This document shows positions 1 through 57,019 of a DNA stretch of 57,019 bases, piece after piece. Numbering within the stretch: position 1 is the stretch's first letter; each line of letters opens with the position of its first letter. Below the pieces are notes generated by a model. That model had not been told where the DNA came from, searched no databases, and worked only from the letters and a program-made list of their open reading frames with translations. The position numbers were made by a program, and so were the translations under genes. Source of the stretch: an uncultured Bacteroidota bacterium (GTDB taxonomy: Bacteria; Bacteroidota; Bacteroidia; Chitinophagales; Chitinophagaceae); contig CAIKZP010000209.1 in assembly GCA_903831935.1 (NCBI GenBank), positions 1 through 57,019 on the forward strand. Direction: 5' to 3'.

Positions 1-3
1 TGG

Positions 4-27
4 GTCTTATACGGATATAGCTTTACA
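4..27 (+). repeat. IS left terminal inverted repeat
   Basis: This 24-base end begins GTCT and finishes with a 14-base core (GATATAGCTTTACA). The reverse complement of 1499-1522 shares the GTCT start and the entire 14-base core. The IS could extend to base 1 (TGGG), as IS3 elements usually start TG. Confidence 0.8.
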
Positions 28-50
28 GTTTTAGAGGTAAAACAACCTCA

Positions 51-416
51 ATGACAACGCAAAACCTTGAACAATTCAAATTCACAGACGAGTTTAAAGA
101 AAAGCTCGTTTTAATGGTGGTTTATCACAATCACTCTCCAAAATCTTTGGTAAAGAAGTACGGGTTGCCCAATGCATACATTTTGACAAATTGGATACGG
201 ATCTACAAAAAAACGCTTGAAAAAGGCGCTGTAACTTTACCACCCATGCAATCTCAAAAAAGAAAAGATGCCGCAGCATTAAAACAGCGAATTAAACAGT
301 TGGAGAAGTCTCTAGAAAAGGCCAATGTAATGATTTATGGTTTAAATTCTATGATCGATTATGCGGAGAAAGAATTAAAAGTTCCATTGCGAAAAAAGCA
401 TGGCACCAAACAGTAA
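51..416 (+). CDS. IS3-family transposase OrfA (helix-turn-helix)
   Basis: This 121-residue protein is the DNA-binding half of an IS3-type transposase. Residues 10-55 fit a helix-turn-helix ending in a conserved NWIR segment. Residues 70-110 form a leucine-rich coiled coil used for multimerisation. The stop overlaps the orfB start as TAATG. A slippery heptamer near the 3' end would also yield an OrfAB fusion by -1 frameshifting. In IS3 elements OrfA alone usually represses while OrfAB is the active transposase. The gene appears intact, so the element may still be mobile. Confidence 0.9.
   Translation: MTTQNLEQFKFTDEFKEKLVLMVVYHNHSPKSLVKKYGLPNAYILTNWIRIYKKTLEKGAVTLPPMQSQKRKDAAALKQRIKQLEKSLEKANVMIYGLNSMIDYAEKELKVPLRKKHGTKQ
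392..398 (+). promoter_or_regulatory. -1 programmed frameshift site (A AAA AAG)
   Basis: In the orfA frame the codons read AAA (393-395) and AAG (396-398) preceded by A at 392, the canonical slippery heptamer of IS3 elements. The -1 frame is open from here into orfB with no stop before its ATG at 416, so slippage produces a full OrfAB transposase. This is sequence-based; frameshifting efficiency is not visible. Confidence 0.8.
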
Positions 417-1363
417 TGCTCATAATTGAAAAGCATATTACAAAGATGGGAATCGGGCCACTTTGTAAGTTGTTTGGTAAATCCCGCCAAGCGTTTTATG
501 ATAGAAAATATTATTCCTCTTTAAAAGAACAAGAGGAAATAGTTGTTTTAGAACTAGTTGCACAAGTAAGAAGAGAACTACCTGGATTAGGTGGACATAA
601 GCTCTACAAATGTATTTATCAACCCTTACGCAGCAATGATATTAAGATGGGGCGTGACAAACTATTCACTCTGCTAAGAAACCATCAATTACTCATTGAA
701 AGAAAACGAAGGAATCCCAAGACAACCCAGTCGCATCATTGGTTTAGGAGATACCCAAATCTGATAAAAGATATTGAACCAAACAAGCCTGAACAAGTCT
801 GGGTAGCCGATATAACATACATCAGCATAGGTTATGACTTTAATTATTTATCGATAATTACGGACGCATATTCTAAACAAATAATGGGCTTTTGTTTACA
901 TCCATATCTGACTAATGATGGGTGTATTGAAGCTTTGAACATGGCATTAAAAAATAGACAAACTACAAATTTATTAATACATCATTCTGATCGTGGTGTA
1001 CAGTACTGTAGCTTTGATTATGTAGATATCCTTCGGAATAAAAAGATATCAATTAGTATGACAAAAGATGGGGAAGGTTATGAAAATCAAATCGCAGAAA
1101 GAGTAAATGGCATACTAAAAACAGAGTTTAAACTACACCAAGTATTTAAATCCAGAACAGATGCAATATTAGCTGTAAAAAGAAGCATCAATGCATATAA
1201 TAATCTGCGCCCTCATATGAGTTGTGGTTATATGACACCAGTAGTGGCTCATATAACAAATGAACCACTTATTAAAAAATGGCGGAATAGCAGAAAAAGG
1301 AATCTAAAATTAAAAGAACAAACTGCTTTTCATCAGCACAAAAAGATAAACTTACCTTTATAA
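416..1363 (+). CDS. IS3-family transposase OrfB (DDE integrase core)
   Basis: A 315-residue transposase catalytic subunit of the rve (integrase core) family. The N-terminal ~95 residues form the HTH_21-like region. The catalytic triad is visible as D132 (VADITYI), D192 (HHSDRGVQY) and E228 (AERVNG). The D-to-E spacing of 35 residues is the D(35)E arrangement typical of IS3. The ORF is full length with no internal stops. It overlaps orfA by one base and can be made either separately by coupling or as OrfAB by -1 frameshifting at 392-398. Confidence 0.93.
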   Translation: MLIIEKHITKMGIGPLCKLFGKSRQAFYDRKYYSSLKEQEEIVVLELVAQVRRELPGLGGHKLYKCIYQPLRSNDIKMGRDKLFTLLRNHQLLIERKRRNPKTTQSHHWFRRYPNLIKDIEPNKPEQVWVADITYISIGYDFNYLSIITDAYSKQIMGFCLHPYLTNDGCIEALNMALKNRQTTNLLIHHSDRGVQYCSFDYVDILRNKKISISMTKDGEGYENQIAERVNGILKTEFKLHQVFKSRTDAILAVKRSINAYNNLRPHMSCGYMTPVVAHITNEPLIKKWRNSRKRNLKLKEQTAFHQHKKINLPL

Positions 1364-1411
1364 AAAATAACTTATTTTAGATTAATTATCATTTTAAAAA
1401 AGCACTCTAAA

Positions 1412-1495
1412 AACTGTAAAGTAAAACCCGTACGATACCAACTGTAAAGTAAAACCCGTACGATACCAACTGTAAAGTAAAACCCGTACGATACC
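1412..1495 (+). repeat. Three perfect 28-bp tandem repeats resembling the IS end
   Basis: Three identical 28-base units run head to tail at 1412-1439, 1440-1467 and 1468-1495, each starting AACTGTAAAG and ending CGATACC. The unit matches the reverse complement of the IS left end at about 21 of 28 positions. With the true right repeat at 1499-1522 this makes four end-like units in a row. They could be transposase binding sites or remnants of stacked insertions. Confidence 0.85.
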
Positions 1496-1498
1496 TGT

Positions 1499-1522
1499 TG
1501 TAAAGCTATATCAGGACTAGAC
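1499..1522 (-). repeat. IS right terminal inverted repeat
   Basis: Read on the minus strand this 24-base end begins GTCT and contains the same 14-base core as the left repeat at 4-27. Codons of the interrupted archaemetzincin gene begin directly after base 1522. Confidence 0.8.
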
Positions 1523-1759
1523 AGCTATTTCAAAACAACTGTTATCTCCCTTTTTAGACTTAGAAGGAACGCAACACCGCAGTTATTGAAGGAGCGACTA
1601 CAAAAAGTATGTATCCACGAAATAGGCCACAACCTTGGCCTTAGCCATTGCACTAAAAATAGCAAGTGCTTAATGAGTGCTGCTAATGGCACCATCAAAC
1701 AAGTAGACCAAGAAGAAATGTTCTTTTGTGAGAATTGTAGAAAATTAGCGGGGATTTAA
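1523..1759 (+). pseudogene. Archaemetzincin 3' remnant, cut off by the IS
   Basis: There is no start codon, but an open frame from the IS edge to TAA at 1757-1759 encodes 78 residues of an archaemetzincin (M54 zinc protease). The zinc-binding segment HEIGHNLGLSHC is followed by C-L-M, exactly 17 residues, then CENC. This is the family signature HExxHxxGx3C-x4-C-x-M-x17-CxxC, except that five residues instead of four separate the first two cysteines. The substrate-binding N-terminal half is absent and probably lies left of the IS, outside the window. The gene is almost certainly non-functional. Confidence 0.85.
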
Positions 1760-1915
1760 CCAGCATAGTATATTTCATATCAACCGTCATAGATCCAAAA
1801 TTGCCTAATTATTAGCCTAAAACGTATAAAAAATTTCATAAATACAAGAAACCTTGTATATGTGTTGCCAATTAATATAGGGTCCTTTATGCAATTATAA
1901 ATTACAATTTATTGC

Positions 1916-4900
1916 ATGAAATATTTATTGGTTTCATTTTTATTACTCGTGGTTCTTGCTGGAAATACACAAGTTGGTATTGGAATTACAACTGCAAATA
2001 GTTCTGCTCAGTTAGATGTAACGTCTACTACCAAAGGATTCTTGCCTCCGCGGATGACAAAAGCACAAAGAAACGCAATTGTAAATCCTGCAGTAGGTTT
2101 GATGATTTATCAAACAGACAATACGCCAGGCTATTACTATTTTAGTCTTACAGGTTGGACAAGTAGTTTGGGTATAGGAGTTGTTGGTCCAACAGGTCCA
2201 CAAGGCGCTACCGGTGCCACTGGTCTACAAGGTTTAAAAGGAGAAACAGGATTACAAGGATCAACAGGAATTCAAGGATTACAAGGGTTGGTTGGTGCTA
2301 CAGGCGCACAAGGAATTCAAGGTGTTACTGGAAATAATGGTACAAATGGAGTAGATGGATCTAAAGGAGCAACTGGTATACAAGGAAATAATGGACTCAA
2401 TGGTGCAAAGGGCGAAACTGGTGCACAAGGCATTCAAGGAGAAAAAGGAAATACAGGAGATAAAGGCGAAACAGGAAATGTTGGTATAACAGGAGCACAG
2501 GGAAATAATGGGATAAAAGGTGATACAGGAGAACAAGGTAACCAGGGTTTAACTGGTGCAAAGGGCGAAACTGGTGCACAAGGCATTCAAGGAGAAAAAG
2601 GAAATACAGGAGATAAAGGTGAAACAGGAAATGTTGGTATAACAGGAGCTAAAGGAGATAAAGGCGAACAGGGGATACAAGGCGAAAAAGGAATAACTGG
2701 AGATAAGGGAGAGTCAGGTGTCCAAGGAGCAACAGGTGCGCAAGGTATTAATGGTCAAGACGGTTTACGCGGCGCCAAAGGTGATACAGGTACACAAGGG
2801 TTACAAGGAATTAAAGGAGACACTGGATTACAGGGTTTACAAGGTGCCACAGGTGCAACTGGTATTAAAGGAGACACTGGATCATCTGCAGCAAATATTT
2901 TAACTGGAGTTGTTGCAATAGCAAATGGAGGAACAGGTTCAGGAATTGCTTCAACTGCTTTATCAAATTTAGGTGCAGAGGCTGTAGTTAATAAATCAAC
3001 TTCAATAACCTTAGGTACAAGCAATGTTTTATATCCTACACAGAATGCAGTTAAGACATATGTAGATGCTCAAGTTGCTAATCAAAAAATAAAGAACATT
3101 AGTTTTGCAAATGCGAATACAGTCATTGGTGAGGGAGCATTATTAAATGATAGTTCAAGTAGAGGGAATGTTGCAGTAGGATTCCAAGCATTAAATTCAA
3201 ACACAACTGGATCTCAAAATAATGCCTTAGGAGATCATGCATTAAATTCTACAACAACAGGCTCAGGAAATTCTGCAATAGGAAGTTATTCAATGCAAAT
3301 GAACACAACAGGTTCAGGCAATATTGCTTTAGGTTCAGGAACGCTTCAGAATAATACAGATGGATTAAGCAATACAGCAATAGGAGGGTCTGCATTACAT
3401 GCCAATACAACTGGTGCATACAATATTGCAATAGGTGATCGTTCTTTATTCTCAACAACTACAGGTGCAACAAATACAGCAATAGGTAGAAATACATTAG
3501 AATCAAATACAGTTGGGGTTAACAATATTGCATTGGGTCAATTTAGCCTTAGAAATAATACAATTGGCAATGACAATATTGGTATAGGTAATAATAATCT
3601 ATATGATAATACAACAGGGAGTGTAAACTTAGCAGTAGGGGAACAATCAATGCGATTTAATACAACAGGTAATGTGAATAGTGCCTTTGGAGAACTTTCA
3701 TTATACAACAATAGAACTGGTTCTAATAACACATCTATAGGGAACAGCAGTGGCTCTCAATTATTAAACGGAAGCGGCAATATATTTTTAGGATCAAATG
3801 CTGGTAACCACACATCTTTTAGTTCTATAAATAATAAATTAATAATTGATAATTCAGGAACAGACAAGCCATTAATTTATGGTGAGTTTGATACTAAGAA
3901 GATGACAATTAATGGAGATTTAATTGTAACTGGATTGATTAATGGTGGAACAACATCACCAACTGGAATAAAGAATATTAGTTTTGCAAATGCGAATACA
4001 GTTATTGGCGAGGGTGCATTATTAAACGATAGTTCAAGTAGAGGGAATGTTGCAGTAGGATTCCAAGCATTAAATTCAAACACAACTGGATCTCAAAATA
4101 ATGCCTTAGGAGATCATGCATTAAATTCAACAACGACTGGTGGAGGAAATACTGCAATAGGAAGTTATTCAATGCAAATGAACACTACGGGTTCAGGTAA
4201 TATTGCTTTAGGTGGTGGGTCACTACAACAAAATACGATTGGCTATCTTAATACGGCAATTGGAAGTTCTGCATTGCAATCTAACACCACTGGCACATAT
4301 AATATTGCGATGGGAGAACGAGCATTATATGCAACGACAATAGGTGATTACAATACAGCAATAGGAAGAATGTCTATGGCATCAAATACAACTGGTGTAA
4401 ATAATATTTCTATGGGTTCTTTTAGTCTACAGAGTAATATAACTGGAAGTAGAAATATAGGAATAGGCACAGCTAATTTATTAAAAAACATCTCAGGAAA
4501 CATTAACTTAGCAATAGGCGAGCAAGCACTGTATTTAAATACTACAGGCAATTTAAATATTGCCTTTGGTCAAAATGCATTATTAAATAATACTTCGGGT
4601 TCAAATAATACATCTATTGGAAATGGAAGTGGCTATCAATCACTAACTGGAAGTGGTAATATCTTTTTAGGACCAAATGCAGGTAACCACACATCTTTTA
4701 GTTCTATAAATAATAAATTAATAATTGATAATTCAGGAACAGACAAGCCATTAATTTATGGTGAGTTTGATACTAAGAAAGTTACAATAAACGGAGATTT
4801 AGAAGTAACTGGTTCTGCTAACTTTATTCCAAAAAACATTATTTTTTCTGGAATTACAGCTGTAGGCGAGAGCGCGGGAATTAATAATAATGCAAACTAT

Positions 4901-7900
4901 AATTCTGCATTTGGAGCAATTTCAATGCAATATAATACTACAGGAAACAACAACTCTGCCTTTGGTATAGCAAGTTTACAATTCAATACAACTGGATTTG
5001 AAAATGCAGCATTTGGGGCATGGGCATTGAAAGCAAATACAATAGGAATTGGGAATTCTGCATTTGGTCATGATGCATTATTACAAAACACAATAGCTAG
5101 TGGAAATTCAGCATTTGGACAAAGAGCATTAAGAGAAACTACAACAGGAAATTCAAATTCATCTTTTGGTTCTTCTGCATTACAAAACAACACAACGGGA
5201 AGTGGCAATACGGCAATGGGAGCTTCTACACTGCAGAATAATACAACAGGCCAGTTTAATACTTCCCTTGGTTATAATTCTATGTACTCTAATACAACAG
5301 GATATGAAAATATTGCAATAGGCTATAATTCACTACTTGCAAATACTACTGGTTTTTTTAATACTGCAATTGGAAGTCAATCTTTAATAAATAATTCAAC
5401 TGGTTCTCATCAAACAGCGATTGGATATTTTGCACTTAATTCGAATACAACTTCTGAAGGAAACACTGCTGTGGGATATAGAGCACTTAGCTCAAATACA
5501 ATAGGATTTGGCAATGTTGGTATTGGCCAAAATGCCTTATTAGCAAATATTAATGGAGGGGGAAACAATGCGGTTGGTAATGGTGCTTTGCAACAAAACA
5601 CAACTGCTTCTGGAAATAATGCATTTGGCTTGTCTGCTTTATTTAATAATACCACAGGAAGCGGGAACTCAGCTTTTGGACATGATGTAATGAATCAAAA
5701 TATTATAGGTAGTAATAATACAGCTTTCGGACATAGTGCATTACATAATAATCTTTCTGATTATAATACTGCATTAGGTTTTAATGCCGGCTCAGTAAAT
5801 ACAATTGGCACAGGAAATATTGCAATTGGAGACGAAGCAAATTTTGGGAATAATAATCTTTCAAATGCCATAGTAATTGGAACAAATGCAATAGTTTCTG
5901 CAAGTAACCATATACAATTAGGAAATGCAAGTATTGATTCGGTAATTACTTCAGGAAAACTAAAATTAGGTGCAATTACATTGCCGAATACAGATGGTAC
6001 TGCGAATCAAGTATTAACAACAAATGGTAATGGATCAGTTACATGGGCAAATGCATCAAGCAGTTTAAGTGATCCAATTTCCAAATATTTAAAAACGGAT
6101 AGTTTAGGAAGTTTTGGTTTTGGTTCTAGTTCTTTAGCAAATAATATTAGCGGAGTTAGTAATAATGCTTTTGGATTGAACACATTACTTTATAATAAAT
6201 CAGGAAATTATAATACTGCTGTTGGCGCTTATTCAATGGTTCAAAATATATCAGGTAGCAGTAACACTGTTGTTGGTCATTTTGCTTTGAACCAAAATAC
6301 TACTGGAGGACAAAATACTGTAATGGGTATAGATGCTTTGAGAAATAATACCTCTGGTTCTAATAACACATCTATAGGGAACAGTAGTGGCTCTCAATTA
6401 TTAACTGGAAACGGCAATATATTTTTAGGCTCTAATGCAGGTAACCACACATCTTTTAATTCTGTAAATAATAAATTAATAATAGATAATTCAGGAACAG
6501 ACAAGCCATTAATTTATGGTGAGTTTGATACTAAGAAAGTTACAATAAACGGAGATTTAGAAGTAACAGGCGCCACTAATTTCACTCCAAAAAACATTAT
6601 TTTTTCTGGAATTACAGCAGTTGGTATTGGAGCGGGTAAAAATAATACAGGCTTAGCGAATTCGGCTTTTGGCTTAGGTGCTTTAACTAATAATACCAGT
6701 GGTTATGCAAACTCTGCATTTGGTGATGGGGCAATGGCAAATAATGTTAATGGTATCTATAATACTGGAGTTGGAGTAAATACACTTTGGAGTAATTCAA
6801 CTGGTTCAAACAATACAGCAATTGGCCTAGGGTCTTTAGGCGCAAATACTTCAGGAAATGGAAATACAGCTAGTGGCTGGTTAGCACTTTATCAAAATAC
6901 AATAGGAGGTGGGAATACTGCACACGGCAATCAGGCATTAAGATTAAACATAACAGGTTCTTATAATACAGCTATTGGCGATGGAGCACTATATAATAAT
7001 ACAAATGGTTCAAATAATATTTCTATAGGGAACAGTAGCGGCTCTCAATTATTAAACGGAAGCGGCAATATATTTTTAGGATCAAATGCAGGTAACCACA
7101 CATCTTATAGTTCTGTAAATAATAAATTAGTAATTGATAATTCAGGAACAGACAAGCCATTAATTTATGGAGAGTTTGATACTAAGAAGATGACAATTAA
7201 TGGAGACTTAATTGTAACTGGATTGATTAATGGTGGTACAACATCACCAACTGGAATAAAAAATATAAGTTTTGTAAATATTAATACATCTATTGGAGTT
7301 AGAGCTTTATTAAAAGATAGTACAAGCAATAGTAATGTTGCTGTGGGTTATCAGGCACTTAGTAATAACAGTGGAGCATTTAATACTGCTTTAGGTGTTA
7401 ATTCGCTTTTTGCTAATACAATTGGAAATAATAATACTTCCTTTGGATTAGAGTCTTTATTCTCAAACACAACTGGAAATAATAATACAGGAACAGGGAT
7501 ATATTCATTGTACTTTAATACTACTGGTGGTAATAATACAGCAAATGGCAAAGGTGCTTTGCAGTTTAATTCAACCGGTTCAGGTAATTCATCTTTTGGC
7601 TTAGAATCTATGTATTCAAGTACTATTGGCAATAGTAATAGCGCCTTTGGTCAAAATGCATTATACAATAATACCACTGGTTCTAATAACACATCTATAG
7701 GGAACAGTAGCGGCTCTCAATTATTAAACGGAAGCGGCAATATATTTTTAGGATCAAATGCAGGTAACCACACATCTTTTAATTCTGTAAATAATAAATT
7801 AATAATAGATAATTCAGGAACTGACAAGCCATTAATTTATGGTGAGTTTGATACTAAGAAGATGACAATTAATGGAGACTTAATTGTAACTGGATTGATT

Positions 7901-9310
7901 AATGGCAATTCAAATTTTGGAGCAAAAGGAGATACAGGCGCACAAGGTGTTCAAGGAGAAAAAGGAAATACAGGAGATAAAGGTGATATAGGTTTAACTG
8001 GTGTAACCGGCGCACAAGGGATTAATGGTACAAATGGAGTAGATGGTGCAAAAGGAGATACAGGCGCACAAGGTGTTCAAGGTTTACAAGGTGCAACAGG
8101 TGAAAAAGGTGGATTTATTTCAATTGGAAATATTAACACTATATCTAATTCAAATGGCGCTACTATTAATAATGGGGTATTAAACTTATCGGCAGCCGAT
8201 GAAACAAACGGCGGTCTATTAACTTCAGAAACGCAAACAATAGGTGGCGGTAAAACATTTTCATCAACCATAACTGTTATAGGTAATACATCAATTGGGG
8301 CTACAAAAACAGAAGCATCTGCTGTATTAGAAGTTAATTCAACTGTACAAGGATTTTTACCACCAAGAATGACGAATGCACAAAAACTATCTATTGCTTC
8401 ACCAGTTGCAGGCTTATTAATATGGTGTAAAAACTGCGGTGTGTCTGGTGAGATTCAGGTTTATAATGGAAGTATTTGGACGAATATGATTGGTGGACCT
8501 GCCACACCTGTTTTTTCATTGCCAACAATTACTACAAGTCCGGCTAGTTATGTAACAAGTAATAATGCATTAATAACTGGAATAATTTCTAATGAGGGTG
8601 GAAGTATAATAATCTCTAGCGGAGTTTGTTGGAGTTCAGAATCTGGGCCAACAATCTTAAATTCAAAAACATCAGAAACAACCAATTCCAATTCATTTAC
8701 AAGTATACTTACTCATCTTAATCCGACCACAACCTACTATGCACGAGCATATGCAACCAATATTTTGGGAACCTTTTACGGAGATGAAATATCATTTACA
8801 ACTTCTTCTGTTGAATCAATCTCAATTGGAGATTCATATCAAGGAGGCAAAGTAGCATATTTTTTACAAGGAGGCGATTCTGGTTATGTTGCTGGAGAAA
8901 TTCACGGGTTGATTGCAGCTACTTCAGATCAAACGACTATAGGTACTGGTATCCAATGGTATAATCATTATTATACATTAACGGGTTCAACTGCAAGTGC
9001 AATTGGAACTGGATTAGCAAATACAAATGCAATTATTGCAAATCAAGGTGCAACAGCTTCAAGTTATGCTGCAGGGTTAGCAAGAGCTTATACTGGAGGT
9101 GGATATAATGACTGGTATTTACCAAGTATAGATGAATTGAATAAATTGTATTTAAATAAAACACTAATTGGTGGTTTTACTTTTAACAGTTATTGGAGTT
9201 CTACCGAGTACTCCGTCAAATATGCTTACTACCAGAATTTCTTTGATAGTGCTCAAAGCATCTCCTCAAAGGATATCACAAACCATATTCGCGCAATTAG
9301 ATCTTTTTAA
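1916..9310 (+). CDS. Giant secreted collagen-like / YadA-head-like surface protein with C-terminal DUF1566 (Lcl) domain
   Basis: A 2464-residue exported fibre-like protein. Order of parts: signal peptide (1-18); a short Bacteroidetes adhesin head segment with GFLPPRMT (~40-80); Gly-X-Y collagen-like repeats (~91-325); a very long array of 14-15-residue repeats of the type NTAIGxxALxxNTTGxxN (~394-1995), as in heads of trimeric autotransporters; a second short Gly-X-Y block (~2000-2063); a second GFLPPRMT segment (~2145); an FN3-like domain (~2200-2298); and a DUF1566/Lcl C-terminal domain (~2300-2464). No T9SS sorting domain is visible at the C-terminus, so the route across the outer membrane is unclear. 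The likely role is a surface or matrix fibre whose tip binds ligands. Codons end mostly in A/T except in the last ~110 bp, which are much richer in C. Confidence 0.85.
3091..7915 (+). repeat. Long near-identical direct repeats inside the giant fibre gene
   Basis: Blocks of about 240 bp at 3091-3334 and 3970-4213 are nearly identical at the DNA level. A second cassette of about 220 bp encodes [13 protein letters not shown], the [14 protein letters not shown] stretch and the GEFDTKK stretch. It recurs five times, near 3718, 4597, 6355, 7008 and 7678. Such similarity allows gain or loss of repeat blocks by recombination and will confuse short-read assembly. Confidence 0.85.
9191..9310 (+). other. 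Candidate DGR-type variable region at the 3' end of the fibre gene
   Basis: The last ~38 codons encode the end of the DUF1566 domain, from YWSSTEYS to RAIRSF. Sixteen of these codons end in G or C (13 in C, such as TCC, GTC, TAC, ATC), against about 3 of 40 in the stretch 9001-9120. Sites usually occupied by Asn in this fold carry V, K, Y, S, I, D or H here, many as NNC codons. This fits adenine mutagenesis of AAC codons from a template repeat. No reverse transcriptase or template repeat lies in this window. Confidence 0.4.
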
Positions 9311-9400
9311 CTATTAATTCATCTAAATAAAAAAGAAAGTTCATCAGGGTCAACCGCAACCGAAACTAAAGACGGCGCCTTTTTCAAACTATAACAATCA

Positions 9401-11260
9401 ATGAAAAAAATATTTCTCTACATATTATTTATTACCGCTTTCTTTTATAGTGAAAGAATTCAAGCACAAATATTTTCTGTTGCTCCAGGCACACAAATGA
9501 ATATTGAAGCAGGTACTATTTTTAATGCAGAGAATATCACACTAACTCCCACAACAAAAATTTCATTAACTGGAATAAATCTTAATGTTAATAACACAGT
9601 AAGTAAAACGTTAACCAATAATTATATTTCAAGGGTATATAATTTCAGTGCAAATACGCCTGCATTTACAGGTGCTATTCAAATGCAGTACAACGATGGC
9701 ATTGAGCTAAAAAACATTGCAGAGCCGAATCTAAAACTTTTTATTAATAATGGAACAACTTGGCAGAGTTACTCAAATAGTATTGATGATGCTTTAAATA
9801 ATATAGTAAGCACTTCAAACATAGCTGGAGTAACGCTTAAAGAAATTACTTTAGGATGTATGACGCCTCAAGTGCCAACAGCAACTGGTGCAATAATATG
9901 CGCAGGAAATACAGCTATTTTAAAAGCAGTTGGTATTGGAACTTTAAGTTGGTATAGTGCTGCTACAGGGGGGTATTATTTAGGATCGGGAACCTCGTTT
10001 ACAACCCCAATTTTATCGGCAAGTAAAACGTATTATGTGCAAGACAGTACTTGTTCCGCTAGTACTAGATTGGCAGTAACAGCATCTGTTAATTTATCAC
10101 CTACACTATTTAATGTAACAGGTGGCGGTTCGTTTTGTGTAGGAGGATCAGGTGTTACAGTAGGTTTAAGCAATTCTCAAACAGGCGTTAATTATCAACT
10201 TAAACTAGAAGGAACAAATATTGGAGCACCAATTTCTGGCACTACAAAAGCAATAAGTTTTGGTAATCAATTGTCTGCCGGTTTATATTCTGTTATTGCA
10301 ACAAACGCAACAGGCTGTAGTATCTCAATGTCAAATACAGTAATCGTAAACATAAATTCTATACCTGCTATTAATCCTTCATTAATTAATCAAACGATTT
10401 GTACAGGTGTAAGTATTGCAACAATTGGTATTCCAGATACAAAAAATTCATTAGGAACTACCTATAGTTGGAGCAGAACTAATACAACATCTTTAACTGG
10501 TGTAGCAGCTAGTGGAACTACGCTACCAATTAGTGGAATTTTAAATAACACTACAACTATTCCACAGAATACTGTGTTTACATTCAAGGCAATTTCTTTA
10601 GCAGGTTGTAGTTTTAGTACAACTGCAACTGTTACTATAAATCCTAAACCAACCATTACACAACAACCTTCCAACACATCAAAAACAATTGCACAAACAG
10701 CAAGCTTTAGTGTTATTGCAACTGGTTTAGTTACTAGTTATCAATGGCAAGTGAGTGTAAATGGTGGTGTTACGTGGACAAATATTACTAATGCAGGATT
10801 ATACTCTGGCGCTAATTCAAGCACTATTTATATAACAGGTGTTACAATTGGTATGACCAATTATAAGTATCGATGCATAGCAACAGGTCAGTGTGATCCG
10901 CCAATAGTTTCTAATGCAGCAACTTTAACTGTTACTAAATCTTCTAATAACATTATTACAAGTATTGGCATACTAACAATGGATGCAATATCAATTTCTG
11001 AAAGTATTCCTGCAACTGTTCTTGCATTTCCTAACCCAACATCGGGTAATGTAAATATTGCTCTTGAGAATTTTAATATTGGTTCTGTAATTATTAAAAT
11101 TGTAGATAGCAAAGGCATACTTGTAAAAATCAAAGAGGTAACTGTTTCAAGCAAGAAAGAAGTAGTAATGATGGATATAAGCAGCTTGATTAACGGAGTT
11201 TATTATATTCAAGTGATTCAATCGAATCAAGTGAAATTAGTAACAGTAATAAAAAACTAG
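9401..11260 (+). CDS. Secreted Ig-like repeat protein with T9SS type A sorting domain
   Basis: This 619-residue protein starts with a signal peptide ending at AQ (residue 23). It continues with Ig/PKD-like beta-rich modules, including a CHU_C-like module around 155-230 (ICAGNTAILKA) and another around 420-515. It ends in a type A T9SS sorting domain at ~540-619, with the FPNPTSGNVNI and GVYYIQV signatures. T9SS cargo is exported through the outer membrane and anchored or released, so a cell-surface or extracellular role is expected. It lies 90 bp downstream of the giant fibre gene on the same strand and may be co-transcribed as its partner. The ligand is unknown. Confidence 0.85.
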   Translation: MKKIFLYILFITAFFYSERIQAQIFSVAPGTQMNIEAGTIFNAENITLTPTTKISLTGINLNVNNTVSKTLTNNYISRVYNFSANTPAFTGAIQMQYNDGIELKNIAEPNLKLFINNGTTWQSYSNSIDDALNNIVSTSNIAGVTLKEITLGCMTPQVPTATGAIICAGNTAILKAVGIGTLSWYSAATGGYYLGSGTSFTTPILSASKTYYVQDSTCSASTRLAVTASVNLSPTLFNVTGGGSFCVGGSGVTVGLSNSQTGVNYQLKLEGTNIGAPISGTTKAISFGNQLSAGLYSVIATNATGCSISMSNTVIVNINSIPAINPSLINQTICTGVSIATIGIPDTKNSLGTTYSWSRTNTTSLTGVAASGTTLPISGILNNTTTIPQNTVFTFKAISLAGCSFSTTATVTINPKPTITQQPSNTSKTIAQTASFSVIATGLVTSYQWQVSVNGGVTWTNITNAGLYSGANSSTIYITGVTIGMTNYKYRCIATGQCDPPIVSNAATLTVTKSSNNIITSIGILTMDAISISESIPATVLAFPNPTSGNVNIALENFNIGSVIIKIVDSKGILVKIKEVTVSSKKEVVMMDISSLINGVYYIQVIQSNQVKLVTVIKN

Positions 11261-11380
11261 AACACTATCCTGTAAACCATATAAGCTACTAAACTTGAAA
11301 GATGTTATAGAGTGAGCTTTTACTAATCTAACAAACTCTTCAATTTATCTAGGCATCTTACAGCATTAAAATTCATAACA

Positions 11381-11614
11381 TTAATATTTATTAGTGTCAT
11401 TGGGCTTGAAATAACGATAGGTTTTATATCCAATGTATATAAATACACCTCCACCTAATAGAGAATCATTTAAATTATCCTTATAGTACTTATTGCTTCT
11501 TTCTCTCTTTGATTCAGTTAAGCACTCTTCGTGGTACCACACATTTTTGGCAAGATATGTAGGCAATACTTCTTCGCAATATCTACAAAATCTATATTGT
11601 TGATTTATTTTCAT
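11381..11614 (-). CDS. Small protein with a zinc-finger-like CxxC...HxxC motif and a hydrophobic tail segment
   Basis: A 77-residue protein with no recognised family. Residues 10-13 form CRYC and residues 28-31 form HEEC, a spacing that would suit one zinc ion. A basic stretch (ESKRERSNKYY) is followed at about 53-66 by a glycine-rich hydrophobic segment that could insert in a membrane. It stands alone, with 120 bp of non-coding DNA on its 3' side and ~600 bp on its 5' side. The cysteine/histidine pattern is the main argument that it is real. It could also be a remnant of a mobile gene. Confidence 0.5.
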   Translation of the reverse strand: MKINQQYRFCRYCEEVLPTYLAKNVWYHEECLTESKRERSNKYYKDNLNDSLLGGGVFIYIGYKTYRYFKPNDTNKY

Positions 11615-12217
11615 AAAATTTAATCCCTTTTTTATCTAGGATAAACACAAGGTTAGTAAAATGTTTAACTAAAAAAACTGGTCTAAATTGATTCCGGCTA
11701 AAGTGCTATTCTCTGAAATAACAACTCTTATTCTCTGAAATAATACTTTTTATAAGTAGGGAATATGTTAATAATTATAGATGCTTTGATAGCTTGCTTT
11801 TCAGGAAAATGAGTGTTAAAAAAACGGAGTTATAACTATTTTATTCACATTTTGTGAATAGCAGAATCCAAAGCTTAAAAAACTAACTAATTGTAAAATA
11901 TACATTCACTGCAAATTCAAATTCTCCTAAAAAATTTACTTAAATAGTTTGCTTTTGCTTGTTTATAAAACACAAGCATTGCTTTTTTATACTCGAAAAA
12001 AATGGTTCTAAATTAAAAAAGATAGTAATGGTTGTTCAAGACTAGAAGCACTTTTTTATGTAAATAAGCACTTTGTTTTATCGCTTAAAAACTTAAAATA
12101 GTGCTTGATAAAACAAAAAAAAATGTGTGATAATTTGAATAACCAACCCTAATGCGGCGAAAAAACACAATATTCACCGCATATTTGCGGTGATTAAAAC
12201 CTAAAAAATATATACCT
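11615..12217. other. Non-coding AT-rich interval with several inverted repeats
   Basis: I find no convincing gene in these 603 bp. Directly visible features are: a 15-base direct repeat at 11707-11721 and 11729-11743; a perfect 7+7 palindrome at 11843-11859 (operator-like); a 6-bp stem at 11957-11977 followed by a T-rich stretch (weak terminator); and an 11-bp inverted repeat pairing 12072-12082 with 12107-12117. The right part is the leader and promoter region of the pterin dehydratase gene. Confidence 0.6.
12174..12193 (+). promoter_or_regulatory. Hairpin in the leader of the pterin dehydratase gene
   Basis: A perfect 7-bp stem (TCACCGC / GCGGTGA) with a 6-base loop lies 24 bases before the ATG at 12218. 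It is the only GC-rich structure in the interval. It could stabilise the leader or regulate translation; there is no U-tract that would make it a terminator. Confidence 0.4.
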
Positions 12218-12463
12218 ATGTCGTTTACTAATTGGACTGAGTTAAATAATAAACTAGAAAAAACCTTTAAGTTCAATAACTATAATGATGTTGTTTTATT
12301 CTCTAATAAAGTAATGCAAATTGCCATTATCCAAGACCATCATCCAGAAATTAATATCCATTATAACTTTGTAAAAGTATTGATCACCGATCATGAGAAA
12401 GGAGCGGTTTCAGAAAAATGCCATCGTTTTATTAATGAGGTTAATAAGATAAACATTAATTAG
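12218..12463 (+). CDS. phhB: 4a-hydroxytetrahydrobiopterin dehydratase (pterin-4a-carbinolamine dehydratase)
   Basis: An 81-residue cytosolic PCD/DCoH family protein that dehydrates 4a-hydroxytetrahydrobiopterin to regenerate the pterin cofactor. The family signature is clear at residues 40-60: DHHPEI, then HYNFVKVLITDHEKGAV, where the two histidines and the later DH form the active site. At 81 residues it is slightly shorter than the usual ~95-105. It is convergent with the photolyase gene, 36 bp apart. No phenylalanine hydroxylase is in the window, so the partner enzyme is unknown. Confidence 0.85.
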   Translation: MSFTNWTELNNKLEKTFKFNNYNDVVLFSNKVMQIAIIQDHHPEINIHYNFVKVLITDHEKGAVSEKCHRFINEVNKININ

Positions 12464-12499
12464 GTGAGTCTTTTAGAGAGATGCAAAAAATATCAATAA

Positions 12500-13963
12500 C
12501 TAAGTCTGACTAGTATGTTTTTTTAAAATCCGCTTGCCCTCTGCTTTCACGGCGGGGCTTTTTCTAAAACGCCAGATAATATCACTCGCATATTTTCTGG
12601 ATGCTTCCAAATCAACAATGGGTGCAGGATAGTATTTACCAATCTCGCATTGATAAAGTTCTTGTTCAATGGCACTGAGTTTCCAGGGCTCGTGGATTTG
12701 TGACGTTGGAATATTTACTAGCTCACTTACCCATTGCTTAATAAACAAACCATCTGCATCGTGTTCCATTGAATTTTTAATGGGGTTATAAATTCTAACG
12801 GTGTTAATGCCAGTTACACCAGATTGCATTTGTAATTGTGGATAGTGAATACCTGGTTCGTAGTCTAAAAACTGTCGTGCTAAAAAATGCAGGTCGCGCC
12901 AATCTTGCCAAAGATTAAATACAAAAAATGAAACGACCATTGCGCGCATCCTAAAATTTAAATAACCGGTTGTTACCAAGCAGCGCATACAAGCGTCTAT
13001 AATGGGGACTCCGGTTTTTCCATCCTGCCAAGCTTTAATGAAGGTTTCGTTTCTTGTCTTTTTAATTTGATCAAATGCTGCGTTCACGTTTTCAAATTCC
13101 ATTCTGCATTCGTCTTCAAACTTTTGCATAAAATGACAGTGCCAGTGTAGGCGCGATATAAAGTTAGATAGTGCCCTTTTATTGGGCGATGTAGCATAAT
13201 GCTGACTGGTGTACTGGTACAACATGCGCATACTAATATTGCCATAAGTCAAGTAGGGCGATAAACGGCTGCAACTTTTTCTACTTAACAATGGCTTCGA
13301 AATATGCTTACTATAATTTACGGCGCGCTCTTTTATAAAACTATCTAGGTATCGCCATGCCCAATATTCACCACCTTGCTGAAAGTTTTTGTTGCGGGTA
13401 GTAATTGTTTCTGCAAGTGGCGAGCCTTTCAAATCTTCGTAGAATTTTTGTTCGAGTTTCAAAATATTCCATCCAGATTCAGGAACGATTTTGGGTTGCT
13501 CGGTCATGGTTTTTTGCCAACGTTGCTGCCAAGTTTTTCTAGTTTTTAGTTTTCTAATCACACCGTTTAAAGGAGACTCTTTCCAAGCTATATTATATCG
13601 ATGGCAAAACTGCTGAACAGCCAAGTCTCTATTGTAAGTGATTTTATTACCCACTTCTATATGAGAAAAAATTTCATGAACATGGTATTGCTTTTGCATG
13701 GCTTCAAATACCGGTAGCACTTCAGCATGAAAAATATACAAGTCTGCGTTTAGGTCTTTGAGTTTTATACGCATTTCTTGTAAAGACTCATACACAAAAC
13801 GCCAGTGTCTGTTATCACTATCGTCATATGCCATAACTGATGGTTCAAAACAATAGAGTAAGAGGATGGGTAGGTTTTGCTGTTGCGCCTTCCACAGTGG
13901 CTCGTGGTCGGTAAACCGCAAGTCTCTTTTAAACCAAACAATATTTATATGGGGCTTTTCCAA
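12500..13963 (-). CDS. Cryptochrome/photolyase family flavoprotein
   Basis: A 487-residue FAD-binding photolyase-family protein, acting on UV photoproducts in DNA or as a blue-light receptor. The N-terminal antenna-binding Rossmann domain (IVWFKRDLR at 8-16) spans ~1-135. The helical FAD domain contains [25 protein letters not shown] and [10 protein letters not shown]. The usual WREFY-type segment of class I CPD photolyases is replaced by [12 protein letters not shown], so I do not assign a repair specificity. The start is TTG at 13963, chosen because no in-frame ATG exists before the essential first strand. It is near the rhodopsin operon, consistent with a life in light. Confidence 0.87.
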
Positions 13964-14166
13964 ACTACTAAATCAACAGGTGGGTGTCGATTTTGTTTAG
14001 GTTGGTATTGTGGAAATAGCATTTAAATGACAACCATAAAATAATTTTACTTCAATCATGACTTTTCAATTATTTGAATTGGATACTTTCAATATGAAAA
14101 AGGAAATTATTTATCAAACAAAAACTTCGCTATTTGAGAAGTTTTATTACTTTTATATTACTTTAA

Positions 14167-14247
14167 ATGAAAGTCAGGCTTATAAGAAAACAATCAATTG
14201 AACGGTATGCTTTACAAAACGGCAACACTGCAGTATACAATTATTAA
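14167..14247 (+). pseudogene. HigB-type toxin remnant (first ~18 codons)
   Basis: An ATG at 14167 opens a 26-codon frame beginning MKVRLIRKQSIERYALQN, which resembles the N-terminus of Bacteroidetes HigB-type RNase toxins. The frame then runs into the start of the HigA-like gene in another frame and stops at 14245-14247. About 75-80 codons that would carry the catalytic core are missing. The simplest reading is an internal deletion that removed the toxin and left its antitoxin. This rests on recognising a short peptide. Confidence 0.5.
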
Positions 14248-14632
14248 AACAAAAAAGCAGTACAATAATTATTGTAATAAACTGGAATCGTTATTAGAAA
14301 TAAGCAAGCAAACAAAATGTATACAAGATGAAATTGAATTACTTAATCTTCTAATAGATAAATACGATTTAGAGCATAATACATTTCAAGATGCAGATCC
14401 GATAGAATTACTAAAAGCCCTAATGAAAGACCACAACATGAAAGCTGTTAATATAGCAGAGCTGTTAGATGTTGGCGAAGGGTTGGTTTCTGAAATGCTC
14501 AATTATAAGAAGGGATTATCAAAAGAAACCATTCGTATTCTTTCCGATAGGTTCAAGCTAAAACAAGAAGCTTTTAATAGACCTTATGAATTAAAAAAGA
14601 AAAAAGTATATTCTGTAATAAGCCTACGTTAG
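14207..14632 (+). CDS. HigA-like antitoxin / XRE-type regulator, orphaned
   Basis: A protein of 141 residues from ATG 14207 (a TTG at 14198 would add three). The N-terminal part (QYTIIKTKKQYNNYC) matches the dimerisation region of HigA-type antitoxins. Residues ~70-125 form an XRE helix-turn-helix (VNIAELLDVGEGLVSEML). Such antitoxins bind HigB and repress the shared promoter. Here the toxin gene upstream is reduced to a few codons, so the protein probably acts as a solitary regulator or is decaying. The first ~8 residues seem to be read from the deletion junction. Confidence 0.75.
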   Translation: MLYKTATLQYTIIKTKKQYNNYCNKLESLLEISKQTKCIQDEIELLNLLIDKYDLEHNTFQDADPIELLKALMKDHNMKAVNIAELLDVGEGLVSEMLNYKKGLSKETIRILSDRFKLKQEAFNRPYELKKKKVYSVISLR

Positions 14633-14652
14633 AAAAAGAGTATGAAAAGAAT

Positions 14653-15534
14653 TTATTCTTTATTATAAATATTTTGCATCACCTGCATGTGTGGTAGCGT
14701 TAGTAAACTAATCATAATAATTAGAGCAGGTGCGCCAAAATTTTGCCAAACTGAATTTGGGGTTATTGCATAAATAATTATCAAACCAAACATGGAAAGT
14801 AAAGTAAATGGAATAGCTTTTTTCCATAACTGCGCAATTGTGTTTTGCGAATTAATATACATTTTAATATCGTTAAATGCCTGCCAGCCATGCCATCCAG
14901 AAAAGTAAAAGGCAAATCCTCCTATCAACCCTAATTTATTAGTAAGAATAAGCAGTAGCATAAATAATATCCAATCGATTCTTTTGCTCTTTTCGGGAAA
15001 AGAAAGTAGCCCTGTTAATAAAATAAAAATGATTGATGGGATTTTAAATAGAAAATAAATAATAATAAAAATAGGATCTGCTTTTGGAATGATTAACTGT
15101 AACCAATTAATTAAATCTACCTGATGGGGTAGCAAGAGCCATGCTGTTAAAACTAAACCATACAAAAAACTGAGATATTTATTTTCTTTCCCGAAATAAT
15201 GCATATCCGTTGCGCCAAAATGAAATGCCGTTAAAAAAATAAAGAAGCATAAGCTCAATCCTGGAAGGAACCACCAAAAGCAACCATAAATTAACATGAA
15301 GAGTGTATAGCGGTAAATAAAATGAGCTAGGGTAAATTTGTTGTTTCTTTTGTTGGATGTTGTTTTTGCCACAAGATGATCAATAGCACCATGAGGAATA
15401 CCCGTAAATATAAGACCTATAAAAAGGATAAATATTTCAATGACGAATTGCTTTTGAGGAAAAAAGAATAGTATCAATTTTAAAAACAACCCAGTTATTA
15501 AAAGAATTATTAAATATGTAATGGAAGATTTCAT
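14653..15534 (-). CDS. blh: Brp/Blh family beta-carotene 15,15'-dioxygenase (retinal synthase)
   Basis: A 293-residue integral membrane enzyme that cleaves beta-carotene into two retinal molecules for the neighbouring rhodopsin. About seven to eight hydrophobic helices are visible. The conserved histidine motifs that bind iron in this family are present: GIPHGAIDHLVA (~47-58), AFHFGATDMHYF, GWHGWQAF and LPHMQVMQNIY near the C-terminus. It is the last gene of the rhodopsin operon, one base after the lycopene cyclase stop, so translation is likely coupled. Confidence 0.92.
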   Translation of the reverse strand: MKSSITYLIILLITGLFLKLILFFFPQKQFVIEIFILFIGLIFTGIPHGAIDHLVAKTTSNKRNNKFTLAHFIYRYTLFMLIYGCFWWFLPGLSLCFFIFLTAFHFGATDMHYFGKENKYLSFLYGLVLTAWLLLPHQVDLINWLQLIIPKADPIFIIIYFLFKIPSIIFILLTGLLSFPEKSKRIDWILFMLLLILTNKLGLIGGFAFYFSGWHGWQAFNDIKMYINSQNTIAQLWKKAIPFTLLSMFGLIIIYAITPNSVWQNFGAPALIIMISLLTLPHMQVMQNIYNKE

Positions 15535-15535
15535 T

Positions 15536-16666
15536 TTATTTAAAAATTTGTTTTAAAAAAGGAATTGCAGGTAATTTTTTAAAAATCGAAGCTTCTTCAT
15601 AAAGCGTTGTTTCTTCATATAAGAATTTTAGAATCATAGGGATAGGTGTTTTTTTAAACAACTTACCAAATATGCTTACAGCCTCTGCTGGATTTTCTAA
15701 AATTATTTTTAATAAGAGTTTATCATAAAATTTAAACCTTTTTGGCCCCAAATTTTTCGAGGACTTATTTGCAAAGTAATTGCTTGCTAATCTTTCAGCA
15801 TCAATTTGCATTTTTTCAAATCCATATCCTGATGATGCTTTTATTTTTCCTGCAGCACTTCCTATTAATATTTCACCGGCCTTTCCTAAAGCAGTATGGT
15901 TATAATAAGCCATAGGAATTTTCCCCTCTTCCATCGACTCTATTTGATACTTAGCCCCATTCAATTTATTGGAAATATATTGATTTAACTGTTTAAAATA
16001 AACACTATCATTCCATATTTCAGTTGAAAATGCCGTAACCTCAATAAGCGCCTCATTGTTTGAGTATGGTAGAATATATACAAAGTCGAATGAATTTGGT
16101 AAACAGTTACTGAAATCCATTATTGTCATTGTATTTTGATCAAATATATTCTCCGCTGTTTTTATATGCCAACCCTTAAAGTGTTGCCATAAAAATATTG
16201 GCGCCTCGTGAAATTCTTTTTCTATAATACTACTATAAACAGTAGATGAAATGTAATCATGATTTTTACAAATCACTTTAGATAAATGCGTTGTAGTTTT
16301 TTCAATACTTAGTACCTCATCTCTAATAATAGTAATATTAGAAAATTGAGGAATAAATTCATTTAAAAAGTAGTGATAAAAATCTTCTCCTTTAATGGAA
16401 GAGTATGTATAAGGATCGATTGCTTGTGTAGTGTTGAAATTTGCTGTTGCAAAATGAATATTTTGCCAAGAACTTGTAATTAGGTGTTGAAGTGGATGAT
16501 TGCCTTTATGCCAGAAGCACCATGTTTTTTGTTGATGCTGTAACTCTTTTTCAATGACCACTATTTTTAGCGACTCAAATGTTGGGTAACGTTGTAAATT
16601 GAATAGAAGAAGCATTGAAGAACATCCACCACCACAAATAATTATATCTACTTTTTCTTTTATCAA
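15536..16666 (-). CDS. crtY: Lycopene beta-cyclase
   Basis: An FAD/NAD(P)-dependent cyclase that converts lycopene into beta-carotene, the substrate of the next gene. A Rossmann motif (DIIICGGGCSS) opens the protein. It is followed by WCFWHKG, IPMAYYN and GSAAGKIKASSGYGF, which are characteristic of CrtY. I place the start at TTG 16666 (376 residues), a few residues before the Rossmann strand. The longer frame to 16720 would translate through a terminator-like hairpin and add 18 unusual residues. Genes for earlier steps (crtE, crtB, crtI) are not in this window. Confidence 0.88.
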   Translation of the reverse strand: MIKEKVDIIICGGGCSSMLLLFNLQRYPTFESLKIVVIEKELQHQQKTWCFWHKGNHPLQHLITSSWQNIHFATANFNTTQAIDPYTYSSIKGEDFYHYFLNEFIPQFSNITIIRDEVLSIEKTTTHLSKVICKNHDYISSTVYSSIIEKEFHEAPIFLWQHFKGWHIKTAENIFDQNTMTIMDFSNCLPNSFDFVYILPYSNNEALIEVTAFSTEIWNDSVYFKQLNQYISNKLNGAKYQIESMEEGKIPMAYYNHTALGKAGEILIGSAAGKIKASSGYGFEKMQIDAERLASNYFANKSSKNLGPKRFKFYDKLLLKIILENPAEAVSIFGKLFKKTPIPMILKFLYEETTLYEEASIFKKLPAIPFLKQIFK

Positions 16667-16690
16667 CGTGTAATGAAATATTATATAATG

Positions 16691-16731
16691 AAAAAGCATG
16701 CTTTGCATATGAAAATACAAAGCATGCTTTT
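16691..16731 (-). terminator. Strong hairpin between the rhodopsin and crtY genes
   Basis: Bases 16692-16705 and 16718-16731 form a perfect 14-bp stem with a 12-base loop. On the minus strand the stem is followed by a short T run (16695-16691). It begins 21 bases after the rhodopsin stop and ends just before the likely crtY start. This suits a leaky terminator or a 3' stabiliser that keeps rhodopsin mRNA far above the enzyme mRNAs. Confidence 0.75.
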
Positions 16732-16752
16732 AAATTTTTTATTCAGTGCTAG

Positions 16753-17487
16753 TTATGCAGCTTCTTTACGAGAAAGCGCATAAATAACTAATCCGAAACC
16801 GATTTTATTTACAGCATCACCTATGTTGTAAACAATATCCATTGCATGACTAGCTGCTGCTGGATCACTAACTAATTGTAGTCCAAATAATCCACCTGGA
16901 GTACCTAAAATGTAACCCAATGGATAAATTGCCCAACCAACTAAAACGAACCAAGCCAATGTTTTAGTTGCTTTTGCAACTGCATCACCTGCGTCTTTAG
17001 CTAGTTTTGATACTTCGCCAAACCATACTAAGTATGCAATGTAGAAGTAAGCTAAGCCGCTAATAACTCCCCATAGAACACTTTTGTTTCTGTCTACAGT
17101 TTCGCCTAAATAACCAGTAACTAACATTACTAGTGAAGCGAAAATTAATTTCCACAAAAGACCACTTTTTGCGCCAGCCTTTTTGGTAATTAAATAAAAC
17201 TCAACACACATAAGAGGTACCGTTAAGGTCCAATCTACATAACGGAAAAATGTTGGTGATTCACCTGTTTCTAAATTGTAGCCGCGCATGTAATAATAAT
17301 GCACAGCAGCAATAAATGTAATTAATCCAGAAACCAAAACAGAAGTTCTCCATTTAGCTGAAGTGTTTTGAATTTCAAAGAAGAAGAAAACAGAAGCGGC
17401 CATCATGGCCATACATCCAATAAAGAATGTAAATGCAACGTAATTGTCACTAGCAATTACTTGCACATTTAAAAGTGTTTGATTCAT
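16753..17487 (-). CDS. Proteorhodopsin, green-type light-driven proton pump with a fenestration glycine
   Basis: A 244-residue seven-helix rhodopsin. Retinal lysine is K228 (GDAVNKIGFG) with counter-ion D224. The helix C motif gives D85 (proton acceptor), T89 and E96 (proton donor), the DTE signature of outward proton pumps, and H63 pairs with D85. The tuning position (105 in proteorhodopsin) is M93, which predicts green absorption. Aligning helix E on its Y-I-x-Y segment puts G140 where bacteriorhodopsin has W138 and xanthorhodopsin has the glycine that lets a carotenoid antenna touch retinal. It is the first gene of an operon with crtY and blh, with its own promoter and a hairpin after it. 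Confidence 0.94.
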   Translation of the reverse strand: MNQTLLNVQVIASDNYVAFTFFIGCMAMMAASVFFFFEIQNTSAKWRTSVLVSGLITFIAAVHYYYMRGYNLETGESPTFFRYVDWTLTVPLMCVEFYLITKKAGAKSGLLWKLIFASLVMLVTGYLGETVDRNKSVLWGVISGLAYFYIAYLVWFGEVSKLAKDAGDAVAKATKTLAWFVLVGWAIYPLGYILGTPGGLFGLQLVSDPAAASHAMDIVYNIGDAVNKIGFGLVIYALSRKEAA

Positions 17488-17552
17488 ATGGCATTTTTTT
17501 AAAAGTTAATAAATTTTATTTTTTTTTTGTTTAAAGAAACAATAAAAATATA

Positions 17553-17583
17553 CAAAATATAGATGTATATAATTGTTAATCAA
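17553..17583 (-). promoter_or_regulatory. Likely promoter of the rhodopsin operon
   Basis: On the minus strand a TTG (17583-17581) is followed after 19 bases by TATATTTTG (17561-17553). This is close to the Bacteroidetes consensus TTG-N19-TAnnTTTG but has one extra base. Transcription would start about 60 bases before the rhodopsin ATG, leaving an AT-rich leader. Confidence 0.45.
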
Positions 17584-17874
17584 ACAGTTATGTTATATTA
17601 TAGGGGTTACTGTTTTTCTATATTTGACAAAAAAATTATACAAAATGCCGAAAAAAAGAAATATCTAACTATCGTTTTTCTTGAAATAATCCAACTTAAA
17701 CTAAGCCAGTTTTACTGTTATGGAAAGAAAAACTAACCGAATCACAAAAAAAATAAAGAATTGAAATGTATAGACGAACGTAATGAAAGCCAAGACCATC
17801 TATAGGTCGGCCTAAACCCTGCTTTGGTTTTTGTTATATCTTCATTGATACCCTTAAGATTTAAATTACATACC
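17584..17874 (+). promoter_or_regulatory. Intergenic region upstream of the M28 peptidase gene
   Basis: The region lies between two divergent genes. A perfect TAnnTTTG box (TATATTTG) is at 17619-17626 on the plus strand, with no TTG at the usual -33 distance. A short stem (GACC/GGTC) near 17790-17805 and an AAACC/GGTTT stem near 17812-17829 are weak. I see no gene here; a TTG-started extension of the peptidase frame from 17824 does not look like a signal peptide. Confidence 0.35.
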
Positions 17875-19347
17875 GTGAAAAATTTCATCCTGGCATCATT
17901 AGCACTTTTTGTAAGCATTTGTTTATTTGCACAAAAATCGAATCCACCTGGTTTGGATTTAATTAAAGAAGCAGATTTAAAAAAAGATTTGTACGCATTT
18001 GCAGATGCGCATTTTAAAGGCCGTTCTGCTGGTACATTAGACGAATTAAAAGCTTCAATGTGGCTCGTTGAAAAATACAGAACAATTGGCTTATTGCCTG
18101 CAGGAGACGATGGTACTTACTTGCAATTTTTTACAATGTGGCGGAATTGTATTTCAGATAATTCTTCCATTCGTATTCAAAATACAGAATATAAATTATG
18201 GAAAGATATTAGCGTTGCTCAAATGGCCAACGTTAATATCAATGCACCTATTGTTTATTTAGGCAATGCTTTAAAAATAGACACGAATAACGTTGATGTG
18301 AAAAATAAAGTAGTTGCTTTTGAATCTGCGTCTTTGGGTATTAATTTAAATGTTTCTTTACCCACATGGAGGTATAATAGAAGTATATTAATGAAATATG
18401 GAATGCCTTTAATTAGAAGAGGTGCGATTGCTATTATAATAGTTGCAGATGATGTTGCAGAAAAAGCTTGGGATGATGCCAATGAGAATTTTAAAAGAGG
18501 AAGCTATGATATTGAAGGAGGTCCTAATACAAGTGTAAACACAAAAGTGCCTGTTTTATGGGTTCATAAAAATGCAAAAAATATTTTTGCGAACGGAGGT
18601 TTAAATATTGAAGCCAATTTAATTGTTGAAAAATATCCTTATCCATCTGTAAATATTATTGGTAAGATTGCAGGCACTGATCCTACATTAAAATCTGAAT
18701 ATTTATTATACAGCGGGCATCAAGATGCACATGGTATTCGTAATTCTATTAATAATGACTCAACTTATTATGGCGCCGATGACAACGGTAGTGTTGATGT
18801 TGCTATGCTAGCGAATGCAAGGGCTTTTGTTAAACATCCTGCAAAGCGTTCAATTCTTTTTGTAATACAAGGTGCAGAAGAAAGAGGCCTCTTGGGTTCT
18901 AGGTATTTTACTACGCATCCAACGGTTCCTATAACAAGTATTGTTGCAGTATTAAATGGAGATATGATTGGCAGAAACAATACCGATAGTGCTGCTGTGT
19001 TGGGTTCGCAACTGCCACATCGCAATTCAGCCGATTTAATTAAAATGGTATTAGACGCTAATAGCGAGGGACCCAAATTTAAATTAGACACCACCTATGA
19101 TAAAGTAACGCATGTAGAAGGCTGGTATTTTAGAAGCGACCATTTACCTTATGCCCGTTTAGGCATTCCTGCAGTGATGTATACTTCTTTATTACACGAA
19201 GATTATCATACGCCATCAGACAATGCCGAAAATATCAATTATCCCAAATTGAAAAAAATGGCTGATTGGATGTATCGTACTGGTTATAAAGTTGCTAATG
19301 CAATTAATAGACCTGCAACAGATAAGGGTTTTAAATTAGAGCGGTAA
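17875..19347 (+). CDS. Secreted M28-family zinc peptidase
   Basis: A 490-residue exported aminopeptidase-like protein. Starting at GTG 17875 gives a clean signal peptide (to about residue 20, ending FAQ); an upstream TTG at 17824 would add 17 non-signal residues. The M28 di-zinc ligands are visible in order: SGHQDAHG (His, Asp), GADDNGSVD (Asp), QGAEERG (catalytic Glu pair), NGDMIG (Asp) and EDYHTPSDNAENI (His). A PA-like insert seems to lie at ~115-270, as in many M28B enzymes. The likely job is trimming peptides in the periplasm or outside. It is convergent with the TIMP-like gene, 9 bp apart. Confidence 0.88.
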   Translation: MKNFILASLALFVSICLFAQKSNPPGLDLIKEADLKKDLYAFADAHFKGRSAGTLDELKASMWLVEKYRTIGLLPAGDDGTYLQFFTMWRNCISDNSSIRIQNTEYKLWKDISVAQMANVNINAPIVYLGNALKIDTNNVDVKNKVVAFESASLGINLNVSLPTWRYNRSILMKYGMPLIRRGAIAIIIVADDVAEKAWDDANENFKRGSYDIEGGPNTSVNTKVPVLWVHKNAKNIFANGGLNIEANLIVEKYPYPSVNIIGKIAGTDPTLKSEYLLYSGHQDAHGIRNSINNDSTYYGADDNGSVDVAMLANARAFVKHPAKRSILFVIQGAEERGLLGSRYFTTHPTVPITSIVAVLNGDMIGRNNTDSAAVLGSQLPHRNSADLIKMVLDANSEGPKFKLDTTYDKVTHVEGWYFRSDHLPYARLGIPAVMYTSLLHEDYHTPSDNAENINYPKLKKMADWMYRTGYKVANAINRPATDKGFKLER

Positions 19348-19356
19348 TTGATTTCA

Positions 19357-20127
19357 TTAATCAAATTCACTAATAAAACTTTGGTACTCTTTTTCGGCCG
19401 GATAGAAATAATAAACAACAATTAATTGTGTGCGTTTTTTTATTGCAGAAATGTTGCGTGTATTGACTTTCGCTTTTTCCTTTAAATATGCTAATAATGC
19501 TTTTGATAATTTTTGGTTATCAAATGCTTTTAACGCCTTTATTTTTGAAATGGATAAATCTTTTTCAACAGTTAATTGATAAACCGCATTTTTTTGGCCT
19601 TCACCTTCGTAACCTTTAAAGAGATCGTTTAAGCGCTCATTATATTTTAGATGTAAATCATATTCGTTCAGATCTGTTATTTGCTTCAACTTAAAGAATT
19701 GTAAAACAGCAATTTTATTATTGATCTCTTTTATATAATTGGTTTGAGCATTAGGATAATCAATTGAATTCATTTTTCTATCTAATTGCATCGATCCAGA
19801 ACAAAGGTCGAACTGTAAAATTCCAGATCGATTGATTTGTGCGAAAACCAACCAAACAGTATTTTCATCTACCATTAAGTTGCAGTCGGTATTTAATGAA
19901 GCATGAATTTTAATGGTTCTTATTTTTTTTCCTTTATACAATTCCAATACTTCAATGTTTGCATCTTGGTATTCGCCATCTGCTGTGGGTGCAGATACCT
20001 TTAATATTTTAATTTTTGCAACGAAAGCCGATTTCTGAAAGTTATGTACTAAAATATCTTTTATACACTCGCATGCAAAACTAGTGCTACAAATAAAGAA
20101 TGATGCAACCAGAATGAATGACTTCAT
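19357..20127 (-). CDS. Secreted protein with an NTR/TIMP-like N-terminal domain
   Basis: A 256-residue protein with a signal peptide (1-18) whose mature form begins with CEC. A short strand, then VLELYKGKKIRTIKIH and a further cysteine pair around residues 80-110 resemble the OB-like netrin/TIMP fold, in which an N-terminal Cys-x-Cys is disulfide-bonded to later cysteines. The C-terminal ~100 residues (KQLTVEKDLS to the end) look like a separate alpha/beta domain that I do not recognise. Function is unknown. It converges on the M28 peptidase gene, but I see no proof of an inhibitor relationship. Confidence 0.6.
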   Translation of the reverse strand: MKSFILVASFFICSTSFACECIKDILVHNFQKSAFVAKIKILKVSAPTADGEYQDANIEVLELYKGKKIRTIKIHASLNTDCNLMVDENTVWLVFAQINRSGILQFDLCSGSMQLDRKMNSIDYPNAQTNYIKEINNKIAVLQFFKLKQITDLNEYDLHLKYNERLNDLFKGYEGEGQKNAVYQLTVEKDLSISKIKALKAFDNQKLSKALLAYLKEKAKVNTRNISAIKKRTQLIVVYYFYPAEKEYQSFISEFD

Positions 20128-20276
20128 TTTTTAAATTTATGAAATAATGTATTAAATGCTCAACCCTGCGTTAAAACGTCCTTAATCTATTAGTTTACAG
20201 CAGTATTCTCACAAATTGGTATCGATTTTCTAGAATCAATTATTACGTAAAATACATTTTTATGTACGAAAAAGTG

Positions 20277-20284
20277 TATGTTTG
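20277..20284 (+). promoter_or_regulatory. TAnnTTTG promoter element before the AAA ATPase gene
   Basis: TATGTTTG matches the Bacteroidetes -7 element and stands 17 bases before the ATG, giving a very short leader. It lies between two direct copies of TATGTACGA (20261-20269 and 20294-20302), which could be an operator. Confidence 0.4.
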
Positions 20285-20301
20285 CAACATAAATATGTAC
20301 G

Positions 20302-21609
20302 ATGAAGCGTTTCTTGTCTGATAAATTAGTTAAATGGAAGGATGAAAAGGACCGAAAACCTTTAATTATTAGAGGGGCACGACAAGTAGGAAAGACTTGG
20401 CTGATGAAAGAATTTGGCAAAAATGCTTTTAGTTCAGTGGCCTATTTAAATTTTGAGCAATCAAAAAATCTTAAAAACGTTTTTGATGCAGGATTTGATA
20501 TTCCAAGATTAATTACTGCTATTGAAATTGAAACCAACCAAAAAATAAATCCTCAAAACACATTAATAATTTTTGATGAAATTCAAGAATCTGAAGGAGC
20601 ACTTACGTCTTTAAAATATTTTTATGAAAATGCTCCTGAGTATTATATCATGGCGGCAGGTTCGCTATTGGGCGTTTCCTTACACAAGCAAAGATCTTTT
20701 CCTGTTGGAAAAGTAGCATTTGTTGATTTGTATCCTTTAAGTTTCGGCGAATTCTTATTAGCGCTAAATAAAGAACCTTTATACAATCTGCTTCAAAGTA
20801 AAGACTGGTCTCTGATTACAAGTTTCAAATCAACTTTTATAGAAATGCTTAAGCACTATTATTTTGTTGGTGGGATGCCTGAGTCTGTAAAATCTTTTGC
20901 TCAAGAAAATGATTTTAATCAAGTTCGGCAAATACAAGAACGACTTTTAGCGGCGTATGAACAAGATTTTTCTAAACACGCACCTTACGATATAGTGCCA
21001 AGAATTAGAATGGTTTGGAAATCTATTCCTGCACAGTTGGCAAAAGAAAATAAGAAATTTATTTATGGCTTAATTAAACAAGGTGCAAGAGCAAAAGAAT
21101 TTGAATTGGCCATTGCCTGGCTATGCGATGCGGGATTAGTGCAAAAAATTCAGCGCGTTTCAAAACCAGCAATACCATTGATAGCCTATCAGGATAATAG
21201 TGATTTTAAATTGTATCTATTTGATGTAGGACTGCTCTGTGCTATGGGTTCGATAGATCAAAAAACATTAATAAATGGTGATGAACTTTTCAAGGAATTC
21301 AAAGGAGCAATGACTGAACAATATGTGTTACAACAATTAATATGTAACGATACCTTATCTGTTTATTATTGGGCTTCCGAAAAATCAAAAGCTGAAATTG
21401 ATTTTTTAATACAATATAAAAACGAAGTAATTCCTATTGAAGTAAAAGCTGCTGAAAACTTAAAAGCAAAAAGTTTAAAATCTTTCTACGAACAGTATAA
21501 CCCATCAACTTCTATACGCACGTCACTTTCAGATTATAGAAAAGAAGCATGGTTAATTAATGTTCCCCTTTATGCAACTACAAATTTGATGGCGCACTTA
21601 CCTTTTTAA
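20302..21609 (+). CDS. AAA_14 / DUF4143 family ATPase
   Basis: A 435-residue P-loop protein. The Walker A motif GARQVGKT is at residues 25-32. The Walker B-like IIFDEIQES is near residue 90. The sensor-like AAGSLLG is near 115, and a DUF4143 C-terminal domain (~215-400) contains the EIDFLIQ...PIEVKA segment typical of a restriction-endonuclease-like fold. The family is widespread and variable, often encoded in accessory regions, and its substrate is not known. The downstream DCC oxidoreductase gene starts 3 bp after its stop, so they are probably co-transcribed. Confidence 0.9.
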   Translation: MKRFLSDKLVKWKDEKDRKPLIIRGARQVGKTWLMKEFGKNAFSSVAYLNFEQSKNLKNVFDAGFDIPRLITAIEIETNQKINPQNTLIIFDEIQESEGALTSLKYFYENAPEYYIMAAGSLLGVSLHKQRSFPVGKVAFVDLYPLSFGEFLLALNKEPLYNLLQSKDWSLITSFKSTFIEMLKHYYFVGGMPESVKSFAQENDFNQVRQIQERLLAAYEQDFSKHAPYDIVPRIRMVWKSIPAQLAKENKKFIYGLIKQGARAKEFELAIAWLCDAGLVQKIQRVSKPAIPLIAYQDNSDFKLYLFDVGLLCAMGSIDQKTLINGDELFKEFKGAMTEQYVLQQLICNDTLSVYYWASEKSKAEIDFLIQYKNEVIPIEVKAAENLKAKSLKSFYEQYNPSTSIRTSLSDYRKEAWLINVPLYATTNLMAHLPF

Positions 21610-21612
21610 ATT

Positions 21613-22002
21613 ATGAATATTATATTATTTGATGGCGTTTGCAATTTGTGCAATGGAACAGTTTTGTTTTTAATTAAACACGACAAAAAAAATAATTTGC
21701 ATTTTGCGGCACAACAATCAAGTGCAGGTAGTAAAATAATGCAACAATATTTTGTTTTAAATGATTCTAAGTCGGTTGTATTAATTAAAGACGAAAAGGT
21801 TTATTATAAATCTGATGCGATTATTGAAATTTCTAAACTATTAGTGGGTTGGCCTAGACTATTTAGAATGATATTTATTTTTCCTAAGGTTTTTAGAAAT
21901 TGGTTCTATGATATTGTTGCTAATAATAGGTACCAACTTTTTGGAAAAAAAGATCGTTGTTCAATACCCTCAAAAGCAAATGAACATAAATTTATAGTGT
22001 AA
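21613..22002 (+). CDS. DCC-family thiol-disulfide oxidoreductase (DUF393)
   Basis: A 129-residue thioredoxin-like protein of the YuxK/DUF393 group. The family motif DGVCNLC is at residues 6-12, giving the D-x-x-C-x-x-C redox centre. The rest follows the family pattern (HFAAQQS, then RWPRLFR-like and a C-terminal YDIVANNRY segment). It has no signal peptide, so it acts in the cytoplasm or at the inner membrane face. It is tightly coupled to the ATPase gene upstream and convergent with the DUF3050 gene. Confidence 0.88.
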   Translation: MNIILFDGVCNLCNGTVLFLIKHDKKNNLHFAAQQSSAGSKIMQQYFVLNDSKSVVLIKDEKVYYKSDAIIEISKLLVGWPRLFRMIFIFPKVFRNWFYDIVANNRYQLFGKKDRCSIPSKANEHKFIV

Positions 22003-22017
22003 GCTTTTATTAAACAC

Positions 22018-22773
22018 TTATAAAATGGCATTCCATAATAGGCATCTTGTTTCAAGCGCCTTTATGGAAGCATTGGCGGCTTCCTCCCATTTATTTTCAT
22101 CATTTCCGCATAAGGCAGCAACCATTTCTAAAGCCAGTTGACTATGGTGTCCTCCATCTACTTCAATATGTCTTTCAATATAATATTTAAAAGTAGATAC
22201 TTTGTTAGGATGCTCTGTATAAATTTTATTCAAAATTTCTGTGAACATGTCTGGAATTAAATCTTCTCTACCAAAAGTAAATACCGCTGCTTTTACATGC
22301 AATGGTGCATGTTGTGCAATTTGAAAAGTATACTGTAAAAACGCTTTTACTTCTGCTGGAATATTGGTTGCATCAATAGCTTCCTCTATGGTGTTACCTG
22401 CTTTTAACAACGCTAACAATTGATCTATTTTACTAGTGTCTGCTCCCATTTGACGCATAGCAGCTAAATACAATTCAAAATGACTGATTCTATTTCCGTG
22501 TTCATCTACATCTGATTCTTCTCCCGCAACAATTTCATTGATTAAAAAACGGGTATTGGCAGAACCCACGGGCACCCATGGTAATTGTACACAGGTTAAA
22601 CCTAGTTGTAAAGATTTTAATAAACTCATAAAATCCCATACCGCAAATACATGGTACTGTGCAAACTGTTTTAAGCCTTCAAAATCTGTTATTTGACTGT
22701 AAACCCTATGAGCCAATAAATCGGCTCTTGTTGGTTCTATACGTAATTTTAATGCTGCAATGGGTGAAGGCAT
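22018..22773 (-). CDS. DUF3050 family protein (haem-oxygenase-like fold)
   Basis: A 251-residue cytosolic, helix-rich protein. The DUF3050 pattern is seen as LLAHRVY, FAQYHVFAVWDFMSLLKSLQ, SHFELYLAAM, FTFGREDLIPDMF and RHIEVDGGHH. The conserved His/Glu residues in these segments are what a haem-oxygenase-like metal or haem site would use. Function is not established. It is divergent from alkB, sharing a ~94-bp intergenic region, and lies next to several light- and damage-linked genes. Confidence 0.85.
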   Translation of the reverse strand: MPSPIAALKLRIEPTRADLLAHRVYSQITDFEGLKQFAQYHVFAVWDFMSLLKSLQLGLTCVQLPWVPVGSANTRFLINEIVAGEESDVDEHGNRISHFELYLAAMRQMGADTSKIDQLLALLKAGNTIEEAIDATNIPAEVKAFLQYTFQIAQHAPLHVKAAVFTFGREDLIPDMFTEILNKIYTEHPNKVSTFKYYIERHIEVDGGHHSQLALEMVAALCGNDENKWEEAANASIKALETRCLLWNAIL

Positions 22774-22867
22774 TAGAATGGATTTAATTAAAACAATTTA
22801 TCGAGAAATTTATTTAACAGTTGCAAAAGAAAAGATAATTTGTAAGACAAGCAAAACGTAAAACACA

Positions 22868-23458
22868 TTGAAAGCAAATTTTCCAAATATCATAAACAAA
22901 GATGGTCAAGCACATTATTTTGGCAGCATCTTTAATGATGAACAAAATCATTATTTCTTTAACGAACTCTTGAACAAAATTGAATGGGCCAATGAAAGTG
23001 TTATCATGTTTGGCAAGGAAATAACTACCAAAAGAAAAGTGGCTTTTTACGCAGATGACAAAATTGAATACACTTATTCCAAAAAAACAAAAAAAGGATT
23101 GCCTTGGACACCTTTACTATTAGAGATATTGCAAAAGGTATCAACTTATACTCAATGCAATTACAATGCTTGTTTATTGAATCTCTATCACGATGGCAAC
23201 GAAAGCATGGGTTGGCATAGTGATAATGAAAAGGAAATTGTACACAATAGTTCTATTGCTTCTTTAAGTTTTGGTGCAGAAAGAAAGTTTGCTTTTAAAC
23301 ACAAAGTTTCTAATGAAACAATTTCAATAATACTTAATAATGGTTCATTGTTAGAGATGGCTGGAAGCTTGCAGCAACAATGGTTTCACTCGCTACCAAA
23401 ATCAAAAAAAATAAACGATGCTAGAATTAATTTAACTTTTAGACAAATGATTTCATGA
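22868..23458 (+). CDS. alkB: AlkB-like 2-oxoglutarate/Fe(II) dioxygenase
   Basis: A 196-residue AlkB-family DNA or RNA demethylase, closer to the ALKBH2/3-like short group. Iron ligands are H117 and D119 (GWHSDNEKE) and H174 (WFHSLPK); 2-oxoglutarate is bound by R186 (ARINLTFR). The substrate-contact stretch NYNACLLNLYHDG precedes them. The start is TTG at 22868, as no in-frame ATG lies near the domain edge. The stop overlaps the start of the DUF2256 gene (ATGA), so the two are translated together. It reverses alkylation damage such as 1-methyladenine. Confidence 0.92.
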   Translation: MKANFPNIINKDGQAHYFGSIFNDEQNHYFFNELLNKIEWANESVIMFGKEITTKRKVAFYADDKIEYTYSKKTKKGLPWTPLLLEILQKVSTYTQCNYNACLLNLYHDGNESMGWHSDNEKEIVHNSSIASLSFGAERKFAFKHKVSNETISIILNNGSLLEMAGSLQQQWFHSLPKSKKINDARINLTFRQMIS

Positions 23459-23619
23459 AAAACAATCAACAGAAAACAATAAAAAAAGAAAACCTACCCT
23501 CCAAAAATTGCCTGCATTGCAATAGACCATTTAGTAGGAGAAAAAAATGGGAAAAATCTTGGGAGGAGGTTAAGTATTGTAGTGAGGCCTGTAAAAAGAA
23601 GAAGTATCCATTAAATTAA
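23455..23619 (+). CDS. DUF2256 family small zinc-ribbon protein
   Basis: A 54-residue protein encoded by a frame overlapping the alkB stop by 4 bases. Residues 19-22 form CLHC and residues 42-46 form CSEAC, with the family core FSRRKKWEKSWEEVKYC between them. This matches DUF2256, a short protein that recurs beside photolyases and the DUF2805 family in aquatic bacteria. Biochemical function is unknown; the four cysteines imply one zinc. It is convergent with the DUF2805 gene, 11 bp apart. Confidence 0.88.
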   Translation: MKNNQQKTIKKENLPSKNCLHCNRPFSRRKKWEKSWEEVKYCSEACKKKKYPLN

Positions 23620-23630
23620 TTACAACTATT

Positions 23631-23900
23631 TTATCGCTTACTAATTTTATTCATTGTAATGGCTTTTTGCCTCGAGCACTTAAATCGTTTTATATCTTCA
23701 CTCCTTTTCATTAAATGCTTTTTACTCACGCCACTATTTACGCGCTTACGCCATAAATTAAAACTATTGCGCTTTAGTTCGGCGCGCATAATTTTTATGG
23801 TATCAGATTCCGATAAACCAAACTGTACTTGAATGGCTTCAAAAGGAGTTCGATCTTCCCAGGCCATTTCAATTATCCTGTCAATATCTATTCTTTCCAT
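23631..23900 (-). CDS. DUF2805 / TIGR03643 family protein
   Basis: An 89-residue protein with the family core IIEMAWEDRTPFEAI followed by QFGLSESDTIKIMR and LKRNSFNLWRKRVN, a helix-turn-helix-like arrangement with a basic C-terminus. This family has no assigned function but regularly sits near DUF2256 and photolyase genes. Its start overlaps the end of the SOUL gene upstream by 13 bases, so the two form an operon. Confidence 0.88.
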   Translation of the reverse strand: MERIDIDRIIEMAWEDRTPFEAIQVQFGLSESDTIKIMRAELKRNSFNLWRKRVNSGVSKKHLMKRSEDIKRFKCSRQKAITMNKISKR

Positions 23901-24478
23901 TCTATAGGAATTACTATTTCATTGGTTCTTCCAATAAATTGATAAGGTGCATTGTATCCTAAAAAAGTATAATTGCCAGTAACTTTAATATTTCTCTGAG
24001 ATAGAATTTGTAATATTTTATCTGTATACGTTTTTATTTTTTCGTCATTGGCATAACCGCCAAAAGAAATTACAGCTACATACTGCGGAATAGATTGATG
24101 AATATGTATACTAGCATCTTTTGGTTTAGGCAAATTACTTTCGTTGTATTTGCTTGGCATTACAAAACTCATTTCTGCGCCTTTATCCGATATATTCATT
24201 CTTACAGGAGCCGTCATGGAAATACTTGCGTTTTCTTCATTTCCTCCAAATATAAAACGGGCTAATTTTCCGAATCCACTACTAGCCACACCTTGGTAGT
24301 TGGTGGCTTTGGAATAAATGGTTGCGAGTGTTGCGGCAGGGTAATACCTTATTTCAAGTTGTGCGTCCTTTAAAATGGTCCTGTATTTTTGCTTTTCGGT
24401 TTTAAGCGTAGATGCTTTAAAAGATTGAAATATAAAATAAATGGCCAACAAAGAGAGTGCAATGTATAAGGCTTTCAT
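23888..24478 (-). CDS. SOUL-family haem-binding protein
   Basis: A 196-residue protein with an N-terminal hydrophobic anchor or signal (~1-20). It continues with the SOUL domain: EIRYYPAATLATIY, FGKLARFIFGGNEE, ISMTAPVRM, MSFVMPSKY and a C-terminal GYNAPYQFIGRTNEI. The family binds haem or related tetrapyrroles in a hydrophobic pocket and occurs with photolyase clusters in marine and freshwater bacteria. It is the first gene of an operon with DUF2805 and is divergent from the gene controlled by the first 38-bp box. Confidence 0.88.
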   Translation of the reverse strand: MKALYIALSLLAIYFIFQSFKASTLKTEKQKYRTILKDAQLEIRYYPAATLATIYSKATNYQGVASSGFGKLARFIFGGNEENASISMTAPVRMNISDKGAEMSFVMPSKYNESNLPKPKDASIHIHQSIPQYVAVISFGGYANDEKIKTYTDKILQILSQRNIKVTGNYTFLGYNAPYQFIGRTNEIVIPIEWKE

Positions 24479-24602
24479 GTTGTTGTTTAGAGTTATAACA
24501 ACACAATATAGAATAGGTTCATTGTATTGGGTCTTCTCTGTCTATGGTTTGACAGTTTTCCAATAAATTTTGGCGTTTTATTATAATTGATTCCCAAAAC
24601 GC

Positions 24603-24640
24603 ACTCCTCCAATACACTGCGGTCTGCTCTTGTAAGTTTG
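24603..24640 (+). promoter_or_regulatory. 38-bp WYL-locus promoter box, copy 1
   Basis: The box holds A-TCCTCCAATA, then CG-TCTGC-C and ends in a perfect TAAGTTTG at 24633-24640, with 18 bases between CCAATA and TA. There is no TTG at -33. The ATG at 24659 follows after 18 bases. Copies 2 and 3 have the same layout. Confidence 0.7.
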
Positions 24641-24658
24641 TGTTTTAATACAAACCAC

Positions 24659-25345
24659 ATGATTTATACTTTGCCTGTAGCCGATGTGTTACTAAAGGAA
24701 ACCCTGTTAGAAGACGATTTTAACTCTAATTACGAAGGCTGGGAAATGATAGCCGACGAAGACGAAAAGAGTTTTATTAAGGACAGTTATTATTGGATGG
24801 AAAACAAAAGCAACTCACGTTGGATGTTTTACCACAAAAAGATGCCCATTGCAAAAGGCGAGAATTTTATTATCAACGCAGAGATTGAGCTACTTGGTAG
24901 TAAAGGATATGGTCAATATGGATTGGTTTGGGGATTCTCTAAACCGCACGAGGTGTTAAATCGTTTTACAGTGTCGGCAGATGCGAATCGTTTTTCGGTG
25001 CTTAAGTTCGATAAAGACCATTTTAGAACCTATCACCGTTTTAGTGGCAAGTTTGAAAAACCAGATCAATCGAATAAAAAACAGTTTTTTTCGATCATGC
25101 GTTTAGACGACTACTTTTATTTTTTTCTAGGTGAATTTGATCGTCCAGTATATACCTGCCATCAATCGCATTTAAGTATGGATGGATTAAGATTTGGTTT
25201 TTATATTGAACCAGGCATACTAATTCGTTGTAATAAAATAACGGTGAAACGGTTAATAACAAATCAATCCTTTGATGGACGTTTGTGGATGCCGGTTGAC
25301 GATAATTTACAGCCCTTGGGTTCTGAACTTATTAGAGGTAATTAG
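24659..25345 (+). CDS. Unknown beta-rich protein, target of box 1
   Basis: A 228-residue protein with no signal peptide and no family I recognise. It reads as a single beta-sandwich: DDFNSNYEGWEM, SRWMFYHKKM, YGQYGLVWGFSK, FTVSADANRFSVLKF and LRFGFYIEPG resemble lectin/LamG or DUF1080-like jelly rolls, but no catalytic site is obvious. The longer frame from 24587 would start upstream of the promoter box, so I choose ATG 24659. It is convergent with the WYL regulator gene, overlapping it by 14 bases, so the two transcripts are antisense at their 3' ends. Confidence 0.7.
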   Translation: MIYTLPVADVLLKETLLEDDFNSNYEGWEMIADEDEKSFIKDSYYWMENKSNSRWMFYHKKMPIAKGENFIINAEIELLGSKGYGQYGLVWGFSKPHEVLNRFTVSADANRFSVLKFDKDHFRTYHRFSGKFEKPDQSNKKQFFSIMRLDDYFYFFLGEFDRPVYTCHQSHLSMDGLRFGFYIEPGILIRCNKITVKRLITNQSFDGRLWMPVDDNLQPLGSELIRGN

Positions 25346-26339
25346 CCCCCATTGCCTCAATTACTTCTTTCATTTTTTTACGAAGCGATGCAGGTTTGGT
25401 TACCGTGCAATTAGCGCCCATAGAAAGTATTTTCAAATAAAACTCTTCGTTTACAAAAACGTTTACGCTTAGTTTTATTTGGTTGGCATTTTGGCTGATT
25501 ATTTTTTGCGATTCGTGGATGGGCTCTAACAATACTAATTCGCTAATTGGGTGATTGATGGTAAGGCTTACCTCCGTTGGTTTATAAGCGCCTTCCATAA
25601 TTCCGGTGGCGTATTGAAAAAATCCATCGGCATTAAAATCTAATCGGCGTTTGTGTTTTTCATCAATGATGGTTAATTCAGAAAGTCGGTCTAAACCAAA
25701 AGTGGTGTATTTGTTTTTGTCATTACTCCATCCAATTAAATACCAACGATTGCGATGTTCTTTTAACAAATATGGAATTAACTGATAAGATTTGGTTTCT
25801 TTTTTATAAATATTGTGGTAGGTAAAACTGATGGCATTTTTGTTTGAGATGGCTTCGTAAATAATATCAATCCACTCCATTCCGTTTGATGCTACCGAAC
25901 GTTCAAATTGTACAGCTTGGTTAATGATGGGTTCGCCTAACTCAAACCCCAGCGAGAAGCACGCGTTGATTCTTTCAATAGCCGATTTAAAATTTGAAAA
26001 GATTGGTACGTTTCTATATTGATACAATAGTTGTGATGCAAAGTTTATTGCCTCCCATTCATTGTCTTGCAGGTTTAATTCAGATATTGAAAATCCTTGC
26101 TCGCCATAAATATATCCTTTGTGTAATTTAGAATATACAATGGGCGCACTATACCCCATAGGATGCGGCAGTTTCATGGCTGCAATATCTTTTTCAATAG
26201 TGGAAGTAGAAACATCAATATTAATTATTTCAGAACAACGCTTGGCCAAATATTCTTTGGTAGGATATGGTTTGCGTTTATCAATAATACAATCGTTTAT
26301 AACACGGTAGCGTCGGGCTGCAGATTTATTTATTGGCAT
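25332..26339 (-). CDS. WYL-domain transcriptional regulator
   Basis: A 335-residue DNA-binding regulator. Residues ~5-75 form a winged helix-turn-helix. The WYL domain spans ~153-225 with W199-Y200-L201 in RWYLIGW, and a C-terminal WCX-like extension covers ~235-335. In other phyla such proteins (PafBC, DriD) sense single-stranded DNA and activate damage genes. It has three copies of one promoter box nearby, none of which faces its own start. Box 2 lies 80 bases upstream of its ATG in the divergent orientation. Confidence 0.9.
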   Translation of the reverse strand: MPINKSAARRYRVINDCIIDKRKPYPTKEYLAKRCSEIINIDVSTSTIEKDIAAMKLPHPMGYSAPIVYSKLHKGYIYGEQGFSISELNLQDNEWEAINFASQLLYQYRNVPIFSNFKSAIERINACFSLGFELGEPIINQAVQFERSVASNGMEWIDIIYEAISNKNAISFTYHNIYKKETKSYQLIPYLLKEHRNRWYLIGWSNDKNKYTTFGLDRLSELTIIDEKHKRRLDFNADGFFQYATGIMEGAYKPTEVSLTINHPISELVLLEPIHESQKIISQNANQIKLSVNVFVNEEFYLKILSMGANCTVTKPASLRKKMKEVIEAMGANYL

Positions 26340-26419
26340 TTGTAGGTGTTTAACAAGTGTAAAGTAGTTTAAAGGCTTTAAAAATTGCAGAACAAACTAT
26401 TAAAATAATAAAAAAATTT

Positions 26420-26457
26420 AGTCCTCCAATAGGTGGCGTTCTGCACCGGTAGATTTG
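26420..26457 (+). promoter_or_regulatory. 38-bp WYL-locus promoter box, copy 2
   Basis: It has AGTCCTCCAATAGG, CGTTCTGCAC and a perfect TAGATTTG at 26450-26457, with the same 18-base spacing as copies 1 and 3. The leader to the DUF2130 ATG (26551) is 93 bases and AT-rich, with no clear secondary structure. Confidence 0.72.
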
Positions 26458-26550
26458 AGGGAATAAATAATTAATAATTACTCAAAGCGCTGCTAGTTTG
26501 AATGGATTAGGGTAATTTTAAGATTGGTTAAAAACAAAAAATGAATTGAT

Positions 26551-27828
26551 ATGAACGAAATTATTTGTCCTAATTGTAAAAAAGCTTTTAAAATAGACGA
26601 AGCTGGTTATGCCGATATTTTAAAGCAGGTGCATGACCATAAGTTTGAAGAAGAATTACAACAAAGACTAGCTTATGCCAATACAGAAAAAGAATCTGCC
26701 ATAAAATTGGCCGAAGCAACTGTTAAAAGTTTAATGCAAGACCAAATTACAAATAAAGAGAAGGAACTAACAGAACTGAAATCGCAAAGCGCATTAGCCC
26801 TATCTCAAAAATTAAATGTAAAAGATTCTGAAATAACGCAACTAAAAGCAAGAATTGACAATATTGAGGTTGAAAAAAAACTGGCTATCAACGAGGCTGT
26901 TCAAAAGGTTCAAAAAGAAAGAGATAGTTTAGAAAATGATGTTAAGACCAAAGATTTAGAAAAACAAAGTTTAGAAAATTCTTTAAAACAACAATTTTCT
27001 ACCGTACTCAAAACCAAGGACGATATTATTAAATATAAAGACGAAGAAATTGCTCGTGTAAAAGAAATGAAGCAAAGACTCTCTACTAAAATGTTGGGCG
27101 AAACGCTAGAGCAACATTGCGAAACTGAATTTAACAAACTTCGATCAACCGCTTTTCAAAGAGCCTATTTTGAAAAAGACAACGATGCAAGATCTGGAAG
27201 TAAGGGTGATTTTATTTATAGAGAATCAGACGAGTTTGGAACAGAAATTATTTCAATCATGTTTGAAATGAAAAACGAAGGAGACGAAACCGCTACCAAA
27301 AAAAAGAACGATGATTTTTTAAAAGAGTTAGACAAAGACCGCATAGAAAAAAAATGTGAATACGCAGTGCTGGTATCTCTTTTAGAATCAGACAGCGAAC
27401 TCTATAACACAGGTATTGTTGATATGAGTTATAAATACCCTAAAATGTATGTGGTGCGTCCACAGTTTTTTATTCCCATCATTACCTTACTTCGCAATGC
27501 TGCAATGACTTCGCTAAAATATAAAGCAGAGCTTGCATTGGTTAAAAGTCAAAATATAGACATTACTAATTTCGAAGATAAAATGACCACTTTTAAAGAA
27601 GGGTTTTCTAGAAATTATGATTTAGCCAGTCGTAAATTTAAAGAGGCAATTGATGAAATTGATAAAACAATTAGCCATCTACAAAAAACAAAAGACGCCT
27701 TGTTGTCGTCTGAAAATAATTTGCGCTTAGCAAATGAAAAAGCCGAAGACCTTACCATAAAAAAACTAACGCACGGCAATCCAACAATGAAAGCAAAGTT
27801 TGATGAATTAACGGATAATGCTGAATAA
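26551..27828 (+). CDS. DUF2130 protein: zinc knuckle, coiled coil and PD-(D/E)XK-like domain
   Basis: A 425-residue cytosolic protein. It begins with a CPNC zinc-binding pair (C6, C9). A long charged coiled coil (~35-175) is followed by the DUF2130 core, where GDF (D220) is followed by FEMK (E239-x-K241), a spacing that fits a PD-(D/E)XK nuclease. The core continues with [15 protein letters not shown] and YAVLVS. A second coiled coil (~340-400) closes the protein. The architecture suggests DNA end or structure processing, but no activity is established for the family. Box 2 is its promoter, and the DinD-like gene follows after 87 bp. Confidence 0.85.
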
Positions 27829-27915
27829 TCAAAAGGTAAAGTAATTTAAACGGAGCTTACTAGAATTACAGGCTTTATTAATAATGGATTTCGAGTATTT
27901 TTAAATACAGAAAAA

Positions 27916-28752
27916 ATGAGCAATATTAAATTATTTGAAAGCAGTCTTATAAGGACTTCTTGGAGTGAAAGAGAACAGAAATGGTATTTTTCAGTTCAGG
28001 ATGTAGTGCAATTATTGACGGATACATCTAATGTAAAGGATTATTTAAAAAAAATGAAAAAGAGGGATGCTCAGCTAAATTCCAACTGGGGGACAATTTG
28101 TCCCCTAGTTGAAATGCAAGCCGCTGATGGAAAAAAACGAAAGGTTCAAGCTGCCAATACTCGGGGAATTTTGAGGATTATTCAATCTATTCCTTCTTCA
28201 AAAGCAGAGCCTTTTAAACTTTGGTTAGCACAAGTAGGATCGGAGCGCTTGGAAGAAATAGAAGACCCTGAAATTGGAACACAAAGAATTCGAGAAACAT
28301 ACAAAGCAAAAGGGTACAGCTCTGAGTGGATTGAAAAAAGAATGAGAGGTATCGCGGTTAGAGATGAGTTGACTGGTGAATGGAAAAATCGTGGAGTAAA
28401 AGAAGGTGTGGAATATTCAATTCTTACAGCGGAGATAAGTAAAGCAACTTTTGGAATTGCCCCAAGTGATTATAAAAAGCTGAAGGGACTTGCAAAATCA
28501 AGCGAAAATCTGCGCGACCATATGACAGACCTTGAGTTAATATTTACAATGCTTGGAGAAGCATCAACCACGGAAATTGCCAAAAACAAAGATGCACAAG
28601 GCTTTATTGAAAATAGAAAGGCAGCTAAAGCAGGAGGAAAAGTTGCGGGAAAGGCCAGACAAGACCTTGAAAGAAAATCAGGAAAGAGTATTGTTTCAAA
28701 AGAAAACTTTAAACAACTAACAGAAAAAGAAAAAAAAAGATTAAAGGGATAA
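27916..28752 (+). CDS. Bro-N / DinD-like damage-inducible protein
   Basis: A 278-residue protein with a Bro-N domain (~1-115: WYFSVQDVVQLLT, ANTRGILRIIQ). The C-terminal region resembles E. coli DinD in order and key residues (LKGLAKSSENLRDHM, LELIFTMLGE, then GGKVAGKARQDLE). DinD interferes with RecA-dependent recombination and is SOS-induced in E. coli; Bro-N proteins are otherwise phage antirepressors. No phage structural genes are nearby, so I favour a damage-response role. It follows the DUF2130 gene by 87 bp. Confidence 0.82.
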   Translation: MSNIKLFESSLIRTSWSEREQKWYFSVQDVVQLLTDTSNVKDYLKKMKKRDAQLNSNWGTICPLVEMQAADGKKRKVQAANTRGILRIIQSIPSSKAEPFKLWLAQVGSERLEEIEDPEIGTQRIRETYKAKGYSSEWIEKRMRGIAVRDELTGEWKNRGVKEGVEYSILTAEISKATFGIAPSDYKKLKGLAKSSENLRDHMTDLELIFTMLGEASTTEIAKNKDAQGFIENRKAAKAGGKVAGKARQDLERKSGKSIVSKENFKQLTEKEKKRLKG

Positions 28753-28762
28753 AAATTATTTC

Positions 28763-28800
28763 AGTCCTCCAATAGGCTACGTTCTGCACTTGTAACTTTA
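28763..28800 (+). promoter_or_regulatory. 38-bp WYL-locus promoter box, copy 3
   Basis: It has AGTCCTCCAATAGG, CGTTCTGCAC and TAACTTTA at 28793-28800, where the last base departs from the -7 consensus. It starts 10 bases after the DinD-like stop and stands 19 bases before the ATG at 28820. Copies 2 and 3 are the most alike. Confidence 0.7.
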
Positions 28801-28819
28801 ATTTATTAAATACAAGAAC

Positions 28820-29179
28820 ATGCAAAATGCCTCTACTGTTTCTAAATTTATTGTTGACAAAATTAAAACGACGCCCTGGAAAAAACGTGCGTATATCAAC
28901 GATCTATTGCAATTACGCAGTTGGATAATTAATGGCCCAACAGGATTTATTAGCGGCCAACATTATTGGCGTTTTAGAAACAAATATCCTCAAGAGTATT
29001 TGGCGCTGTTACAAGAACATAGTCCTGAAAAATACCAGCAAGAACTTATGCGCCGCGAAGAAACACTCCTACAAAACTGGAACCGACTAAAAGAACAAAA
29101 AGCCCAAAAACAATTAGAAGCAGAAAAGGAATTAGAAGAGTATGAAGAGTGGTTGGCTATTGGGGGATTGGCTTCTTAA
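28820..29179 (+). CDS. Unknown 119-residue protein, target of box 3
   Basis: I do not recognise this family. The N-terminal half has a compact conserved-looking patch (TPWKKRAYINDLLQLR, then GFISGQHYWRFRNKYP). The C-terminal half (~70-112) is a highly charged helix rich in Glu, Lys and Gln, likely a coiled coil. No signal peptide or membrane segment is present. Its own promoter box ties it to the WYL locus, and the tryptophan/arginine-rich patch could bind nucleic acid, but that is only a guess. Confidence 0.65.
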   Translation: MQNASTVSKFIVDKIKTTPWKKRAYINDLLQLRSWIINGPTGFISGQHYWRFRNKYPQEYLALLQEHSPEKYQQELMRREETLLQNWNRLKEQKAQKQLEAEKELEEYEEWLAIGGLAS

Positions 29180-29242
29180 TTAAATCATATAACTATATAA
29201 TTCGAAAACATATTATAATTTACACCAACATTAAAAAGTAAA

Positions 29243-30097
29243 ATGAAGAAATTACTCTTTTGTATTGGTTTAATTTTATTTGTTGTTTTTGTAGTGGATG
29301 CACAAAAGCAAAAACCATTAGTTGTTTTTGTTTGTGGCGACCATGAATATAGTGGCGAAGAAACCTTGCCTTTATTAGCGGCTGTGTTAGAAAAAAACTA
29401 CGGCTTTCGAACAAAAATTTTAAAATCTTTCCCCGATCAAAATGCCGAAAAGAATATTCCTCAATTAGAAATTTTAGCAAAAGCCAATCTTGCTGTATTT
29501 TTTCTTCGTTGGCGTTTATTGCCTGCCGAACAAGTAGCATTTATTGATGCGTATGTAAAATCTGGAAAACCAATCATGGGTTTACGAACATCAACACATG
29601 CTTTTAATTACCCAAAAGAAGACTCCTTATTTAATTTCAACCGATTTGCAGAAAGGGCATTTGGCGCGCCTCCTGGATGGGATGCATTTGGCCATACCCA
29701 TTATGGACACAAATCAAGCACCGATGCTACGGTTATTGCATCAAAAAAAATGCATCCTATTTTAACTGGAGTAGACTCAAATTTTCATGTTCGTTCATGG
29801 TTGTATAGAGTGCTTCCAAACTATCCTGTAAAAGGTGCAGATTGGTTAATTATGGGAAAATCAGTGAATCCAGACAAGCCTGCAGAAGATCAACCAATTG
29901 CTTGGACTTGGCAAAATGAATATAAAGGCCGGGTGTTTTTTACTACCATGGGACATCCCGAAGACTTTGCTGTAGAAGCATTTCAACGCTTATTGGTGAA
30001 TGCCATTCATTGGGAATTAGGTTTAGCGGTTCCTAAAATATGGCCTGGAAAATTAGACATCAATATTGCTTATAGAGGAATTGTTAATTCAAAATAG
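29243..30097 (+). CDS. Secreted ThuA-like protein
   Basis: A 284-residue exported protein (signal peptide ~1-20). It has the ThuA / glutamine-amidotransferase-like fold: VVFVCGDHEYSGEET, a middle VFFLRWRLLPAEQ segment, GKPIMGLRTSTHAF, GHTHYG and FFTTMGHPEDF, ending with a family-typical HWELGLAVP. ThuA-domain proteins accompany sugar catabolism genes in Bacteroidetes; exact substrate is unknown. The next gene (alginate lyase) begins 7 bp downstream, which suggests a common transcript. Confidence 0.85.
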   Translation: MKKLLFCIGLILFVVFVVDAQKQKPLVVFVCGDHEYSGEETLPLLAAVLEKNYGFRTKILKSFPDQNAEKNIPQLEILAKANLAVFFLRWRLLPAEQVAFIDAYVKSGKPIMGLRTSTHAFNYPKEDSLFNFNRFAERAFGAPPGWDAFGHTHYGHKSSTDATVIASKKMHPILTGVDSNFHVRSWLYRVLPNYPVKGADWLIMGKSVNPDKPAEDQPIAWTWQNEYKGRVFFTTMGHPEDFAVEAFQRLLVNAIHWELGLAVPKIWPGKLDINIAYRGIVNSK

Positions 30098-30104
30098 ATT
30101 TTTT

Positions 30105-30944
30105 ATGAAATATAGCAATAGCATTTTAGTATTCATCGCCTGTTTTTTATTTACAAATAGCAATAGTCAAAATATAGTAAAAAACAAAGCCCTTTCAACA
30201 ATAGATTGGAAACACTGGAAAGTAACCCTGCCAATTGGCGCACCAACTGAAATTGGCTATCCCGAAATATTGAATTATACCAACAACGATGTCCTTAAAA
30301 AATTTATGTACAATGATGTAGTAGATGGCTCAGTTGTTTTCTATGCTTATCCTGGAGCAATAACATCTAACGCTACTCATTCAAGAACAGAATTGCGTGA
30401 ACAAATGGAGCCAGGTCAAAATACGCCTAACTGGACTTTTGCTCAGGGTGCTAGAATGAAAGGAACACTTTCTATGGATAGTATTTCTAAAGACGATAAA
30501 GGAATTTATCATTCAACAATTATCATGCAAATACATGGTAGATTAACCGATGCGCAACGCAAATTAATTGGTCAACGTGATAATAATGCTGCGCCTGTTT
30601 TAAAAATTAGTTGGGAAGACGGCAATATAAAAGTTAAAACAAAAATGCTAAAAGACAGCAATGCATCTGCTTCTGCGCTATTATTTGCAGATGCATGGAA
30701 AGACAACAAAAGTTTCACCTTTAAGCAAAAAGTAGGGTTTAATAAATTTTCATTAGAAGTAAAAGTTTCAGATGGCAGACTCGAAGTAATTTTAAACAAC
30801 CACGAATCGGTTGTGTACGAAGGTTTTCATATGAAGCAATGGGGCGTTTTTGAAAATTATTTTAAAGCGGGAAATTATTTACAATCAAATGATGTAAATG
30901 CTTTTGCTAAAGTAAAATACTATGCATTAGAAGTGTCTCACTAA
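30105..30944 (+). CDS. Polysaccharide lyase family 7 (alginate lyase-like)
   Basis: A 279-residue secreted lyase. The ATG at 30105 gives a signal peptide ending near residue 22 (NSNSQ); the longer frame from 30066 lacks one. The three PL7 active-site motifs are present in order: SRTELREQ, IMQIHGR and YFKAGNYLQ. PL7 enzymes cleave uronate bonds in alginate by beta-elimination using Arg, Gln, His and Tyr from these motifs. The glutamine-isoleucine-histidine variant usually goes with polyguluronate or mixed specificity. It is co-directional with the ThuA-like gene. Confidence 0.92.
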   Translation: MKYSNSILVFIACFLFTNSNSQNIVKNKALSTIDWKHWKVTLPIGAPTEIGYPEILNYTNNDVLKKFMYNDVVDGSVVFYAYPGAITSNATHSRTELREQMEPGQNTPNWTFAQGARMKGTLSMDSISKDDKGIYHSTIIMQIHGRLTDAQRKLIGQRDNNAAPVLKISWEDGNIKVKTKMLKDSNASASALLFADAWKDNKSFTFKQKVGFNKFSLEVKVSDGRLEVILNNHESVVYEGFHMKQWGVFENYFKAGNYLQSNDVNAFAKVKYYALEVSH

Positions 30945-30949
30945 TACCA

Positions 30950-31678
30950 TTAAAACTCCATCCCCAAAATATGGTTAAAAAAATAGGCCTCTAACAATTC
31001 TTTATTAAAGTTAATATAGGGCGCCCATTTTTTATCAACCGGTAAAAAAACCTGCATGGCATTGATGTCTGGAAAAATTTTGTAATCGAACTTAGTGCTT
31101 GCTGTACTGATGTATCCGGTATAGTAATATTTTATTTGATGAATTTTTGCATAGTCTATTTTTTGTAAAATTAAATATTTCCCCAAACTGTATTGGTGAT
31201 AGTTAGGATGATAAATATTTAAAATGCCTGCAATAGCATTGGCGCCTTTATCAAAAAAACCTACGGCAATTAATAAGGCACCATCTCTTATTTCTACCAT
31301 CCATGCGTCCCAAGGATTCTCACACAAATCCATATGTAAATAATCTTTACAAGTGGCTGCTGTACTGAAGTTCACATGGTCTTTATACAAGGCATATAAA
31401 TTTTCTATTTCTTCTGTAACAGTTGCTTGTTTATAGGTAACTATAAATTCGTTGCATTTTTTTCTAATAGTACTGGCTGATTTATTTTCTTTGATAGATG
31501 TTACAATAGTGCGTAACCAAAACACGGGCAAGCGATGACTATCGGTATCTATTTGGGTATGATGGGTAGTGAAAATTAAATGCTGCATCCGATAATATCC
31601 ATCGGCCAAATAAGCATCAAACACCTCGCCTTTAAATCCATCGATTTCTGGAAAAATATAATCTGGTTCTAATTTCAT
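30950..31678 (-). CDS. Arginyl-tRNA-protein transferase-like (ATE C-terminal domain) protein
   Basis: A 242-residue cytosolic protein matching the ATE/Bpt C-terminal acyltransferase domain: YRMQHLIFTTH, RLPVFWLRTIV, IAVGFFDKGANAIAGI, YHQYSLGKYLILQKI and IKYYYTGYI. The family transfers Arg or Leu from tRNA to protein N-termini, marking them for degradation. The usual cysteine-rich N-terminal domain is missing, so this could be a transferase-like GNAT rather than a true N-degron enzyme. It starts 3 bp after the SRAP gene stop, in one operon. Confidence 0.75.
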   Translation of the reverse strand: MKLEPDYIFPEIDGFKGEVFDAYLADGYYRMQHLIFTTHHTQIDTDSHRLPVFWLRTIVTSIKENKSASTIRKKCNEFIVTYKQATVTEEIENLYALYKDHVNFSTAATCKDYLHMDLCENPWDAWMVEIRDGALLIAVGFFDKGANAIAGILNIYHPNYHQYSLGKYLILQKIDYAKIHQIKYYYTGYISTASTKFDYKIFPDINAMQVFLPVDKKWAPYINFNKELLEAYFFNHILGMEF

Positions 31679-31681
31679 ACA

Positions 31682-32437
31682 CTATTTTAATGCTTCAATA
31701 ACGGCGGGCAACTCTGCATAGTTATAACTTTCTGTTGGATCTATGCTTGTTCTAAAATCCTTTTTAATAGTTACAGCTTGCATTTCATTTGCTGGATATT
31801 GAAAACTTGCCAGGGCTTGTATATTCTTTTCAGATAAACCTTCTTGCATCCATTCATAGGCTAGCTCTTCTGTTAAAAGGGTGGGCATTCGTTGTTTTTT
31901 ATTGTGCACTGCTGCCATTAAGGAATTGGCTTTGGTGGTAATAATTGAAAAACTATCTATGGTTTCGCCAGTTGATTTATCTACCCATGGCTGATAAATA
32001 CCTGCCATAAAAAAGTAATCCTGTGTGGGTAGGTTAATAAAATAAGGATAAGCGATATCTTTTTTGGATCCTTCGGGTTTATAATGCTGCCATTCGTAAA
32101 AGCCCGATGATAAAACCAAGCAGCGTCTTTTCAGTGCCGCATCTTTATATAGCCTGCTCTCTAATAATTTTTCTGAAGTAGCATTGAGTGTGGTGAATTT
32201 ATTTCTGCTTTCTGCAAGTTCTGCTGTATTATTAATCCAACTAGGAATTAACTCCCAGTGTGCCAATGCCACTTCAAAATCTTTTCCGCCTTCTGTTGGT
32301 TTTAAAATTGGCCAGTTCCCATATTCAAATCCACTTGCCACCCCTTTTACAAGATTGAAGTTCTTTAACTCCTTTTCTACTTTCGCCAATTTTATGAGTT
32401 TGCCCTTTTGAATATTAATACTGTTATAATAGCACAT
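31682..32437 (-). CDS. SRAP-family abasic-site protein (YedK/HMCES)
   Basis: A 251-residue cytosolic protein of the SOS-response-associated peptidase family. Cys2 (MCYYN) would be exposed after removal of Met1 and crosslinks to abasic sites in single-stranded DNA. Other conserved parts are SSGFYEWQ (Glu), FMAGIYQPW, FSIITTKAN and AAVHNKKQRMP (His). It fits the DNA-repair theme of the left half of the window. A TAnnTTTG box stands ~30 bp before its start. It is the first gene of an operon with the ATE-like gene. Confidence 0.93.
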   Translation of the reverse strand: MCYYNSINIQKGKLIKLAKVEKELKNFNLVKGVASGFEYGNWPILKPTEGGKDFEVALAHWELIPSWINNTAELAESRNKFTTLNATSEKLLESRLYKDAALKRRCLVLSSGFYEWQHYKPEGSKKDIAYPYFINLPTQDYFFMAGIYQPWVDKSTGETIDSFSIITTKANSLMAAVHNKKQRMPTLLTEELAYEWMQEGLSEKNIQALASFQYPANEMQAVTIKKDFRTSIDPTESYNYAELPAVIEALK

Positions 32438-32468
32438 AGTATGGATGTTTTAAACAGCCTTTAAAGAA

Positions 32469-32476
32469 CAAAAATA
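32469..32476 (-). promoter_or_regulatory. TAnnTTTG promoter element of the SRAP gene
   Basis: On the minus strand the box reads TATTTTTG, a perfect -7 match, 31 bases before the SRAP ATG. There is no TTG at -33 and no 38-bp WYL-type box. It lies in the 43-bp gap between the rhamnosidase stop and SRAP start. Confidence 0.4.
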
Positions 32477-32480
32477 CTTT

Positions 32481-34922
32481 TTAAAAACTATTATCATTTA
32501 AAGTGTTAACCGTTATTTGATAATTGCCTTGCTTTAAATTAAAATTTAGTTTGCTTGAATTGGTAGTTATTGGTTTGTTATTCTTAACAAGCGTTATTGA
32601 AATTTTGCTAAAATCTTTGAAAGGAAGTTTTATAAATGCTTCGCTATTTGCGGGAACAGTAAAATTAAATTGATAAATATTTTTGCTTTTTTTAATCCAA
32701 TTAGAACGTATTAATCCATTGGGCGATTGATATCTACAATTTACGTGTAACAAATCTGCAGGCAGATAGGGGGCAATAATAAACTTCGAAAAGCCAGGAT
32801 AGTTTGGCATTGCTCGTATGCCTCCTAGCCATCTATAAAACCATTCAGTTACAGTTCCAAACATTGGATGGCAGTTTGAAAAAGTATTTTCACTTTCTTT
32901 CCAGGTTTCCCATAAAGTGGTGGCTCCTTTATCAATCATGAAACCCCATCCAGGGAATACTTTACTAGAAACAATCTTGTATACATCTTCAACATGCCCT
33001 CCTTCGGACAAGGCTTCTAAAATATATTTTGTTCCAAAAATACCTGTTGTAAAATGTTCATTAATTCCATCTTTAACCGAATTGAGTAATGAATCTACTG
33101 CCGCTTGTTTTTCATTGGCGGGTATTAAGTTGTAATAAAGTAAAGTGGCAAATTGTGTTTGACGATTAATTGGCGATTGGTATTTATTTTTCCAAAACAA
33201 ATTGGTTATGCTATCTGAAAGTGTTTGTGCTAATTTTTCAAATGCAATGGCATGTGTTTCATCGTTCATGATTTGAGCAAATCGTTTCATGATTCGCGCG
33301 CATTTTAAATAATGACTCGTACCAATTAATTCAACTGGTACTGTTACCAATGATTCGTGGTCTGCGAGTCCGTCGTGCGTGATTCCTTCGGGATTAATTC
33401 GCGCCGCTTTTTCCATCCAGTTGATATCAAATTGATACAGTGCTCTAACAATAGCAGTATCGTTGTAATAATTTAATAAATGTTCTTGCGTAGTAATCAC
33501 TGCCGACTCCCAACTAATGCCACAATATTTTAAAGTGTAAGGTGCCACATCAATAAAACTAGAATCATTCACTGCATCAACCCAGTCATACACCGTTTTT
33601 TTATAAAAATCATGCATGTTGTAATTGTAAATAAATGCTTCACTTGTTGCATTTAAATCTCCGCCATAACCAAATCTTTCACGTGCCGGACAATCAGATT
33701 GAACACTCATTAAATTATCAACAAAGGTTAGCTTGGCTGCTTTTTGAATATCATTAAGTAGTGTTGAACTGCTAGAAAAACTTCCTGCATCTGTTACATT
33801 TGTATGCAACATTAATCCTATAATATCTTTTTTAGAAGGCGCTTTTGCAAGTCCTGTAATTTCAATATAACGACACAAGTGAAAAGTAAATGTGGGCGTA
33901 TACCATATAGCAGAATCTTGTCCAAAAATATATTGATCTGTTTGCCAAGCAATAGTTGGTGCACCTTTTCCACCCACACCTTTAGATTTTATTTGACCGC
34001 AAACCGATGTCATTGGATTGAGCTGTCCATCTTTATAAATGCGTTCTCCAAATCGTAAGTTTATTTTATCGCCTGGCTTTCCTTGTAATTTTATTTTGTA
34101 TAAGCCAGTAAAATTTTTACCCATATCAATTACCCACAGGTCTTTTTTGGGAGAGCTAATTGAAAGTGGTTGTAGCTTTTCTGTTTCTTGAATGGCTGGA
34201 AAAAATGATTTTTGAAGTTGACCGCCTGGTCCGTCACAAACAATTGCACTACTCCAACTTGCATCATTGAAAGATGCCTTATCCCAATTTTTTATTTCTT
34301 TTCTTGCATCATACACTTCTCCTAGATACACATTGTTTCTAATAATTGGTCCGTCTGCAAACTTCCAACTTGCATCTGTTTTAATGCTGTCTATTTTGCC
34401 ATCTGCATAAGTTAATACCAGCTTTGCAATTAATTTTGGCCTGCCAACACTTAGCTTTTCTCTTAAATTTAAATTCCCCCACATTCTTAAAGGCAAGGGA
34501 TTATAAAAACCATTTCCTAAGGATACGCCAATACAATTTAAACCGGGTAATATATTGGAGGTAATATTATAGCTTGAGTAATAAATTCTTTTTGCATAAC
34601 TAGTCCAAGCAGGATCCAAAAAATTCTTTCCAATTTTATTTCCATTTAATGATGCATTATAATATCCTGCAGCAGTAATATATAGCACTGCCGATTTTAG
34701 TTTTTTGGTTACAGTAAATGATTTTCTAAAAAGCGGTGCTGGATCGTTTTCATACATTAAGGAATCAATTGTTGGCTGCAGTTTAGCATCTCCTATCCAA
34801 TTAGCGCCCAATAAATGATTCGATTGCAAAGAAGGATTGCTTATAGATTGACCAGCAGCATTAAGGGTTGATATTGCAACTACAAATAGATAAACTAAAA
34901 ATTTATTGGTAGGATAGTTCAT
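32481..34922 (-). CDS. Secreted GH78 alpha-L-rhamnosidase
   Basis: An 813-residue enzyme with a signal peptide (~1-24). It has GH78 modules in the normal order: N-terminal jelly rolls (FRKSFTVTKKL, YNASLNGNKIG, DPAWTSY), a concanavalin-like domain, the alpha/alpha-barrel and a C-terminal beta domain. The catalytic segment SDCPARERFGYGGD carries the acid residues, and a later LWETWKE holds the general base region. It removes terminal alpha-L-rhamnose from plant or algal glycans in the periplasm. It is divergent from the metallo-beta-lactamase-fold gene. Confidence 0.92.
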   Translation of the reverse strand: MNYPTNKFLVYLFVVAISTLNAAGQSISNPSLQSNHLLGANWIGDAKLQPTIDSLMYENDPAPLFRKSFTVTKKLKSAVLYITAAGYYNASLNGNKIGKNFLDPAWTSYAKRIYYSSYNITSNILPGLNCIGVSLGNGFYNPLPLRMWGNLNLREKLSVGRPKLIAKLVLTYADGKIDSIKTDASWKFADGPIIRNNVYLGEVYDARKEIKNWDKASFNDASWSSAIVCDGPGGQLQKSFFPAIQETEKLQPLSISSPKKDLWVIDMGKNFTGLYKIKLQGKPGDKINLRFGERIYKDGQLNPMTSVCGQIKSKGVGGKGAPTIAWQTDQYIFGQDSAIWYTPTFTFHLCRYIEITGLAKAPSKKDIIGLMLHTNVTDAGSFSSSSTLLNDIQKAAKLTFVDNLMSVQSDCPARERFGYGGDLNATSEAFIYNYNMHDFYKKTVYDWVDAVNDSSFIDVAPYTLKYCGISWESAVITTQEHLLNYYNDTAIVRALYQFDINWMEKAARINPEGITHDGLADHESLVTVPVELIGTSHYLKCARIMKRFAQIMNDETHAIAFEKLAQTLSDSITNLFWKNKYQSPINRQTQFATLLYYNLIPANEKQAAVDSLLNSVKDGINEHFTTGIFGTKYILEALSEGGHVEDVYKIVSSKVFPGWGFMIDKGATTLWETWKESENTFSNCHPMFGTVTEWFYRWLGGIRAMPNYPGFSKFIIAPYLPADLLHVNCRYQSPNGLIRSNWIKKSKNIYQFNFTVPANSEAFIKLPFKDFSKISITLVKNNKPITTNSSKLNFNLKQGNYQITVNTLNDNSF

Positions 34923-35006
34923 AATTTTTTCTTGTTATTGAAATATAAAACAATTTTAATAACTTAACCCGTCTTGATATACATTTTACTTGGTAAAATA
35001 ACCCAA

Positions 35007-35912
35007 ATGAAAAAAACAATCCTTGCCTGTACCTTGCTGTTTTTCGTTGCATCTATTGTAATTGGGCAAACCAAGTTTAATGGCACTCAATTGGTTTTAC
35101 TAGGTACCGGTACGCCTTTTGCTAATCCCGACAGATCGGGTCCGGCTTTGGCTATTGTGGTTAACAATGTTTCTTATGTGGTGGATTGTGGTCCGGGTGT
35201 TGTTAGAAGGGCTGCTGCTGCATCTGCTAAAGGAATCAAAGCCTTAGAAGCTTCGCAATTGAAAAAATTATTTATCACGCATTTACATTCCGACCATACT
35301 TCAGGTTATGCCGATTTTATTTTTACCCCAGCGGTCTTAGATAGAAACGAACCGCTAGAAGTATTTGGCCCCAAGGGTTTGAAGGCTATGACAAAACACT
35401 TGCTTGCAGCGTATAAAGAAGATATGGCTATTCGTATTCATGGGCTAGAAATGGGTGTTGCCGCGGGTTATCGCGTAAATGTTCATGAAGTAAGTAATGG
35501 CATTGTTTACCAAGATTCAAATATGTTGGTTAAAACATTTAAAGTGCAACACGGTGGATGGCCAGTTTCTTTGGGATATCGTTTTGAAACAGCCGATAAA
35601 ATAATTGTGGTGTCGGGCGATTGTACCTATAGCGAATCATTAATTGAAAATGCCAAAGGCTGCGATATTTTGGTGCATGAAGTTTATGCCGAAGCCGCAT
35701 TGGCTAAACGCGAAAAAAGATGGCAAGACTATCATTCTACTTTTCATACTTCCTCTAGCCAAGTAGCGGCAATTGCCAATCAAGTGCAACCCAAACTATT
35801 AGTACTTACACACCAACTAACTTTTAGTGCAACACTAGCAACTATTTTAGCAGAAGTGCAAAAAGGATACAAAGGTGCTGTTGTGAACGGAAATGATTTA
35901 GATGTATTTTAA
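35007..35912 (+). CDS. Secreted metallo-beta-lactamase-fold hydrolase
   Basis: A 301-residue protein beginning at ATG 35007 with a signal peptide (~1-20); the frame from 34974 lacks one. The zinc site motif HLHSDHTSGYADF is near residues 82-94. Further MBL ligands are in LVKTFKVQHGGWPVS (His) and VVSGDCTYS (Asp), with a last His in VLTHQLTF. The layout is like RNase Z or arylsulfatase-type MBL enzymes, but export implies a small-molecule or glycan-related substrate. The neighbouring sulfatase and rhamnosidases suggest carbohydrate use. Confidence 0.85.
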   Translation: MKKTILACTLLFFVASIVIGQTKFNGTQLVLLGTGTPFANPDRSGPALAIVVNNVSYVVDCGPGVVRRAAAASAKGIKALEASQLKKLFITHLHSDHTSGYADFIFTPAVLDRNEPLEVFGPKGLKAMTKHLLAAYKEDMAIRIHGLEMGVAAGYRVNVHEVSNGIVYQDSNMLVKTFKVQHGGWPVSLGYRFETADKIIVVSGDCTYSESLIENAKGCDILVHEVYAEAALAKREKRWQDYHSTFHTSSSQVAAIANQVQPKLLVLTHQLTFSATLATILAEVQKGYKGAVVNGNDLDVF

Positions 35913-36036
35913 TCAGCTAGCAAAGCATTCAATCTATGCCTTACTGTTAGTATTTATTGGCTATTAATTTTTTGAAAATTTATAATTAAACCAGCTACAA
36001 ATAATTGTATTATTTTTAATTCAAATCATCAGTCAA

Positions 36037-37143
36037 TTGAAAACAAAACTATTCAGCTTTTTTTTATTGCTTGGCTTTTTTGCAATAGCACAACCAAAGC
36101 AATTACTAAACTTTAATAAAGACAGCACACAGTTTTTTTTATCGGATGAAGGGGCTGCGTATTTAGCTTCTTTGCCGCTAAAATGTATTCTACAACCGTA
36201 TCCGAACAAAATTAACCACACTGCTATTAGTGATAGTGATCAAGTATTAACGCCTATCCAACAACACCCAAGTTTTTACGGTTGTTTCGATTGGCATAGT
36301 AGTGTACACGGTCATTGGATGTTGGTTGAATTATTAAAAAAATATCCGCATTTAGCAAACGAAGCAGCTATTAGAAAAGTATTGTCTACCACGCTAACTG
36401 CTGCTAATATTCAAATTGAAACCAATTATTTTAAAGGCGCTTTGAGTAGAAGTTTTGAAAGAACATATGGTTGGGCTTGGTTATTAAAATTGCAAGAATC
36501 ATTAATTACTTGGAATGATCCGGATGCAAAAAAATGGAGTGCTGCGCTCAACCCACTTTGTGATACGGTTATCAATTTATGGCGCGTGTTTTTACCAAAA
36601 CAAACCTATCCTAATAGAACAGGCGTGCATCCTAACACGGCTTTTGGATTAAGCTTTGCACTAGATTATGCCCGCACAGTGCATAACACAGCTTTTGAAC
36701 AAGACCTTATTAAATCTGCCAAACAATTGTATTTAAAAGATAAAGCAGCACCTACTAAATGGGAGCCAGATGGTTCAGACTTTTTTTCTGCCTCTTTAAT
36801 GGAAGCAGATTTAATGCGAAAAGTTTTAAACAAGCCAGCGTTTATGGCGTGGTTTAATACTTGGTTAACACTAAAAGATTTAGAACATTTAAGCGAAGTT
36901 CCAAAAGTGTCGGACAGAACCGATTTACAAATTGTGCATTTAGATGGATTGTGTTTTAGCAGAAGTTGGTGTATGGCAGGAATTGCCAAAAGCTTGCCAG
37001 CGTTGGATAAGCGCCGAACACTATTATTAAAAGCGTCTAGCAAATTATTAAAAGCCAGTTTACCCAATGTAGTATCGGGCAATTATGGTGGAGAACACTG
37101 GTTAGCAAGTTTTGCAGTCTATGCAATTCTTGAACAGCATTAG
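36037..37143 (+). CDS. DUF2891 family secreted protein
   Basis: A 368-residue exported protein. The start is TTG at 36037 followed by a clear signal peptide (KTKLFSFFLLLGFFAIAQ). The DUF2891 pattern is present: HPSFYGCFDWHSSVHGHW, YGWAWLLKL, YPNRTGVHPNTAFGL and GGEHWLASFAVYA. The fold is an alpha-toroid resembling glycoside hydrolases, and the conserved histidines in DWHSSVHGHW are striking. Activity is not established. It converges with the sulfatase gene, 3 bp apart. Confidence 0.88.
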   Translation: MKTKLFSFFLLLGFFAIAQPKQLLNFNKDSTQFFLSDEGAAYLASLPLKCILQPYPNKINHTAISDSDQVLTPIQQHPSFYGCFDWHSSVHGHWMLVELLKKYPHLANEAAIRKVLSTTLTAANIQIETNYFKGALSRSFERTYGWAWLLKLQESLITWNDPDAKKWSAALNPLCDTVINLWRVFLPKQTYPNRTGVHPNTAFGLSFALDYARTVHNTAFEQDLIKSAKQLYLKDKAAPTKWEPDGSDFFSASLMEADLMRKVLNKPAFMAWFNTWLTLKDLEHLSEVPKVSDRTDLQIVHLDGLCFSRSWCMAGIAKSLPALDKRRTLLLKASSKLLKASLPNVVSGNYGGEHWLASFAVYAILEQH

Positions 37144-37146
37144 TTA

Positions 37147-38565
37147 CTAAAGTTTTGCAGCGGGCACCCTATCGGCTAATAATTTTTGAATCTTTTTATT
37201 ACAGGCTTCGTTGAATTGAGCGATCCTTTTTTTATTGGCAGGATTGGTTGCTAGATTATGTTCTTCGAATGGGTCAGATAAAAGATGGTATAATTCTATA
37301 AACTCAGGATGCTTTGGATAACGAATATATTTCCACTCCTTGGTTCTAATGCATTCACTGTTTGGAATTTGTGGCTCATTCATTAAGTGTTCACAAAAAA
37401 CAGTATCGTTCCAGTTTTTTTTATTGGCTTGCATGAGCGGTAACAAACTTTTTCCTTGAATCGTTTTTGGAATAGGTAGCCCAACCAAATCTAAAATGGT
37501 TGGGGCGATATCAATATTTAATACCGCATCATCTATCACTTTTCTTGGATTCGTTTTTTTTCTTGGATCATAAATTATTAGTGGAACACGTATAGACAAG
37601 TCGTGCATCAGCCATTTATCGGCATAGCCTCTATCGCCCAAATAATAGCCATTGTCGCCCATAAATACAATCACTGTATTATCTGCAATACCCAATTGCG
37701 TTAGTTCTTTTGTAATACTAGCAATGGTTTGATCGATAGCAGTTATCATTCGATAATAGCCCTTGACCATTTGTTGAAATTTTTCGGGCGTATCAAATCT
37801 CCAATGCCATCGTTCTCTACTCATGGTGCCTTTTAAAAAATCGGGCTGCGATTCATAAAAAGCAGGATCAGCAGTACTAGGTATTGGCATGGTAACGCCA
37901 GCATACAAACTGTCTAAATATGCAGGCCAAAAATATTGCTCCTTAGAATCGTCGTCGGCATGTGGCGCACTAAAACTAAGGGAAAGACAGAACGGACTTT
38001 TATCAACTGATTCTTTAATAAAGGAAATAGCTTGTTGCCCTTGTAGGTCGGTTAAGTATGTTTTTGTTCCATTAATATTTTTCCAATAAGGGAATCCATT
38101 TATTTTTTTTGACGTGAACAAACTATCAATATTCGCTTCGAAATTAACACCCAACTTGCCTACAAATCCTGTGCGGTATCCTGCTTGTTTTAATAAATAA
38201 GGGTAACTATTATTGCTGTATTCTTTTTTTACAGGCGGCTTGTTAAAAGTGTAATCGTGTGTGCGCTCATACAAACCAGTAAACAAACTTGCCCTGCTTG
38301 CCGCACAGATAGGTGTTGTTACAAATGCATGCGTAAATCGAACACCTTTGGCTGCTAGTTTATCAATCGTTGGCGTAACAATAATTTTGTTGCCTGCACA
38401 ACCTAACATATCAAAACGTTGGTCGTCGGTAAGGATAAAAATAATATTGGGTTGATTCGCTGTATGTTTTTTTCTTATAGGATCTGGCTTGAATTGGCAA
38501 AACAACAGCACCAATAAAATGGCCGGTAGAAAAAATAATTTCGAACTATTTTTTTGATCTGTCAT
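37147..38565 (-). CDS. Type I sulfatase
   Basis: A 472-residue membrane-anchored or exported sulfatase (hydrophobic segment ~10-25). Metal site: NIIFILTDDQR (Asp pair). The formylglycine motif is CAASR (C-x-A-x-R, a variant of C-x-P-x-R), then TGLYERTH. Later ligands are MGDNGYYLGDRG and a Lys in the next stretch (ADKW). It needs a maturase (anaerobic or FGE-type) that is not in this window. It likely desulfates algal or plant glycans, working with the rhamnosidases on either side. Confidence 0.92.
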   Translation of the reverse strand: MTDQKNSSKLFFLPAILLVLLFCQFKPDPIRKKHTANQPNIIFILTDDQRFDMLGCAGNKIIVTPTIDKLAAKGVRFTHAFVTTPICAASRASLFTGLYERTHDYTFNKPPVKKEYSNNSYPYLLKQAGYRTGFVGKLGVNFEANIDSLFTSKKINGFPYWKNINGTKTYLTDLQGQQAISFIKESVDKSPFCLSLSFSAPHADDDSKEQYFWPAYLDSLYAGVTMPIPSTADPAFYESQPDFLKGTMSRERWHWRFDTPEKFQQMVKGYYRMITAIDQTIASITKELTQLGIADNTVIVFMGDNGYYLGDRGYADKWLMHDLSIRVPLIIYDPRKKTNPRKVIDDAVLNIDIAPTILDLVGLPIPKTIQGKSLLPLMQANKKNWNDTVFCEHLMNEPQIPNSECIRTKEWKYIRYPKHPEFIELYHLLSDPFEEHNLATNPANKKRIAQFNEACNKKIQKLLADRVPAAKL

Positions 38566-38614
38566 AATAAATGGATTAATAAAACAACTCGTGTTTTAAT
38601 TGTTGGAACGAATT

Positions 38615-40807
38615 TTATTGATGGCTAAATACCGACAATTCATAAATTGACCAATGATATAATGGATCGATTCCTTTTTGTGTTATGCGAATATACCTTG
38701 CCAATTGTTTTGGAAAAATAATGCTGGTAATACCTAGCGATCCTGTACCTGTTGCAATAGGCTTACTCCAATTCAATCCATCATTTGAAACAGTTAGCTC
38801 ATAGTTTTTTGGAGAATCCCATAATGCCCAAGAATTATCCAATTCAATTTTTTCAAAACTTTGTTTTTCTTGCATATCTACCATTAGCCATTGGCCTGGA
38901 TACTGTTTGTGTGTCATGTCTCTCCATCCGGTCCAATGATCTCCGTCAATTGCATTGGCAGCGGGCACTCCAATAGGTATATTGTCTCCACTAAATAAAA
39001 ACAAACTGTCTTTTACAGAGGCTGTGGCAACCCAATTTTTTTTATCGAGCGGAATTGCTGCAGGTATTTTTTTAGCTGCTTTTTTTGGTGTTGAAATATC
39101 TACCAATCCCTCTGCTACAAATTGCCAGTTACCTGCACTTGCTGTAAATAAAATAGCGTGTTCGTCTTCGCCATAATAAGCAACGCCTTTTATATTTTGT
39201 TGGGAATTTTGTTTCCAAATGATTCGATCATTTACACGAATGGTTTGCAAATTTTTAAACGCTGTTTTTGGAATCCCCACTATTGAATGGGTGTTTGTAG
39301 GTACATTTAGTTTTAACGAATATTGGTGTAATGTTTTGTTGATGGCCACCGTAATATTTCCTTTTATAGAAGGCACAACCACTTTAAGGGATTGTAAAAA
39401 TCCTTCTTTAGGAATGACTTGAAATGTTTTCCAACCAGCTTCTATTGGTGATATACCTGCAATGGTTTGCGATAAATTAATAACAGGTGGATTCCATCCA
39501 TGATTTAAAGAAGACCCTTCGTCAAAAGCATCAATTCTTGAGGCCCACCATCTATCGTAGTGTTCCCAGAGTGTTGTAAAACTTGCTGGTATCATTGTTT
39601 GATACCTAGTTGACATTCTTAATAAAGCGTCTTTTTCTTTTCCCATGCTACAAAGCGCTTCAAATACCCATCGATCAAAAAAGCAACTTGAAAAAGTTTT
39701 TTTATTTAATACATTTTCAAAAATAGCAGGCCATTTAGTTTGATCGGCGAGTCCTGCATTTACTGCCATGGCATTGGCCCTATCATCTGGCTCCGGCACT
39801 TGTTCTGACTTATAAAAACTGCCCTTCCAAAACCTTGTATTGAAGCTGTTTTTAATGCTATCCATTTTTGCATTAATTAAAATAGTATCAGATAAATGTT
39901 CGGTAATCTTTGCCATTTTTTTTAATGTACCCAAGTCTATGTACATAAAACATTGTTCTATAATAGCATTGTCTTTATTTTCTTTACCCCAATCGAACCA
40001 TTGATTTTTTTTACCAAACTTGTAGGTATTAAATAGAAATTCTTTGGTGCCAGGGTATACTGTTTTAATAGATTGAATATCGCCTGTTTGTAAATAATAA
40101 TACCACAATCCATATTCGCCTAAAAATTCTAATTGTTGTCCGGGATAAAATTTTGCGTCTAAGGGTCTTAATACTAGCTCTTTACAAAGCTTGTGTGCAT
40201 TTGCGTCAAAAGCATAAAAACATTGGTTTAATTCTGGTGTTCCATCGCCCCAAAATCCTACACGCTCTCTATCGGGGCAATCATAAAACCAATCGCGCAT
40301 ACACAAATAGGCAGTTCTTGCACCCTTCTTCCAAAGGATATTATAATCATTGTCGTTACACTCAAAAGCGCCTACAAATTTTGTGTCATAACCTGTTTCG
40401 CGATACTTTACACTTAATACAGTTGCACCCGCCGGAATGGTATACACAGCGCCTTCTCCGCTAATCCAGTTTTTAGCTTCATAAATTTGTCTTCCCTTTT
40501 TTGCTACAAAACTTTCTGTTTTTGTAAGGTATTGAACAAGTGGATTACTAGAGTTTAATAGGATGGTTTTTCCTTCGGCATTTTCAATTTCAATCCATGG
40601 TTGAAAATGGCAATTGACGGGCATTTGACAAACCAATTGCCATGCAGTGTTGCTGGTATAAGGAATAGACCTAGAATAGGAGATATAATTTTTTAAACCA
40701 TAGTCTTTAATAGCAGGATGGGTATCAACGCTTTTGTTTTGAGAAAAAGCATTGAAATAATTTACAAACAGAACTGTTACAAAAAACAATTTTTGTACAC
40801 GTAACAT
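38615..40807 (-). CDS. GH78-like rhamnosidase with C-terminal F5/8 type C domain
   Basis: A 730-residue exported protein. I start at ATG 40807, giving the signal peptide LRVQKLFFVTVLFVNYF; the longer frame adds 27 residues before it. The alpha/alpha-barrel carries the GH78-type catalytic segment CPDRERVGFWGDG, and a later LWEHYDRWWAS. The last ~130 residues (VATASVKDSL onwards) form a discoidin-like carbohydrate-binding domain with NAIDGDHWTGW and YIRITQKG. It differs from the first rhamnosidase by this binding domain. Confidence 0.88.
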   Translation of the reverse strand: MLRVQKLFFVTVLFVNYFNAFSQNKSVDTHPAIKDYGLKNYISYSRSIPYTSNTAWQLVCQMPVNCHFQPWIEIENAEGKTILLNSSNPLVQYLTKTESFVAKKGRQIYEAKNWISGEGAVYTIPAGATVLSVKYRETGYDTKFVGAFECNDNDYNILWKKGARTAYLCMRDWFYDCPDRERVGFWGDGTPELNQCFYAFDANAHKLCKELVLRPLDAKFYPGQQLEFLGEYGLWYYYLQTGDIQSIKTVYPGTKEFLFNTYKFGKKNQWFDWGKENKDNAIIEQCFMYIDLGTLKKMAKITEHLSDTILINAKMDSIKNSFNTRFWKGSFYKSEQVPEPDDRANAMAVNAGLADQTKWPAIFENVLNKKTFSSCFFDRWVFEALCSMGKEKDALLRMSTRYQTMIPASFTTLWEHYDRWWASRIDAFDEGSSLNHGWNPPVINLSQTIAGISPIEAGWKTFQVIPKEGFLQSLKVVVPSIKGNITVAINKTLHQYSLKLNVPTNTHSIVGIPKTAFKNLQTIRVNDRIIWKQNSQQNIKGVAYYGEDEHAILFTASAGNWQFVAEGLVDISTPKKAAKKIPAAIPLDKKNWVATASVKDSLFLFSGDNIPIGVPAANAIDGDHWTGWRDMTHKQYPGQWLMVDMQEKQSFEKIELDNSWALWDSPKNYELTVSNDGLNWSKPIATGTGSLGITSIIFPKQLARYIRITQKGIDPLYHWSIYELSVFSHQ

Positions 40808-40832
40808 TGCATTTGTTTTAATTATTTTTTGG

Positions 40833-42119
40833 CTATCCAAATGGCTTATCAATTGAAATACTTTGTTTAGAAAAGAATTTTGGTCCATCTTCTGCTATGT
40901 ACAAACAGTCTTCTAAACGAATACCAAATTCACCTGGAATAGAAATGGTTGGTTCATTGCTAAAGCACATACCTACTGCAATTTTTGTTTGATTGCCTTT
41001 AACAAAATTGGTCCACTCGTGTCCTTCTAAGCCAATGCCATGGCCTGTTCTGTGTGGTAGGCCTGGTAAACGATAGTTGTTTAAAAATCCATTGGATTCT
41101 ATTACTTTTCTGGCTGCGGCATCTACTACTTCTGCAGGTGCGCCTATTTTAATGGCTGCAAATGCAGCGTCTTGTGCTTGCTTTTCTAAATTCCAAACAT
41201 CGGTTTGTCTTTGTGTTGGCTTACCTACTACAATGGTTCTGGTAATATCCGATTCATATCCTTCGCAACCTGTTCCACCATCTACCATTACAACATCTCC
41301 TTCTAAAATAGTTTGTGGCGTGATGCTGCCATGTGGTAGTGCCGAATATTTACCAACCTGTACTGAGGCATATCCGCTAAATCCTAATTTTCTAAATGCT
41401 GCTGCTATATTACTACTAAGTGTAGATTGACTCATGCCCGGTTGTATACTTGCAAATGCTGCTTTGTACGCTTCTATTGTAATATCATTTGCTTTTTGCA
41501 TCAAAGCAATTTCTGCTTTTGTTTTAATCATTCTGCATCCTGCAGTAATTGGCGTTGCGTCTACAATTTCAAAACCAGTGGCTACTTTTTTTACGCCGTC
41601 TGCAATAAAAAATCGTACGCGCTCTTCCATTCCAATTCTGTGGTAACGAACGCCTCTGTCTTTAATGATGCCAGCAATTAATGCATACGGACTTTCGTGT
41701 TCTTCCCAACAACGTACTTCATTGCCAAATACAGGCAGTATTAATTCTCTTGCACGATCTTCTTCAAACCTAGGGCAAACATAGGCTAGCTCTCCTTTTG
41801 CGGGAATTACCACACCAAAAGTTCTTTCGCTTTGTCCCCAACGCATGCCTGTAAAATAAAAACAAGAAGTAGCTCCTTCTAAAAAAATACCGTCAATTTT
41901 TTGCTGTGCCATTAATTCTTGTGCACGAGCTATACGCTGCTTTCTTTCTTCAATAGTTATGGGTACTACACCTTCTTTTTGTGGTTGCAAATCACGAATT
42001 TCTTTTGGAAGGTCTTCGGTATTACTAGCTTGGCTTCTGCCAAATAAATTACTTGGAACGGCAATACTTGTTGATGCCAATGCGGCTAAGCCGAGAAAGT
42101 TTCTTCTATTCTGTTTCAT
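40833..42119 (-). CDS. Secreted M24 (Xaa-Pro) peptidase with a twin-arginine signal
   Basis: A 428-residue protein. The ATG at 42119 begins KQNRRNFLGLAALAS, a twin-arginine (Tat) type signal; the longer frame would hide it inside the protein. The creatinase N-domain covers ~45-180 and the pita-bread domain ~185-428. Metal ligands are visible: VMVDGGTG (Asp), SDITRT (Asp), HRTGHGIGLEGHE (His), FSNEPTI (Glu) and IRLEDCLYI (Glu). It likely cleaves Xaa-Pro peptides in the periplasm, next to two M1 peptidases. Confidence 0.9.
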   Translation of the reverse strand: MKQNRRNFLGLAALASTSIAVPSNLFGRSQASNTEDLPKEIRDLQPQKEGVVPITIEERKQRIARAQELMAQQKIDGIFLEGATSCFYFTGMRWGQSERTFGVVIPAKGELAYVCPRFEEDRARELILPVFGNEVRCWEEHESPYALIAGIIKDRGVRYHRIGMEERVRFFIADGVKKVATGFEIVDATPITAGCRMIKTKAEIALMQKANDITIEAYKAAFASIQPGMSQSTLSSNIAAAFRKLGFSGYASVQVGKYSALPHGSITPQTILEGDVVMVDGGTGCEGYESDITRTIVVGKPTQRQTDVWNLEKQAQDAAFAAIKIGAPAEVVDAAARKVIESNGFLNNYRLPGLPHRTGHGIGLEGHEWTNFVKGNQTKIAVGMCFSNEPTISIPGEFGIRLEDCLYIAEDGPKFFSKQSISIDKPFG

Positions 42120-42196
42120 AGCGTTTTGTATGTAAACGAAAGGTATTGAAAAAATGAATAGAAGGGTTAACCGCTCAGCCAATTTTTACAATTGCA

Positions 42197-43066
42197 TTAA
42201 ACAAGGGCTGCTTGTTTTTTTACAACGGAATAAAGCATATTCAATGAAGTATATACTACAATCACCAAAACCACCCAACGCAAAGTATCTAAGGGTAAAG
42301 ATTTTACAATGAATGCCGCAATTAAAACAGCTACAATACTTGGCAAAGCCATGCCTAGTGCCGCTTTTCGATGATAGGCACCTGCTTTTATAAATTTATA
42401 GGAAGCTGGAGGCATTAAAAAAGCACATGATCCCATCATGATAGGAAATGCTACTTGCGGAGACAAGCCCAATAAAAACACAATGGCCATACAAGGTGCG
42501 TAAAGTCCTACGCCAACCGTCATCATTGCGCCTAGAAAAAAATTCACTACTGCGGCAATCACTAGTTTTGAGCCATCTAAACCAATGGCATTTCCCTGAC
42601 CTTGAATAAAATGCATGTTTTTTGCAAACATAAAACCGGCTGTAATTAATAAGGCAATACTCATTGTTAGCCTTATTTTATTTTCAGAAAGTTTTGATAC
42701 GATTCCAGCCCCAATCGTTGCGCCAATTGTTGCGGTAATAAACATAACTAAAAGGGTGGTGGGTTCTACCTCAATAATTTTTATAAAAATAATCGCTTGA
42801 ATTAATACAGGAATGGTGTTTGCAACATTCATGGTTCCTGGAATTAATCTATCGGGTGTTTGCTTGGTATATTTTAGCAAAACAGTTTGTGGCGCAAAAG
42901 CTCCAATACCTAATACATCAAAAAAATTCACAACAAAACCAATTACACCGGTTTTAATCCAACTTGCATTTTCTAATTCATTTCTGTGCAACCAAATATC
43001 TTTTGCAAAAAAATAAACAAACCAAATTGCAAATAGAATTAAGCCAATCCAAATAATTGTAATCAT
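42197..43066 (-). CDS. TSUP-family (TauE/SafE) membrane permease
   Basis: A 289-residue inner-membrane protein with about eight hydrophobic helices. The duplicated TSUP motif is visible: FVVNFFDVLGIGAFAPQ in the first half and NFFLGAMMTVGVGLYAP in the second. The family exports sulfite, sulfoacetate or other small anions. Co-direction with a sulfatase and peptidases could mean export of sulfur-containing anions, but the substrate is unproven. It lies 19 bp after the M1 peptidase gene and 77 bp before the M24 gene. Confidence 0.88.
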   Translation of the reverse strand: MITIIWIGLILFAIWFVYFFAKDIWLHRNELENASWIKTGVIGFVVNFFDVLGIGAFAPQTVLLKYTKQTPDRLIPGTMNVANTIPVLIQAIIFIKIIEVEPTTLLVMFITATIGATIGAGIVSKLSENKIRLTMSIALLITAGFMFAKNMHFIQGQGNAIGLDGSKLVIAAVVNFFLGAMMTVGVGLYAPCMAIVFLLGLSPQVAFPIMMGSCAFLMPPASYKFIKAGAYHRKAALGMALPSIVAVLIAAFIVKSLPLDTLRWVVLVIVVYTSLNMLYSVVKKQAALV

Positions 43067-43085
43067 ATTATTGTTATTGATTAAG

Positions 43086-44723
43086 TTATTTCATTTCAAT
43101 TTCAGCAAGTAAAATAGTTCTAGGATCTAACTTTAGTGCACTAGGTTTTTTATTATATTTTATGGGAAGTTTTTGACTCTTTAAGTTAATATCTTCAATA
43201 GTAACAATTTCTGAAGTATTGGTATCGGCATTAAAAATTTCTACCTCTAATGGAAAGTCAAATAAGAATCCAGAAAACTGTGTTTGATTGATGCTTAAGT
43301 TAATTTGTTTTTTTACTTCGTCGTATTCCCAATGTGCTGAAATTTTTAAGTTCTCTGCATTATATAACCATTGTTTAAAAAAGCTCGTTAAGTTTTGTTT
43401 AGAAACTTTTTCCATTTCTTCTTTAAAATTATTGGTGGTGGCATTGGCATTAAAATATTTTGCATAGTAGGCTTGTATGCCTTTTCTAAAATTATCGTGC
43501 CCAATTTTTTCGCGCAACATATGTAATGTCCAAGCGCCTTTTTGATAAGTGATGCCGCTGGTTACCGGACCTGTTTCGGCAGAGCGCTCGGCCACAACGC
43601 TAAACGTAGAATCTTTTTTTGCATAGGCATAAACAGATTTTCTAGCATTCTTTAATCCAGTAACAAATTCTTCGTGCCCATAAGCATTCTCTTGAAAAAG
43701 CAGGGTGAAAAAAGTAGCAAATCCTTCGCTTAACCAAGCATCATCCCAGGTAGATTCTGTTATTGCATTGCCAAACCATTGATGGGCAATTTCGTGTATC
43801 ACAACATTTCTTAGTCGGTTATCGGCCTTTCCATTCACCAAATTTTCTGCATAAAAAATGGCCGAAGAAGTTTCCATTCCACCACTTACACTTGGCGATT
43901 GTATATTGGCTAATTTTTCATAGGCATACGGTCCTACATAATCGGAATAGAATTCAAGTACTTGTTTGGTGGGTTGTGCAAAATCAAAAAATCCATTTGC
44001 CCTGTCTTTCGGATATACCCATGTTTGAATTTCTTTTCCATTGAATTTGCCTACTTGTTGTACTGCAAATTCTGCCACACCTAAAACAAATAACCAACTA
44101 GATACTGGTACCGATTGTTTCCAATGGGTTAGTTTGTTTTCTTTATCAAGCGTAGATTCTTCTAATAACAAACCATTCGATACTACTTTATATTTTGATG
44201 GCGCTGTTACAATAAATTCACTAGTGGCTTTGTCGTAAGGATGGTCAATGGTTGGCAACCAATGGCGTGCGTTGTTTGGCCAGTTTTCATTAAAAAAACT
44301 TCTATCACCATATTTAGTTGGTCCTATTTTTAATCCACCGGCTGGTACACCGCTATAATTTATCACTAATTTAATAATAGCATCTTTTGTTGCAGCACTA
44401 GGCAATTGAATAATTAGCGCATCGTTTTTATGCGTGAAGATTAATTTAGTATCATTGTAACTAACCGAACTAACCACCATTCCTTTTTGTAAACGCTGTT
44501 CTGTTTGGTTAATTAAGTCGAGCCTTATTTGCTTTACATCGGCAGTTTTAATTAAAACCGAAATAGTTGTTTTACCAATAATCTCATCGGTATTGTCTGA
44601 TAGTTTTAATTCAAACGCGTAGTGTAAAATATCTATTGAATAATTTCTTGGATAGGTATCAGCAAAACTATACAGACTGCTAATGCTTAAAATTACTGAT
44701 AAAATAAAATGTTTGTATTTCAT
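43086..44723 (-). CDS. Secreted M1-family aminopeptidase, paralog 1
   Basis: A 545-residue exported zinc aminopeptidase (signal peptide ~1-21). The substrate-anchoring motif is GGMETSS (the family GxMEN site), and the zinc site is HEIAHQWFGN with the third ligand Glu in LSEGFATFF. A C-terminal ERAP-like helical domain of the large M1 enzymes is missing; short M1 enzymes of this size are common in Bacteroidetes. Its start overlaps the stop of paralog 2 (TAATG), so translation is coupled. Confidence 0.92.
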   Translation of the reverse strand: MKYKHFILSVILSISSLYSFADTYPRNYSIDILHYAFELKLSDNTDEIIGKTTISVLIKTADVKQIRLDLINQTEQRLQKGMVVSSVSYNDTKLIFTHKNDALIIQLPSAATKDAIIKLVINYSGVPAGGLKIGPTKYGDRSFFNENWPNNARHWLPTIDHPYDKATSEFIVTAPSKYKVVSNGLLLEESTLDKENKLTHWKQSVPVSSWLFVLGVAEFAVQQVGKFNGKEIQTWVYPKDRANGFFDFAQPTKQVLEFYSDYVGPYAYEKLANIQSPSVSGGMETSSAIFYAENLVNGKADNRLRNVVIHEIAHQWFGNAITESTWDDAWLSEGFATFFTLLFQENAYGHEEFVTGLKNARKSVYAYAKKDSTFSVVAERSAETGPVTSGITYQKGAWTLHMLREKIGHDNFRKGIQAYYAKYFNANATTNNFKEEMEKVSKQNLTSFFKQWLYNAENLKISAHWEYDEVKKQINLSINQTQFSGFLFDFPLEVEIFNADTNTSEIVTIEDINLKSQKLPIKYNKKPSALKLDPRTILLAEIEMK

Positions 44724-46360
44724 TATTGTAAAGTTATTTTTTTCAAATAATATCCTTTTGCGTCTACTTGTGGTGCATAGTTGCTTGTAACAGTAATACC
44801 TTCTTTATTGATAAGTATTTTATTGGTACCAGTATTAGTGCCAATATCAAAAGGTAATGGCATAAAAAAGTTCTCTACTTTAATTAAGTATTTTTGATAA
44901 CCAACTTCTTTTACTGAAATATCTAACACATCGGTACTGCGCAAATAAAAATCAAAAAACGGTTTTAGATTTTGTTTTGAAGCGCTACTAAATAATTGTT
45001 CTACATCTGTTGAGGTTACAAAATTATCGTAGGTATATTTTGGATCTGTTGACAATTGTTTTAATGTGGGTAGAAATAAATCATCGCCCAATACATATCG
45101 TAAACTATGCATAAAAAAAGAACCCTTTGTATAAATATCGTTTCCTGCATAGGTTTCATCTTCGGATAATTCTTCGCCGCCAACCATTGGTTTTTTATTG
45201 CGAATAGATCTTTTGTGTCGGTTAATAATTTCGTCGTAGGCGGCTTGTCCTCCTAACTCAAAATAAATTAAGGCTTCGGCATATGTGGCAATACCTTCTT
45301 GAATCCACATATGTGCCCAGTCTTTATTGGTTACTTTATTGGCCCACCACTCGTGCGCATATTCGTGGTATAAATTGGCTGAATAATCTTGCCCACCAAT
45401 TTTTGAGTAATTAAATTTATTTTGAAATGTAATCATTGTTTGGTGCTCCATTCCAGAATTTGGCACTTCTCCAATACCAATTTTTTCTTTCACCCAAGGG
45501 TACTCGCCAAAATATTTTTCTAATACTTTGGTATCTCTTTCTTTTAGTTCAATAATTTTTGCAGCATTCGCAGTGTCTTCTTCTAAAACATAAAATTGAA
45601 TGGGAACAACATTTCCTTTAATGCTTGTATAATCTTTACTAACCACTTTGTATTTTCCAATATTAAAAATCACACAGTAATTACTAATGGTATAATTGGT
45701 TTTCCAATGATAGGTTTTTTTGTTTTTCTTTTTAATCACTTCTTTTAATAAACCGGGGCCTGCTACTACTAAATTTTCTGGAACGGTAATCAGCATATCA
45801 ACACCTTCATTCGGTTCGTCGCTAGGATGATCCTTACATGGAAAATAAACCCTGCCACCTTCTTTTTGACAATTGATAGCTACCCAATCATTTCCTGATC
45901 TGTCTTTGGTCCAGGTAAAGCCCCCGGTCCATGGCGGTTTTATTGCCACGGGTGGTTCTCCACCATATTCTACTCGAATAGTTTGTTTACCCATTAAAAA
46001 AGGCGCAGTGTTTGTAATATAAATTTTATCGTTTTTTTGTTCGAAACTTACTGGCTTGTTATTCACTTTTACTTTGTGCACCGATAACAAATGCACCAAA
46101 TCTAATAAAAGGGTATCGGTTGATTTTGATAATAGTATTTCAACCTCTGTACTTCCTTCAATCGTTTTGTTTTCTATATTAACATCAAGTGCAATGGTAT
46201 AGTGTCGAATATCCATAATCGCTTGCAATGGATTTAATTTTCCGCCCGACGACAAATAACTGATGTCTCTGTTTTGTGCTTTACCCGCAAAGCAAGTAAT
46301 TACAGCGCATCCAATTATTAAGAGCTTAATTCTAGGTTTAAAACCAAATAAGTATTTCAT
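44723..46360 (-). CDS. Secreted M1-family aminopeptidase, paralog 2
   Basis: A 545-residue exported peptidase (signal peptide ~1-28). The zinc site is HEYAHEWWANK with the later Glu in IQEGIATYAE. The substrate-anchoring site reads SGMEHQT, where His replaces the usual Asn after the ME pair, so its specificity may differ from paralog 1. It is the first gene of a long minus-strand run reaching to 37147. Both paralogs have the same length but low identity by eye. Confidence 0.9.
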   Translation of the reverse strand: MKYLFGFKPRIKLLIIGCAVITCFAGKAQNRDISYLSSGGKLNPLQAIMDIRHYTIALDVNIENKTIEGSTEVEILLSKSTDTLLLDLVHLLSVHKVKVNNKPVSFEQKNDKIYITNTAPFLMGKQTIRVEYGGEPPVAIKPPWTGGFTWTKDRSGNDWVAINCQKEGGRVYFPCKDHPSDEPNEGVDMLITVPENLVVAGPGLLKEVIKKKNKKTYHWKTNYTISNYCVIFNIGKYKVVSKDYTSIKGNVVPIQFYVLEEDTANAAKIIELKERDTKVLEKYFGEYPWVKEKIGIGEVPNSGMEHQTMITFQNKFNYSKIGGQDYSANLYHEYAHEWWANKVTNKDWAHMWIQEGIATYAEALIYFELGGQAAYDEIINRHKRSIRNKKPMVGGEELSEDETYAGNDIYTKGSFFMHSLRYVLGDDLFLPTLKQLSTDPKYTYDNFVTSTDVEQLFSSASKQNLKPFFDFYLRSTDVLDISVKEVGYQKYLIKVENFFMPLPFDIGTNTGTNKILINKEGITVTSNYAPQVDAKGYYLKKITLQ

Positions 46361-46471
46361 TGATCAGTGGTTAGGTTGAAAATTTAAAAGAGTATGCTAT
46401 TGCATGAATTTAATTATTTTGACCGAAACATTGGTTTATTTGTATATTTAATATGAAATAAAACAACCAAA

Positions 46472-46810
46472 ATGGATGCTAATAAAGTAGATATGTTCAT
46501 CATGTCAAACGCAAAGTTTTTTGAAAGTCACCAACTGCATATTATTAGAGACAGGTTAATTTCAATTGACGATTCAAAATGGGTAATGGTTTCTACTGCT
46601 CAATTTAAAGACCCTTCTACAAGTTTAATCATTTCAATTATTGGCGGTCATTTTGGAATAGACAGGTTTGTGATTGGTGATACCGGCTTAGGTATTGCTA
46701 AATTATTAACCTGCGGAGGCCTTGGTATTTGGACAGTGATTGATTGGTTTATGATTCAGGGCGCTACAAGAGAAAAGAACATGCAAAAGCTCCAACAATT
46801 CTTGTATTAA
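46472..46810 (+). CDS. TM2-domain membrane protein
   Basis: A 112-residue protein with the TM2 pattern at ~45-100: two short membrane helices joined by a GDTGLGIAKLLTCGG loop, preceded by a GGHFGIDRF motif. The N-terminal 40 residues are cytosolic. It is the first gene of a tight four-gene cassette, and its stop overlaps the start of the DUF2752 gene. Function is unknown. Confidence 0.88.
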   Translation: MDANKVDMFIMSNAKFFESHQLHIIRDRLISIDDSKWVMVSTAQFKDPSTSLIISIIGGHFGIDRFVIGDTGLGIAKLLTCGGLGIWTVIDWFMIQGATREKNMQKLQQFLY

Positions 46811-47229
46811 TGCATTTGTTTCAGAACAAACTGTATCGAATACTTTCCATAGCTTGTTTGGCAGGGTATATTTGGCTGTACTTTAATCTTTCAAATTATT
46901 ATTCAAAAACAACTAGCCAAATTGGAGTTTGTTTGTTCAAGCACGTAACAAGTATTCCTTGCCCTTCTTGTGGAACAACTAGATCTGTTCTGTCTATTTT
47001 ACAGGGTAATTTATTAGAGGCATTTTATTGGAATCCTTTTGGTTTTTTGCTATTAGCGGTGTTAATCATTATACCAATTTGGCTAGTGATTGATGCGATT
47101 AATAAAAAGGATTCACTACTTAAATTTTATGGTTTTATTGAAAAAAAAATACAGCAAAAATTAGTGGCCATTCCCGCAATAGCATTGGTTTTAATTAACT
47201 GGTATTGGAATATTCATAAAGGCTTATGA
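46810..47229 (+). CDS. DUF2752 membrane protein
   Basis: A 139-residue protein with about three membrane helices. The family motif is FKHVTSIPCPSCGTTRS (~40-56). The ATG at 46810 overlaps the TM2 stop (TAATG), so I prefer it to the longer frame from 46744. It is coupled to the next gene by an ATGA overlap at 47226. The two cysteines in CPSC may bind metal, but no function is established. Confidence 0.88.
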   Translation: MHLFQNKLYRILSIACLAGYIWLYFNLSNYYSKTTSQIGVCLFKHVTSIPCPSCGTTRSVLSILQGNLLEAFYWNPFGFLLLAVLIIIPIWLVIDAINKKDSLLKFYGFIEKKIQQKLVAIPAIALVLINWYWNIHKGL

Positions 47230-47657
47230 TGGTATTAAATAAATTTTTTGTTGAACCTACAGAACATGAATTAGAAAAAGCTTCTAATAGTTATTTAATG
47301 TCGTTAATTGCTTTAATGGCTGGTTTGCCTTTTCCAATTATTAATTTATTGGCAACACTTATTTTTTATGTAGGAAATAGAAAAGGAACCCATTTTGTTC
47401 GATGGCATTGTACACAAGCATTACTATCGCAACTTTCTTTATTGTTTGTAAATAGTTATGGATTTTGGTGGACCATCTCTATCATTTTCACGCCAGAAAA
47501 AATTAGCAACCACTACATTGCCTATATGCTTACAGCCTTTGTTTTTAATGTGTTTGAGATGATTGCTACTATTTATACAGCTATTCAAACAAGAAAAGGA
47601 AAGCATATTGAATGGTGGTGCTATGGTAATATTACTAATGCAATCTGTAAGCCATAA
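47226..47657 (+). CDS. DUF4870-like membrane protein
   Basis: A 143-residue protein with four predicted hydrophobic helices. The stretch RKGTHFVRWHCTQALLSQL (FHxxQAL-like in the family) and the NLLATLIFY region resemble DUF4870/TM2-related proteins. It overlaps the DUF2752 gene by 4 bases and is followed after 1 bp by the M48 peptidase gene, so all are one operon. Confidence 0.75.
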   Translation: MMVLNKFFVEPTEHELEKASNSYLMSLIALMAGLPFPIINLLATLIFYVGNRKGTHFVRWHCTQALLSQLSLLFVNSYGFWWTISIIFTPEKISNHYIAYMLTAFVFNVFEMIATIYTAIQTRKGKHIEWWCYGNITNAICKP

Positions 47658-47658
47658 T

Positions 47659-48453
47659 ATGAAAAAAATATTCTTACAAATTAGCCTATTAATTATTCTC
47701 TTTTTTTCTTTATTAGGGGCACTCAATCAAGTAGATTGGATGCGGCTTTTTAGGGTTGAAAAAATTACCAAATCCACCGAAAAAAAATTGGGTGATATGT
47801 TTTGGAATTTATACCACTCCTCTAAAGATGAAATCAACAACGATAGTGCACACCGCATCATAGACAGTTTATTAATGCGCATCTGTACGTCGAATAAAAT
47901 AGAAAGAAACACTATCAAATTACATATTGTTCAAAGCACAGAAATAAATGCATTTGCACTACCCGATCAACATCTAGTAATTAATACAGCACTTATTGAG
48001 TCTTGCCAAAACGAAATGGAATTATGTGGGGTGGTTGCTCACGAAATGGCTCATATGCAACTAGACCATGTAATGAAAAAATTAATCAAAGAAATAGGGT
48101 TGTCGGTTTTAATTTCAATAACAACGGGCAATGCCGGAGCAGAAAAAATCAATGAAGTAATTAAGTTATTAACTTCTTCGGCCTATGATAGAAAACTAGA
48201 AAAGCAGGCAGATATTACAGCGGTTGACTATTTAGAAAATTCAACTATCAACCCTGCCGAGTTTGCCAATTTTTTAGCACGACTTGGCCAAAAAGAAACC
48301 TTGGGTAGTCAATACCTATCTTGGATAAATACCCATCCAGATTCTAAAGAGCGTGCAAAATATATTTTAGCGCATAGTAATAAAATAGCAGTTAAAGCCA
48401 AGCCTGTGTTGGCTGCTGACAGTTTTAGTCAATTAAAGAAATTACTGCAATAA
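47659..48453 (+). CDS. M48-family membrane-anchored zinc peptidase
   Basis: A 264-residue peptidase with a single N-terminal anchor or signal (~5-22). The zinc motif is HEMAHMQLDH (~130-139) and the third ligand is in KQADITAVDYL. The family (HtpX/Oma1/BepA-like) carries out quality control of envelope proteins. I choose ATG 47659 because the longer frame from 47563 would overlap the DUF4870-like gene and lack a signal. It ends the TM2 cassette. Confidence 0.9.
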   Translation: MKKIFLQISLLIILFFSLLGALNQVDWMRLFRVEKITKSTEKKLGDMFWNLYHSSKDEINNDSAHRIIDSLLMRICTSNKIERNTIKLHIVQSTEINAFALPDQHLVINTALIESCQNEMELCGVVAHEMAHMQLDHVMKKLIKEIGLSVLISITTGNAGAEKINEVIKLLTSSAYDRKLEKQADITAVDYLENSTINPAEFANFLARLGQKETLGSQYLSWINTHPDSKERAKYILAHSNKIAVKAKPVLAADSFSQLKKLLQ

Positions 48454-48786
48454 CAACCCTCCTTACTTATTTAGGTGATTAGCCTAATTGTTTAAAAGAC
48501 AAGAACCTACCTTAAGTTTTAAATTGCATTAGAAAAATATATAATATATTCTTGTGAATACGGTTTTTTTACAAGCATATATAACTTATTAAAGCCATGT
48601 ATCATTCTAATATTGGGAATAGTAAAAACTCATAACTAATTAATATACAATTGAATATACAATTTCCGAAACAAAAACACCCGTTTCGGGAATACAAATT
48701 TTTTTTATTAATTATTCAGAAACAATTGTTAGAACGTTGATTATTTAATTCGAGTATTTTCAAATTCTTAACGATAAAACTTCCAT
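48454..48786 (+). promoter_or_regulatory. Intergenic region between the M48 gene and susC
   Basis: The 333-bp region holds the terminator-like hairpin described separately and the susC promoter region. No perfect TAnnTTTG box is visible on the plus strand; the nearest is TATTTTC at 48756-48762, 16-25 bp downstream of candidate TTGs. I see no gene here. Confidence 0.4.
48662..48705 (+). terminator. Probable terminator of the TM2-M48 cassette
   Basis: A stem formed by TTCCGAAAC (48664-48672) and GTTTCGGGAA (48683-48692), with one bulged G, is followed by a run of eight T (about 48698-48706). It is 210 bp after the M48 stop, which is rather far, and could alternatively be a regulatory hairpin of susC. 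Confidence 0.45.
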
Positions 48787-51700
48787 ATGCGAAAACTAAT
48801 CTTTTCAGTATTTACTATTCTATTGTGGTTTTCTGCAATAGCTCAGCCCAAAAATTTAACCGGAAAAATTACAGACAACAATGGTTTGCCGTTATCCGGG
48901 GCTAGCATTAAAGAAAATAATAGTACTAACAATGTCTTGTCTAAAGAAGACGGAACTTTTGTACTTAAAATCATCAATGCTAAGTCGAGTATTACTATTT
49001 CTTATGTAGGTTATGAAGATCAGGTTATCAAACTAACGAATGCCAATAATCTAACCATTACATTAAAGCCCCAAGACAACAAACTACAAGAAGTAGTTGT
49101 AAATGCATTAGGGTTTGAAGCCAAAAAAGACAGATTAGGTTATGCGACTGCTAAAATTGGTGGTGAGGAAGTTGCTAATACAGGAGAAGTGGGTTTAGCG
49201 GATGCCTTAGGCGGTAAAACATCAGGGCTGCGTGTTTCAAGGACTTCTGGCTCAGATCCAGGAGCAGCTTCACAAATTTTAATTAGGGGTCAAAGCACTA
49301 TTACAAGAGGAACGGATCCATTGATTGTATTAGATGGTATGCCAATAACTAGTTCTGCTAGAAATGAATCGAGTGGTGGAACGACACAACAAAGCAGGTT
49401 AAACGATATTAATCCAGAGGATATTGCTTCTATTCAAGTTCTAAAAGGAGCATCGGCTGCTGCTTTATGGGGAACAAAAGCTGCCAATGGTGTTTTGGTT
49501 ATTACAACTAAAAAAGGTGCTGGCGGAAAAACCAATATCAGTTTTAAAACCACTTATTCAATAGATCAAGTGAGTGATTTTTATGACTTACAAAATACCT
49601 ATGGACAAGGAAGCGGAGGTGCTTACGCATTAAATAACTCTAGGAGCTGGGGTGATAAAATTGCCAATCGTGCTGGAGGTGCAGATTCTGTAAACTTATT
49701 AGGAGCAAGTTTTATTGCTAACACTGGAAAAACGTATTACCCAATACTTAAAAAGAATTCCAAAGACGATTTTCTTAAAAGTAATTATGATGGCGTAATT
49801 GGAACAGGACATTACCTAGATAATTCTTTAACCATTAGTAGTGGTGATAGCAAAGCAAACTATTATTTTAGTTTAAGTGATCTTAAGCAAGATGGTATTA
49901 TTAGAAACTCAAGTGATTATAGAAGATCTAGTGTTCGTTTTAATTCATTTAAGCAAATGAATAAATGGTTATCGGTATCTAATAAATCGAATTATGTTTT
50001 AATTAGTTCTGATAGACAACAAACAGGCGTTAATAATGCAGGTTTTATGATTGGATTACTAAGAACGCCAGCAGATTTTGATAACAATGATTATATAGGA
50101 AAATATGCTGCTACACAAGGTGGCGGATTTATAGAGAACAGACAAAGAAGTTATAGAAATTATTTAGGGGCAAGTGCAAACCCGGGTTTTAATAACCCAA
50201 TGTGGGATTTGTATCAGCTAACAAATACAAGTAATGTAAATAGGTTTATTAATTCTGCCGAAATGAATATCAATCCCGTTTCGTGGTTTAATTTAACCGT
50301 AAGAAGTGGAATTGATTATTTAACTGACAGACAAATAAATTATTTTCCTTATTTTTCTACGAATGGTAATAATGGTATTTATAATAGAAATGAATTTACA
50401 GAATTCAGATTTAATTTAGATGTTATAGCTAGAGCAGAAAAAAAGTTTTCTGAAAATTTTACAGGAAATATTTTGTTTGGGTTTAATATGAACTCAATAA
50501 AACTAACAACACTAGGAGCACAATCTAGCAATTTTATTATTCCTGCAGGTCCTTGGGATTTTGACAATGCTACACCAAGTAATATTTCTACCACAGATGT
50601 ATTTATTAATACTAAAACTAATGCAGGTTATTCTAGTATAGGGGTTAGTTTATTAGACCAAATATTTTTAAATGCTACTGGTAGAATTGAAGCGGCTTCT
50701 ACATTTGGAGAACTATCTAATAAAGCCTTTTTTTATCCGTCAACAGATATAGCATGGCAGTTTTCTAAATTATCTTTATTTGACAAACAGTCTATTCTAT
50801 CATTTGGTAAATTGCGTACATCCTTTGGTATTGTTGGTATTCAACCGCAGTCTTATCAAACCCAAACAAATTTTGCATCAGGAACTTATAGCGATGGTTG
50901 GGGAGGAACTTTAGATCCAGGACTTTATGGTGTAGGCACATATATTCAAAGTGTTAACAAAGGGAATGCGTATTTAAGACCCGAACAAAAGCAAGAAATT
51001 GAAGTAGGAGCCGACTTGAGATTTTTTAATAATCGATTATCTACCAATATTACAGTCTATCAAAACAAAACAATTGATGCATTAATTAATATTCCACAAG
51101 CTTCCTCTAATGGATTTAATAATTTATATGCCAATGCAGGAAGTATTCAAAATAAGGGAATTGAATTAGACTTGTCTTATAGTATTATTAAAAAGAAAGA
51201 CTGGGATTTTAATATTGATGCAACCTGGTCAAAAAATAAAAACGAAGTATTAAGCCTTAATGGATCGGGTTCTATTAATTTAGGGGGAACCGCTGGTATT
51301 TCTTCAAGAGCAGTTGAAGGATATCCATTAGGTGAATTATATTCTATAGCATTTATAAAAGATGCATCCGGAAAACAATTGTTAAATGCAAATGGATTTC
51401 CAATTCCAGATGTGGTAAGCACACCTATTGGCGATCCTAATCCAGAATGGAGAGGCACTTTTGGTTTTCATATAAATTATAAGAGATTATATGTTAAAGC
51501 ATTAATTGAGCACTCACAGGGCGGTGTAGTTGCAAATGGTACAGAAGCAGTTTTAGTGGATTATGGAACTAGTGCAACAACTGGTAGAGAATCTACTGCA
51601 GCCACTAACTTAAAAAAATATGACGGAACCACCATTTTGGCGGGTACTACTTTTAGGGGAAATATTCAAGACTTTGGTGCAGGCAATGTGGCACTAGAAC

Positions 51701-52008
51701 AAAGTTGGTACACTGGCCCTGGTGGTTTCTTTGGTAATGTGGGTGAATTGTTTTTAGAAGATGCAACCTGGACAAGATTTAGAGAATTAAGTGTTGGCTA
51801 TAATTTACGCTCTTCATTGCTTAAAAAATTGATTGGTGTTAGTTCTATGAATTTTGAGTTATCTGGAAGAAACTTGTTTTTATTGAGCCAAGTAAATGGA
51901 TATGATCCTGATAGTAATGTTCAAGGGTCTACAAGTGCTCGAGGAGTTGTTTATTTTGTAAATCCTCCATCTCGCTCATTCTTATTTACTGTTAAGGTTA
52001 ATTTTTAA
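48787..52008 (+). CDS. susC: SusC/RagA-type TonB-linked outer-membrane transporter
   Basis: A 1073-residue outer-membrane receptor. Signal peptide ~1-19; carboxypeptidase-regulatory-like domain ~22-107; plug domain with LGGKTSGLRVSRTSG and VLDGMPIT (~130-240); then the 22-strand beta-barrel ending in FTVKVNF. It imports large ligands with the SusD-like lipoprotein, powered by TonB. The substrate is not stated by sequence; neighbouring genes suggest carbohydrate or ester-linked ligands. It is followed by susD after 19 bp. Confidence 0.94.
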   Translation: MRKLIFSVFTILLWFSAIAQPKNLTGKITDNNGLPLSGASIKENNSTNNVLSKEDGTFVLKIINAKSSITISYVGYEDQVIKLTNANNLTITLKPQDNKLQEVVVNALGFEAKKDRLGYATAKIGGEEVANTGEVGLADALGGKTSGLRVSRTSGSDPGAASQILIRGQSTITRGTDPLIVLDGMPITSSARNESSGGTTQQSRLNDINPEDIASIQVLKGASAAALWGTKAANGVLVITTKKGAGGKTNISFKTTYSIDQVSDFYDLQNTYGQGSGGAYALNNSRSWGDKIANRAGGADSVNLLGASFIANTGKTYYPILKKNSKDDFLKSNYDGVIGTGHYLDNSLTISSGDSKANYYFSLSDLKQDGIIRNSSDYRRSSVRFNSFKQMNKWLSVSNKSNYVLISSDRQQTGVNNAGFMIGLLRTPADFDNNDYIGKYAATQGGGFIENRQRSYRNYLGASANPGFNNPMWDLYQLTNTSNVNRFINSAEMNINPVSWFNLTVRSGIDYLTDRQINYFPYFSTNGNNGIYNRNEFTEFRFNLDVIARAEKKFSENFTGNILFGFNMNSIKLTTLGAQSSNFIIPAGPWDFDNATPSNISTTDVFINTKTNAGYSSIGVSLLDQIFLNATGRIEAASTFGELSNKAFFYPSTDIAWQFSKLSLFDKQSILSFGKLRTSFGIVGIQPQSYQTQTNFASGTYSDGWGGTLDPGLYGVGTYIQSVNKGNAYLRPEQKQEIEVGADLRFFNNRLSTNITVYQNKTIDALINIPQASSNGFNNLYANAGSIQNKGIELDLSYSIIKKKDWDFNIDATWSKNKNEVLSLNGSGSINLGGTAGISSRAVEGYPLGELYSIAFIKDASGKQLLNANGFPIPDVVSTPIGDPNPEWRGTFGFHINYKRLYVKALIEHSQGGVVANGTEAVLVDYGTSATTGRESTAATNLKKYDGTTILAGTTFRGNIQDFGAGNVALEQSWYTGPGGFFGNVGELFLEDATWTRFRELSVGYNLRSSLLKKLIGVSSMNFELSGRNLFLLSQVNGYDPDSNVQGSTSARGVVYFVNPPSRSFLFTVKVNF

Positions 52009-52027
52009 ATTCTATAATTATTAAGTT

Positions 52028-53446
52028 ATGAAAACGAAATACTATTTTATAATAATTGCTTGTGGCTTTTTTCTATTAGCAGGTTGTAGCAAATCTCTAG
52101 AGGGTTTAAATACAGATCCTAATAATCCTGCTGATGCAGATGCCATTACTATGCTAACTGGAATAGAAGTTGCTAATATGGAAGTGCAAGAAGGAGAATT
52201 GGCAAGGGTTGCAGGCCTTTGGAGTGGTTACTTTACAGGGCAACAACAGCAATACTTAAATTTTTATCAATACCTAGTAATTGCTAGAAATTCCGACGAG
52301 TTATGGCAACGCATTTATGCCACTACTTTAAAAAACACTAGGTTAATGAAGCAGAAAGCAAATGCGGTAAACAATATTCGACTTGTTGGCGTGGCCCAAG
52401 TTATTGAAGCAAATTTGATGGGAACTGCTGCTGATTTATTTGGTGACATTCCTTTTTCACAAGCAACAAATGACAAATATTTAAATCCTGTTTATGATCC
52501 ACAAAAGCAGGTTTTTGCTTCTGTTCAATCTTTGTTAGATAGTGCAATTATTAATTTATCCTCAACTGCATTTGTTGACTTTACTGCACAGGATATACAT
52601 TTTGCTTCTAACATGACAAAATGGAAACAAACTGCCTATACTTTAAAAGCAAGAAACTTTTTACATACCAAGCAATACCCAGAAGCCTTGGCTGCTGCTG
52701 CAAATGGTATTAACGCTGTAGCAAATAATTTTTTAGCACCTCATGCTGCTACAGCAACAGGTATGTATAATTTGTATTATCAGTTTTTAGCTACCAGTCG
52801 TCCTGGTTTTATGGATGCAACAGGATCATATGCAGTAAGCCTATTAAATGCAGCAAATCTAAAATATAGGGGGAATGCCAAAACCATAGAAAAATCTAGG
52901 TTTAATTATTTGTACAGCACAGCAACCAATCCAAATTATACAGTAAACGGATTCTTTTACCAAACGGTTTCATTTCCAATAGTGTCATACGCAGAAAACT
53001 TATTGATTTTAGCCGAAGCAGATGCTAGAGTAAATGGTTTTGCTGCAGGCTTAACAAGAATTAATAATTACAGGGCCTACATGACAACTGGTGGATATAT
53101 TGGTGCTTTTTACTTAACAGCAGGCAATTATAAATACGATCCATTCGTAGCTGCCGATTTTGTATCTGGTGGCATTGAAAATCCAACTGCTTCAGCAATT
53201 GCGCAAGACAGGGCATTGTTAAGAGAGGTTATGGAAGAAAGGTATTTAACTTTTGTTGGACAACTAGAAGGGTTCAATGACCTTCGTAGGGTATTTAAAG
53301 AAACAGATATACGAGTACCTGTTACGCTTAATTTTGGTACTCAGTTTCCGCAAAGATTTTTATATGCGCAACTAGAAGTTGATTTAAATACATCAACGCC
53401 AAATCCAATACCATCTTTGTATACACCAACTGCTGTAAATCAATAG
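52028..53446 (+). CDS. susD: SusD/RagB-like outer-membrane lipoprotein (SusD-like_2 type)
   Basis: A 472-residue lipoprotein (lipobox LLAGC, Cys at 20). The N-terminal LNTDPNNPADADAI and the later ARVAGLWSGYFTGQQQQY, AENLLILAEADAR and EGFNDLRRVFKET segments match the SusD-like_2 group. It caps the SusC barrel and binds the ligand on the cell surface. The SusD-like_2 group is less tied to classic polysaccharide loci than SusD-like_1, so a peptide or small glycan ligand is also possible. Confidence 0.92.
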   Translation: MKTKYYFIIIACGFFLLAGCSKSLEGLNTDPNNPADADAITMLTGIEVANMEVQEGELARVAGLWSGYFTGQQQQYLNFYQYLVIARNSDELWQRIYATTLKNTRLMKQKANAVNNIRLVGVAQVIEANLMGTAADLFGDIPFSQATNDKYLNPVYDPQKQVFASVQSLLDSAIINLSSTAFVDFTAQDIHFASNMTKWKQTAYTLKARNFLHTKQYPEALAAAANGINAVANNFLAPHAATATGMYNLYYQFLATSRPGFMDATGSYAVSLLNAANLKYRGNAKTIEKSRFNYLYSTATNPNYTVNGFFYQTVSFPIVSYAENLLILAEADARVNGFAAGLTRINNYRAYMTTGGYIGAFYLTAGNYKYDPFVAADFVSGGIENPTASAIAQDRALLREVMEERYLTFVGQLEGFNDLRRVFKETDIRVPVTLNFGTQFPQRFLYAQLEVDLNTSTPNPIPSLYTPTAVNQ

Positions 53447-53464
53447 GGATTAATAATTGTGTTT

Positions 53465-54352
53465 ATGAAAAGAATAAGGTTAATATTATTATTGCTAGTC
53501 AGTTCATTTGTAATACAGGCACAAGAAATAATACCTCTTTACAAAGGACTTCCTCCTGGGAATAAAAAATCAGGCAATACAGAATCAATTATTAAAACAG
53601 GTAGAGGTTATGTAACAAATGTTTCTATTCCAACCATAACGGTTTTCAAACCCCAAAAAATTAATGCAGCCAAAACGGCGGTAATTATATGTCCGGGCGG
53701 TGGTTATTTTAGACTTTCAATTTTTGATGGTGGGTATGAATTAGCAAAAGAACTTAATAAAGAAGGCATAACAGCTTTTGTTTTAAAGTATCGCACGTAT
53801 ACCGAAAATGCATTTGAATCTTTTCAAACCATTCCTTTTCAAGATTTGCAAACTACTTTTAAAATAGTGCAAGAAGGTGCAGATAATTTTGGGATTGATA
53901 AAAATAATATTGGAATAATTGGCTTGTCTGCTGGGGGGCATTTATGTGCTATGACAGCGATTGCAAAAGAAGGAATAAAACCAAAATTTACCCTTTTAAT
54001 TTATCCGGTGATTAGTTTTATGGATGAACTAACTTCAGCCAAATCAGTTACAAAACAAAATTTATTGGGAAATCAAATTACACAGGAACAAAAAATGACA
54101 TTTTCTCCAGAGATACATGTTACGTCTACAACGGCTCCTGCTTTTTTGGTACATGCACAAGACGATAGTACTTCTTTAGTTGGAAATAGTATTGCTTATT
54201 ATAGCGCTTTGGTAAAATACAAAGTACCCGCTCAATTATTGATTTATCAAAAAGGCGGCCATGGTTTTGCTATGTATAATAAAGAACAAGATGAATACTG
54301 GTTACCAGCTGCCATAAAATGGATGAGACTAAATAATTTTTTAAAGCCATAG
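53465..54352 (+). CDS. Secreted alpha/beta-hydrolase (acetyl-esterase-like)
   Basis: A 295-residue exported esterase. Starting at ATG 53465 gives a signal peptide (~1-20, ending QAQ). The oxyanion segment CPGGGYFRL, nucleophile elbow GLSAGGHL, and the late HAQDD (Asp) and GGHGFAMY (His) give the full catalytic triad. The closest families are acetyl xylan esterases and BD-FAE-like enzymes. It follows susD by 18 bp, so ester-decorated glycans may be the ligand. The frame from 53459 adds only two residues. Confidence 0.88.
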   Translation: MKRIRLILLLLVSSFVIQAQEIIPLYKGLPPGNKKSGNTESIIKTGRGYVTNVSIPTITVFKPQKINAAKTAVIICPGGGYFRLSIFDGGYELAKELNKEGITAFVLKYRTYTENAFESFQTIPFQDLQTTFKIVQEGADNFGIDKNNIGIIGLSAGGHLCAMTAIAKEGIKPKFTLLIYPVISFMDELTSAKSVTKQNLLGNQITQEQKMTFSPEIHVTSTTAPAFLVHAQDDSTSLVGNSIAYYSALVKYKVPAQLLIYQKGGHGFAMYNKEQDEYWLPAAIKWMRLNNFLKP

Positions 54353-54377
54353 CTTAAGTGTTATTAAATAACTACGA

Positions 54378-55625
54378 ATGAAATTTTTTAAAGTACTATA
54401 TGTTCAAGTAATTATTGGAATAGTGTTAGGGGTTTTGGTTGGATATCTATTTCCAAGTTTTGCCCCAACGGCAAAGTTAATTAGCGAAACTTTTATTAAC
54501 ATGATAAAAATGGTTATCGCTCCAATAATTTTTCTAACAATTGTGCTAGGAATTTCTGGTAGTGGTGATTTGAAAAAAGCAGGAAGAGTAGGAGGCAAAG
54601 GGTTGATTTATTTTGAGTTGGTTACAACATTTGCTTTAATGATAGGAATGGTAGTTGCTAATATTATTAAACCAGGCGAGGGTCTTCCTATAACTAGCAT
54701 GCCTACCGAAAATTTAGAAAAATATACTTCGGCTGCTCATGATATGAAATGGGGAGAATTTTTTTCTCATATTATTCCATCAAATATTTTTGATGCTTTT
54801 GCAAAAGGCGACCTATTACAAATTTTATTTTTTGGCGTTATTTTTAGTATTGCATTAAATAAACTTGGCGAAGGTGGCAAGAGACTAATTAGCACTTTTG
54901 AGAGTATTAATAAAGTGCTCTTTAATATTATTCATATTGTAATGCGTCTTAGCCCGATTGGTGCATTTGGAGGCATGGCTTTTACTATTGGTAAATTTGG
55001 TTTCGCTACTTTACTGCTTTTAGGAAAATTAATTCTAACCACTTATTTAACCTGTTTGTTTTTCATTTTTGTTGTGCTTAATTTAATTGCCAAATATTAT
55101 GGATTTAGTTTATGGAAATTATTGGTTTACATAAAGGAGGAGTTATTAATTGTTTTTGGAGCGAGTAGTAGTGAAGCGGTTTTGCCCAATATCATGGAAA
55201 AATTAGAAAAAGCAGGTTGCGATAAAAGCGTGGTAGGATTAATTATTCCTACAGGATATAGTTTTAATTTAGATGGCACCACTATTTACTTAAGTATTGC
55301 TACCATTTTTTTAGCACAAGTATTTAATGTTCCACTAACTATTTATCAGCAATTAACTATACTAGGTATTCTATTAATTACCAGTAAGGGTGCGGCAGGC
55401 GTTACGGGCAGTGGGTTTATTGTATTAACTTCTACCCTAACCATCTTAAAAGTTATTCCTGTAGAGGGCCTGGCTTTGTTAATTGGGGTAGATCGTTTTA
55501 TGAGTGAATCTAGGGCAATAACAAATATGATTGGCAACACCGTAGCGGCAGTAGTGATTGCTAAAAGTGAAAAAGCAATTGATGAAAATCAGTACCGACA
55601 AATAGTAGAAGGGAGAAACAGTTAA
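54378..55625 (+). CDS. Dicarboxylate/amino-acid:cation symporter (SDF family)
   Basis: A 415-residue inner-membrane transporter of the glutamate/dicarboxylate (DAACS) family. The substrate-binding serine-rich loop is GASSSEAVLP (HP1) and the later GYSFNLDGTTIYLS with the VDRFMSESRAITNMIGN segment (HP2, TM8) fit the family. It takes up C4-dicarboxylates or acidic amino acids with Na+ or H+. It starts 25 bp after the esterase gene and is convergent with the unknown gene that follows, 3 bp apart. Confidence 0.92.
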   Translation: MKFFKVLYVQVIIGIVLGVLVGYLFPSFAPTAKLISETFINMIKMVIAPIIFLTIVLGISGSGDLKKAGRVGGKGLIYFELVTTFALMIGMVVANIIKPGEGLPITSMPTENLEKYTSAAHDMKWGEFFSHIIPSNIFDAFAKGDLLQILFFGVIFSIALNKLGEGGKRLISTFESINKVLFNIIHIVMRLSPIGAFGGMAFTIGKFGFATLLLLGKLILTTYLTCLFFIFVVLNLIAKYYGFSLWKLLVYIKEELLIVFGASSSEAVLPNIMEKLEKAGCDKSVVGLIIPTGYSFNLDGTTIYLSIATIFLAQVFNVPLTIYQQLTILGILLITSKGAAGVTGSGFIVLTSTLTILKVIPVEGLALLIGVDRFMSESRAITNMIGNTVAAVVIAKSEKAIDENQYRQIVEGRNS

Positions 55626-55628
55626 ACG

Positions 55629-56804
55629 TTAGTGATTTAATCCTTTTGAGATGATTAAATTACTATCAAGGTCACTTAGTAAAATGCTATTCTCATTTAT
55701 CAACGGGATTAAGCTTTTGTTTTGTATGGAATCAAGCAATTCGTTCTTTAAGTAAAACACCTTTACTTCATTATTTGGTTGGTGCCATTTAACTATTTTG
55801 CATTGACAACTTGCATTCTCAACTGAATTCATTACTTCTTCAATTGTGCCTCCTTTTCCTTGCTTTATATATATTTCTCTGATTCCAATAATTTTATTTT
55901 TTTCTCCTACATCAAAATTCCAAGAAGCTGAAATTGCATTTAATAAACCAGTACTTGAATTTAAGTTCATTAAAGAATGTCTAGGAGATGCTACTTTTTC
56001 GCTACCTGTATTAATTCTAGAATAAATTGAAATTAAATTGGGTGATTCAAATTGAATATATCCAATATGATCAAAATTCGCACCATATCTATCAAAAGTA
56101 AAATATCCATTTTTGTAACTGATATTAACCAAGTTGGAAACCACTTTATGATATCTGTTTGCATCTGATATTCTAGCTTGTGGAGAACCCGTAAAACAAA
56201 GCCATAATCCTTGCAAGCTATCTATTTCTGCTTGACTGGGTTGATATGGCAATAAGTTCATATCGGTTTTAATAGTCTTCCAATAATTATTTGTTTTGTT
56301 AAGCTGATAGATTGAAAAAACTAGGCAAACAAATAAAACCAAACAAAGGGAAAGGGAATAATATAACCGATTATTATTACTAGTAGTCCTTGCTTCTAGT
56401 TGAAAGTTGTTATCAACTAATAAGTTTTCGTCTATAGGATTTAGCTCAAATGCGTTTCGCCCCATATTATATAAATAGATATAACAAGCGTCAACTAAAA
56501 AAGCTCTTGGTGTTGAAACAATACCAATTAATGCATCCTTAATTTGTCCGCCTGTTATATCATATTTTCTATATGGAAATGTAAGATTGTTTGGGTTATT
56601 ATCAATTGAATAAATACTGTGTCCTAATTTTTCTGCAGTGAAAGGCAATTCATTACTTATTTGGCTGAGTGTAAGAGCCAGTCCTTCATAATTTTTTCTA
56701 TTGGTATTTTTAATTATCTCTTTTCCTGTTTCTAGTTGGTATTTACTAATACACTTATTCAGCAAATAGATAATTTCATTTTTACCCTTAATTAACTTAG
56801 ACAT
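55629..56804 (-). CDS. Unknown single-pass membrane protein
   Basis: A 391-residue protein with a cytosolic N-terminal domain (~1-145), one membrane helix (~147-165, SLSLCLVLFVCLVFSIYQL) and a beta-rich C-terminal region (~180-391). The N-terminal part (AFLVDACYIYLYNMG) is helical and might be regulatory. I recognise no family or catalytic motif. The 75-bp gap to the oxidoreductase is non-coding. Confidence 0.75.
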   Translation of the reverse strand: MSKLIKGKNEIIYLLNKCISKYQLETGKEIIKNTNRKNYEGLALTLSQISNELPFTAEKLGHSIYSIDNNPNNLTFPYRKYDITGGQIKDALIGIVSTPRAFLVDACYIYLYNMGRNAFELNPIDENLLVDNNFQLEARTTSNNNRLYYSLSLCLVLFVCLVFSIYQLNKTNNYWKTIKTDMNLLPYQPSQAEIDSLQGLWLCFTGSPQARISDANRYHKVVSNLVNISYKNGYFTFDRYGANFDHIGYIQFESPNLISIYSRINTGSEKVASPRHSLMNLNSSTGLLNAISASWNFDVGEKNKIIGIREIYIKQGKGGTIEEVMNSVENASCQCKIVKWHQPNNEVKVFYLKNELLDSIQNKSLIPLINENSILLSDLDSNLIISKGLNH

Positions 56805-56879
56805 AAGATAATTTAAAATGGCTTATTATATTTTCAATCACTGTAAAAAAACAACAAGCTTCATTATTTTTTAAGCCCT

Positions 56880-57019
56880 TTACATTTTATAATATTGCTC
56901 CCAACCCTTACGTGCTGGTAGTCCTACCAAAAGTTCATTCGCTAATTTGTTATTAGTAATTTGTTTGGTTTTTCTATCAAATAAAAGTTTGGTGTTTAAT
57001 TTTTGTGCCAATACACCCA
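56880..57019 (-). CDS. Gfo/Idh/MocA-family oxidoreductase, 3' end only
   Basis: The last 45 residues of a minus-strand gene, ending at TAA (56882-56880). The sequence NTKLLFDRKTKQITNN, then LLVGLPARKGWEQYYKM, is the C-terminal signature of Bacteroidetes Gfo/Idh/MocA and GH109-like oxidoreductases. The remainder is outside the window. It would act on sugar intermediates, in keeping with the carbohydrate genes to the left. Confidence 0.82.
   Translation of the reverse strand, partial: GVLAQKLNTKLLFDRKTKQITNNKLANELLVGLPARKGWEQYYKM

Follow-up and report, generated by a model that had tools for sequence, protein, structure and literature searches.

A WYL protein of some Bacteroidota as a probable DriD-like activator of a scattered repair and defence regulon

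In some Bacteroidota, a WYL-domain protein is probably a DriD-like activator of a scattered regulon of repair and defence genes, which it would control through promoters carrying a characteristic box. This reading comes from comparative sequence analysis of a 57,019-nucleotide stretch from an uncultured Chitinophagaceae bacterium (contig CAIKZP010000209.1; here, the window) and of related genomes. In the proposed mechanism, a homodimer of the WYL protein would place its helix-turn-helix (HTH) domain on a palindromic box lying over the -33 region, and RNA polymerase with the housekeeping sigma factor, having only the -7 element TAnnTTTG to recognize, would need the bound dimer in lieu of the -33 contact. 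The probable signal for the WYL domain is a nucleic-acid by-product that arises when the genome is injured or a phage infects, with single-stranded DNA (ssDNA) the likeliest candidate by analogy with DriD and PafBC. Once activated, the protein would induce genes for repair (nucleases and helicases), nucleotide hydrolysis and phage defence, together with several families of small proteins of no known function. In several relatives, a predicted box precedes the WYL gene itself. To our knowledge, the DNA-damage response of Bacteroidota is poorly mapped, and open-licence PMC titles and abstract openings contained, among the matches listed, no WYL DNA-damage regulon from Bacteroidota or Chitinophaga.

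Three 38-bp boxes were read from the window sequence, at positions 24603-24640, 26420-26457 and 28763-28800, all on the plus strand ahead of genes. The common layout described in the initial annotation was fully reproduced: the gap from CCAATA to the TA of the -7 element is 18 bases in each box, and the ATG follows boxes 1, 2 and 3 after 18, 93 and 19 bases. The operator of box 1 (24602..24626, plus strand, dyad centre 24614) is a 25-bp imperfect palindrome that matches the box model R1 with E=1.2e-8, a value that is not independent because this site belonged to the training set of R1; its -7 element reads TAAGTTTG (24633..24640, plus strand). Box 2, comprising an operator (26419..26443, plus strand, dyad centre 26431) and the -7 element read as TAGATTTG (26450..26457, plus strand), is located in the divergent gap between the WYL and DUF2130 genes. 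Box 3 consists of an operator (28762..28786, plus strand, dyad centre 28774) and the -7 element read as TAACTTTA (28793..28800, plus strand). A 35-position pattern derived from these three boxes, with up to 3 mismatches allowed, matched only the same three places in the window, compared with 0.00 matches expected from 100 shuffles; the boxes are not a product of chance, and the earlier statement that the box occurs nowhere else in the window holds. Equally correct was the observation that the usual TTG is missing at -33: neither TTTG nor TTG occupies this slot, which holds CAAT (N19), AATA (N18) and TAC/TAG (N17) instead. The palindrome is weak in the window copies (5/11, 6/11 and 4/11 matching dyad pairs in boxes 1, 2 and 3), unlike in the boxes of relatives, where it is plain. 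All three boxes are retained in the near relative L017, conserved at 95% (box 1), 87% (box 2, with flanks at 89-90%) and 100% (box 3), so that the boxes are not consistently better conserved than their flanks.

Box 1 heads the gene of target F1 (24659..25345, plus strand, 228 aa), for which no matches were found in Pfam, NCBIfam, PADLOC, PHROG or solved structures. Behind box 2 lies the gene of a 425-aa DUF2130 protein (26551..27828, plus strand; Pfam PF09903, 3.2e-88), a putative PD-(D/E)XK/RmuC-like protein, and, in what may be an operon, the gene of a 278-aa Bro-N/DinD-like protein (27916..28752, plus strand). The latter had been listed among the targets; core membership is not supported for it, since it is missing from the corresponding spot in L017, the nearest relative, even though that locus has all three boxes. 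It may be a dispensable addition to the box 2 unit. The same protein weakly matches phage anti-repressor families (best 5e-4), which makes the description of the WYL protein as the sole regulator slightly too strong; among the given window proteins, Pfam detected no second WYL domain, and a distant WYL-type match was found elsewhere in the genome (C43, 2e-10). Box 3 precedes the gene of target F2 (28820..29179, plus strand, 119 aa), relatives of which stand behind a box in eight other WYL loci, near-duplicate loci included. In three loci (L032, L034 and L035), the F2 relative is followed by a gene homologous to the one that the fourth box of the window's own genome heads (2e-26 for the L032 gene).

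The box motif is an imperfect palindrome of approximately 25 bp with half-sites CCTCC-N7-GGAGG, which spans -33, extending from about -43 to -19 with its centre at about -31. In 37 of 63 operators, which were found from the operator columns alone (columns learnt on sites first picked with a -7 element), the centre lies 19-20 bp ahead of the Bacteroidota -7 element TAnnTTTG: TAnnTTT is offset by +19 in 28 and by +20 in 9, no other offset accounts for more than 3, and 26 operators have no exact TAnnTTT at either position. At these 37 sites, TTTG is never present at -33, and TTG with a spacer of 17 occurs twice. Such geometry supports the view that the box, lying a near-fixed distance from -7, substitutes for the -33 element. 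Conservation in aligned boxes ends at the -7 element, and the distance from TTTG to the ATG is 8-25 nt in 20/22 F1 promoters, leaving no space for another promoter in these upstream regions. These features also bear on the idea of a mobile or recombination element, such as an integron-like cassette site or a MITE, standing ahead of genes by accident. Similar copies do occur across contigs, and several targets are island-like defence genes; however, the near-constant spacing to -7, the short gap to the F1 ATG and the end of conservation at the -7 element make such an origin extremely improbable, and the dyad mismatches lack compensatory pairing, as in a protein-binding rather than a folded site. 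An RNA hairpin was ruled out on the latter ground, with a dyad covariation score of 0.041 versus 0.069 in shuffles and 58.7% versus 61.3% paired cells.

The initial annotation had proposed a search for the box across this and related genomes, and the box proved to be more widespread than the window. Two further boxes are present in the same genome, both on another contig (C203:13387 and C203:31796), and R1 matches (E<=0.01) 28 of the 29 genomes with this WYL clade; 23 of the 29 supplied R1 sites, and five of the remaining six match, three of these being close relatives of training genomes. Similarly, a site above 26 was assigned to 30 of 42 WYL loci by a position weight matrix (PWM) trained on those same loci. 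In a sample of 147 genomes of the family, six match R1 at E<=1e-3, of which three (G000, G051 and G139) supplied R1 sites; five of the six have a WYL match at E<=1e-40, and in the sixth a contig edge carries a fragment of the WYL C-terminus. Set against these counts, the refuting condition of the initial annotation, a genome-wide scatter of the box or its presence in genomes lacking the WYL gene, did not overturn the proposal. At E<=0.01 with stricter filters, 7/147 genomes match, including one (G019, E=0.0027) that lacks a -7 element and looks like chance. Conversely, four of the eight family genomes with a WYL match above 320 bits (G049, G072, G080 and G087) lack an R1 box at E<=1e-3. Outside the window's own genome, the 3-mismatch pattern occurred at 8 places versus 5 for the reversed control among the genomes listed, counts so near chance that only position made the matches in G051, G137 and G053 convincing. 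In more distant WYL loci, the PWM found related but different palindromes (e.g., L079, L080 and L085), and a generic palindrome scan gave 2 matches versus 0.45 in shuffles. The F1 family is present in 1/147 family genomes versus 20/29 WYL genomes, and all 22 F1 genes found carry an upstream box, against 26 of 329 control open reading frames (ORFs), true targets included. Fourteen of the 22 were alignment rows picked for standing behind boxes; the other eight, independent of that selection and in six cases outside the PWM training loci, have the box as well (8/8). Taken together, these distributions support a link between the box and this WYL clade.

The 335-aa WYL protein itself (25332..26339, minus strand) comprises a putative N-terminal HTH (VSTSTIEKDI), a WYL domain (residues 157-224; Pfam 1.2e-15) and a WCX domain (residues 254-330; 1.2e-6). 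Residues S44, S46, K50 and D51 of the putative HTH are invariant across 28 rows, an invariance that is partly built in, STSTIEKD being one of the patterns that retrieved those rows. W199, Y200 and R218 are conserved in 28/28 relatives, which is compatible with ssDNA sensing by the WYL domain. The WYL gene lies 3' of a box and a 75-aa gene on one strand in L032, L034 and L037, and the order in L054 is box, 274-aa gene, WYL gene. Occurring behind a box in several genomes, like a target, the WYL gene might merely be a member of a regulon whose box is read by another factor, either an alternative sigma factor, which could account for the replacement of -33, or an unlinked activator. Furthermore, half-sites vary between WYL clades, and the STSTIEKD stretch is kept with other half-sites in Flavobacteriales (L044, L045 and L049) and Cytophagales (L058), so that one and the same helix stretch is paired with half-sites that change from order to order. 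For this reason, a code linking the stretch to the half-site was dropped, recognition of the box is left unexplained, and the likelihood that the WYL protein reads the box is slightly reduced, as is that of the activator proposal and of its broader form. Nevertheless, a different reader is improbable: these promoters carry the housekeeping -7 sequence TAnnTTTG, sigma sites are not dyads as this site is, the box is distributed with this WYL clade, and boxes or their variants adjoin the WYL gene across clades. The WYL protein itself very likely reads the box.

Elsewhere, the genes behind boxes include those for RmuC, Holliday-resolvase-like nucleases, NT5C, a MazG/Schlafen helicase, SspB, methyltransferases and AbiEii. 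Among the targets annotated in relatives, genes of DNA repair, nucleotides and defence predominate, and no function is known for the majority of target families; with an enrichment that is qualitative (9 controls, 2 of them DNA-related), it is plausible that the box genes form a genome-stress and defence regulon. No box was present at recA in the two loci checked. A 449-aa box protein in G053 appeared RmuC-like by eye and was rejected as such after direct comparison with the RmuC of L051, a locus of the cultured Sediminibacterium salmoneum with an orthologue of the WYL gene, gave E 1.1; for the 136-aa family, no solved relative was found, the single match (E=0.67) being taken as chance. LexA (PF01726) had no matches in the window's genome, which is 96% complete, and the same search was positive in 10/14 control genomes, archaea included. 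A broader reading, behind which the absence of LexA concerns one genome, is put forward tentatively: in a group of Bacteroidota, the WYL activator might serve as a genome-injury switch, a single dimer site standing in for the -33 element at each of 1-10 dispersed promoters, and so join repair nucleases and helicases, dNTP hydrolases, self-standing phage-defence systems and several unknown protein families into one trans-acting regulon, with half-sites drifting between clades. If the proposal is true, one regulator would couple phage defence with genome-stress sensing, the box would provide a promoter signature for regulon prediction across this group, and the F1, F2, 136-aa and 274-aa families would become candidate repair or defence factors.

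By profile comparison, the nearest solved relatives of the WYL protein are PafBC (fusion chain, 2e-15) and DriD (7e-13), against 6e-4 for the named CapW and 0.0045 for BrxR, WYL repressors of CBASS and BREX, respectively; the PafC chain alone (1.6e-4) is no better a match than CapW, and the window WYL sequence alone fails to separate activators from repressors. CapW is a homodimer that binds palindromes of ~20 bp at defence genes. Its sites overlap -10 and repress (PMC9122588). A repressor of this kind sitting on the box, blocking polymerase until infection or damage frees the promoter, would account for the palindromic operator and for the defence genes among the targets (SspB, methyltransferases, AbiEii and a Bil-like operon); moreover, a WYL paralogue in G083 is divergent from and adjoins the Bil-like, defence-like operon, an arrangement typical of CapW-type repressors. 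Still, repression appears unlikely. The CapW operator overlaps the -10 of one adjacent defence operon, whereas the box recurs at scattered genes and leaves TAnnTTTG free at a near-fixed 19/20 bp downstream; promoters without a -33 element would be poor unaided; and CapW and BrxR are less similar by profile than the PafBC fusion chain and DriD are, the single sequence being equivocal. Judged by its geometry, the box suits an activator more than it does a repressor of the CapW kind.

Among the activators, PafBC acts with the housekeeping polymerase at special promoters, replacing the normal -35 contact (PMC11804915), and shares with the present system a WYL protein, the replaced -35/-33 contact and the best profile match among solved structures. 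PafBC is, however, a heterodimer with a -26 motif, and such an element was ruled out as the closest model for a symmetric site that lies over -33 and is centred near -31. The damage regulon put forward in the initial annotation is therefore retained in part, with the clade linkage, the -33 replacement and the repair, nucleotide and defence targets in its favour, and without PafBC as its specific parallel. SiwR, a mycobacterial WYL activator responding to genotoxic stress, binds as a homodimer to an imperfect palindrome located within the promoter (PMC10693628), a likeness in both protein and site; unlike the window boxes, the SiwR site lies between -35 and -10, and SiwR is described as a regulator of adjacent genes. 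DriD, the Caulobacter WYL activator of an SOS-independent DNA damage response, binds the pseudo-palindrome ATACGAC-N7-GTCGTAT, with 7 bp between half-sites, which overlaps -35, keeps a constant spacing to -10 and occurs in promoters whose -35 is poor; DriD has a site at its own gene and nuclease genes among its targets (PMC12340889). The two systems differ in phylum, half-site and -7 element, in the centre at about -31 found here, and in most targets, which here include phage-defence genes and unknown families. They have in common the N7 dyad over -35/-33, its constant or near-constant distance to -10/-7, the poor or missing -35/-33 element, the own-gene site and the nuclease targets. Overall, DriD is a nearer likeness than PafBC, and its mechanism would, if the proposal is true, gain a Bacteroidota case, set among the promoter elements peculiar to that phylum.

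The initial annotation described three promoter boxes of identical layout around a gene for a 335-residue WYL regulator (25332..26339, minus strand), and the window sequence bears this out. The boxes lie at 24603-24640, 26420-26457 and 28763-28800 on the plus strand, the spacing from CCAATA to TA is exactly 18 in 3 of 3, and none has TTTG or TTG at -33, where the slot reads CAAT, AATA or TAC-TAG. A 35-position pattern, allowed up to 3 mismatches, matches only these three sites in the window; 100 shuffles gave no match. Searching the genome to which the window belongs (G000) with the pattern revealed a fourth copy, on contig C203. A fifth box (C203:31796) was found by R1, a sequence-only model of 53 boxes hand-picked from PWM sites at WYL loci together with four own-genome boxes, omitting near-duplicate loci, reverse readings and divergent clades; R1 has 5 matches in this genome at E ≤ 0.01. 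The 113-aa gene behind the fourth box is a homologue of the gene that follows a relative of F2, the 119-aa target of box 3, at locus L032 (53% over 72 aa, 2e-26), and the 82-aa gene behind the fifth resembles the C terminus of a 274-aa family (63% over 71 aa, 8e-30) that is box-headed in other genomes. A C5-methyltransferase-like reading frame, recognized by eye, begins 3' of the box-4 gene on C203 (L004, from ~2120 onward), and the genome also encodes a second, distant WYL-type protein (G000:C43:3768-4217; E 2e-10).

The box consensus is C-A-S-T-CCTCC-AATAnnT-GGAGG-W-S-T-G, followed after ~6 nt by TAnnTTTG. The dyad register is correct (at slide 0, pairing holds in 58.7% of cells, versus 32 to 44% when slid); no compensatory pattern was found across the dyad pairs of the box alignment. 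The window boxes have a well-preserved left half and a degenerate right one, with 5, 6 and 4 of 11 dyad pairs matched. An operator-only symmetrised matrix, the columns of which derive from sites first selected with the -7 element in the pattern and include near-duplicate MAGs, yielded 67 centres versus 0.0 in shuffles. Among the 63 distinct operators kept for having a downstream ORF (2 without one were omitted), TAnnTTT stands at +19 in 28 and at +20 in 9, at any other offset in at most 3, and at neither +19 nor +20 in 26. TTTG at -33 occurs in none of the 37 promoters with TAnnTTT at +19 or +20, and TTG with a spacer of 17 in two. If TAnnTTTG occupies -12 to -5, the positions mapped for it in Flavobacterium (PMC9723704), the dyad centre falls at about -31 and the operator at about -43 to -19.

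Relatives of the WYL protein were collected by the patterns MP[KI]NKSA[VA] and STSTIEKD, the latter a stretch of its putative HTH. The resulting 42 loci come chiefly from MAGs titled Bacteroidetes, Sphingobacteriia, Chitinophagaceae or Chitinophaga, together with six Flavobacteriales, one Cytophagales and the cultured Sediminibacterium salmoneum. The PWM, trained on these same loci, places a site scoring >26 in 30 of them; some of its 85 sites are strong palindromes read in reverse. Weaker variants (scores 12 to 25) occur in five loci (L044, L045, L049, L057 and L058), and no site >12 was found in seven (L028, L030, L038, L047, L052, L053 and L056); for L028, L030 and L038, R1 detects boxes elsewhere in the genome. 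R1 matches 28 of the 29 WYL-carrying genomes at E ≤ 0.01, with 1 to 10 matches per genome, 23 of the 29 having supplied R1 sites. Outside the training set, 5/6 matched, and three of the five (G147, G149 and G162) are close kin of training genomes; the WYL gene of G172, the sole genome without a match at this threshold, lies where a contig ends. In the family sample, 6/147 genomes match R1 at E ≤ 1e-3, three of which (G000, G051 and G139) gave R1 sites, and the 108/147 that match at E ≤ 0.5 represent noise. G051 and G137 had been found earlier, before R1, with the pattern from the own-genome boxes. Five of these six genomes carry a WYL match at E ≤ 1e-40; in G053, the remaining one, a contig edge encodes the C-terminal part of a WYL protein (E 5e-6). 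WYL matches at E ≤ 1e-40 are present in 66/147 family genomes, most of them lower scoring. They exceed 320 bits in eight, four of which have a box (G000, G051, G137 and G083); R1 found none at E ≤ 1e-3 in G049, G072, G080 and G087, STSTIEKD is absent from the three WYL proteins read among these four, and G080 has one candidate site (score 20).

The half-sites vary between WYL clades: CCTCCAA/TTGGAGG in the main group; TCTGC(A/C)AA/T(T/G)GCAGA before RmuC genes in L050, L051 and L055 (helix stretch SISMLNKDL), where the assignment is a Pfam match for the L051 gene with which the other two cluster; CCGTAAA/TTACGG or TTGCGG before a 93-97-aa gene in Flavobacteriales; and GCGTAAA/TTACG before the WYL gene in L058. 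Since the last two keep STSTIEKD, this stretch is not what determines the half-site. The 93-97-aa family lies directly 3' of the WYL gene in L044, L045, L049 and L057, preceded by a palindrome of the TCCGTAAATCnnTTACGGAGTG type, and begins MSIPLNPLAF... in three of them. In all these clades, boxes or variants adjoin the WYL gene; this favours a pairing of the two but demonstrates no code. Distant WYL relatives in the family (L079, L080, L085, L067, L069 and L074) have other palindromes near the WYL gene, for example ACTGTGCAAAAAGACTGCACAGT and CACTGCGCAAATAGATTGCGCAGTA; these suggest a wider family of putative WYL/operator pairs.

The 228-aa target of box 1, F1 (24659-25345), was searched with a profile of 14 proteins chosen for standing behind boxes. 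F1 occurs in 1/147 family genomes (the window's own) versus 20/29 WYL-carrying genomes. All 22 F1 genes have a box (score >18) within 220 nt upstream; 14 are profile seeds, and the eight non-seeds (in G147, G149, G153:C172, G158 twice, G160, G161 and G166) all have it, six of these lying in loci on which the PWM was not trained. Among 329 control ORFs of ≥200 aa in WYL loci, 26 reach such a score, targets included. The TTTG-to-ATG distance is 8 to 25 nt in 20/22 F1 promoters.

Putative target operons were assigned from closeness on the same strand. In the window, they comprise F1, a DUF2130 gene (3.2e-88) followed by a Bro-N/DinD-like gene (box 2), and F2. The Bro-N/DinD-like gene matches PADLOC PDC-S13 at 5e-119 and NCBIfam DinD at just 0.001, far under the cut-off. 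It is absent from its spot (27829-28752) in L017, a ~94% identical relative that retains all three boxes and the flanking genes; the difference is an insertion or deletion. Targets elsewhere include RmuC with an SNF2-type helicase (L051); a fragment, cut by the end of its contig, that resembles RecD_N/AAA (6e-4 and 1.5e-4, neither reaching the cut-off); UVR-motif proteins (1e-4, over the cut-off, and 3e-3, under it) with two Endonuc_Holl or with NT5C; SspB/DUF4007; and DUF6922 with AbiEii behind a low-scoring box (19.4). In L167 (G158:C1:42200-49500), MazG-like and Schlafen-group-3 helicase genes are box-headed and a second box precedes two consecutive C5 methyltransferase genes, possibly a defence island under one kind of box. 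In G083, a WYL paralogue that possibly regulates a Bil-like defence system lies beside a Ub-like (DUF2604)/Metal_CEHH/JAB operon (BilC 1.5e-15). The two are divergent (L121, G083:C7:43500-53500, ~5000-6630), with the box variant CTCCGCAAATAGGTTGCGGTG between them; the paralogue's helix stretch is IGVRTFEGDI. The HODM-like and Radical SAM genes that lie further downstream of boxes do not fit this picture. Among nine control genes (the first ten of 172 shuffled candidates minus one WYL gene), two are DNA related, both recA. recA adjoins the WYL gene in L028 (1283-3443) and lies ~7.5 kb away in L037 (1498-11005). It has no upstream box in either locus, and no LexA DNA-binding domain was found in the window's own genome; thus, where it can be judged, the box set does not reproduce the core of the SOS response, and its members are accessory: nucleases, helicases and genes for defence. 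The company that the box keeps makes a role in DNA damage plausible.

The box system is real and conserved, and the WYL protein very probably binds the box; if so, it is likely to be an activator, for which single-stranded DNA would be the likeliest signal, a choice that we regard as evenly balanced. With the WYL family profile, the PafBC fusion chain (2e-15) and DriD (7e-13) score better than CapW-named (6e-4) and BrxR-named (0.0045) entries, although the PafC chain alone reaches just 1.6e-4, and 7tb5 and 7qfz, which we take to be CapW and BrxR, give 1e-5 and 4e-5. The single WYL sequence is equivocal (7p5x_AY, presumably PafB, 1.6e-4; 7qfz, 0.0097; DriD WYL domain, 0.027). The initial annotation's proposal holds at the DNA level and fails in the PafBC detail: PafBC uses a -26 element, which has no counterpart in the present box (PMC11804915). 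The CapW operator covers -10, whereas the present operator leaves the -10/-7 region uncovered (PMC9122588). The DriD site is ATACGAC-N7-GTCGTAT, which lies over -35 and keeps a constant distance to the -10 of promoters whose -35 is poor (PMC12340889). The present box shares with it the N7 gap, the position, the near-constant distance, the missing -33 element and an occurrence in front of the regulator's own gene. Most likely, then, the box system is a further variety of the DriD/PafBC kind, not described before.
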